In this document: positions 1-35,005 of the stretch, piece after piece
Layout of the letters: every line of letters starts with the position of its first letter
Position numbering within the stretch: position 1 is the first letter of the stretch
NCBI GenBank assembly: GCA_026396195.1
Contig: JAPLXH010000007.1
Span: 1-35,005 of the forward strand
Direction: 5' to 3'
Source: Candidatus Nealsonbacteria bacterium
GTDB taxonomy: Bacteria; Patescibacteriota; Minisyncoccia; Minisyncoccales; JAGGXC01
Length of the DNA stretch: 35,005 nt
Made by a program: the position numbers and the translations under genes
The notes under the pieces: model-generated
What the model saw: the letters and a program-made list of their open reading frames with translations, nothing else
Database searches by the model: none
What the model was told of the DNA's origin: nothing

Positions 1-93
1 AATATTTACCTGGAATACTGGCAAGGGGTATCCCTCTTTTTTAAGGTATTCTTGGGCTATCTTTAGCCCGCCAAGAGTTGGCTTATATCCCAT
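1..93 (-). CDS. Small hypothetical protein, 3' end beyond window
   Basis: The first 31 codons of a minus-strand gene run off the left edge, starting MGYKPTLGGLKIAQEYLK. The ATG at 91-93 is preceded by a strong GGAGGT Shine-Dalgarno (101-106) and by a TTGACA box at 135-140, so the start is well supported even though the C-terminus is missing. I do not recognise the family. It is the last in a series of small genes that each appear to have their own promoter. Confidence 0.6.
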   Translation of the reverse strand, partial: MGYKPTLGGLKIAQEYLKKEGYPLPVFQVNI

Positions 94-114
94 TATTTCT
101 ACCTCCAACTTCTT

Positions 115-140
115 TTTATATTAAATTATTGATTTGTCAA
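115..140 (-). promoter_or_regulatory. TTGACA-type promoter for the edge gene
   Basis: The minus strand shows TTGACA (135-140) followed by TATAAA (115-120) with a short 14-nt spacer; TAAAAA at a 16-nt spacer is an alternative. The T-run of the upstream terminator ends 2 nt before the -35 box, so terminator and promoter are fused. Confidence 0.45.
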
Positions 141-142
141 AT

Positions 143-168
143 AAAAAAGAGGTTTTCAATGAACCTCT
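143..168 (-). terminator. Intrinsic terminator containing a stop codon
   Basis: On the minus strand a perfect 7-bp stem (AGAGGTT with AACCTCT) is followed by a T-run. The TGA stop of the upstream gene (156-158) lies inside the 7-nt loop, so the last codons of the gene form the 5' arm. Confidence 0.8.
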
Positions 169-446
169 GTTAAATTATATTTTTCCATCAATGATGAAAA
201 ATATTTATTTGCGTCTTCTTTCTCTTTTTCTTTATCTTGATAATTAAAAGATTTCGCCGTCCCCAAAATTGCAAACCTCCACCACAATAATCTTTGTACG
301 TTTACAAAATAAAACGGTTGGTTTTTTTCTGCATTAGAATCGTGCAATAAACCTATTTGTATTCTTTTGCCTTTTATTTTTCCTCTAGCTAACCTCAATG
401 TCACGATTGTGTTTTCTTTAATTTCTCCCAAAACAATATCTTTCAT
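156..446 (-). CDS. Hypothetical protein (96 aa)
   Basis: This small basic protein begins MKDIVLGEIKENTIVTLRLA and has an N-terminal half rich in beta-prone residues (TIVTLRLARGKIKGKRIQIG), a Trp-Trp pair (RLLWWRFAIL) and a charged K/E-rich helix near the C-terminus. I do not recognise it. I prefer the ATG at 444-446 because AGGA/GGA-type Shine-Dalgarno bases lie about 5-10 nt upstream; an in-frame GTG at 453-455 would add three residues but sits directly against the AAGGAAG. It has a TTGACA box upstream and ends inside its own terminator, so it looks monocistronic. Confidence 0.65.
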   Translation of the reverse strand: MKDIVLGEIKENTIVTLRLARGKIKGKRIQIGLLHDSNAEKNQPFYFVNVQRLLWWRFAILGTAKSFNYQDKEKEKEDANKYFSSLMEKYNLTEVH

Positions 447-482
447 TTTTTCCACTTCCTTTTAAAAAAACTCTTGATTCTT

Positions 483-509
483 TTTATCTTTAATCACCAA
501 ATTTGTCAA
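483..509 (-). promoter_or_regulatory. TTGACA-type promoter of the 96-aa gene
   Basis: The minus strand has TTGACA (504-509) with GATAAA (483-488, 15-nt spacer) or TAAAAA (481-486, 17-nt spacer) as -10. The T-run of the palindromic hairpin at 521-538 ends 3 nt before the -35 box. Confidence 0.5.
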
Positions 510-552
510 ACTAAAAAACCCTGCCTGCCGGCAGGCAGACGCCTGATTGGCA
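503..552. repeat. Terminator-promoter repeat, copy A
   Basis: About 50 bp are nearly identical to 2981-3030. They contain the TTGTCAAA (-35 on the minus strand), an A6 run, the perfect palindrome CTGCCTGCCGGCAGGCAG (521-538) and a GCCTGATTGGC tail. On the minus strand this reads as hairpin, T6, then TTGACA. A shorter relative sits near 1569-1605. Confidence 0.8.
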
Positions 553-556
553 ATAA

Positions 557-595
557 ATAAAAAAGCCCTGAGCAGAAAAATCTACACAGGGTTTT
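557..595 (-). terminator. Intrinsic terminator after the ATT-start gene
   Basis: A 9-bp imperfect stem (562-570 with 587-595, core CCCTG/CAGGG) encloses a 16-nt loop and is followed on the minus strand by TTTTTTATTTA. The palindrome at 521-538 with its own T6 forms a second, tandem terminator. Confidence 0.65.
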
Positions 596-601
596 AAAAG
601 T

Positions 602-1111
602 TTATTTGGCAATGCGTTTGTAGATAAACATTGGCATTTTTTTGAGTTTATTTTCTCTTTTTTTCCAATCCTTTTGAGAACGAGTGCGTATTTGTTTAGA
701 TTCAAAACAATACCATTCGTCTTCAGGATATTTATAAACATCCTCACAAATATGTATGTCAATTTGTAATCCGACTTCCCTTACTGCATATTTAAGATCT
801 CTTTCGCAGCGCCAAAGATGCGGTACGGCAGCAACTATCCAAAGTTCTTCAAGTTCTAACGCTTCCGCCCAGTAAACTGCTCCTCTTGCTATTCTCAGGG
901 TTGGAGGCGAATTACCTTGCGTCTCTTCGGTATACACCACCTTAATATCCTTAATATCTCCTTCTCCGGGGTTGATAGAAATATCAAACTGAGTATAGAT
1001 GGATGCTTTGATTTCCTTAGCTTTATCCAATGTAATCTTTGCAATAAGTCGATTAGATCTAATATTGTAAGGAACTCCGAACGCAAACGCCACAATGCCT
1101 GCTTTTCTAAT
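602..1111 (-). CDS. Hypothetical protein, probably ATT-initiated (169 aa)
   Basis: The product starts (M)RKAGIVAFAFGVPYNIRSNR if translation begins at the ATT codon at 1109-1111. A full GGAGGT (1120-1125) lies 8 nt before that ATT, while the first canonical codon (GTG at 1091-1093) is 26 nt from it with no other Shine-Dalgarno. The sequence alternates hydrophobic strands with helices (ARGAVYWAEALELEELWIVAAVPHLWRCERDL). That gives a weak, unproven resemblance to Rossmann-like YdcF/DUF218 proteins (an early G-x-P, then an Arg/His-containing segment after a hydrophobic strand). The C-terminus is very basic. The gene has an excellent promoter (TTGACA, 17 nt, TATTAT) and its own terminator. Confidence 0.65.
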   Translation of the reverse strand: MRKAGIVAFAFGVPYNIRSNRLIAKITLDKAKEIKASIYTQFDISINPGEGDIKDIKVVYTEETQGNSPPTLRIARGAVYWAEALELEELWIVAAVPHLWRCERDLKYAVREVGLQIDIHICEDVYKYPEDEWYCFESKQIRTRSQKDWKKRENKLKKMPMFIYKRIAK

Positions 1112-1131
1112 AACTAATCACCTCCAAAAAA

Positions 1132-1160
1132 ATAATACAATTTATTATTTTTTTTGTCAA
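1132..1160 (-). promoter_or_regulatory. Consensus sigma-70 promoter
   Basis: The minus strand carries TTGACA (1155-1160), a 17-nt spacer and TATTAT (1132-1137). The expected transcription start falls almost on the GGAGGT, implying a very short leader before the ATT/GTG start of the downstream gene. Confidence 0.75.
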
Positions 1161-1163
1161 AAT

Positions 1164-1196
1164 AAAAAAGAGAAAGAACTTTTTTCAATCTCTTTT
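1164..1196 (-). terminator. Intrinsic terminator abutting a -35 box
   Basis: An AAAAGAG/CTCTTTT stem (1166-1172 with 190-196 of the same kilobase) is followed by T6 on the minus strand. TTGACA of the next promoter starts 3 nt after the T-run. Confidence 0.55.
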
Positions 1197-1208
1197 ACTT
1201 CTAATGTT

Positions 1209-1511
1209 TTAAGGAAACAACTCTCTCGCTTTTTCGTAAAATTTAGTTTCAATTTTTCTTTTAAATGGAGCTGCCACTAAAGGTATTTTCGCTTCAACTA
1301 TAATTAAATTGTCTTCTATTGTAACCTCGCCAGAAACAAAAAAACCTTTGACTTTAAATAGGAACACTAAAGTATTCCCTTTCCATTCTTTTCGAAAATC
1401 AGAAACCTGATCTTTGTATTTTCCTAAAGCTTCTTCGATTAAATTGTCCGCTTTTTCCTTAATCTCAGCAGATAACAAGCTGGTTTTGTGCCTTAAATAA
1501 ATTTTTGACAA
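1209..1511 (-). CDS. Polyhydroxyalkanoic acid system-like family protein
   Basis: The 100-aa protein matches by eye the small family named PHA_gran_rgn (polyhydroxyalkanoic acid system protein). It has an N-terminal MSKI.LRH segment, a central helix, then W-G-NTLVF, a GEVTIEDNLIIVEAKIP strand pair and a C-terminal F-K-IE-KF helix. The family name comes from PHA-granule gene neighbourhoods; no PHA genes are visible here, so the actual role is unknown. The start is a TTG (1509-1511) placed 6-7 nt after a perfect GAAGGAGGT, which decides it over internal codons. TTGACT-N17-TAATAT lies upstream. The gene is apparently monocistronic. Confidence 0.7.
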   Translation of the reverse strand: MSKIYLRHKTSLLSAEIKEKADNLIEEALGKYKDQVSDFRKEWKGNTLVFLFKVKGFFVSGEVTIEDNLIIVEAKIPLVAAPFKRKIETKFYEKARELFP

Positions 1512-1545
1512 TTTTATACCTCCTTCATATTATGAACTATTTTTA

Positions 1546-1574
1546 ATATTATTATTTTTTATTCGAAAAGTCAA
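1546..1574 (-). promoter_or_regulatory. Promoter of the PHA-system-like gene
   Basis: The minus strand has TTGACT (1569-1574), a 17-nt spacer and TAATAT (1546-1551). It is preceded by a small CGCC/GGCG hairpin (590-602 of the same kilobase) with a T6 run, a shortened version of the terminator-promoter repeat. Confidence 0.6.
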
Positions 1575-1611
1575 ATCTAAACAAAAAACCGCCGGATTGG
1601 CGATTTGTTTG

Positions 1612-1735
1612 CTTGCGCTGAGTGGTTCGATAAACTCACCATAAACTCTGTCGAAGAATGGGGGTCCCCTAGTGAACTACGCCTGCTCTGAATTTATTGA
1701 AGGGTTAGAACCTGTTTGGTAGAAGTTTAAATAAA
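1612..1735. repeat. Degenerate repeat island
   Basis: No ORF is credible here. The stretch holds a TTCGATAAACTCA segment and an inverted relative, TGAATTTATTGAA (11 of 13 positions match when reversed). It also has an ATAAACTC direct repeat, a GGGG/CCCC mini-hairpin and a GGGTTAGAACCTG element. Related pieces recur near 4020-4055, 17090-17110 and 17540-17600, so this is a dispersed family rather than unique spacer. Confidence 0.55.
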
Positions 1736-1758
1736 AAAATTGGGCAAAAACCCAATTT
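1731..1758 (-). terminator. Intrinsic terminator of the 108-aa gene
   Basis: On the minus strand AAATTGGG pairs with CCCAATTT (8 bp, 6-nt loop) and is followed by a T7 run. It lies 13 nt after the stop codon at 1771. Confidence 0.85.
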
Positions 1759-1770
1759 AGATTTATTTTG

Positions 1771-2097
1771 TTAATTTGCTATTGGTAGATTGTTTTGAAA
1801 CGCCACTATTTCGCTGAGAGTACAATGCCCCTCTCCTATTTTTTTCCAATCTTTCAGATAACCTTTTTTATCAAAAGACTCTATCTTAACAAGACATTGC
1901 AGTCGTCCGTCGACCTTAAGTGCAGCGATCTGTGAGCCTGGTAATTCTTTCTTATATTTTTCTATTCTTCTGCCAGAAGTAATAAATATTTGGTAGTATT
2001 TCTTCTCGCCGGATCTTTTAGTGTATCCTATAAAGATCGCTCCTGTTTCACCTGCCCTATCAACATCTTCTACGGTTGAAATTAAAACCTCTTCCAT
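1771..2097 (-). CDS. Hypothetical protein (108 aa)
   Basis: This soluble small protein starts MEEVLISTVEDVDRAGETGA and has alternating strands (GAIFIGYTKRSGEKKYYQIFITSG, SQIAALKVDGRLQCLVKIE) and no signal peptide or membrane segment. I do not recognise it. The ATG at 2097 has AGGAG about 9 nt upstream and a TTGACA-N16-TAGAAA promoter; a strong terminator follows, so it appears to be a single-gene unit. A compact beta-rich fold is all that can be inferred. Confidence 0.7.
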   Translation of the reverse strand: MEEVLISTVEDVDRAGETGAIFIGYTKRSGEKKYYQIFITSGRRIEKYKKELPGSQIAALKVDGRLQCLVKIESFDKKGYLKDWKKIGEGHCTLSEIVAFQNNLPIAN

Positions 2098-2116
2098 TAG
2101 TTCACGCTCCTATTTC

Positions 2117-2144
2117 TTTCTACTCTAAACAAATGATTTGTCAA
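2117..2144 (-). promoter_or_regulatory. TTGACA-type promoter of the 108-aa gene
   Basis: TTGACA (2139-2144), a 16-nt spacer and TAGAAA (2117-2122) on the minus strand. The terminator of the preceding gene ends about 18 nt upstream. Confidence 0.55.
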
Positions 2145-2162
2145 TTTAAAATTTAAGGGAAT

Positions 2163-2190
2163 AAAAAAAATAGAGATTGTTAGTCTCTAT
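2163..2190 (-). terminator. Intrinsic terminator containing a stop codon
   Basis: A perfect 7-bp stem (ATAGAGA with TCTCTAT, 2170-2176 and 2184-2190) is followed by T8 on the minus strand. The TAA stop of the 252-aa gene (2180-2182) lies in the 7-nt loop. Confidence 0.85.
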
Positions 2191-2938
2191 ATGGTTTCTC
2201 AAGTCGTCTGATGTCTTCTTCTCTCTTTATGTTGTCGATGGCTAAACCAACTATTCCTTTGGCGCTATTGCTGGTAAAGTAACTTTTCTTTTTGCATTTT
2301 TCGAACACTGCTCTTATTTTCCGAAGATCGGAAGAAGGAACGCTCAGTAGCGTTTTCCGATATGGATCCACTACTTCTAAGAAATGATCTTCTCTATTAC
2401 ATATCTCTGCTGTTTTCTCGCCCGAATATGCTAGAGGATAACCAAGATCTTTAATATATTTGAGCGCTTTTTTGTGCTTCTTGTTTATTCTGTCATAAAT
2501 CATTTCAGCAAGGTACATTACTCGCTTATCTTCAATGAGGTAACAGTATTCGCTATCACTACCATCTACCTTGCAATAACTTATTATTTCTGACCCATAA
2601 AGCCTGCTTTCCGCTTCGCGAATTTCTTTTTCGGAAAATTTGTCTTTAAGACTTTCGATTAATTTTTTTACCCAAACAGGCTCCATCCTTACGACGGGAA
2701 ACTCATAAATTTTTGCCAGGATCCGAGCCTCTGCAGAATCGGTGTCGGGTTTGTGGCTCCCGATGACCATAAAATACATTGTATTTATGACCGCACCCAA
2801 TAAAATGATGCCAATCACCCATTCTTGTATTCTTTCTGCATAATCCGGGAACAGCCACGGCGCAAAAAGGGCCGCAATTATCATTGCTATTAATATCAGG
2901 CATGCCACCTTCACAATACTATTTTTCAACGATCTCAT
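2180..2938 (-). CDS. Two-helix membrane protein of unknown function (252 aa)
   Basis: Two hydrophobic segments at about residues 9-30 and 38-60 are followed by a roughly 190-residue charged soluble domain rich in K/E/D, with four scattered Cys (in YCKVDGSDSEYCYL, EICNRED and EKCKKKS). I do not recognise the soluble part. The short positive N-terminus suggests that both ends lie on the cytoplasmic side. The ATG at 2938 has AAGGAGGT at good spacing, preceded by TTGACA-N17-TAGAAG in copy B of the terminator-promoter repeat. The coding end forms the terminator. A membrane-anchored regulatory or stress role would be guesswork. Confidence 0.75.
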   Translation of the reverse strand: MRSLKNSIVKVACLILIAMIIAALFAPWLFPDYAERIQEWVIGIILLGAVINTMYFMVIGSHKPDTDSAEARILAKIYEFPVVRMEPVWVKKLIESLKDKFSEKEIREAESRLYGSEIISYCKVDGSDSEYCYLIEDKRVMYLAEMIYDRINKKHKKALKYIKDLGYPLAYSGEKTAEICNREDHFLEVVDPYRKTLLSVPSSDLRKIRAVFEKCKKKSYFTSNSAKGIVGLAIDNIKREEDIRRLEKPYRD

Positions 2939-2958
2939 TATTTTCTACCTCCTTACTT

Positions 2959-2987
2959 CTTCTAATCCAAGTTTATTATTTTGTCAA
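2959..2987 (-). promoter_or_regulatory. Promoter of the two-helix membrane protein
   Basis: TTGACA (2982-2987), a 17-nt spacer and TAGAAG (2959-2964) on the minus strand. The T6 run of the palindromic terminator ends 2 nt upstream of the -35. Confidence 0.6.
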
Positions 2988-3030
2988 ACAAAAAACCCTG
3001 CCTGCCGGCAGGCAGGCGCCTGATTGGCGA
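2981..3030. repeat. Terminator-promoter repeat, copy B
   Basis: Nearly identical to 503-552. The core is a perfect 20-nt palindrome at 2997-3016 flanked by A6 and the TTGTCAAA box. On the minus strand it works as hairpin, T6, TTGACA in sequence. The same DNA read in other frames yields LPAGR-type peptides, which creates spurious ORFs. Confidence 0.8.
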
Positions 3031-3044
3031 CTTATTTTTGCTTG

Positions 3045-3160
3045 CTATTCCGTAGCCTTGGCGAAGGATAGCTGGCATCCTCGGTCTAGAACCGAGATTT
3101 TAAAGGGAATTTCAGCGATTTTTAGACTCTTCTGGTGACGCGCCTCGGTCGGGGCGTTTA
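3045..3160. repeat. Composite repeat region, partly inside the next gene
   Basis: It contains a TAGCCTTGGCGAAGG segment (3051-3067) related to the repeat inserted in argS. It also has a perfect hairpin, CTCGGT-CTAGA-ACCGAG, at 3080-3096 and a CGCCTCG-GT-CGGGGCG hairpin around 3140-3156. The last one encodes the RPDRGASPEESKNR tail of the nuclease-like gene, so that tail appears to derive from the repeat. Confidence 0.55.
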
Positions 3161-3975
3161 ATTGAATTAATAAAATTAGTCCAACATTTGTATAGTTTTT
3201 TATTATCTTTTTGAATATCTAATAATTTTTTAGCAAAAGCCTTACGAGTTATGACTTCAATTACATATTCTTCTTCAAAAGACATCCCTTTGTTATCTAG
3301 TTTTGGTAAAGTTTCAAAAACAACAAATAAATTATCTACTTTTTTTACGCAAACTGAAAAATTTTTATTTAAACTAGCACTCCAAAGCATCCCGTCTAGC
3401 ACTATAATAGGCATAAAATAATGCAAAGTGTACTTTCCCAATCCATATCTTTTTTTAATATATTTTGTGGCCTTAACTAAAGTCACGAGTGCTTCATATA
3501 TTTTACTATTCTGATTGGGTTTTGAAAAACTTTCATGATAACTTTTATGAAGTATAGCATCTTTAAGACAAAAATCTTTCAAACCGAAAATTTCTAAATC
3601 ATCGAAAAGCATTTCATTAAATTTTTTCTTTTTAGATTTTAGACACTCGTCTGGAATAGTAGGCCATCTCATTCCACCATTATCAAAAAATATCCATGGT
3701 TTATCACTTTTTTTACATTGCACAACTAAATGTGATACAAGCTTATTAGCGTTTCCAATATCTACTTTTTCAATAATATTATTTGCATAACACAAATCAA
3801 CCTTAACTCCGTGGAGATCTAGTTCTCGAGATTGGCCGGTCTCTTCATCTATGTACAAATAACCGTTATAAACCATCCAATCTTTTTTCTCTAATTCCGA
3901 TGCCACAAAAACTTCGAGGGGAAAACCAGTTTTTTCTAGATCTTTTATTATTTCTTTTTTAGTTTTCAATGACAT
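3112..3975 (-). CDS. Putative PD-(D/E)XK-like nuclease (287 aa)
   Basis: The N-terminal third shows a pattern typical of the restriction-endonuclease-like fold: Glu21/Glu27 in GFPLEVFVASELEKKDW, then SRELDLHG with Asp53, then a hydrophobic strand ending VVQCKKS (Gln86, Lys88). Acidic residue, strand and Q-x-K match a PD-(D/E)XK core, as in Mrr-like or other nuclease-related proteins. The remaining 190 residues are lysine-rich and unassigned. No methylase or helicase neighbours are present, so a classical restriction system is unlikely. Downstream are a Nudix gene's end and, further up, a HEPN-like gene. No Shine-Dalgarno is visible. The C-terminal 14 residues look repeat-derived. Function is inferred only from the motif. 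Confidence 0.6.
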   Translation of the reverse strand: MSLKTKKEIIKDLEKTGFPLEVFVASELEKKDWMVYNGYLYIDEETGQSRELDLHGVKVDLCYANNIIEKVDIGNANKLVSHLVVQCKKSDKPWIFFDNGGMRWPTIPDECLKSKKKKFNEMLFDDLEIFGLKDFCLKDAILHKSYHESFSKPNQNSKIYEALVTLVKATKYIKKRYGLGKYTLHYFMPIIVLDGMLWSASLNKNFSVCVKKVDNLFVVFETLPKLDNKGMSFEEEYVIEVITRKAFAKKLLDIQKDNKKLYKCWTNFINSIKRPDRGASPEESKNR

Positions 3976-4019
3976 TACAATAAAAAAAGTAAATGTGTCT
4001 CGGTCACCTGACTTAGCAT

Positions 4020-4080
4020 ATGACGGCTGCGGGGCTTCGACGAGGTTAAAACCTGTTTTACGAATGACAACCCCCTAACT
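4020..4080. repeat. Repeat fragment at the Nudix gene end
   Basis: GCTGCGGGGCTTCGA and GAGGTTAAAACCTGTTTTA resemble pieces at 5350-5370, 1690-1710, 17090-17110 and 17580-17600. The adjoining GTTAGGGGGTTGTCATTCG (minus strand) encodes the final GGCHS of the Nudix protein. Confidence 0.45.
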
Positions 4081-4474
4081 TTGCTATATTAGAAATTCTT
4101 TTTATATAGTCAGGAGAAAATTTAAATTCTTTAAGATTTTGAACAAAATCATCAAAACCAAACCATTTTATTTCTTCAACTTCTTCTTTCTGGGATTTTT
4201 CTTCTCCTCCGACAATTTCGGCTTTATAAAAGAAAATCTTAAATTCTCTTGATTCATGTCTTAATGTTTCAATTCCAAGAAAGTCTGATCCATTAACTTT
4301 AATCTCGAGACCTATCTCTTCCTTTAATTCTCTTTTTAGAGATTCTATTCTATTTTCCTCTTCTTCAATGTGTCCCCCTGGTAATCCATACATGCCTGGC
4401 CAAGGATCTATTTTTCTTTTAATGGTTAGAAGTTTGTTATCTTTTAATATTATTGCATTAACAATATTTTCCAT
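4058..4474 (-). CDS. Nudix hydrolase (138 aa)
   Basis: It contains a complete Nudix box, G34-x5-E40-x7-R48-E49-L50-x-E52-E53-x-G55-L56, after the WPGMYGLPGG lead-in. It should therefore hydrolyse a nucleoside diphosphate linked to another group with Mg2+ help; the substrate cannot be read from sequence. The N-terminus (NAIILKDNKLLTIKRK) is a typical MutT/ADP-ribose-pyrophosphatase-like first strand pair. GGAG lies 9 nt before the ATG, only 6 nt after the stop of the 277-aa HEPN-like gene, so the two are probably cotranscribed. The terminal GGCHS is repeat-derived. Confidence 0.9.
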   Translation of the reverse strand: MENIVNAIILKDNKLLTIKRKIDPWPGMYGLPGGHIEEEENRIESLKRELKEEIGLEIKVNGSDFLGIETLRHESREFKIFFYKAEIVGGEEKSQKEEVEEIKWFGFDDFVQNLKEFKFSPDYIKRISNIAKLGGCHS

Positions 4475-4480
4475 AATTTT

Positions 4481-5314
4481 TCACTCCGATGTTTTTAAAT
4501 CACGATTATTTTTAAACTCTTTGAAATATTTTTTATATTTTTCTATTATTTCGCCATCCAAAATTTTCTTTTCAAAAAGACCATTTAATGACACAAAATA
4601 ATATGCATATGTTTGCATTATAATAGTAGAAACATTATTTGACCGCCCTAATATAAATTTTATGTCCCCATCGATTCCTTCATCCACAAACGTTTCTAGC
4701 CCAAATAAATTTAAGTGCGCATATGGCGATAAATATCTATAAACTAAATGATAATAAAGCTCGCTATTTCCCTTCTCTTCTATATCTAATGAATTTTTAT
4801 CAATTTCTATCGATCTTCTAAGAATATCCGGATATTCTTCATTTTGATTCAATTTATTGGCGTTATCTATTCCTTTAATATGACTTCCCGAAAATTCTTT
4901 CATCTTATTTATGTTTTTTTCTTCTAAAACAGAAATGGATTCTTTCTTTTGGGGATATTTTTTAATAAATTGATCAAAACAATCTGCAATTTTTTTTCTA
5001 ACAATAAAGCCCTCTTTTGCGAATAATGATAACTTTCTTTCAGAATCTCCAAATTTTATATATTCAGCATTCGTATGCGCTTCGAAAATACTTCGAAGAA
5101 GAACATATGCAGAGTGTAGTCTCGAATCTTTACATAACAAATATACCGCTTCCGAATAATTATGAATTGCAATATGATTATATAATAAAAAACTTGGAAG
5201 ATGTCCAAATTGAAATTTAGTTCCATTCAATCTATTTAATTGTAAAACTCCATAATCTAATAATTCCGCTAAATATTTTAAATATTTTTTTTCTAATTTT
5301 GTTAATAAATTCAT
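4481..5314 (-). CDS. DUF5677/HEPN-like protein (277 aa)
   Basis: This all-helical protein has the segment AYVLLRSIFEAHTNAEYI (about 69-86) and, later, YRYLSPYAHLN with Arg193 and His200 (R-x6-H). These two elements recall the DUF5677 family and the catalytic R-x4-6-H of HEPN-domain ribonucleases. HEPN proteins are often toxins or stress RNases, but no partner antitoxin is obvious here. A GGAAG lies about 9 nt upstream of the ATG. The following Nudix gene starts 6 nt after its stop. The family call is by eye; confidence in the fold is moderate and in RNase activity low. Confidence 0.6.
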   Translation of the reverse strand: MNLLTKLEKKYLKYLAELLDYGVLQLNRLNGTKFQFGHLPSFLLYNHIAIHNYSEAVYLLCKDSRLHSAYVLLRSIFEAHTNAEYIKFGDSERKLSLFAKEGFIVRKKIADCFDQFIKKYPQKKESISVLEEKNINKMKEFSGSHIKGIDNANKLNQNEEYPDILRRSIEIDKNSLDIEEKGNSELYYHLVYRYLSPYAHLNLFGLETFVDEGIDGDIKFILGRSNNVSTIIMQTYAYYFVSLNGLFEKKILDGEIIEKYKKYFKEFKNNRDLKTSE

Positions 5315-5344
5315 TTATTTAGTACTTCCTAGTCTTTGACGCCA

Positions 5345-5420
5345 AATATATAATTGCTGCGGAGCTTGGACTCCCTCCTTCTCCCTCGACTGCGCTCGGG
5401 ATTCGGACGGGCGAAGCGAA
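5345..5420. repeat. GC-rich repeat fragment between the HEPN-like gene and glmS
   Basis: The spacer holds GCTGCGGAGCTTGGA, CCCTCGACTGCGCTCGGGA (a partial inverted repeat around TGC) and GGACGGGCGAAGCGA. It is markedly more GC-rich than the flanking genes. It probably belongs to the dispersed repeat family also seen near 4020; no terminator T-run is obvious. Confidence 0.5.
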
Positions 5421-5423
5421 CCT

Positions 5424-7235
5424 CTATTCAACTGTCACCGACTTTGCTAAGTTTCGAGGTTTATCAATATCCAAACCCAATTCTAATCCCAAATAAGCGG
5501 CGAATAAATGTATGGGGATTACTGATAAAATCGGGGTCAACATTTCCAGGGTTTTTGGGATATAAATTACGTCGTCGACTATTTTTTTAATTTCTTCATT
5601 GCCTTCGGTGGCAATAGCTAATATTTTTCCGTGGCGCGATTTAATCTCGCCAATGGCGTTTTTCATTTTGTCGTAAACTGAATCCGAAGTGCAAATGCAA
5701 AAAGTGGGAACATTCTGGTCAATCAAAGCTAAAGAGCCATGCTTTATTTCCCCGCCGGCATTGCCCTCGGCGTGAATTTTCCAGGCGATTTCTTTTAATT
5801 TCAAAGCACCCTCCAAAGCAACGGGATAATTATATTTTCTCCCAAGATAAAAAAAATTTCGATATCCGGAATATTTTTTGGCAAGTTCTTTTATGAAATC
5901 GGATTGTTTTAAAATTTTTCGGGCGAAGTCCGGCAATTTTTTTAGCTCTTCAAGAATTCTTTTGCCAGTAACAAAGCTCATTTCTCTTTTTCTGCCCAAA
6001 TAAACCGTCATCAAGGCTAAAATGGTAAGCTGGGAAACAAAGGATTTGGTAGCCGCCACTCCAATTTCCACTCCGGCCCTGTTATAAACTCCGGCATCCG
6101 TTTCTCTGGACATTGAAGAGCCCACTACATTAACAAGGCCCAAAGCCAAGCTTCCTTTTCTTCTTGCTTCTTTTATTGCTTCAAGAGTATCAGCTGTCTC
6201 GCCTGATTGGGAAATTGCTAAAATTGCCGTTTTTTCATCTAAAATCGGTTTTCTGTAACGAAACTCTGAAGCAATTTCGGTTTTAGTGGGAAGCTGAGCA
6301 TATTCTTCAAACATACACTCTCCCACCATTGCCGCGTATCTGGCCGTCCCGCAACCGACTAAAATTAATTTTTCTATTTTATTTAATCTTTCCCGCGCTT
6401 GCTCCAGTCCTCCCAATCTCGCTATGCCTTTTTCCAACTCCATTCTTCCCCTGATTGCTTCCTGAATAACATCCGGTTCTTCAAAAATTTCTTTCAACAT
6501 AAAATGAGAATAATCTTTTTTGTCCGCTTCCTGGATTTCCCAGTCAATCTGTTTTATGGGTTTTTCTTTTAAAAGAAAATGGTTGTCCGGAGATATTACC
6601 GCCACTTCATTGTCGTCTAAATTAATTATCTGGCGGGTATAAGAAACCATGGCGGCCGGGTCGGAAGCCACAAAATACTCGTCTTTGGAAACCCCGACTA
6701 AAAGGGGGGCGCCAAATTTGGCTAAAACAATTTTATTAGGGTCTTTTTTGGAAATAACGGCAATGCCATAGTTGCCCCTGACTTCTCTCAGGGCTTGCGT
6801 TACCGCTTCTTCCAAATTACCTTGAAAATATTTTTCAATTAAATGACAAAAAACTTCCGTATCGGTTTCAGAAACAAAAGAATGGCCTTCTTTTGTTAGT
6901 TTATTTTTAATCTGCTCGTAATTTTCCATTATGCCGTTGTGCACTAAAAAAATGTTGTTAGTGCAATCAAAGTGGGGATGGGCGTTAGCTTCCGTGACAT
7001 CTCCGGTGGTTGCCCAGCGAGTATGGCCAATGCCTATTTTTCCCGCAAAACTGATGTCCAATAAATTTTTCTCCCATTCGGAAATCTTGCCGACTTTTTT
7101 CAAAAGAAAATGTTCGCTTTTATTTAAAGCAAAAAAACCGAAACTATCATAGCCTCGGTATTCAAGCCGTTTTAATCCTGAAACTAAAATAGGAAGTGCT
7201 GGTTTTTTACCAATATAACCTACGATTCCGCACAT
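5424..7235 (-). CDS. glmS: Glutamine--fructose-6-phosphate aminotransferase (isomerizing)
   Basis: The 603-aa protein makes glucosamine-6-phosphate from fructose-6-phosphate and glutamine, the first step to UDP-GlcNAc for the cell envelope. MCGIVGYIG gives the N-terminal nucleophile Cys2 (exposed after Met removal). Glutaminase motifs follow (GIGHTRWATTG, HPHFDC, HNGIMENY, SETDTEV). The isomerase half contains two SIS domains (about 285-420 and 455-590) with the GCGTARYAA, SQSGETADT and LGRKYNYPVALEGALKLKE segments, and ends in the characteristic PRNLAKSVTVE. Length is normal. No Shine-Dalgarno is visible and the leader is extremely AT-rich; the transcript seems to start close to the ATG. A TTGACT lies upstream, 1 nt after the previous terminator's T-run. 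Confidence 0.98.
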   Translation of the reverse strand: MCGIVGYIGKKPALPILVSGLKRLEYRGYDSFGFFALNKSEHFLLKKVGKISEWEKNLLDISFAGKIGIGHTRWATTGDVTEANAHPHFDCTNNIFLVHNGIMENYEQIKNKLTKEGHSFVSETDTEVFCHLIEKYFQGNLEEAVTQALREVRGNYGIAVISKKDPNKIVLAKFGAPLLVGVSKDEYFVASDPAAMVSYTRQIINLDDNEVAVISPDNHFLLKEKPIKQIDWEIQEADKKDYSHFMLKEIFEEPDVIQEAIRGRMELEKGIARLGGLEQARERLNKIEKLILVGCGTARYAAMVGECMFEEYAQLPTKTEIASEFRYRKPILDEKTAILAISQSGETADTLEAIKEARRKGSLALGLVNVVGSSMSRETDAGVYNRAGVEIGVAATKSFVSQLTILALMTVYLGRKREMSFVTGKRILEELKKLPDFARKILKQSDFIKELAKKYSGYRNFFYLGRKYNYPVALEGALKLKEIAWKIHAEGNAGGEIKHGSLALIDQNVPTFCICTSDSVYDKMKNAIGEIKSRHGKILAIATEGNEEIKKIVDDVIYIPKTLEMLTPILSVIPIHLFAAYLGLELGLDIDKPRNLAKSVTVE

Positions 7236-7287
7236 AAAATATATAATATTATGCTTTTATCTTCTTATAATTTAAATTCAAAGTCAA

Positions 7288-7329
7288 TAAAAAAACACAC
7301 CATTAAAAAAAGAAAGAAAAAGGTGTGTT
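7288..7329 (-). terminator. Terminator of the five-helix membrane protein
   Basis: An 8-bp AACACACC/GGTGTGTT stem (7294-7301 with 7322-7329) with a long T-rich loop is followed by T7 on the minus strand. The TAA stop at 7328-7330 overlaps the stem base. A TTGACT box (7282-7287) begins 1 nt after the T-run, towards glmS. Confidence 0.75.
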
Positions 7330-9193
7330 ATGGAGATGTTTGCAACTCTTGTATAATATTATTCTCTGCGATTATAACTGTTATTTCGTCTCCTATTTGG
7401 AGATTTTCTATCTTGTCTCTCGTTTGAAGGTCAAAGTCTTCTACTCTGGCGCAAGTTAGAACATAGTTTATCGTCTGATTTGTTTCCTGCCCAATGGTTA
7501 TTAACCACCTGGTGTTTCCATCCTGGATATAATCGTGGACGTCAATCACCATGCCCTGAATTTCTCTGCCTGATGCGGGTGGCGGCAACTGTTCTTCGCC
7601 TTTATCTAAGAAGTTTCTGATTTCTTCATCGGTCTTAAACTCGCAAACCTTGCCGTTGATAGGATCCACGAAAGCGATATATGAAATTCCACTTCCATCG
7701 GCCGGAACTACTCTAACTTCCCATAGTACTCTTTTTAAGGGAGTTACGGGTATGGGCTCTATTGCCGAAAAAGTAGACCAATCGACCATCGCATTGTTCT
7801 TTCGAACATAATCACAGGCTTTTACAGGTCCCAGTTCATTACCGCTCGAATACTTTTTCACTTGAACTTTGACATTTTCGTCTCTGGCATCAAACAAGAA
7901 AATTCTGTATATTCCGCGAGATCCGCCCCAAGGTTCGGTGCAAACCACCCATTTAAAACCATCAACCGTGTTTAAAAGAAACGGCTGCTGGTTTCCTTGT
8001 CCTGATACATCCGTTACTACAATCTCTTGCTCGTGCCTGACCCAAACATTCATCACTGCGTCCCACCAAGAATTGTTAGCTTTCCAGTATTTCTGGCTAT
8101 CAACATATTCCAGAACTAATTTTTCCGGAAAGAGCGATTGGCCTTTTAATACCGGATGGTTTCTTGCCTGTTCCGGACTTAAATCTTCGATATTCCCCTC
8201 TGAGTCTACCAAGAAAACTCCGCCCCATTTTGGAATAGTATACCAAATTGGGAAAGTAAACCTGGTTTCGTAAGTAATGTAGGGAACTGCCAGATAATAC
8301 TCTTTTGTGCCGCTGTTGTTGTAGATTAATGGCTTTGTTCTTTCGGCGTTAATCCAGTAATTTCTGAAAAATAATTGCCAATAGATATCATCTTTTACTG
8401 CTTGGCCCGGCGCGTACTCTAAAGAGATTTCTTCTACGAAAACTCTTTTATCGATGGTCGTCATATCCACGAAAACCATTCCCGTTGATTTTTCGGTGTA
8501 ATGGTTAAAAGGTCCGTCCGGAGATAAAACATAACCGAAATGGGGAATATCTCCAATCATTGTAATGTCAGGAGGGGTTTCCGGGCTAAATTGAGGAATT
8601 TGACAAGTGTCTTTTGCCATTCTGTCTGATGTTTTCATCGGAGCTGTCCTAGTATAGTTATCATCGGTTGCCGGAAGATCGGCTATTTCTTCTGTCGCTA
8701 ATTTTTCATATACGGTGCATTTTGCATATCCTCCCGATAGAACGCTGAAAATTACCATAAGAATAACGCAGGCAATCAAAAAAGTTATAATTCCAACAGA
8801 AAGAGCTGTCCTCAAGTCTTTTTTTATAAAAACTAGTCCTAATAATAAGCCGATTATAAAGCTTATTATTATTGCTTCCAGTACCCAGGGATTTATGTGG
8901 AACCACATTGCCAGCCATTGATACCAGGGAGCAGTTAAAAACATATGTACTGCTAATTCTATCAAAAGAATTGACCATAAAAATATTATCTCTGCTCCAT
9001 TTCCTTCGCCAAACAAAAATTTCGTTCCGAAGATTATGGTTATAACCCAGACTATAAAAAAGATTATAGTCATTACGCATCCGCCCAATTCGGCCAAGCC
9101 ATCTCCAGCTAATAACGCCAGACTGATTATAAATAAAAGTGTTGTCGGCGCTAACATCCATAAGGTCTTCCCAAAATTTCCATTTTTTGCCAT
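7328..9193 (-). CDS. Five-helix membrane protein with large soluble domain (621 aa)
   Basis: Five predicted membrane segments lie at about residues 11-30, 37-59, 69-88, 104-123 and 129-152. A roughly 465-residue hydrophilic domain follows, rich in aromatic residues and with several W/Y-containing motifs (NSWWDAVMNVWVRHEQE, FKWVVCTEPWGG). An odd topology would place the large domain outside if the N-terminus is inside. The region after the PPPASGR linker (about 545-621) looks like a separate small beta domain. I do not recognise the family. GGAGATGAG precedes the ATG. A consensus promoter and an 11-residue leader ORF lie upstream, suggesting regulated expression. Confidence 0.75.
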   Translation of the reverse strand: MAKNGNFGKTLWMLAPTTLLFIISLALLAGDGLAELGGCVMTIIFFIVWVITIIFGTKFLFGEGNGAEIIFLWSILLIELAVHMFLTAPWYQWLAMWFHINPWVLEAIIISFIIGLLLGLVFIKKDLRTALSVGIITFLIACVILMVIFSVLSGGYAKCTVYEKLATEEIADLPATDDNYTRTAPMKTSDRMAKDTCQIPQFSPETPPDITMIGDIPHFGYVLSPDGPFNHYTEKSTGMVFVDMTTIDKRVFVEEISLEYAPGQAVKDDIYWQLFFRNYWINAERTKPLIYNNSGTKEYYLAVPYITYETRFTFPIWYTIPKWGGVFLVDSEGNIEDLSPEQARNHPVLKGQSLFPEKLVLEYVDSQKYWKANNSWWDAVMNVWVRHEQEIVVTDVSGQGNQQPFLLNTVDGFKWVVCTEPWGGSRGIYRIFLFDARDENVKVQVKKYSSGNELGPVKACDYVRKNNAMVDWSTFSAIEPIPVTPLKRVLWEVRVVPADGSGISYIAFVDPINGKVCEFKTDEEIRNFLDKGEEQLPPPASGREIQGMVIDVHDYIQDGNTRWLITIGQETNQTINYVLTCARVEDFDLQTRDKIENLQIGDEITVIIAENNIIQELQTSP

Positions 9194-9215
9194 ATTTTCT
9201 CATCTCCTTTTTTTC

Positions 9216-9251
9216 TTATTTTAAAGAGCTCATTGGTTGAATGAACCTCAT
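9216..9251 (-). CDS. Leader peptide ORF MRFIQPMSSLK
   Basis: An 11-codon ORF (ATG at 9249-9251, TAA at 9216-9218) has a near-perfect AGAAGGAGG (GGAGG at 9256-9260) 4 nt upstream and lies between a consensus promoter and the membrane-protein start, 22 nt before it. Position and ribosome site suggest a translated leader that could couple or tune downstream translation. There is no obvious amino-acid run or attenuator hairpin. Confidence 0.5.
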   Translation of the reverse strand: MRFIQPMSSLK

Positions 9252-9273
9252 CCAACCTCCTTCTAAATTTAAT

Positions 9274-9301
9274 ATTATACACATTTTTAATAATCTGTCA
9301 A
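9274..9301 (-). promoter_or_regulatory. Consensus sigma-70 promoter of the membrane protein
   Basis: On the minus strand TTGACA (9296-9301), a 16-nt spacer and a perfect TATAAT (9274-9279). This is the best -10/-35 pair in the window; a GC-rich hairpin sits 7 nt upstream. Confidence 0.85.
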
Positions 9302-9308
9302 TAACAAT

Positions 9309-9327
9309 GCCGCCAGTAATCGGCGGC
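9309..9327 (-). terminator. GC hairpin between tatD and the next promoter
   Basis: A 6-bp stem (GCCGCC with GGCGGC) and 7-nt loop. On the minus strand it is followed only by ATTGTTA before TTGACA, so it is a weak terminator for tatD; on the plus strand a T-rich run follows at a distance. Confidence 0.45.
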
Positions 9328-9361
9328 GGTTTCTAACTTTTTTTTTATTAATTATTAAAAA

Positions 9362-10204
9362 TTAAATATTAAATAATTGTTTGGCGTTTTGAGAAGTTAT
9401 TTCTTCAATTTCTTCAATTTTTCTATTTTTTATCCGGGCTATTTTCTCTGCAACATATCTTACATATATAGGAGTGTTCCTCTCCCCTAAAAAGGGCGGA
9501 GGAGCCAAATAAGGACAATCTGTTTCTATTAAAAGTTTTTCTAATGGCGTTTCTTTGATCACTTCTTCAAAATTAATTCCTTGTATTTTTTTAAAAATTA
9601 TTCCGTTGAATCCGATGTAATATCCTAAATCCAAATATTGTTTAAGATCTTCCTTATTACCCACAAAACTATGGGCTACGGCTTTTTGCGGTTTTAATTC
9701 CGAGTTTTCCAAAAGCGTTTTGATTAAATCTTTTTGAGCCATCCTACAATGAAAAATTACAGGTAATTGTAATTCTTTCGCCAGTTTTAAGTGCTCCAAA
9801 AACAATTCTTTCTGTTTTTGCCTGAATAGTTCTTTTTTTGCTGTTGTTTTCGGCCTCCAGTAATAATCAAATCCGGTCTCTCCGATAGCTACCACTTTTT
9901 TGGACTTGGCTAATTCTTTGTATTTTTGGTAATCAAAATTTTCTTCCTTACTATTAAACTCTACCTCTTCCTCATCTATTCTCATTTTTACCAAACCAGT
10001 ATCCAAATGAATTGGATGAAGCCCGATTGCTGCATAAACTCCTTTTTCGTATTGCTCGGCAATTTCTACGGCTTTTTTGGAAGTATCGTATTGGCTGCCA
10101 ACATTTATCATCCAAATATTATTTTTCAGACATTCTTTGATGATTTTTTCTCTATCTTCTTTGAAAGCCGAAAAATTAAGATGGCTGTGGGAATCAATTA
10201 ACAT
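9362..10204 (-). CDS. tatD: TatD family metal-dependent hydrolase
   Basis: The 280-aa TIM-barrel hydrolase has the full metal-site set of the TatD DNase family: His6 and His8 in MLIDSHSHLN, Glu109 in IGETGFDYYW, His152 in FHCRM, His178 in AHSF and Asp229 in ETDCPYLAPP. Members act as 3'-5' exonucleases or DNases in repair and RNA quality control; the precise substrate is not readable. Length matches the family, although an insertion around residues 70-100 (RIDEEEVEFNSKEEN) is longer than I expect. No Shine-Dalgarno is visible. Tandem hairpins at 10255-10332 separate it from the upstream gene pair. Confidence 0.93.
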   Translation of the reverse strand: MLIDSHSHLNFSAFKEDREKIIKECLKNNIWMINVGSQYDTSKKAVEIAEQYEKGVYAAIGLHPIHLDTGLVKMRIDEEEVEFNSKEENFDYQKYKELAKSKKVVAIGETGFDYYWRPKTTAKKELFRQKQKELFLEHLKLAKELQLPVIFHCRMAQKDLIKTLLENSELKPQKAVAHSFVGNKEDLKQYLDLGYYIGFNGIIFKKIQGINFEEVIKETPLEKLLIETDCPYLAPPPFLGERNTPIYVRYVAEKIARIKNRKIEEIEEITSQNAKQLFNI

Positions 10205-10254
10205 AATAATTTATTTTAGTTTAATGGAAAACTTGTTTCAATCTAAAAAAGAAG

Positions 10255-10283
10255 AACGGCGCTAAAAAATATTTTAGGCCGTT
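10255..10283 (-). terminator. Second terminator hairpin before tatD
   Basis: AACGGC and GCCGTT arms with an AT-rich inner stem containing CTAAAA/TTTTAG form a bulged hairpin. On the minus strand CTTCTTCTTTTTT follows. It backs up the hairpin at 10292-10332. Confidence 0.5.
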
Positions 10284-10291
10284 ATATAGAT

Positions 10292-10332
10292 AAAAAAGAA
10301 AGAAGGGAAGGATAGTGTTTCATCCCATCCTT
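10292..10332 (-). terminator. Terminator of the 109/114-aa gene pair
   Basis: An AAGGAT/ATCCTT stem (10308-10313 with 10327-10332, 13-nt loop) begins one nucleotide after the TAA stop at 10334-10336 and is followed by a T/C-rich tract ending in T6 on the minus strand. Confidence 0.6.
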
Positions 10333-10333
10333 T

Positions 10334-10678
10334 TTAGTCGATACTTTCCAAAATTGCGGTATCGATTACGGCAGTTTCTTCTTGCGTGATCTCTTTGATT
10401 ATATCCTTGGTTTTTTGAGCGACCCATTCTCCTATGTTAAATTTTTTAGGATTTTCTATCTTTTCTCCTTTTTCTTCGATTTCTTTTATAGCATCGGATA
10501 TATCTGTTGGGTTCTCGCTAACAGCAATCATCAGTTGTTTCATCTCGGTTCCAGGAAGAGTGTCAAGAAAAACATCTTTAACGTTTGGCAACTTCTTTAT
10601 TTCTTTGTTAAACTCCTTAACATCAATGACCGCACCACTTACCGCTTCTAACCTTAATAGGATCAGCACTTTACACAT
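10334..10678 (-). CDS. Hypothetical protein (114 aa), coupled to upstream gene
   Basis: MCKVLILLRLEAVSGAVIDVK reads as an initial beta strand, followed by alternating helices and strands (VKDVFLDTLPGTEMKQLMIAVSENPTDISDAIKEIEEKG). That suggests a small ferredoxin-like alpha/beta domain with an acidic C-terminal tail. I do not recognise it. The ATG lies inside the end of the 109-aa gene (16-nt overlap), with GGAG 10 nt upstream, so translation is probably coupled. Confidence 0.65.
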   Translation of the reverse strand: MCKVLILLRLEAVSGAVIDVKEFNKEIKKLPNVKDVFLDTLPGTEMKQLMIAVSENPTDISDAIKEIEEKGEKIENPKKFNIGEWVAQKTKDIIKEITQEETAVIDTAILESID

Positions 10679-10992
10679 TGCATATCGACTCCGTTTGATT
10701 TGATTCTTTCCATCACTGCTTTTTTTGATGTTTTATCAACATTGCTCCACAAAATTCTACCTGGTTGCCCATTAATCCCTTCTGTGGCTAAAATATCTGC
10801 CACTAGCTCTAGACCTATCTTTTTTCCGTCAACCGTAATCACTGTGTCGTATCTAGTACCTTCGCATATTGCAATTTCTGGGATTCCAGAAAGTTCTTTG
10901 AGGGGATTTTTGCCGGTTTCCATATCTGTATAGACGTACGCTGTTCCTTCGTTCTGCCTATTTTTTTTTCTATCATCTCCTCTATTCATCAT
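10663..10992 (-). CDS. Hypothetical protein (109 aa), first of a coupled pair
   Basis: A charged N-terminus (MMNRGDDRKKNRQNEG) is followed by a compact domain with strands TAYVYTD, YDTVITVDGKKIGLELVADIL and RILWSNV, a helix (SKKAVMERIKSNG) and a terminal C-x2-C (MQCVKC). I do not recognise it. AAGGATG lies 6-7 nt before the ATG. Its leader carries a large inverted repeat, and the 114-aa gene overlaps its end by 16 nt, so the two products may work together. Confidence 0.65.
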   Translation of the reverse strand: MMNRGDDRKKNRQNEGTAYVYTDMETGKNPLKELSGIPEIAICEGTRYDTVITVDGKKIGLELVADILATEGINGQPGRILWSNVDKTSKKAVMERIKSNGVDMQCVKC

Positions 10993-11042
10993 TGTTCACA
11001 TCCTTGTTTCTGCCGTTTTTCACGAAAAATTTTGAAATTTTT

Positions 11043-11103
11043 CTTCTGACGGCGGAAATACATATTAATCCATTTAAGTAATAAATATTTCTACCGTCAG
11101 AAG
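11043..11103 (-). promoter_or_regulatory. Large inverted repeat in a 5' leader
   Basis: Two 18-nt arms (11043-11060 and 11086-11103; 16 of 18 positions complementary, starting CTTCTGACGG) flank a 25-nt AT-rich loop. It lies about 50 nt upstream of the 109-aa gene start. A third partial copy (TTTCTGCCGT) lies at about 11007-11016 and an AAAAATTTTGAAATTTTT palindrome at 11026-11043. It could be a leader RNA hairpin or a pair of operator half-sites. Confidence 0.5.
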
Positions 11104-11181
11104 ACTCCTTGCTTTTTTACGTCTTTTAAAGAACTACAACCATACTTTAACATACTTCAACTATTTTTTCAAGTCCAAACT

Positions 11182-11205
11182 AAAGAAGAGCTTTCGCCCT
11201 TCTTT
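11182..11205 (-). terminator. Hairpin after metG
   Basis: A 7-bp AAAGAAG/CTTCTTT stem extended by two G-C pairs with a TTTC loop, 15 nt after the metG stop. The T-run is on the plus side; the minus strand has only TAGTTT, so termination in that direction is uncertain. Confidence 0.45.
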
Positions 11206-11219
11206 TTGTTTTATTCTCA

Positions 11220-12731
11220 TTAAATTCTTGGAAATAAGGGGCTTCCTTTTTTAATTTTAGTGCCTGGTTTCAAACCGCCCCATTTTATAGCTTCTTCAAA
11301 TTTTTTATTCTTTTCTTTCTTAATATCTAAGCCCAACCGTTCAAAAACTTTATCTGCGGTTTCCGGCAGAAAAGGTGAAACCAGCCAAGCCCAAATTCTA
11401 ATGGTTTCAGCAAAAATATAAAGCGCATCGGATAAAACCAGAGAATCGGCTTTGTAAATTTGCTCTTTATCAATTCTATTGTCCAAATCAGAACAAATTA
11501 ACATAATTTCTTTCAAGACTTGGTCTATTTTTAAATCAACTAATAACTTATTATAATTTTCTTTTTTTTCTATTAACAAACTAGGCTCTTTTTTTAAGCT
11601 TTTTAGTATTTTTCCGTCAAATCTTTTCTCAATCAAGGTTAATACTCTGCTTATTAAATTTCCCACGCCGTTAGCCAAATCAGCATTATATCTTTCTTTA
11701 AATTTTTCGTGAGTAAAATCTCCGTCTTGAGTTGGAGAAATTTCCCGCAATAGAAAATAACGGACAGCGTCAGTTCCGTATTTTTCAATTAATTCAAACG
11801 GGTTAACCACGTTCCCTAATGATTTTGACATCTTCTGCCCATCAGAGGTAATAAAACCATGAACAAAAATTTTTTTAAACAAAGGTAGTTTTAAAGATAG
11901 AAGCATCGCCGGCCAAATTATTGAATGAAACCTTAAGATATCTTTTCCTAAAAAATGAATATCTGCCGGCCAGAATTTTTCAAAATTTTTTCCCTTTGGA
12001 TAGTCCAAGGCGGAAATATAATTCGTTAAAGCGTCTGCCCAAACATATATTGTTTGGCTGTCGTCACCCGGCACGGGAATCCCCCACTCCAAATCTTTTC
12101 TGGGCCTGGAAAAGCTTATATCATCCAATCCCTGTTCAACAAAACTCAACATTTCATTTTTTCTTTCCTCGGGAATTATTTTAATTTCATCTTTCTTGAT
12201 AAGTTCTTTTATTTTTTCTGAATATTTTGAAAGTTTAAAAAAATAATTTTCTTCTTCTATTGCTTCCGGCTCTTTTTGGTGAATTTCACACTTACCTTCA
12301 ACTAAATCTTTTTTGGTTATAAAAGCCTCGCACCCCACGCAATAAAGACCTCTGTATTTTTTCTTATAAATATCTCCGTTTTCTTCAAATTTTTTCCAGG
12401 CAATTTGAACCGCCGGCCAATGACGTTTTTGGTCCGTGGTTCTGATAAAATCATTATTTGATAAATTAAGAACTTTCGCTAATTGCTTGAACTTATTTGA
12501 AAGTTCGTCCGTAAAGTCTTTTGGATTTTTTCCTGATTCCTCGGCCTTTCTGGCCACCTTTGTTCCATGCTCATCTGTGCCGGTTAAAAAGAAGACGTCT
12601 TCACCTAAAACACGATGGTAACGCGCTAAAACGTCAGCCTGTATTAATTCCAAGGCAAAACCAATGTGAGGCAAAGCATTAGTATAGGCGAGGCTGGTTG
12701 TGATATAAAATTTTTTAGGTTTTTTAATCAT
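11220..12731 (-). CDS. metG: Methionyl-tRNA synthetase
   Basis: This 503-aa class I synthetase charges tRNA-Met. The HIGH motif is PHIGF (21-25) and the KMSKS motif is exact (300-304). The connective domain keeps one zinc-binding set (Cys131, Cys134, Cys148, His151). The GTDEHGTKVA and YVWADALTNY segments are typical. It lacks the C-terminal Trbp111-like tRNA-binding domain found in longer MetRS. It is the last gene of a five-gene run; its ATG overlaps the rsmI stop by 8 nt, so translation is likely coupled. Confidence 0.97.
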   Translation of the reverse strand: MIKKPKKFYITTSLAYTNALPHIGFALELIQADVLARYHRVLGEDVFFLTGTDEHGTKVARKAEESGKNPKDFTDELSNKFKQLAKVLNLSNNDFIRTTDQKRHWPAVQIAWKKFEENGDIYKKKYRGLYCVGCEAFITKKDLVEGKCEIHQKEPEAIEEENYFFKLSKYSEKIKELIKKDEIKIIPEERKNEMLSFVEQGLDDISFSRPRKDLEWGIPVPGDDSQTIYVWADALTNYISALDYPKGKNFEKFWPADIHFLGKDILRFHSIIWPAMLLSLKLPLFKKIFVHGFITSDGQKMSKSLGNVVNPFELIEKYGTDAVRYFLLREISPTQDGDFTHEKFKERYNADLANGVGNLISRVLTLIEKRFDGKILKSLKKEPSLLIEKKENYNKLLVDLKIDQVLKEIMLICSDLDNRIDKEQIYKADSLVLSDALYIFAETIRIWAWLVSPFLPETADKVFERLGLDIKKEKNKKFEEAIKWGGLKPGTKIKKGSPLFPRI

Positions 12732-13395
12732 TTTTTGTAATTACCACAAATTCTCCTTTTATCGGGTCTTTTTTTATTTTTTCTATCACTTCTCTAATTT
12801 CTCCCCGATAAATTGTTTCAAATTTCTTGGTCAGTTCTCGACCGACAACAATTTTTAAATTTTGGTTTAAACCTTCAAGCTCGCCCAAACTCTTTAAAAT
12901 TCTATAAGAAGATTCATAAAAAATAACGGACACTTCAGAGCTTACAACTCTGTCAAAAAATTTCTTTCTTTTGTTCTTGGTTGGTGGAAAGCCTAAGAAT
13001 AAAAACTTATCCATTGGGAAACCCGATACGCTCGCCAGGGCTGTTAAAGCCGAAGGACCAGGAATAGGAATAATTTTTATTTCATCCTTAAATTTTTTTA
13101 GCGCTTCTTCAATTAGTTTGTTTCCCGGGTCGGAAATTCCCGGAGTTCCGCTATCTGTTACCAATGCTATGTTCTTTTCTTTCAAATTTTCCAGAATATA
13201 GCTTATTTTATCCTGCTGGCTATGCTGGTGATAACTTAAAAGTTGAGCTTTAATATTTAATCTTTCCAATAAAAATTTAGTTACCCTGGTATCTTCGCAC
13301 AAAACCAAACCAACCTCTTTTAAAATCCTGATAGCTCTCAAGGTTATGTCTTCCAGGTTACCGATGGGTGTGGCAACGATATAAAAAATGCCCAT
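12724..13395 (-). CDS. rsmI: 16S rRNA 2'-O-ribose C1402 methyltransferase
   Basis: The 223-aa SAM-dependent enzyme methylates the 2'-OH of C1402 in the 16S rRNA decoding centre. It shows the RsmI signature in order: IVATPIGNLEDIT, LCEDTRVT, SYHQHS, ALVTDSGTPGISDPG, PIPGPSALTALASVSGFP, FLGFPP and FYESSYRI. It is somewhat shorter than proteobacterial RsmI at the C-terminus. The start lies 1 nt after the AI-2E-type permease stop; metG overlaps its 3' end by 8 nt. Confidence 0.96.
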   Translation of the reverse strand: MGIFYIVATPIGNLEDITLRAIRILKEVGLVLCEDTRVTKFLLERLNIKAQLLSYHQHSQQDKISYILENLKEKNIALVTDSGTPGISDPGNKLIEEALKKFKDEIKIIPIPGPSALTALASVSGFPMDKFLFLGFPPTKNKRKKFFDRVVSSEVSVIFYESSYRILKSLGELEGLNQNLKIVVGRELTKKFETIYRGEIREVIEKIKKDPIKGEFVVITKND

Positions 13396-13396
13396 T

Positions 13397-14434
13397 TTAG
13401 ATTACCAGTTTATTTTTCTCTTTTAAAAAATCTTTAAAAAACTCGAATAAAATTGCCAGCAAGGGAACAAATAAAATTATTCCGGCGATGCCCCAAATTT
13501 TTCCGCCAATAAACAACCCAACTAAAACTAAAAGGGGCGAAACATTTATCATTTTTTTAGATATTGCCGGAAACAAAACCATATTTTCAATTGCCCCAAT
13601 CGACCACATTGCTATTAATATTAAAATTCCCTTAAAAATATTATCTACCGAAACCACCATAAAAATTATAATTGCGGCTATTGCCGGACCAACGATTGGA
13701 ATAAAATCCGATAAACCGAAAAGAACTCCTAAGGAAACCGGGTAGTCAATGTTTATAAGCCTGAAAGCCAAACAAGAACTTAAACCAATAAAAATAACAC
13801 CCACAATCCTCATCAAAAACCAACCGATGACTTTTTCTTTCGAATTCTTCCAAAGGCTTAAAAAATGCTCTTCGTATTTTTTAGGAAGAAAAAATTTTAA
13901 AATTCTTTCTATGAAATTTTTTTCCAAGGATATAAAAATAGCCATACTGACGGTAAAAAAAGCGGAAAAAATACCGCCAAAAATAATTAAAACAGTGCTA
14001 AAAATATCCTGGCTCATTCCCAGAAAATGTTTTTTAATAATGTCTAAAACGTTTCCAGTGCTTGAAATTTTTTCCAATCCAAGCTCCTGAAATATCGGAG
14101 AAGCTTTTTCAAAATAAATTGGAAACTTTTGCGGGAAAACCTGAGAAAAATGCTGAATTTCAGAAATTAAAAATGGCAAGGATATATAAATAGCCAAACT
14201 AAAAACACTAAAGATCAAAAAATAAACAAAAATTACGGCAAAAAGCCTGGAAATTTTTCTTTTTGTCAAAATTTCAATGGCCGGTTCAAATAAAATAGAA
14301 ATAACCAAGGCAAAAACGAACCAGACAAGCAAGCTTTTTATTAAGTAAAGAAAATAAATAACGATAATTACCGCTAAAATTTTAAAAATTGCCGACCAAG
14401 AAATATCTATTTTTTTTATTTCAATGTTGCTCAT
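13397..14434 (-). CDS. AI-2E family transporter (PerM/TqsA-like)
   Basis: The 345-aa polytopic membrane protein has the AI-2E transporter layout. Paired N-terminal hydrophobic helices (about 15-60) and another near 67-90 are followed by a soluble stretch (about 95-150), then helices including GGIFSAFFTVSMAIFISLE and a C-terminal bundle with LGVLFGLSDFIPIVGPAIAA and IEPNMV-like IENMVLFPAI. Family members export small molecules or sodium; the autoinducer-2 role is shown only for a few, and the substrate here is unknown. Its ATG overlaps the M16 peptidase stop by 4 nt (ATGA) and rsmI follows after 1 nt. Confidence 0.92.
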   Translation of the reverse strand: MSNIEIKKIDISWSAIFKILAVIIVIYFLYLIKSLLVWFVFALVISILFEPAIEILTKRKISRLFAVIFVYFLIFSVFSLAIYISLPFLISEIQHFSQVFPQKFPIYFEKASPIFQELGLEKISSTGNVLDIIKKHFLGMSQDIFSTVLIIFGGIFSAFFTVSMAIFISLEKNFIERILKFFLPKKYEEHFLSLWKNSKEKVIGWFLMRIVGVIFIGLSSCLAFRLINIDYPVSLGVLFGLSDFIPIVGPAIAAIIIFMVVSVDNIFKGILILIAMWSIGAIENMVLFPAISKKMINVSPLLVLVGLFIGGKIWGIAGIILFVPLLAILFEFFKDFLKEKNKLVI

Positions 14435-15696
14435 ATTTTTAATAATTTATTAAATTTTTCTTTATTTTTGAACGGCCCGATTAAAGCCAAGTTTAATTTT
14501 TCCGGTTTGAAAATATCTTTAGCTAATTTTTGAATATCGCCAACGGTTACTGCATCAACTTTTTTAAATATTTCTTCAGGATTTAAAATTTTACCGGTTA
14601 ATAATTCCTGGTCAGTATAGAAAGAAGCTTGAGCATCAGAAGATTCCAAAGACAAGGTCAAATTTCCTTTTATGTTTTCTTTTGCTTTTTGCAACTCGGA
14701 TTTATCTATCTTTTTATTTTTAAAAGACTGGTATTCTTTAAGGATTAATTTTATTGCCTCCTCAACCCTATTATTATCTACCCCAGTCCAAGTAACCAAA
14801 TAACCAGTATCGGTGTAAGATTCTGATGAAGTTCTGACATAATAAGTTAGCCCCTTTTTATCTCTCATTAAGATAAAAAGCCTGGAGCTCATAAATCCTC
14901 CTAAAATTTTAGCTAGTAGCGCTTGAGCAATTCTTTGGGGTTGAAAAAGATTAAACCCTCTTACTCCCAGGGCTATCTGGGTTTGGCCGGCATCTTTAAA
15001 ATGAAGCGCGGCTTCGGGTTTCTTCTGTTTTTCAATTACTTTTAATTTTGACTTCGGATTTCTTGTATTTATATTTTTAAAATACTTATTAATTTTTTTC
15101 TCAACAATTTTTGAGTTTATGTTCCCGGCAATACAAATTATAATATTTTTTGAAGAATAATAATTTTTTAAATAATCTAAAAAATTAGGTCTTTTAAGTT
15201 TCATTATGTTTTCTTTTTCCCCGCCCAACGACCAACCAGCCGGCTGATTTTTATAAAGCATCTCTTCCCAAAAATCCTCGATATAAACAATCGGCGTATC
15301 AAAACGTAAATTTAGCTCTTCAACAATCACTCCTTTTTCGTTTTCAATTTCTTTTTCTCCAAGTTTTGAATTTAATAAAATATCCGAAACCCAATCCAAC
15401 AATAAATCTAAATATTTTGAATCTGCTTTTGCCCAATAACCGGTTTCTTCTTTACCGGTAAAAGCGTTATTGAACCCTCCGATTCTGTCTATTGTTTCGT
15501 TTATTTCTAAAGAACTGGGGCGCTTTTTTGTTCCTTTAAAAGACATGTGTTCTAAAAAATGAGAAATGCCGTTATTTTCCTTGGTTTCGTATTTTGAGCC
15601 GGTCCCCACTGTAACTAAAACAGTCACCGCCTTGGTGCCTTTCATCGGAATCGTAATTATTCTTAATCCGTTCGAAAGAGTAGTTTTTTTATACAT
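14431..15696 (-). CDS. M16 family zinc peptidase
   Basis: The 421-aa protein has the inverted zinc motif HFLEH (His46, Glu49, His50) and a distal Glu126 in GVIVEELNLR at the expected spacing. It is therefore a pitrilysin/mitochondrial-processing-peptidase-type M16B enzyme with both half-domains (the second from about residue 200). Typical segments are NGLRIITIPM, SSLEINETIDRIGG, ISGN-like CIAGNI and GLTYYVRTSSESY. No signal peptide is seen, so it is presumably cytoplasmic. It overlaps glyS by 8 nt and the permease gene by 4 nt. The physiological substrate is unknown. Confidence 0.95.
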   Translation of the reverse strand: MYKKTTLSNGLRIITIPMKGTKAVTVLVTVGTGSKYETKENNGISHFLEHMSFKGTKKRPSSLEINETIDRIGGFNNAFTGKEETGYWAKADSKYLDLLLDWVSDILLNSKLGEKEIENEKGVIVEELNLRFDTPIVYIEDFWEEMLYKNQPAGWSLGGEKENIMKLKRPNFLDYLKNYYSSKNIIICIAGNINSKIVEKKINKYFKNINTRNPKSKLKVIEKQKKPEAALHFKDAGQTQIALGVRGFNLFQPQRIAQALLAKILGGFMSSRLFILMRDKKGLTYYVRTSSESYTDTGYLVTWTGVDNNRVEEAIKLILKEYQSFKNKKIDKSELQKAKENIKGNLTLSLESSDAQASFYTDQELLTGKILNPEEIFKKVDAVTVGDIQKLAKDIFKPEKLNLALIGPFKNKEKFNKLLKI

Positions 15697-17014
15697 TAAT
15701 TTTGTCGGTTAAAAAAACGGCTAAATCTTTTATTTTTATTCTTTCCTGTTTCATCGTATCTCTGTCTCTGACAGTCACATCATCTTTTTCTAAAGTTTCA
15801 AAATCAATCGTTATCGCAAACAGAGTGCCTACTTCATCTTGTCTTCTATATCGGCGCCCGATTGAGCCCAATTCATCATACTGACAATTAAATTTATTTT
15901 TCAATATTTTATAAATTTCTTTTGCTTTTTTGACTAATTCAGGCTTATTTTTTACCAAAGGAAAAACAGCTGCTTTTATCGGAGATAATTGCTTGTTTAA
16001 TTTAAGAATAGCTTCGCTTTCTTTGGCAGATTTGGTGGTTTCAGTTCTTCCGCCTTCAATTTCTTCATAAGCATCAATTAAAAAAGTTAAAAAGGTTCTG
16101 TCTACTCCGCCCGAAGTTTCAATAACATAGGGAATATATTTTTCTTTGGTTCCCTCGTCAAAATAACTCAAATCCTGGCCGCTGTTTTTGGCATGATTAG
16201 ATAAATCCCAATCTCCCCGATTATGAATGCCTTCAATTTCTTTCCAGCCAAAGGGAAACTTATACTCAATATCAACGCCGGCTTTGGCATAATGAGCTAA
16301 ATCTTTTTTCTCATGGTCTTTAAAACGCAAATTTTCTTTTTTAACCCCCAAAGCCAAATACCATTTCATTCTTTCTTCTTTCCAAAAATTAAACCACTTA
16401 TCCGCTTCCTTGGGGTTGCAAAACCATTGAAGCTCCATCTGCTCAAATTCTCGGGTTCGATAAATAAAATCCTTGGGATTAATCTCGTTTCTGAAAGCTT
16501 TGCCGACTTGGCAAATACCGAAAGGAATTTTTAAACGCATAGAGAATAAAACATTGGAAAAATTCATATAAATTCCCTGGCAAGTTTCCGCCCTTAAATA
16601 GGTTTTTGAGGCTTCTTCTTCTACGGGTCCCACGAAAGTTTTCATCATTAAATTGAATTTTCTCGGTTTGGCTAATTCTCCCTCACATTCCGGGCAATTT
16701 TTATCTATTTGGTCGGCCCTGAATCTTTTTTTGCACTTTTTACATTCCACCAGTTCATCGGCAAACCCGGCGGCTAAATGTCCGGATGCCTCCCAAACCT
16801 TGGGCGACATTAAAATTGCCGCATCCAAACCCACGATGTTTTCTTTGTTTTTGGTCATTTCTTGCCACCAGGCTTCTTTGATATTTTTCTTCATTTCAAC
16901 GCCAAGAGGGCCAAAATCATAGCAAGACCCAAATCCGCCGTAAATTTCAGACGAGGGAAAGATAAATCCCCTTCTTTTAGCTAAAGATACTATTTTTTCC
17001 ATTAAATTTTCCAT
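15689..17014 (-). CDS. glyS: Glycyl-tRNA synthetase, dimeric (alpha2) type
   Basis: The 441-aa class II synthetase charges tRNA-Gly. The single-chain type is recognised by FGSCYDFGPLGVEMKKN near the N-terminus, a zinc set (Cys91, Cys94, Cys107, Cys110), motif 2 (FRNEINPKDFIYRTREFEQME), SGGVDRTFLTFL (motif 3) and the C-terminal anticodon-binding domain ending YDELGSIGRRYRRQDEVGT. The tetrameric alpha2-beta2 form is excluded. It opens the operon leading to metG. No Shine-Dalgarno is visible before the ATG at 17014. Confidence 0.97.
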   Translation of the reverse strand: MENLMEKIVSLAKRRGFIFPSSEIYGGFGSCYDFGPLGVEMKKNIKEAWWQEMTKNKENIVGLDAAILMSPKVWEASGHLAAGFADELVECKKCKKRFRADQIDKNCPECEGELAKPRKFNLMMKTFVGPVEEEASKTYLRAETCQGIYMNFSNVLFSMRLKIPFGICQVGKAFRNEINPKDFIYRTREFEQMELQWFCNPKEADKWFNFWKEERMKWYLALGVKKENLRFKDHEKKDLAHYAKAGVDIEYKFPFGWKEIEGIHNRGDWDLSNHAKNSGQDLSYFDEGTKEKYIPYVIETSGGVDRTFLTFLIDAYEEIEGGRTETTKSAKESEAILKLNKQLSPIKAAVFPLVKNKPELVKKAKEIYKILKNKFNCQYDELGSIGRRYRRQDEVGTLFAITIDFETLEKDDVTVRDRDTMKQERIKIKDLAVFLTDKINV

Positions 17015-17058
17015 TGTTTCATTTTACATATTTTGCTGAAAAATAAAAGCCTTTTATC

Positions 17059-17081
17059 AAAAAAAACCGCTTTATTAGCGG
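17059..17081 (-). terminator. Terminator between the small membrane gene and glyS
   Basis: A CCGCT/AGCGG stem (17067-17071 with 17077-17081) with a 5-nt loop is followed by T8 on the minus strand. It separates the glyS operon from the 132-aa gene. Confidence 0.75.
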
Positions 17082-17127
17082 CCTCCTGCCGAACCATATT
17101 AGAGCCTGTTTTAATCTATAAATTTAA

Positions 17128-17526
17128 CTAAGATTTTTTATTTCCAAAAAGCATTATTAACCCTCCCGTGATTAAAAGCGTAGCGGGAATTAAAAAAAGA
17201 TAATAAAAGTCATGTTTCCCATATAAAAAGTAATAAATAATAAACTGGTATAAAAGTATACTACCTCCAGTAATCATTAACAATCCACTAATAATTGGTT
17301 TTTTAAACGATATTATAATTGCAATTAAACCAAATATAATTGGAAAAATCCAAATAATAAATTGACGTAATAGGGACCAAATAAATAAAATTTTATCTAC
17401 CATATGTAGAACTAGAATAATTTTAATATATAAATCTGATAAATAATCAGGGTAAAAAAAGTAAATCAAATACCCAGCAAAAATCGTCCCAGTTAAAACT
17501 AATATTATTGATAATCTATTTTTCAT
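17128..17526 (-). CDS. Small polytopic membrane protein (132 aa)
   Basis: Hydrophobic segments at about 5-25, 55-74, 78-100 and 106-128, with a possible amphipathic stretch at 31-50, indicate four membrane helices. Each later helix contains GG or GGS/GGL turns (ITGGSILLY, ITGGLIMLFG). There are almost no charged residues and no recognisable catalytic motif; I cannot assign a family. No Shine-Dalgarno precedes the ATG. It appears to be monocistronic, with a terminator before glyS and repeat DNA upstream. Confidence 0.65.
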   Translation of the reverse strand: MKNRLSIILVLTGTIFAGYLIYFFYPDYLSDLYIKIILVLHMVDKILFIWSLLRQFIIWIFPIIFGLIAIIISFKKPIISGLLMITGGSILLYQFIIYYFLYGKHDFYYLFLIPATLLITGGLIMLFGNKKS

Positions 17527-17534
17527 ATTCTTTT

Positions 17535-17605
17535 ATTCTACCACTTCGATAAACTCAGTGTAAACAAATCCCCTCTTTAAAAGGGGATTAGAACCTTTTC
17601 AGAGG
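17535..17605. repeat. Dispersed repeat fragment
   Basis: CACTTCGATAAACTCAGTGT resembles 1620-1640, followed by an AATCCCC/GGGGATT hairpin (about 17566-17588) and GGGGATTAGAACCTTTT, a relative of the GGTTAGAACCTG element. No coding signal was seen. Confidence 0.5.
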
Positions 17606-17649
17606 ATAATTTTACTTGGGTTTCGTGATTCACATCTTTTACCGAAAAA

Positions 17650-17677
17650 TAAAAGCCTTCGGTTTTTTTGCCGAAGG
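17650..17677 (-). terminator. Terminator of the argS-to-DUF11-like operon
   Basis: A perfect 7-bp CCTTCGG/CCGAAGG stem (17656-17662 with 17671-17677) and 8-nt loop is followed on the minus strand by CTTTTATTTTT, 23 nt after the stop of the DUF11-like gene. Confidence 0.85.
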
Positions 17678-17699
17678 ACTTAAATCAATTTTAAAAAAA

Positions 17700-19388
17700 T
17701 TATTTAACAATTCCTTTTTCGCTGCTCATATTGGGGTCATCGGGCAGGGTAGTATCGGTCGAAGAAGCTACAATTCTCAAAGTTTGTCCGGTCCACTGGT
17801 CCTCTCCTGAAAACTCAGCTTTGTTTATTAATAAAGCCGGATTTCCCCTTTGACTGGAATTTGGCGTTAAGGCAATTTGAAAAGTCATATTCGGGGCCGA
17901 GTTTAAAACTCCCCTACCGGGCTCCAAATCCCCGATATCCCAAACAATTTCCCGGGACTGAGAATCAAAAGTAAATTTTTGGGATTGGTCTTCCGGAAAA
18001 ATTTTTCCGGTTAATTCAACGCCTGAGGGCAAAATTGTTCTTATTTTTGCGTTATTTAATTGATCGTAATGATTTTTTACATACCAGGTTACAGTATAAG
18101 TGGTTTGTTGGCCGACTTCGGGCGGCAAGGGCCCGGAATTTCCGAATGCTTCATCAAAAAATAAACCTCTTTGCAAAAATTCTAATTTTGAATTAATTTT
18201 TATCTCAAATTCTTCTCTGGCCTGGGAAAGAATAATTTTATCTTTGACAATCGGGTTTTTATCTTTATCAATGTCGGAAATTGTAAAATCTTTTTTCAAC
18301 TCAACCCAAAACTCAACCCTGCCTTCTTTTTGGGCATCTAAAAATTTAAGGTCGGGATTTTTCTTTGAGTCAAAAATAATTGAATCGTCTCCCAGTGCAT
18401 AATCTCCGGAAGTAGTTTTTATGCTTTCCAGGTCAAACATCTGGCCTTCCAGCTCAACTATCAAAAATAAATTTTCCAATGATTGTTGTCCTAAATTTTG
18501 AAAAAAAATTTCATAATGTAAAAGGTCTCCCGCATTGGCCGTAGACTGGGAAGAGCCGTTAATTTGCTGGGTAATTCTTAAATCCGGCTCTACGATTTCT
18601 ACGCCTTTATATATTTCTTTTAATAAAATAAATTCTCCGTCCTGCCAGCTTCCCAGTTGGGCTTTAAAAATTTTTTGTTCTTTCAGGCCTCCGCTGATAA
18701 CTCCTGCAATTTTTATTCTTCCTTTGTCGCTTTTATTTAAAGAGCCTATGTCCCATTCTTTCTGCTCAAGAGCCTTTGGCTCTGATTTTTTAAATTCAAA
18801 TCCGGCGGGATATTCAATTTTTATACTTAAATTAGAAAGAGGAAAATCAGCGTAAGAAGAATAACTTATAATAAAATTAACATCTTTTCCGGATTTTATC
18901 GTTGAGGGCAAGTCATCAAAAGAAAAAGTTATGGGTACGTTTTTTATTATAGTGGTAAGCGTGGTCTTTGATTCATACTGGGCATTCAAGTTTTTTGGCT
19001 GGTAGCTAAGGCTGGCCTTAGCCTCTTTCGCTTCATTCTCTTTGCCTAAAAGCCGGCATTTAAAATGGATTGTTTTTTCTTCTCCGGGATAAATTGATTC
19101 TCCCAGCTGTTCTTTTCCCATTTCTTGTCTCAAGGATTTCCCTTCTTCTAAAATAGCAAGGGAAGGATATTCAAAAATCAATTTTGGGTTGTCCAAACGG
19201 ATATCATCACTATTATTTTTGTACTTTACCAAATACTCAATTTCTTCTCCAATGCCTGTTTCCGATGGTCCCAAAATTTCCAATTTTAAAATATCTTTTG
19301 AATAAAGATTTTTTGAAGAATACCAATAACCGGCTATTCCCAGGAATATGGCCAAGAATATAATAAAAAAAGTAAACTTTCGCTTCAC
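17700..19388 (-). CDS. Membrane-anchored extracellular protein with DUF11-like repeats
   Basis: The 562-aa protein has one N-terminal hydrophobic segment (about 5-23, after MKRK), so it is either anchored or secreted. Immunoglobulin-like beta modules of the DUF11/CARDB type follow. The repeated phrases are IGEEIEYLVKYKN, SGKDVNFIISYSS, AGDLLHYEIFFQNLGQ and VGQQTTYTVTWYVKN, each opening a module of about 110-130 residues. Family members are surface or stalk proteins. The start is a GTG at 19386-19388 that lies within or against the left inverted repeat of the GIY-YIG cassette, only 4 nt from that gene's stop. No Shine-Dalgarno is obvious. Confidence 0.8.
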   Translation of the reverse strand: MKRKFTFFIIFLAIFLGIAGYWYSSKNLYSKDILKLEILGPSETGIGEEIEYLVKYKNNSDDIRLDNPKLIFEYPSLAILEEGKSLRQEMGKEQLGESIYPGEEKTIHFKCRLLGKENEAKEAKASLSYQPKNLNAQYESKTTLTTIIKNVPITFSFDDLPSTIKSGKDVNFIISYSSYADFPLSNLSIKIEYPAGFEFKKSEPKALEQKEWDIGSLNKSDKGRIKIAGVISGGLKEQKIFKAQLGSWQDGEFILLKEIYKGVEIVEPDLRITQQINGSSQSTANAGDLLHYEIFFQNLGQQSLENLFLIVELEGQMFDLESIKTTSGDYALGDDSIIFDSKKNPDLKFLDAQKEGRVEFWVELKKDFTISDIDKDKNPIVKDKIILSQAREEFEIKINSKLEFLQRGLFFDEAFGNSGPLPPEVGQQTTYTVTWYVKNHYDQLNNAKIRTILPSGVELTGKIFPEDQSQKFTFDSQSREIVWDIGDLEPGRGVLNSAPNMTFQIALTPNSSQRGNPALLINKAEFSGEDQWTGQTLRIVASSTDTTLPDDPNMSSEKGIVK

Positions 19389-19400
19389 CCCGTTAGAAAC
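19387..19400. repeat. Inverted repeat, left arm of GIY-YIG cassette
   Basis: ACCCCGTTAGAAAC here is the exact reverse complement of 19657-19670. It spans the stop codon of the GIY-YIG gene and touches the GTG start of the next gene. Confidence 0.9.
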
Positions 19401-19674
19401 CCTCGGCGAAAAAGAATTTTAATCTGTTTTTAAGGTATTTCCTACCCATACCAGATTTTAAATATCTTTCTCTTGCTCGGGCATCTTTTTGATTAATACT
19501 AATTTCGCAATATATTATTTTCCAAGGAACCCCATATTTTGTGGACCTATTTTTTATTAAATTATGGCTTAAAATTCTTTTTCGCAAATCTTTGGTTGAG
19601 CCTGTATACCAATGACCTTCTCTGTTATGCAAAACATAGACATACCATATCTTCGCGTTTCTAACGGGGTTCAT
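19393..19674 (-). CDS. GIY-YIG nuclease domain protein (93 aa)
   Basis: This is a single-domain GIY-YIG protein of the short UPF0213/YhbQ-like kind. WYVYVLHN (the GIY position), then HWYTGSTKDLRKRILSHN (YIG replaced by YTG, with the Arg of the catalytic helix), a KYGVPWKIIYCE strand and a RERYLKSGMGRKYLK helix. Some members cleave DNA, others are repair-linked; the short kind is rarely characterised. The start (MNPVRNAK) and the end both lie in perfect 14-bp inverted repeats, so the gene looks like a mobile or recently inserted cassette between recO and the DUF11-like gene. No Shine-Dalgarno is visible. Confidence 0.9.
   Translation of the reverse strand: MNPVRNAKIWYVYVLHNREGHWYTGSTKDLRKRILSHNLIKNRSTKYGVPWKIIYCEISINQKDARARERYLKSGMGRKYLKNRLKFFFAEGF
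19657..19670. repeat. Inverted repeat, right arm of GIY-YIG cassette
   Basis: GTTTCTAACGGGGT, the exact reverse complement of 19387-19400. On the minus strand it encodes the NPVRN residues just after the initiator Met. Confidence 0.9.
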
Positions 19675-19694
19675 ATTTATTATTTTAACAGTTT

Positions 19695-20423
19695 TTAAGA
19701 AATATCTAAAGTATTGGAAAGATGGGAAAGATATTTTTCTGAAATTTCTTTCAGTTCCTCATTATTCTCTCCTTTGGTTTTTAATTTGGATAAAATCTTC
19801 CAGTTTTTCTTTAAAAAAACCCTTAAAAATTTAATCGTCTCCGGATTAATTTTTTCCCCTTTTTTTGTTTTTTTAAAACAATTTCCGCAAATCACACCGC
19901 CTTGTTCCGAATCAAAATAAAGATTTTTGGGCAATAATCTTTTTCTGCAGAAAATACATTTTTCAGTTTCCGGACAATACCCTAAAATTGAAAAAAAATT
20001 CCAAAGAAAATAATAAAAAACTATAAAATTAAACCGGGAAGGGCAATTATTCAATCTTTTAAAGGCCTCTAAGATTAGATTTCCAATTTTCTTATCCCTT
20101 TCCTCTCCTTTTATCAGCCTATCTGAAATTTCAGAAATCTCAACCGCTGTTTTTAATTTATCCAGGTCTTTTTCTATTTTTTTAAATCTTTCAATTCTAA
20201 CCGCATCAGTTAAAGTTTTATATACTTTCCCCTGGATAAATTCAACCTCTGCCAGATAAAAAGGCTGAATTGAAGCCCTTAGTTTTGATTTTATTTTCCT
20301 TATTGATTTTCCTAAAATTTTAAGCTTTCCGAAATTTTTGGTAAAAATGGTAAAAAGTTGGTCCGATTCTCCCCTATCTTCTTTTTTTAAAACAAAACCC
20401 AAGGTTCTGTAATGAACGAACAT
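19695..20423 (-). CDS. recO: DNA repair protein RecO
   Basis: The 242-aa protein matches RecO, the mediator that loads RecA on SSB-coated DNA in the RecFOR pathway. It has an N-terminal OB-fold (YRTLGFVLKKEDRGESDQLFTIFTKNFGKLKILGKS), a helical C-terminal domain, and a zinc site built by Cys156, Cys159, Cys179 and Cys182 (CIFC, CGNC). Length is normal. It starts 6 nt after the ileS stop and belongs to the argS-ileS operon. RecF and RecR are not in this window. Confidence 0.92.
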   Translation of the reverse strand: MFVHYRTLGFVLKKEDRGESDQLFTIFTKNFGKLKILGKSIRKIKSKLRASIQPFYLAEVEFIQGKVYKTLTDAVRIERFKKIEKDLDKLKTAVEISEISDRLIKGEERDKKIGNLILEAFKRLNNCPSRFNFIVFYYFLWNFFSILGYCPETEKCIFCRKRLLPKNLYFDSEQGGVICGNCFKKTKKGEKINPETIKFLRVFLKKNWKILSKLKTKGENNEELKEISEKYLSHLSNTLDIS

Positions 20424-20429
20424 GTTTTT

Positions 20430-23309
20430 TTAAATTTTCTTTATTGCCAGCCACAAATTTTCCTGATCGATTTTCATTTCTATTTCTACGTCAAAAGCCA
20501 GTTTTGGCTTTTCTCCGAGTTCAAACTTCTCCGCTTTTGATTCTTTCAAAATAAAATCTTTGTTCTTGCTTAAAATACCGTTTAACTTCGGGGAAGCCGT
20601 ATATTGAATTTGAACCCTGTGTCTGGGCTTATAATCGGCTTTTTTTCTCATTACTTGAATTTGCCTTAAAACTTCCCTCACCATCCCTTCTTCTCTCAGT
20701 TCTTCGCTTATTTTAAAGTCCAATTCTATTTCTTTTTTAATTTTATTGTCAAAAACTATATTTTTTACATTAACCTCGTCTTTGATTAATTCCAATAATG
20801 CTTTTTCTTCTTTTAAAAATTCATTTTTTATTTTCAATTCACTCAAGGGCTGTCTGACCCTTATGTTGGCTGATTTTCTTTCAGAAAGAGCGATGGCCAC
20901 AATTTCTCTTATTTTTTTCATTTTATCTTCCAGGTCTTTATTTATTTCTTTCTCTTTAAAGATTGGCCAATCGCATAAATGAACGGACTCGGGCAGGTCT
21001 TTTGTTTTTAACTCTTGATAAAAATTTTCGGCGAAAAAGGGAACGGTCGGAGCTATTAATTTCATCAGATTAAGCAAAATGAAATGCAGTGTTTCTCGAG
21101 CTTCTTTTTTTTCTTTTTCATTTTCCGGCCTTTGAAATCTTTTTCTTGACCTTCTTATGTACCAAAGGGATAAATCTTCAATAAAAAAATTTTCAATCAA
21201 TCCAATTGTTTTGGCCAAATCATATCGCTCAAAAGATTGGGTGACTTCTTTTATCAAGCTGTTAAAAGAAGATATAATCCATTTGTCCAAAATATTGTTT
21301 GAGCCGGAAAATTCTTTTTGAACGGCTTTTATTTCTTCTTTTGAAACATAGGTCTCAAAAAAAGTGAAACTGTTCCAAAGATTAAAAATTTTCTTTTTAA
21401 ATTCATCGGCAACCTTATAGCCGAACATTAAATTTAAAGCCGGATTAGGACTTGAATACATCCATCTCATAATGTCGGCCCCTATAATTTCTACCGCATC
21501 GTCAAACCAAATGGCGTTTCCTTTGGATTTATGCATCTCTTCGCCTTTTTCATCCTTTACTAAAGCGTAACCGAAAATGGTTTTAACCGGAGCCTTGTCT
21601 TCCAAAACAACGCTCATCACCAGAATGGAATAAAACCAATTTTTAAACTGGCCCGGGAAAGATTCGCAAACCAATTCAATCGGAAACCATTTTTTCCAAT
21701 AATCTTTGTCGGAAAAATATCTCATTGTAGAAAAAGGAACAATGCCGGCGTCCAGCCAGGGGTTCCCAACGTCTAAAATCCGGGAAACCGATTTTTTGCA
21801 TTTTGAACATTTTATTTTTACTTCATCTATCCAGGGCTTATGAGGGGAATGGCCATCAAATTTTTCCCAGCCTGCAATTGCCCTTTCTTTCAACTCCTCT
21901 TTAGAACCTATCACTTCAAAATTCCCGCATTCTTTACATTCATAAATCGGCAGAGCCAAGCCCCAGTAACGTTTTTTGGAAATTAACCAGTCCTGCATGT
22001 TTTTTAACCAATCCAGCTCTCTTTCCAAGCCGAAAGAAGGAATCCATTTTATCTGTTTTGCGGCTTTAATTAACCTTTCCCTTGTTTTTTCCATTGAAAT
22101 ATACCATTCATTAACCAATCGGAATATCAGTTCTGATTTACACCTCCAGCAGGTCGGATAACGGTGTTTATAGTCTTCAATCTTAAAAACAAAATCTTTT
22201 TTGGCTAAGTCTTTGAAAATTAAATTATTCGTTTCTGTCACCAATTTCGAACTTAAGGAGCCGAAACCTTTTTTATATTTGCTTTCCTGGTCAGTCGGAT
22301 TGATTACCGGCAATTTTAGCTCTTTGCTTAGTTTAAAATCTTCCTGGCCGCAGCCCGGAGCCATATGGACAATGCCCGTTCCTTCTTCAATATTCACCTC
22401 TTTCCATAATACAATTTGATGTTTATAGCTTTTAAGGCTTTTTTTAACTTCAGCAAGCTCGTCAAATAATCCTTTGTATTTTAAGCCCTTTAAACTCTTT
22501 CCCTTAATGGTTTTAATTATTTTTCCTTCTGGAATTAAATTTGATTTTTCTTTAAGTAAAATAAAAACATCTCCCTTTTCATCTTTGACCTCTACGTAAT
22601 CCAAGTCTGGGTGAACGGCTAAAGCAACGTTAGCCGGTAAAGTCCAGGGAGTAGTTGTCCAGGCAAGGAAAAAAATGTTTTTCTTGCCAACGAGCGCCAA
22701 TTTTATAAAAATTGCCTTGTGAATTATTTCTTTATATTCTTCGGTTAAAATCTCGTGCTGGGAAATTGCCGTTCCGCAACGCAAGCACCAAGGCACCACG
22801 TCCTGGCCTTTGTATAGAAGCCCTTCCTGCCAGCATTTTTTTAAAAAATTCCAGATAGCGTAATTGTTTTCTTCCGACATCGTATAATAAGAGTTTTCCC
22901 AATCCATCCATTGGCCCAGCCTGATCGACTGGTCGGTCTGAATTTTTGAGTATTTTTTTACCCTTTCCTTGCAAAGATTAACGAATTTTTCAACGCCGAA
23001 TTTTTCAATATCTTTTTTTGATTTAAAACCAAGCTCTTTTTCCACTTCTACCTCCACCCAAAGCCCCTGGCAGTCAAAACCGTTTTGGAATCTCAGGTCA
23101 AACCCCTGCATCGCTTTTTGCCTCTGGAAAACGTCTTTATAGGTTCTGCCCCAGGCGTGGTGGACGCCCATAGGGTTGTTGGCCGTGATGGGACCGTCCA
23201 AAAAAGACCAGGGTTCTTTGCCTCGGTTCTTTTCGCGAAGTTTTTCAAAAATTTTCCTTTCTTTCCAAAAATTTAAAATTTTTTTCTCATTTTCCGGAAA
23301 ATTCAACAT
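20430..23309 (-). CDS. ileS: Isoleucyl-tRNA synthetase, eukaryal/archaeal-like class
   Basis: The 959-aa class I synthetase charges tRNA-Ile and edits valine. The HIGH motif is degenerate, HHAWG at 50-54 in GVHHAWGRTYKD, and the KMSKS loop reads MHKSKGN (592-598). Editing-domain signatures AWTTTPWTLPAN (216-227) and GTGIVHMAPGCGQED (about 310-324) are present. CWRC and CKEC...CSKC pairs may bind metal. The variants resemble the class of IleRS found in eukaryotes, archaea and some bacteria, which is associated with natural mupirocin resistance; I infer the class from motifs only. The start lies 7 nt after the phosphatase stop. Confidence 0.95.
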   Translation of the reverse strand: MLNFPENEKKILNFWKERKIFEKLREKNRGKEPWSFLDGPITANNPMGVHHAWGRTYKDVFQRQKAMQGFDLRFQNGFDCQGLWVEVEVEKELGFKSKKDIEKFGVEKFVNLCKERVKKYSKIQTDQSIRLGQWMDWENSYYTMSEENNYAIWNFLKKCWQEGLLYKGQDVVPWCLRCGTAISQHEILTEEYKEIIHKAIFIKLALVGKKNIFFLAWTTTPWTLPANVALAVHPDLDYVEVKDEKGDVFILLKEKSNLIPEGKIIKTIKGKSLKGLKYKGLFDELAEVKKSLKSYKHQIVLWKEVNIEEGTGIVHMAPGCGQEDFKLSKELKLPVINPTDQESKYKKGFGSLSSKLVTETNNLIFKDLAKKDFVFKIEDYKHRYPTCWRCKSELIFRLVNEWYISMEKTRERLIKAAKQIKWIPSFGLERELDWLKNMQDWLISKKRYWGLALPIYECKECGNFEVIGSKEELKERAIAGWEKFDGHSPHKPWIDEVKIKCSKCKKSVSRILDVGNPWLDAGIVPFSTMRYFSDKDYWKKWFPIELVCESFPGQFKNWFYSILVMSVVLEDKAPVKTIFGYALVKDEKGEEMHKSKGNAIWFDDAVEIIGADIMRWMYSSPNPALNLMFGYKVADEFKKKIFNLWNSFTFFETYVSKEEIKAVQKEFSGSNNILDKWIISSFNSLIKEVTQSFERYDLAKTIGLIENFFIEDLSLWYIRRSRKRFQRPENEKEKKEARETLHFILLNLMKLIAPTVPFFAENFYQELKTKDLPESVHLCDWPIFKEKEINKDLEDKMKKIREIVAIALSERKSANIRVRQPLSELKIKNEFLKEEKALLELIKDEVNVKNIVFDNKIKKEIELDFKISEELREEGMVREVLRQIQVMRKKADYKPRHRVQIQYTASPKLNGILSKNKDFILKESKAEKFELGEKPKLAFDVEIEMKIDQENLWLAIKKI

Positions 23310-23316
23310 ATTTTTA

Positions 23317-23874
23317 TTAGATTTCTCTTATTTCTCCAGTCTTCTGCATTTTTATCTCTAAAAGTTTTTCTCTGTCTCTAATGTTTTTTAATAATCCCTC
23401 CATAAGCCATAGGGTGTCTCCGTGGCTGACAACTAAAATATTTTTGTTTTTATATTTTTCTTCAATCTCATCTAAAAAATCTTTGACTCTTTTTTCAATA
23501 TCATTCCAGTTTTCGCCTTTTGGAGGTCTTTTAATAAACTTTTCTTTTATTTGGGAAAAAAAATTACGGTATTCTTCTTTTTTCTTGTTGCCGAAGACCC
23601 CGAAATTAGTATCTCTAAGCCGGCTGTCCAAAATTATATCACTTCCAATTTCTTTGCCAACTATTTGGGCGGTTTGGCGGGCTCTGGAAGCATCCGAAGA
23701 AAAAATTATATCTATTTTTTTATTTTTTAATTTTTGAGCGGCAGTTCTTGCCTCTTCTTTCCCCTTATCTGTAAGCAAAATAAGGGATATTTCCGGCCAG
23801 GGGTATACTGTGTCCGGAAATTCGGATTGATAAAAATTTTGGCCGTGCCTTAGCAAAAAATATTTGTTTTTCAT
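23317..23874 (-). CDS. Histidine phosphatase family protein
   Basis: The 185-aa protein is a phosphoglycerate-mutase-like phosphatase: LRHGQ with catalytic His10 (Arg9-His10-Gly11), SSDASRARQTAQIVG (second Arg), a D-x-R-L-x-x-x-x-F-G segment and VVSHGDTL with the second catalytic His. The tail ends shortly afterwards, as in the small cobC/GpmB-like members. Its substrate is unknown. The ATG sits 1 nt after the argS stop and GAGGAA at the argS end can serve as Shine-Dalgarno, suggesting coupled expression. Confidence 0.93.
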   Translation of the reverse strand: MKNKYFLLRHGQNFYQSEFPDTVYPWPEISLILLTDKGKEEARTAAQKLKNKKIDIIFSSDASRARQTAQIVGKEIGSDIILDSRLRDTNFGVFGNKKKEEYRNFFSQIKEKFIKRPPKGENWNDIEKRVKDFLDEIEEKYKNKNILVVSHGDTLWLMEGLLKNIRDREKLLEIKMQKTGEIREI

Positions 23875-23875
23875 A

Positions 23876-25471
23876 TTACATTTCCTCGGGAGCTGAAATT
23901 CCCATTAAATCTAAGCTATTCTTTAAAACTATTTTTGTAGCCAGAACCAAAGATAATCTTGCCCTGGTTAACTCTTTGTCTTTGGAAATCACCCGACAGT
24001 CCTTGTAAAATTTATGAAAAGCAGCGGCTAAATCTGACGCATGCTGAGGAATTCTTTGAATTTGATAATTCTTAGCAATATCCTCAACAATTTCAGGAAA
24101 CCTGATTAATTCTTTAATTAATTCTAATTCGCTTGGATGAATAAGCAGTTTTAAGTTTTGCTTGCCCGTCGAAGCCTTGGCGAAAGCGGAAGTTTTAATT
24201 TTTTTTATAATACTGCAAATTCTGGCATGGGCATATTGAATATAATAAACCGGATTTTTTTCGGATTTTTCTTTTGCCAAATCAAAATCAAAAATTAATT
24301 GACTGCTCGGATTTCGGGTTAAAAAGAAAAATCTTACCACGTCCGGTCCCAAACCCTCAATTAATTCTTGGAGGGTTTTGTAAACGCCTTCTCTCTTAGA
24401 CATCCTCAGGTTTTGGCCGCTCCATATTATGGAAACCATCTGCATTATTATAATTTCTACTTGCTCTTTTTTATATCCCAATGCCTCTGCTGCTGATTTA
24501 ATCCTGTTAATGTAGCCATGATGGTCAGCTCCCCAAAAAAATATCAACTTCTCAAAATTTCTTTCAAATTTATTTTTTAAATAAGCGATATCCGAAGCAA
24601 TGTAAGTTTTTTCGTTGCTAGATTTAACTAAAACCCTGTCTTTATCATCGCCAAATTGAGTTGATTTAAACCATAAAGCTCCTTCTCTTTCAAAAGTTAA
24701 TCCTTTGTTTTTCAAATAATCCAAGACCTTATCTACTTCCTTGTTTTTATATAAACTTTCTTCTGAAAACCATGCATCAAACTCTATTCCCATTTCTTTA
24801 ATGGTCTTTTTTATGCCCCATTCTTTTCCCAGCAATTCACTGTTCAAAATCATTTTAGCGGCTTTTTTGCCTACTCTTTCCGGGTCGCTTCCTTTTATTT
24901 TCTCTTTTAACTCATTAATGTATTCACCTTTATAAACAGCCTGGTCGTCTCCAATCACTGAATGTCCCAGCTTTCTAATTTGCTCTCCGGTGTCGTTAAC
25001 GTAATATTCTCTTTTTGCTTTAAAGCCGGATTTGTTTAAAATACTTGTCAAAACATCTCCGCAAAAACCTCCCCGGCCGTTCCCCAAGGTTAAAGGACCT
25101 GTCGGATTGGCTGAAACAAACTCTACGTTTATTTTTTTATTCTTGCCAATCTTCAAATTTCCGAACTTATTTTTTTGTTTTAAAATTTCTTTCAAATTGT
25201 CTTGCAAGCAATTTGCGGAAAGAAAAAAGTTTATAAAAATCGGGTTTTCAAACTTAACGTCCGAAAAATACCCCTTGAAATCCGGTAATTTTTTAATATA
25301 ATTTACTATCTTTGCCTGTTCTTCGACAGCCAAACCCCTGACATTCGCCGTGTAGTCGCCGTGTTCTTTTTGCGATGTTCTCGTAATGTCAATTTTGATT
25401 CTAAAAGCCTTATCGGAAAATAAATTTTTACAGGAATTTTCAACTAATTCCCTGATTTTTTCTCTAATCAT
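23876..25471 (-). CDS. argS: Arginyl-tRNA synthetase with in-frame repeat insertion
   Basis: The 531-aa class I synthetase charges tRNA-Arg. SANPTGPLTLGNGRGG (120-135) holds the HIGH-equivalent (LTLGN), and NLRMSKREG holds the KMSKS-equivalent. The N-terminal additional domain is short and the C-terminal DALR anticodon-binding domain ends LMGISAPEEM. Unusually, about 11 residues (SAFAKASTGKQ, roughly 427-437) at the start of the DALR domain are encoded by a GC-rich dispersed repeat. The frame is intact, so the enzyme is probably functional. It opens the operon; the promoter is not clear and no Shine-Dalgarno is visible. Confidence 0.96.
   Translation of the reverse strand: MIREKIRELVENSCKNLFSDKAFRIKIDITRTSQKEHGDYTANVRGLAVEEQAKIVNYIKKLPDFKGYFSDVKFENPIFINFFLSANCLQDNLKEILKQKNKFGNLKIGKNKKINVEFVSANPTGPLTLGNGRGGFCGDVLTSILNKSGFKAKREYYVNDTGEQIRKLGHSVIGDDQAVYKGEYINELKEKIKGSDPERVGKKAAKMILNSELLGKEWGIKKTIKEMGIEFDAWFSEESLYKNKEVDKVLDYLKNKGLTFEREGALWFKSTQFGDDKDRVLVKSSNEKTYIASDIAYLKNKFERNFEKLIFFWGADHHGYINRIKSAAEALGYKKEQVEIIIMQMVSIIWSGQNLRMSKREGVYKTLQELIEGLGPDVVRFFFLTRNPSSQLIFDFDLAKEKSEKNPVYYIQYAHARICSIIKKIKTSAFAKASTGKQNLKLLIHPSELELIKELIRFPEIVEDIAKNYQIQRIPQHASDLAAAFHKFYKDCRVISKDKELTRARLSLVLATKIVLKNSLDLMGISAPEEM
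24161..24192. repeat. Dispersed repeat inserted inside argS
   Basis: About 32 bp (CTTGCCCGTCGAAGCCTTGG and the following CGAAAGCGGAAG) are far more GC-rich than the flanks and share AGCCTTGGCGAA with the intergenic repeat at 3051-3067. In argS it is read as SAFAKASTGKQ. Confidence 0.75.
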
Positions 25472-25551
25472 TAAGTTCAGTCTATCGTATTTTACTTAAA
25501 ATTTAAAGAGTTTAATGTTAAGCTTAAGATAATGACAACAATTTCTGAAAA

Positions 25552-25587
25552 CCCCGCACCGTCCCGATAAATCGGGGAGGTACGGGG
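25552..25587 (+). promoter_or_regulatory. Long GC hairpin in the argS/smpB divergent spacer
   Basis: Nested arms CCCCG/CGGGG, ACC/GGT and CCCGA/TCGGG form one interrupted hairpin with an AT loop. It lies 24 nt before the smpB start, in an otherwise AT-rich spacer. Lack of a T-run argues against a terminator; it may be a dispersed repeat or a leader structure of smpB. Confidence 0.5.
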
Positions 25588-25611
25588 CAAGTAAAAAAGC
25601 TTATAAAACTT

Positions 25612-26070
25612 ATGGCAACTCTTGCTGACAATAAAAAAGCTTACTACGATTATGAAGTCCTGGAAAAATTTGAAGCAGGAATTTTTTTGCTTGGCCAGGA
25701 AGTAAAATCAATAAAACTGGGAAGAATAAATTTAGGAGGCTCTTATGTGGTTTTAAAACAATCGGAAAAAAATCCGGAAGTTTTTTTAATCGGGTGCAGC
25801 GTTCCACCTTATCAACCGAAAAACTCGCCCGCAGATTACGACCCCCAGCGCTCTCGAAAGCTCTTGTTAAAAAGAGAAGAAATCAAATATTTAATCGGAA
25901 AATCAAGCCAAAGAGGGTTGACAATAATCCCTTTAAAAGCTTATACTAAAAAAGGCAAAATAAAGATAGAAATCGGGATTGCGAAAGGAAAGAAAAAATT
26001 CGATAAAAAAGAGCTGATAAAAAAAAGGGACACAGACCGGGAAATTAAAAGAGCAATCAATCAAAGTTAA
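25612..26070 (+). CDS. smpB: SsrA-binding protein SmpB
   Basis: The 152-aa protein binds the tRNA-like domain of tmRNA and brings it to stalled ribosomes. The family signature is clear: NKKAYYDYEVLEKFEAGIFL, GQEVKSIKLGRINLGGSYV, PPYQP, a KLLLKREEIKYLIGK helix, GLTIIPLKAY and the basic C-terminal GIAKGKKKFDKKELIKKRD tail that folds into the decoding centre. Its RNA partner begins 11 nt after its stop, so the two are likely transcribed together. No Shine-Dalgarno precedes the ATG. Confidence 0.97.
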   Translation: MATLADNKKAYYDYEVLEKFEAGIFLLGQEVKSIKLGRINLGGSYVVLKQSEKNPEVFLIGCSVPPYQPKNSPADYDPQRSRKLLLKREEIKYLIGKSSQRGLTIIPLKAYTKKGKIKIEIGIAKGKKKFDKKELIKKRDTDREIKRAINQS

Positions 26071-26081
26071 AAATTTAATAC

Positions 26082-26426
26082 GGGGACGAACAGATTCGAC
26101 AGGAATTTTATTTTTGAATAATCAAGCCGAGTCCTCCGGAATTCTCGTTAAACTTCCGGAAAATGATAAGTGTCAACTTATTCAAAAAACCCGCTTTAGC
26201 TTTTGCTTAAAGCCATCTATTTTAGTGACTCTCGATAGCTAAAAATAGGTGTCAAAAATCGAGATGAGCAGTAGCTTTCGTTTCAAAGCGCCTGCCGAAA
26301 TGAATGAAACTAGGAATCTGAAATTTTACTTATTTTAAACTCAGATTCCAAAAATAAAAATAAGTTAAGTTTGTAGAATTATTCAAAAAAAATTTCTGGA
26401 CGAGGGTTCAATTCCCTCCGTCTCCA
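26082..26426 (+). ncRNA. ssrA: tmRNA (transfer-messenger RNA)
   Basis: The 5' end GGGGACGA is followed by the conserved AGATTCGACAGG, and the 3' end has GAGGGTTCAATTCCCTC (T arm) followed by CGTCTCC. The 7-bp acceptor stem pairs 26082-26088 with 26419-26425, leaving A26426 as discriminator; CCA is not encoded. The tag reading frame ends at TAA 26208-26210 and reads NLFKKPALAFA before the stop, probably starting at GTC or AAC around 26172-26177. Together with SmpB it rescues stalled ribosomes and marks nascent chains for proteolysis. Two-piece (permuted) organisation is excluded by this continuous layout. Confidence 0.95.
26172..26210 (+). other. tmRNA proteolysis tag ORF
   Basis: Codons GTC AAC TTA TTC AAA AAA CCC GCT TTA GCT TTT GCT TAA encode VNLFKKPALAFA. 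The hydrophobic ALAFA end is as expected of ssrA degradation tags. The exact resume codon (AGT, GTC or AAC) is uncertain. Confidence 0.7.
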
Positions 26427-26438
26427 CAACGTACAAAA

Positions 26439-26462
26439 AACCTTAAAAAGGGTTAATTTTTT
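26439..26462 (+). terminator. Terminator after tmRNA
   Basis: An AACCTT/AGGGTT stem (one G-T pair) with an AAAA loop is followed by AATTTTTT, 12 nt after the tmRNA 3' end and upstream of infC. Confidence 0.65.
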
Positions 26463-26487
26463 AAAAAATCTGTTTAAAAAACCACTC

Positions 26488-26988
26488 ATCAACAATCAAA
26501 TAAGGAGCAGGTCCGTCAGAGTAGTGGACGAAACCGGAGGGCAGCTCGGAATTATGGAGTTAGAAAGGGCTTTGAAGCTAAGCATAGAAAAAGGCCTGGA
26601 TTTAATCCAAGTCACCGAAAAAGTGGAGCCGCCGGTTTGCCGGATAATGGATTATGGAAAATATATCTATCATCAGGAAAAGAAAAACAAAAAACTAAGC
26701 AAAAAATCCGGAGAATTAAAACAAATAAGATTGGGCTTTAATATTTCCCTGCATGACTTGGAAACCAAAGCCAATTTGGCTGAAAAGTTTTTCAAAAAGG
26801 GCGACAAGGTAAGAATTGGAATGCGCTTAAGGGGAAGGGAAAGGGCTTTTGGTAATCTGGCTAAAGAAAAAATAAATAATTTTTTAAAAATATTAAACGA
26901 AAAAATTCCGTTTAAAGTCGAAAAGGAATTAAAAATGATTTCATGCAGTTTATCAATGATTATTGCTAAAAAAGACCATGAAAACTAG
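26488..26988 (+). CDS. infC: Translation initiation factor IF-3, probable non-canonical start
   Basis: IF-3 binds the 30S subunit and checks start-codon pairing. The domain order is right: an N-terminal domain with NNQIRSRSVRVVDETGGQLGI and PPVCRIMDYGKYIY, a linker helix (KKNKKLSKKS) and a C-terminal domain (RLGFNISLHDLETK, RIGMRLRGRERAF). The conserved NNQIR-VRVVD stretch lies upstream of the first GTG (26524), in frame and without stops, so the GTG cannot be the true start. No ATG, GTG or TTG is available; ATC at 26488 (used here) or CTG at 26470 are candidates. Rare AUU/AUC starts are known for infC and allow autoregulation. rpmI overlaps its end by 11 nt. Confidence 0.93.
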   Translation: MNNQIRSRSVRVVDETGGQLGIMELERALKLSIEKGLDLIQVTEKVEPPVCRIMDYGKYIYHQEKKNKKLSKKSGELKQIRLGFNISLHDLETKANLAEKFFKKGDKVRIGMRLRGRERAFGNLAKEKINNFLKILNEKIPFKVEKELKMISCSLSMIIAKKDHEN

Positions 26989-27166
26989 AAAATCAATCTC
27001 TAAAAGATTCAAAATCACAAAAACCGGCAAGGTTCTGAGAAGAGCTACCGGTCAGGACCATTTCCGGGCCAAAAAATCCGGAGAAAGAATAAGAAAAGGC
27101 AGAAAATGGATAAAAATTGAGGGTTCCCTGGCTAAAGAAATAAAGAAATTAATTAATAATTCATAA
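26978..27166 (+). CDS. rpmI: 50S ribosomal protein bL35
   Basis: The 62-aa basic protein starts MKTRKSISKRFKITKTGKVL and contains RATGQDHFRAKKSGERIRKGR, the bL35 signature. The ATG at 26978 lies inside the infC end (11-nt overlap), preferred over an upstream TTG at 26963 because the family starts at MKTRK. Position between infC and rplT is the classical operon order. Confidence 0.96.
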   Translation: MKTRKSISKRFKITKTGKVLRRATGQDHFRAKKSGERIRKGRKWIKIEGSLAKEIKKLINNS

Positions 27167-27171
27167 ATATT

Positions 27172-27522
27172 ATGGCAAGAGTAAAAAGATGGAAGGCTGC
27201 CCATAAAAAAAAGAAGAAATTTCTAAAACAGACCAAGGGCTTCAAATGGGGAAGAAAATCAAAATACAGGGCGGCGCAGGAAGCAATGCTTCACGCCGGC
27301 ACTCACGCCTTTGTAGACAGAAAAAAGAAAAAAAGAAACTTCCGGGGCCTCTGGCAAATCCAGATTGCGGCTTTTTGCAAACAAAACAATTTATCTTACA
27401 GTAGATTCATCTATGGATTAAAAAAAAACAAGATTGAAATTGACAGAAAAATTCTGGCGGAATTGGGCCAAAAATATCCCAAAATTATGGAAAAAATTAT
27501 AAAGAATTGCTTGAGTGAATGA
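27172..27522 (+). CDS. rplT: 50S ribosomal protein bL20
   Basis: The 116-aa basic protein begins MARVKRWKAAHKKKKKFLKQTKGFKWGRKSKYRAA, the long N-terminal extension of bL20 that reaches into 23S rRNA, followed by the globular domain with WQIQIAAFCKQNNLSYSRFIYGLKKNKIEIDRKILAELG. Length is normal. It starts 5 nt after rpmI. In many bacteria bL20 represses its own operon at the mRNA; no such structure was identified here. Confidence 0.97.
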   Translation: MARVKRWKAAHKKKKKFLKQTKGFKWGRKSKYRAAQEAMLHAGTHAFVDRKKKKRNFRGLWQIQIAAFCKQNNLSYSRFIYGLKKNKIEIDRKILAELGQKYPKIMEKIIKNCLSE

Positions 27523-27530
27523 AAATCATG

Positions 27531-27824
27531 TTAAAACAAAAAAACTAGCTCTTCTATTTGAAGAGCTTTTTTGTTTAATGATTCAAGACGTTTCTCTCCT
27601 TCTATTCTTTTGTCTATCACTTTGTATTGAATAGAAGTAAAAAACTTCTTTAAATCAGTGGATAGAGCCATTATCTCAAAAAAAACTTCTATCGATTTTT
27701 CAATTTCTATCGGATCTTTGTTCCCGCGAATATCCAATTTTTCTATTTCAAAAAAATTTGCCTTTCCAACGGTTTCTTTTATTTGTTCCAGCTGATTTTT
27801 CGTTTGTTTCAGTTCCTCGAGCAT
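27531..27824 (-). CDS. Small coiled-coil hypothetical protein (97 aa)
   Basis: The protein is helical with heptad-like Leu/Ile spacing (MLEELKQTKNQLEQIKETVGK and a second helical stretch near KRLESLNKKALQIEELV); no known motif is recognised. AAGGAG precedes the ATG by about 9-10 nt, 14 nt after the MGMT-like stop, so it is the last gene of a three-gene run. Its final codons and T-rich end (EELVFLF) coincide with the convergent terminator shared with rplT. Confidence 0.65.
   Translation of the reverse strand: MLEELKQTKNQLEQIKETVGKANFFEIEKLDIRGNKDPIEIEKSIEVFFEIMALSTDLKKFFTSIQYKVIDKRIEGEKRLESLNKKALQIEELVFLF
27547..27572. terminator. Bidirectional terminator between rplT and the coiled-coil gene
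   Basis: A perfect 8-bp AGCTCTTC/GAAGAGCT stem with a 5-nt loop has T-runs on both strands. On the minus strand it lies within the last codons of the coiled-coil gene; on the plus strand it follows rplT by 24 nt. Confidence 0.88.
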
Positions 27825-27838
27825 CTTTTTTTCTCTCC

Positions 27839-28144
27839 TTATTTTTTTGTCAAAGAAAGATTCTTTATTATAAAACCTTCTTTTTTTAAAAGCAATATTT
27901 TTTTATTTGTTCCTTTATTATAACCGCCGATTTTCCCGTCAGATTTCACGACTCGGTGACAAGGAATATCAAGTTCTCTGTTTTTATTCAAAATATTACC
28001 AACTGCCCGCCAAGCCCTAGGAAAACCGGCCAGCTCCGCTACTTTTTTATAATTTAAAACTTTGCCTTTGGGAATTTTTCTTACAATATCATAAACTCTT
28101 TTCTGAAAGGAAATTATCGGCTTTTTTAAGAATTTCTTTGGCAT
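27839..28144 (-). CDS. MGMT-family DNA alkyltransferase-like protein (101 aa)
   Basis: This is only the C-terminal DNA-binding and active-site domain of the O6-alkylguanine transferase family: SFQKRVYDIVRKIPKGKVLNYKKVAELAGFPRAWRAVGNILNKN followed by the active-site IPCHRVV (Cys62-His63-Arg64). Cys62 is kept, so it could be a true methyltransferase rather than an alkyltransferase-like (ATL) protein, in which Trp or Ala replaces Cys. The ATG at 28144 overlaps the Nudix gene by 56 nt and has no Shine-Dalgarno. No later canonical start precedes SFQKR, so the real start may differ by a few codons. Confidence 0.88.
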   Translation of the reverse strand: MPKKFLKKPIISFQKRVYDIVRKIPKGKVLNYKKVAELAGFPRAWRAVGNILNKNRELDIPCHRVVKSDGKIGGYNKGTNKKILLLKKEGFIIKNLSLTKK

Positions 28145-28526
28145 TTTTAAAAGAAAGTTGATTTAGGGCCTTTTCATAAGATAACCATTTAAAACCTAAA
28201 TGCTCGAAAGATATTTTTATTTTTTTAGCTTTAGTTTTAACAAGAAAAAAAACAACAATTTTAAAAATGTTTTTTTCTTTAAACTTGAAAAAATATTTAA
28301 TTGTTTCCTTAAAGCCGGGAATAAATTTAATCTCCTTTAGTCCTGTTTCTTCTTCTATTTCCCTTTTAGCTGTTTCTTCCAGCTTTTCCCCTTTTTCAAT
28401 ATGGCCTTTTGGCAAATCCCAATATTCCTTTGGCGCTTTTCCGGAACAAGGATAACGCAATAATAAATATCTAATTTCCTTGTCTTTTGTAAAAATTATT
28501 GCTCCGGCTGATTTTTCTAATAACAT
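28089..28526 (-). CDS. Nudix hydrolase, Ap4A-hydrolase-like (145 aa)
   Basis: It has a perfect Nudix box, G41-x5-E47-x7-R55-E56-I57-x-E59-E60-x-G62-L63, after EYWDLPKGHIEKGE. The preceding YLLLRYP, the W-x-x-P-K-G-H phrase and the tail WLSYEKALNQLSFKNAKEIL match bis(5'-nucleosyl)-tetraphosphatase/MutT-like members, so an asymmetric dinucleotide or oxidised nucleotide is a plausible substrate. Its last 56 nt are shared with the MGMT-like gene in another frame. No Shine-Dalgarno is present; a strong hairpin (28533-28565) lies 6 nt before the ATG. Confidence 0.92.
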   Translation of the reverse strand: MLLEKSAGAIIFTKDKEIRYLLLRYPCSGKAPKEYWDLPKGHIEKGEKLEETAKREIEEETGLKEIKFIPGFKETIKYFFKFKEKNIFKIVVFFLVKTKAKKIKISFEHLGFKWLSYEKALNQLSFKNAKEILKKADNFLSEKSL

Positions 28527-28532
28527 AAACTA

Positions 28533-28569
28533 AACAATAACTCGGTTTGTTAAAGAGTTATTGTTTTTT
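28533..28569 (+). terminator. Hairpin with T-run upstream of the Nudix gene
   Basis: A perfect 11-bp AACAATAACTC/GAGTTATTGTT stem with an 11-nt loop has a clear T6 on the plus strand. On the minus strand it sits 6 nt before the Nudix ATG and may end the adhesin transcript weakly or affect Nudix translation. Confidence 0.55.
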
Positions 28570-28621
28570 AGATGCTAAAAATAAGGTTGATTTTAAAAGG
28601 CTTCGTTAATCAATCTAATCA

Positions 28622-31600
28622 TCAAAGATTTTCTTCAATTCCAAAACTCATAAAAGTAGATGGTGAACTTTGATTACTGTAAGAAGTAGAAATCCAAGCC
28701 GCGCTTCTACCGTTACTGCTAATTCTAACTTCATCAAGAAGTCCGTCAAAATATTCACCGCCGGCATTGCTTCTGCCTATATAAAGAGGGACGGTTGAAT
28801 TATGGGTTATGGGATCAGTTTCGACATGACTTGCAAGAAGTGAACCGTTTAGATAAACACGCATATATTGTTTGTCATACGATGCAACAACATGATACCA
28901 TGTGTTATTTAAAATAGTAGCACTAAAATCATCATATTGATTTAATGCCCCTGCATACATCTGCCAAAGAAAACGATCTGCATATACCAAAAGTGAATAT
29001 CCAGAATAAGGAGACGTTACGATTCCCTTATTAAAAATTCTTTGACCTGTGGTTATCGACGCAGTTTTAAACCATGCTTCCATTGTTATCCCATTCGCCG
29101 GACGTAAAGTAGATGAATCAGAAATGCTTAACCAATTTGAAGCAGCTTTTGAAAAAACAACACCGTATCCGATTTTAGCTGATTGATTGAATGTGCAACC
29201 ATTAGCGCCAGTAACATCATTATTATTGACTGTGGAGTCATCCACTGCGCTGTATGGCGCGCCGTTCATATGTTGAACCATCATAAAGCTACTGTCCCAG
29301 GTATTAATTATTTGTTGCTGATTAGAAACAACAGCGTTTCCATAATACATATATAAATAAGTATCTGCGGTTGAAGAAACATTGATTTTTACCCAAGCTA
29401 TTAATCCACCCGTAGAAGAAGCGTATTTTTCTATCTCATGAGGTACTTTGGTTATTCCGTCTGATAAAGTAAACAAAATGTCATCACCATCATATTGGGC
29501 TTTTGATGATAAATCAGCGCTGATAGTAGAAATTAAAACTGGAAAATCGATTAAATCAGCAGCAACTTTGGTGCGGTCTATGGTTATTTTTTTACGGAAT
29601 AACCAAGGGTCGTACCAGTCACATCCAGTAGTTTTAAATTGAATCTCATTGGTTGCAGTTGACCAGCCAACACTATTGTAAGCTATGCCTCGATAATAAT
29701 AATTAGTACAGCTGGTTAAACCAGTTGTTGAAGAGGAATAACCTCCTGCACCCCAAGTTCCTGTTTGAGTCCAAATGTTTGGATAAGGTCCTCCTAGTGT
29801 TGTTCCCCATCTAAATCCTTTTTGGGTAGTGGAAGCCGTTCCGCTGTCAGTAATAGTAGCGTTAAAGGTAGCCGTGGTATTGCCTATGATTGTGGCATCC
29901 TTGGTTACAACTGTTGGAGTGGCTGACGTAGTACACCCATCAGTAGTAAATTGAATCTGGTTTGTTGCGGTGCCCCAACCGTCACTACTTTTAGCTATGG
30001 CTCGATAATAATAAGAAGTGTCGCAGATTACATTTATTGTAGAAGTATAAGTTCCTGGAGGATAATATGCTGATGTTTCAGTCCAAATATTTGGATAAAC
30101 TCCGGAAGCTGTCCCCCATTTAAAACCTCTTTCTGTAACGTCATTAGGACCAAGAGGCGGAATCGTAAATAAACCACTAAGAATAGCCCAGGTGGCGCCT
30201 TTTGTGGCGGCATTGGTCCAAAGTGCTGGCGGACGACATCCAATAGTTCTAAATGATTTCTCCTCACCAGTGCCCCAACCAACGCTATTGTAGGCTATGG
30301 CTCGATAAAAATATTCAGTACATTTTTTCAAAGTAGCTACTGGAAAATCAAAGGGTCCTTCAGGATAAGAGCTTGTTTCAGTCGAACTGCTTAGATAAAC
30401 TCCGGTGGTTGTTCCCCATTCAAAACCTCTTTTCGTAACATTAGCAGAGCCACGGAAATCAATGTTGCCTTTAAGGGTAGCTGAGTTTTCGCCTATAGGC
30501 GTGGCATCGATAGTTTTAACTATTGGTACGGCTTCTCCATTTATTATTGTTAGAGTGTATGTAACAGGAGCAACAAGCATGCAGTCTCTGGGGTTAGAAA
30601 GAGTAAAAATAACTGTTCTGGCGCCAGGATTAGCGGGATTAGGATGAATTGTTGGTTTAAAAAAATGATTAGGAAAGCCAGGCTTAAAAACAAAATCTTC
30701 ATCAATAGGATCATAATCTACCCTTTCTTCAGCCGTACCGCCAGTACTTTCAATATGTACTCTTTCTGCGCCACCCGCCCCAGGCAAAATATTTAAGTAG
30801 ATTATTGTTAGCGGATCTTCTGCGTCCACAAATCCGGAATCTTCTGAAAAAGAAACGCTGGGAGCGAAAGATCCGTATTCCTGAAATAGAAAATCTGTAG
30901 TAATGCTTTGATTCAAAAAATTTCCAGGAGCTCCTAATGGAGAGGTAAAAAGACTTCCTCCAGAATAAGGGCCGTTTGGTTCAGCATAGTCTGCTTGCCA
31001 ATAACATGGCGCTGAACTATTAGCGTCAGTACACCTAACTACAATTGCATATTTAGTGTTTGGACTTAATAAAACAGGACTCTGCCTAAAAGCTATTGTT
31101 CGAGTGGCATAAGCCAAAGGCAAATCACCGGCTGTTGTGGTTCCGAATATTAAATCAGTACCCGTCGGAAATCCACGTCCATCTACATTTCTAATACTAA
31201 CCTTAAGATCTCCTGAGGGCCTATCAACTCTTTTTAACCACAACCATACACTTTTTATATAATGATTTTCGTTATCTCCCGTTTTACCAACAGTAAAAGT
31301 CTGAGCACCCCAGATATCTCCGTATAAAGCTTTGGATTGTCCACCACTAACAGGTTGTTGTTCATATAATTTCCAGTCATTATCCTCAATTGTAAAAGTA
31401 AAATCATCATCTGGACCAATTTGAGGTTCATGTTCAGCATCAAGATAAGAAGAAGAAGCATTGTAAATGTTTAGGAAAAACGTCTCGTCATTTTCTTGTT
31501 CACTATCGTCTAAAATACTGACGTAAATATATTCTTTTTTAACGTTGGGACCAAAAGTAAGAATACCGTTTCCTTCAAGATTATAGTCGTCACCCTCATC

Positions 31601-32608
31601 AATATATGCTTTACATATGCTCCATCCCGGATGCCCCGGAACCGACTCACATCCTGGGTCTCCAGCCGTACCGCCGGCAATAATTTTATACTGTACAGTA
31701 ATGGTCGCATTCACGCTTTCGGAGAGTACAACTGCAATAGGCACCATGCCAGCCTCTTCTGGCCAGGAATAAGAAGTCGGATCAAAATTTATTTGAGGAT
31801 GACAATTACATGGCTTTCCGCTGCCACAATAATCTGGTATTAATGGCCCTCCTGTCAGTGGACAATATTTTGATGGACTGACAGAACTACATTGTTCGCA
31901 AGGTGTTAAAAAAGTCTGACCTTCAATTGATTCGGAACAGGCGCAAGAACAAGTTGAAGTATCAAAACCAGAACAATCATCCTTGCAAGAAAGGGTTCCT
32001 CCTATAAGAGGCGGAGCTGATTGAAGAAGACAGGTTTCTCCAGCACCAGAACAAGGACCATTACAATCACAAAGTTCAGAGCCTTCTCTAATGCCATTAG
32101 GACAAGCTGGAATAGGGGGCAGAACATAAACTATATCAGAACCGCCTATTCCCCCAGATATTTCATAACAAGGAGAATTTCCGGCGCCTAAACAAAAAAA
32201 GCTTTCAGTTTCCAAATCAGCATGAAGTTTATAACCTGCACCCGAAGAGGTGGATATATATTGATAGGAAAAAAATTTGTTACCAATTATTTTACCAAAA
32301 AGAGGATCTTTTGGTACTTGAGGAAGATAAGGAGCAAGTTTTTCTAGTAAGTCACATCCCGGCTTTAAGTTATCTCCTTCAACTGAGCACCATGCTTCTT
32401 CTCCCGTAGAGGTGGGGTATATGCCTTTATCCATTTTATATAATTGTAAAGCATCCCTTAGAGTATTAATTTCTGCCACTCTCTTTGTGTCTCTGCCTTT
32501 CGCTCTTTCCCCTTGAACCCAAGCAAAAGCAACCCCGCTTATAATTCCTACAACCGCAATAACAACTAAAAGTTCCGGAAGGGTAAAAGCTTTTTTTAAT
32601 TTAAACAT
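28622..32608 (-). CDS. Giant pilin-like multidomain surface protein (1328 aa)
   Basis: The N-terminus is a type IV prepilin/pseudopilin: leader MFKLKKA, cleavage before FTLPELLVVI (Ala instead of Gly at -1, Glu at +5), a hydrophobic helix to about residue 30 and a GspG-like helix with YKMDKGIYPTS. Then come a Cys-rich segment (about 165-272; NGIREGSELCDCNG recalls Cys-rich repeats of surface proteins), a Calx-beta domain (about 272-410), a beta-sandwich (about 415-580), a second Calx-beta-like domain (about 580-690), three Fn3-like repeats (about 695-791, 792-891, 897-996) sharing RGF.WGT..GVY and YYRAIA..S.GW.T, a DUF2341 domain (about 997-1100) and a LamG/concanavalin-like lectin domain to the end. 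A pilus-tip adhesin is inferred. No Shine-Dalgarno is visible; TATAAT lies about 28 nt upstream. Confidence 0.88.
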   Translation of the reverse strand: MFKLKKAFTLPELLVVIAVVGIISGVAFAWVQGERAKGRDTKRVAEINTLRDALQLYKMDKGIYPTSTGEEAWCSVEGDNLKPGCDLLEKLAPYLPQVPKDPLFGKIIGNKFFSYQYISTSSGAGYKLHADLETESFFCLGAGNSPCYEISGGIGGSDIVYVLPPIPACPNGIREGSELCDCNGPCSGAGETCLLQSAPPLIGGTLSCKDDCSGFDTSTCSCACSESIEGQTFLTPCEQCSSVSPSKYCPLTGGPLIPDYCGSGKPCNCHPQINFDPTSYSWPEEAGMVPIAVVLSESVNATITVQYKIIAGGTAGDPGCESVPGHPGWSICKAYIDEGDDYNLEGNGILTFGPNVKKEYIYVSILDDSEQENDETFFLNIYNASSSYLDAEHEPQIGPDDDFTFTIEDNDWKLYEQQPVSGGQSKALYGDIWGAQTFTVGKTGDNENHYIKSVWLWLKRVDRPSGDLKVSIRNVDGRGFPTGTDLIFGTTTAGDLPLAYATRTIAFRQSPVLLSPNTKYAIVVRCTDANSSAPCYWQADYAEPNGPYSGGSLFTSPLGAPGNFLNQSITTDFLFQEYGSFAPSVSFSEDSGFVDAEDPLTIIYLNILPGAGGAERVHIESTGGTAEERVDYDPIDEDFVFKPGFPNHFFKPTIHPNPANPGARTVIFTLSNPRDCMLVAPVTYTLTIINGEAVPIVKTIDATPIGENSATLKGNIDFRGSANVTKRGFEWGTTTGVYLSSSTETSSYPEGPFDFPVATLKKCTEYFYRAIAYNSVGWGTGEEKSFRTIGCRPPALWTNAATKGATWAILSGLFTIPPLGPNDVTERGFKWGTASGVYPNIWTETSAYYPPGTYTSTINVICDTSYYYRAIAKSSDGWGTATNQIQFTTDGCTTSATPTVVTKDATIIGNTTATFNATITDSGTASTTQKGFRWGTTLGGPYPNIWTQTGTWGAGGYSSSTTGLTSCTNYYYRGIAYNSVGWSTATNEIQFKTTGCDWYDPWLFRKKITIDRTKVAADLIDFPVLISTISADLSSKAQYDGDDILFTLSDGITKVPHEIEKYASSTGGLIAWVKINVSSTADTYLYMYYGNAVVSNQQQIINTWDSSFMMVQHMNGAPYSAVDDSTVNNNDVTGANGCTFNQSAKIGYGVVFSKAASNWLSISDSSTLRPANGITMEAWFKTASITTGQRIFNKGIVTSPYSGYSLLVYADRFLWQMYAGALNQYDDFSATILNNTWYHVVASYDKQYMRVYLNGSLLASHVETDPITHNSTVPLYIGRSNAGGEYFDGLLDEVRISSNGRSAAWISTSYSNQSSPSTFMSFGIEENL

Positions 32609-32635
32609 TTTTTATGGTGTTATTTTTATTATTAT

Positions 32636-32641
32636 ATTATA
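32636..32641 (-). promoter_or_regulatory. Possible -10 box of the adhesin gene
   Basis: TATAAT on the minus strand, about 28 nt before the ATG in a very AT-rich spacer of 60 nt. No convincing -35 was found (GCTTTG or TGCTTT at roughly 16-17 nt), so this is tentative. Confidence 0.35.
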
Positions 32642-32668
32642 AAACAAAAAAATAAACAAAGCACCTGT

Positions 32669-34387
32669 TTATAAAGTAAACAAATTTTCCAAAGATTGAG
32701 TATTAATAATATCCTGTTTTTTTGCCCAGCCTCTTCTGGCTTGAAAAATGCCGAATTCCATAAATTTCAATTGGTCTTTGCGGTGAGAATCGGTATTTAT
32801 TGCCAGCTTAACCCCGGCTTCCATTGCTTTTTTTATATTAATATCGTTCAAATCCATTCTTTCCGGACAAGCGTTCACCTCCAAAGCCACTCCAAATTCT
32901 TTGGCTGCCCTTAAAATTTTATCGAAATCCGCCTGATATTCGTCTCTTTTTTTAAGGATTCTCCCTGTAGGATGGGAAATAATTTTAACAAAAGGATTTT
33001 TCATGGCTCTTATAATCCTTTCCGTCATTTTGGCTCTGGGCATTTTTAAAGAAGAATGAACGCCGGCAATTACATAATCTAACTTCGAAAGAGCTTTGTC
33101 TTTAATATCTAAAGACCCGTCGTTTAAAATATTAGTTTCCGCTCCCTGCAAAATTTTAAATTTTAAATTTTCTTTTTTTAATTTACGATTTAATTTTTCT
33201 ATTTCCTTTCTTTGTTTTTCCAATTGTTTCTCGTCCAAGCCCTGCTCTATCCTTAAAAATTTAGTGTGGTCGCTGATCCCCAAATATTCATAACCTTTTT
33301 CAATTGCCGTTCGGGCCATTTCTAAAATTGAATTTTCCCCGCCATCCCAATCAGAGTGGCAATGCAGATCTCCTTTAATATCGCCCAACTCTATTAGCTT
33401 TGGTAACTTCCCCTCCAGAGAAGCTTCAACTTCGCCCCTGTTTTCTCTGAGCTCAGGCTCAATAAATAACATTCCCAATGCCCGATAAATTCCTTCTTCG
33501 CTCCAGCCGGCCACCATTTTTTTCCCCTTAAAAACGCCGTATTCGTTAAGCTTTAATCCTTTATTTATTGCAATTTTTCTGGTGGCAATATTATGCTCTT
33601 TGGAACCTGTAAAATATTGCAAAGCAGAACCGTAGCTTTTTTCAGGAACCGCCCTTAAATCAACATCAAATCCCCCGCTCATTTTAACCGAAGCTTTGGT
33701 AAGGCCTTTGGCCCAAACCTTATCAACACCGGGCAAAGAAACAAAAAAATCCATTACTTTTTTTGGATTTTTCGTAACAACTAAAAAATCGACGTCGCCA
33801 ATTGTTTCTTTTTTCCTTCTCAGGGAACCGGCTTGTGAAATTTTTTTAATTTCCTTTAATGCTTTCAGTTTTTCTTCTATTTCTTTAGCTTTGGGAAAAA
33901 TTTCTCCCAAAAGAAACCGACCCTTGCTTCTTTTCAAAAAAGCGATTCCTTCTAAAATATTTTTTTCACTCTTTTCTCCAAAACTAAAAAGAGAAGCAAT
34001 TTTGTGGCCTTTGGCGGCCCTTTCCAGTTCTTTTAAATTTTTAATTCCCAGTTTTTGATAAAGAACTTTTATTTTTTTAGGACCCACCCCTTCTATCGCC
34101 ATTAACTCATCCAGTTCTACCGGAAGTTTCTTTTTTAATGACTCGTAATATTTTATTTTCCCAGTTTTTAAATATTCTTCCATGCTATCGGCGATATTCT
34201 TTCCGACTCCGGGAATATCTTCCAAGGCTCCTTTCCCTCCTTTTTTATAGATATCTTCAAGGTCTTCTTCCAAACTTTCTATATTTAAAGCCGCTTTTTC
34301 GTAAGCATAAGGTTTGAAAGCCACGTCGTCTATAGCCAAAAAAATAGCTATGTCATAAAGAATTTTAGCAACCTCTTGGTTTTTCAT
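32669..34387 (-). CDS. polX: DNA polymerase/3'-5' exonuclease PolX
   Basis: The 572-aa protein fuses an N-terminal helix-hairpin-helix region (GVGKNIADSMEEYL and AIEGVGPKKIKVLYQKLG) with a family X nucleotidyltransferase domain (metal-binding GDVDFLVV Asp198/Asp200 and Asp243 in VDLRAV) and a C-terminal PHP phosphoesterase domain (DLHCHSDWD at 340-348, GISDHTKF, ISHPTGR, AINTDSH). It should fill short gaps in base-excision repair and trim 3' ends. Length is normal for bacterial PolX. No Shine-Dalgarno. The MFS gene upstream ends 7 nt before its ATG, so they may be cotranscribed. Confidence 0.95.
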   Translation of the reverse strand: MKNQEVAKILYDIAIFLAIDDVAFKPYAYEKAALNIESLEEDLEDIYKKGGKGALEDIPGVGKNIADSMEEYLKTGKIKYYESLKKKLPVELDELMAIEGVGPKKIKVLYQKLGIKNLKELERAAKGHKIASLFSFGEKSEKNILEGIAFLKRSKGRFLLGEIFPKAKEIEEKLKALKEIKKISQAGSLRRKKETIGDVDFLVVTKNPKKVMDFFVSLPGVDKVWAKGLTKASVKMSGGFDVDLRAVPEKSYGSALQYFTGSKEHNIATRKIAINKGLKLNEYGVFKGKKMVAGWSEEGIYRALGMLFIEPELRENRGEVEASLEGKLPKLIELGDIKGDLHCHSDWDGGENSILEMARTAIEKGYEYLGISDHTKFLRIEQGLDEKQLEKQRKEIEKLNRKLKKENLKFKILQGAETNILNDGSLDIKDKALSKLDYVIAGVHSSLKMPRAKMTERIIRAMKNPFVKIISHPTGRILKKRDEYQADFDKILRAAKEFGVALEVNACPERMDLNDINIKKAMEAGVKLAINTDSHRKDQLKFMEFGIFQARRGWAKKQDIINTQSLENLFTL

Positions 34388-34394
34388 TTTTTAT

Positions 34395-35005
34395 TTATTC
34401 TCTATGAAAAATTTCTTTAAAAGAAAAATGCAAGCCATGGTCAAAAACTCCCTTGATTTCATTTTTTAAACCAAAAAGAAAAACAACGCTGATTAATCCC
34501 AAAATCCCAACTCCCACAAAAATTATTTCAAATCCAAAACTGGTTACCGCCCAACCGCCTAAAGCTCCGGCAACGCCTATGCCGATACCCAAGCCCGTAG
34601 CATCCAATCCCCACTCAGTAGCTTCTTTGCCTTTATCGATATGACGGGTAAAAATAGCCTGCCATCCTGAAAGAGATAAAGCCATCCCCACGGCGTTAAG
34701 CGCCTGCAATAAATAAATGTGCCCGGGACTTTTAGCAAATAAAAAACCGAACGAAACCATCGAGGCCATAAACAATCCCGCAACCAAAAATAAATAATCA
34801 TCCTTTTCTCCAGGACATTTATCTAAAAACATACCGATGGGAACCCTGAGAACGGATTTTAAAATCCAGTAAACCGCGGCTGCCAAGCCCACTACAAGGG
34901 CCGATCCGCCCTCAATTCTTTGAATAATGAAAATAGCGAAAATAGGATTGATTAATCCCCAGCCCGTCCAAAAAAACAAATCGCTCAAGATTAAATATTT
35001 TACAA
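34395..35005 (-). CDS. MFS transporter, N-terminus beyond window
   Basis: At least five or six membrane helices are visible, with an R-x-P-I-G-M-F-L-D-K loop (about residue 48-57 from the TTG at 34988) matching the MFS loop 2-3 signature. The frame stays open from that TTG to the window edge and the extra residues (VKYLILSDLFFW) continue a hydrophobic first helix, so the true start probably lies outside. The C-terminal end (KEIFHRE) is early: only about 200 residues, roughly six helices, so it is a half-size MFS protein or a truncated gene. Substrate unknown. Confidence 0.8.
   Translation of the reverse strand, partial: VKYLILSDLFFWTGWGLINPIFAIFIIQRIEGGSALVVGLAAAVYWILKSVLRVPIGMFLDKCPGEKDDYLFLVAGLFMASMVSFGFLFAKSPGHIYLLQALNAVGMALSLSGWQAIFTRHIDKGKEATEWGLDATGLGIGIGVAGALGGWAVTSFGFEIIFVGVGILGLISVVFLFGLKNEIKGVFDHGLHFSFKEIFHRE

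Follow-up and report, generated by a model that had tools for sequence, protein, structure and literature searches.

Raynaud et al. 2021 defined the modular pilins as a group of over 1,200 proteins in 264 architectures, in which PF13385 is a frequent module; exposure of the modules at the pilus tip was considered likely, and CPR genomes were named among the examples (PMC8179133). PilC of Streptococcus sanguinis carries Ig-like and ConA-like modules, binds glycans and has been modelled at the pilus tip (PMC9934059), and deletion of PilX2 in Nanosynbacter lyticus TM7x lowers host binding (PMC12206443). Makarova et al. described DUF2341 in PilY adhesins and, by analogy to PilY, proposed that archaeal DUF2341 proteins locate at pilus tips (PMC4858521). 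Little is known about partner recognition by uncultivated Patescibacteria; in the only tractable lineage, host binding is aided by a minor pilin whose C-terminal module is large. Although Raynaud et al. list CPR proteins, we found no paper in the open-access literature joining a modular pilin with the candidate phyla radiation, which we take as a weak indication of novelty.

Here we analyse a 1328-aa protein encoded in a stretch of 35,005 nucleotides, which we refer to as the window. The protein shares with the modular pilins a class III signal, an N-terminal pilin module and grafted functional modules; it has about eight modules, whereas the largest multi-domain case in the study of Raynaud et al., from Falkowbacteria, has 860 residues (PMC8179133). 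With S. sanguinis PilC, which has an Ig-like module, it shares the pilin head and a ConA-like/LamG lectin-type module; PilC, however, is smaller, has two extra modules, is encoded in a pil locus and is described without the Cys-rich, Calx-beta and DUF2341 modules that the window protein has (PMC9934059). Like PilX2, it appears to be a minor pilin of the Patescibacteria that has a non-canonical signal and bears a large module at its C-terminus, whereas the tail of PilX2 folds into a beta-propeller of seven blades with RCC1 repeats and its gene lies in a pil locus (PMC12206443). PilY1/PilC tip adhesins and archaeal DUF2341 proteins are large pilus-tip proteins, as we propose for the window protein, but they are not described as pilins and have no fused pilin head (PMC4858521). 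Because its pilin module is fused to domains that are not pilus-specific (Calx-beta, choice-of-anchor R, Fn3, DUF2341 and Laminin_G_3), the protein is, by the sequence definition, best filed as a modular pilin of the kind of S. sanguinis PilC; in its working, it would by analogy be most like the host-binding minor pilin PilX2. The kind itself is thus already known and the size is unusual, while the narrow spread of the head subfamily, its differing tails and the exchange of heads and tails are new here. The exchange between loci emerges from sequence comparison, and the part of the study of Raynaud et al. available to us makes no mention of it (PMC8179133).

Results

A single reading frame encodes a pilin head and a long modular tail

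The gene, its modules and its neighbours are as follows.

28622..32608, minus strand: modular pilin gene; one ORF with an ATG start, 1328 aa
32588..32608, minus strand: class III signal peptide leader MFKLKKA, residues 1-7, cleavage before FTLPE (sequence; N_methyl and IV_pilin_GFxxxE matches)
32111..32608, minus strand: pilin head, residues 1-166, GspG-like (AlphaFold2, NCBIfam, PDB match)
31802..32104, minus strand: Cys-rich segment, residues 169-269, 16 Cys, CPNGIREGSELCD... type (sequence)
31376..31801, minus strand: Calx-beta 1, residues 270-411 (Pfam PF03160, E=1.1e-12 on the isolated segment)
30866..31375, minus strand: choice-of-anchor R, residues 412-581 (NCBIfam NF041539, E=1.9e-9, exceeds cut-off)
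30533..30865, minus strand: Calx-beta 2, residues 582-692 (Pfam PF03160, E=9e-6)
30236..30532, minus strand: Fn3-like repeat 1, residues 693-791, Cys 763/791 (repeat comparison; Fn3-triplet fold match)
29933..30235, minus strand: Fn3-like repeat 2, residues 792-892, Cys 862/892 (repeat comparison; Fn3-triplet fold match)
29621..29932, minus strand: Fn3-like repeat 3, residues 893-996, Cys 967/996 (repeat comparison; Fn3-triplet fold match)
29309..29491, minus strand: DUF2341 core, residues 1040-1100 (Pfam PF10102, E=6.6e-7, above cut-off)
28688..29140, minus strand: LamG/ConA-like lectin, residues 1157-1307 (Laminin_G_3 PF13385, E=2.7e-27, above cut-off)
32669..34387, minus strand: PolX, upstream flank, separate from the adhesin (named by sequence inspection)
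28089..28526, minus strand: Nudix hydrolase-like gene, downstream flank, separate from the adhesin (named by sequence inspection)

The ORF list places the frame on the minus strand, with the position and length given in the initial annotation, which had described a real protein, located it correctly and for the most part read it correctly. The length without stops and the recognisable domains from end to end argue that the frame is not a chance one. An assembly artefact or a fusion of two genes was ruled out, the gene being one frame with evenly low third-codon G+C throughout. A scan for promoters and terminators returned sites no more numerous than in shuffles.

The N-terminus has the features of a class III signal, namely a hydrophilic leader, a small residue (Ala) at -1, Phe at +1, Glu at +5 and a hydrophobic tract of 21 residues (MFKLKKA followed by FTLPELLVVIAVVGIISGVAF). 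The N_methyl match at residues 5-28 exceeds the Pfam cut-off, and the NCBIfam prepilin domain (IV_pilin_GFxxxE) exceeds its own. The Ala at -1 to which the initial annotation drew attention is present but not special, being shared by 4 of the genome's 15 prepilin-type ORFs and by 6 of 11 related heads counted. Residues 7-103 form a GspG-like pilin module (NCBIfam GspG, E=3.2e-11; PDB GspG 5wda, E=4e-6). Membership in GspG, the major pseudopilin of the T2SS, was rejected at 43.4 bits versus an equivalog cut-off of 88.85, and the T2SSG Pfam score of the head is 18.7 versus a cut-off of 21. An AlphaFold2 model of residues 1-411, for which 41 related heads served as input, predicts a lollipop fold over residues 1-166 with a long alpha-1 helix (10-61, 52 residues), a short alpha-2 (87-94) and a small three-stranded sheet (block pLDDT 74-98); confidence is low from about residue 172 on, including the Cys-rich segment and Calx-beta 1. 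A fold search with this mixed-confidence model ranked the ETEC type IVb pilin 9iuf first (probability 1.00 but E=0.05) and further pilins lower, which is supportive of a pilin fold without deciding the matter. Profiles, the PDB sequence match and the confident part of the model together bear out the type IV pilin head originally proposed, and the predicted structure of the N-terminus is pilin-like and does not contradict it.

The tail is largely as the initial annotation had it, with a Cys-rich segment, DUF2341 and a LamG-type domain all present; its list of domains missed the choice-of-anchor R module. Half of the 32 Cys of the protein lie in the Cys-rich segment, and a related head (L081) likewise precedes a Cys-rich block (weak DUF4215 match). 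One of the two proposed Calx-beta modules is a strong match, while the second spans nearly the whole profile (6-116 of 119) yet scores 1 bit under the cut-off. The three repeats described as near-identical and Fn3-like are indeed three, of 99-104 aa each, and resemble Fn3 in fold, but with pairwise identities of 45-47% they are not near-identical; no Fn3 profile recognises any of them, and the assignment comes from the fold match. The Cys pair in each repeat is consistent with one disulphide per repeat. In the AlphaFold model of residues 693-1328 (mean pLDDT 85.1, with low-confidence loops in Fn3-like repeat 2), comparison with the PDB returned Fn3 triplets with E down to 1.9e-10 and low whole-chain TM-scores, the latter because inter-domain angles differ. 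The predicted C-terminus aligns with the arabinanase AbnA over its domain 4 (5hon; TM 0.77 when normalised to the target, rmsd 3.1), in line with the PF13385 match and a ConA-like/LamG superfamily fold; trypanosomal sialidases are also among its fold matches, and in a profile comparison with solved structures the S-layer protein 4qvs, from a bacterium, and AbnA have the closest LamG chains. Pfam and NCBIfam scans of the protein found neither the PilY1 beta-propeller (IPR008707), so that it is not of the PilY1 type, nor, over all 1328 aa, a catalytic domain. The modular tail and the disulphide-rich extracellular layout first suggested for it are thus supported.

The genome encodes pilus machinery and the gene lies outside it

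The 792 kb genome (98.7% complete) is of the Parcubacteria type, in agreement with the CPR origin initially supposed. It holds one PilD with an A24_N domain, four PilB-like ATPases and one PilT-like ATPase. An operon at C4:21.6-30 kb comprises PilM, PilN-like, PilO, PilB, a response regulator, PilT, PilC, a PilA-type pilin and PilD, and two more PilB-PilC-pilin-PilM sets lie at C2:9.6-18 kb and C7:116-126 kb. A prepilin peptidase and complete pilus assembly machinery thus occur in the same genome, and the objection that pilD, pilB and pilC might be missing does not apply. The modular pilin gene lies outside every pil operon, alone between the PolX and Nudix genes. The genome also encodes a small pilin-LamG protein of 311 aa on C11, a 669-aa pilin-headed protein whose tail has no Pfam match (L029:4948-6957; C6:86.9-89.0 kb) and, within a PilB-PilC cluster, a pilin-headed protein with carboxypeptidase-regulatory-like modules (L028:9666-11438; C7:119.7-121.4 kb).

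Four relatives (G058, G002, G001 and G046) place the head in the same chromosomal neighbourhood. The order MFS-PolX-pilin-Nudix in G058 is identical to that in the window; G002 has MFS and PolX ahead of the pilin, where the contig stops; in G001 and G046 the pilin is preceded by MFS but not by PolX, and convergent L20 and IF3 genes follow it in G046, just as they do in the window. PolX directly adjoins Nudix in 13 of 19 head-less relatives examined, indicating that the gene occupies an otherwise empty slot and arguing against a dedicated operon for the modular pilin, none of which was found. Two of the remaining six head-less loci hold unrelated long exported proteins in the slot (DUF3160, 852 aa; Kre9/Ig-like, 1102 aa). 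The interval 28526-32669 and the corresponding loci L132-L151 appear as a recurrent landing place for genes of surface proteins, be they pilin-headed, DUF3160 or Kre9/Ig-like.

A narrowly distributed head carries different tails

A profile built from ten related heads was searched against 247 genomes of the order. It recovered eleven heads at E<1e-50, confined to five genomes (G000, which carries the window, G001, G002, G046 and G058) in three families, the next best match jumping to about 1e-35. Elsewhere in the class, the sampled genomes gave no match better than E=9e-32, and the best were ordinary short pilins. The named relatives are Parcubacteria-type metagenome assemblies. The tails of the close heads are mutually unlike, with cadherin-like/Big_9, NosD right-handed beta-helix, DUF5122 propeller, PKD+LamG, Calx-beta and Fib_succ_major modules and, in G058, unassigned repeats. 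Judged by these comparisons, the head subfamily of five Parcubacterial genomes almost always carries tails that are long and unrelated. A more distant second head type has DUF2341-LamG attached directly, in frames of 491-539 aa (G018, G061, G102 and G116). The order also has other long frames that begin with a pilin head, up to 1118 aa in length, and one of them carries Fibrinogen_C. Directly upstream of a complete head in G001 lies a 141-aa head-like protein (KKTLETI..., L089:2578-3003) without the FTxxE cleavage motif, which may be a head that has decayed or is not processed.

Heads and tails do not share a common history. Two heads from different loci, G002_B and G001_C, are 85% identical, and a Big_9-type domain is all that their tails have in common; at the MurJ-RNaseH locus, the G001_C and G002_C heads are 52% identical, while 78 aa of their tails are 67% identical. 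In the head tree, G002_C joins the PolX-slot heads (100/98) and G001_C joins G002_B (95/92). Moreover, a stretch similar to residues 997-1327 of the window protein (71% identity in protein, and 80% in DNA across 999 bases) ends another exported protein of the same genome, which is 1289 aa long, starts with an ordinary signal/TM segment and is not a pilin. This protein with its DUF2341-LamG end is encoded at L073:5083-8952 (C6:137-141 kb), among neighbours that also look exported. A protein search of the whole genome gave this separate protein as the sole carrier of a close copy of the tail, and shufflon-like silent tail copies were therefore rejected. These alignments indicate that heads and tails have recombined, in a small number of cases. 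The mismatches between heads and tails, together with the tail copy on a non-pilin protein, suggest that the head acts as a carrier and that the tail is its exchangeable cargo.

Discussion

Altogether, we consider it likely that the protein is a large modular minor pilin serving as a glycan-binding tip adhesin, and an adhesin presented on a pilus is the leading reading by analogy to S. sanguinis PilC (PMC9934059) and N. lyticus PilX2 (PMC12206443). In our model, the single PilD-type peptidase of the genome would cut the 7-residue leader, as the signal suggests, and the mature N-terminal helix would dock into a type IV filament like that of an ordinary pilin, as the conserved E5, the hydrophobic tract and the predicted pilin fold imply. 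The bulky tail makes a position at or near the tip most likely. The Cys-rich, Calx-beta, choice-of-anchor R and Fn3 modules would form a stiff, disulphide-stabilised stalk that holds DUF2341-LamG at the far end as a putative binding module, for which a carbohydrate on another cell or surface is the likeliest ligand. Glycan binding, the tip position and host attachment are inferred parts of this model. To judge from its relatives, the head itself is a carrier specific to the lineage; it preserves its identity, and the tail modules differ from one relative to the next.

Several points count against this explanation: no filament can be assigned to a gene outside all pil operons, the pilin helix might act as a membrane anchor and nothing more, LamG domains may be structural instead of sugar-binding, the nearest profile of the head is the major pseudopilin GspG and no known tip pilin, and the model has low confidence in the Cys-rich segment and Calx-beta 1. 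The location of the gene would also suit a surface adhesin whose pilin-type helix stays in the cytoplasmic membrane, without assembly into a filament, while the tail projects through the envelope. The closely similar DUF2341-LamG end on a signal/TM-headed protein of the same genome implies that the tail needs no pilus, and two relatives hold long exported proteins without a pilin head in the PolX-Nudix slot. A membrane anchor, however, has no need of F1, E5, an unbroken hydrophobic tract and a C-terminal beta-sheet, all of which serve processing and assembly, are retained here and are conserved in relatives, and we regard such an anchored adhesin as unlikely.

The GspG profile, together with the several PilB-like ATPases and pil-like clusters of the genome, would fit a T2SS-like system for secretion or DNA uptake in which the protein is a subunit of the pseudopilus and its tail a plug or a receptor for substrates; this is improbable, as the head falls far below the GspG cut-off (43 vs 89 bits) and the tails of relatives consist of unconserved adhesin-type modules unlike a secretion plug. 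The closest LamG structures, AbnA domain 4 and the S-layer protein, would fit LamG and its companion modules as carbohydrate-binding parts that bring a pilus to polysaccharide for scavenging, without host attachment, but the scans of the 1328 aa found no catalytic domain and we give this docking function very little credence.

A head subfamily with exchangeable tails provides a short list of candidate recognition proteins, and it predicts that the head is conserved while the tail varies with the partner. It is tempting to go further and to speculate, with considerable doubt, that a universal-carrier head and tails swapped by recombination, with spare tails kept on non-pilin surface proteins of the same genome and in a few fixed chromosomal slots, make up a host-range cassette system on an episymbiont pilus, in which case these Parcubacteria would change partner or surface specificity through tail replacement. 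Finally, we note that the window encodes a further exported protein, of 562 aa at 17700-19388, with what seem to be repeated surface modules (DUF11-like by eye).
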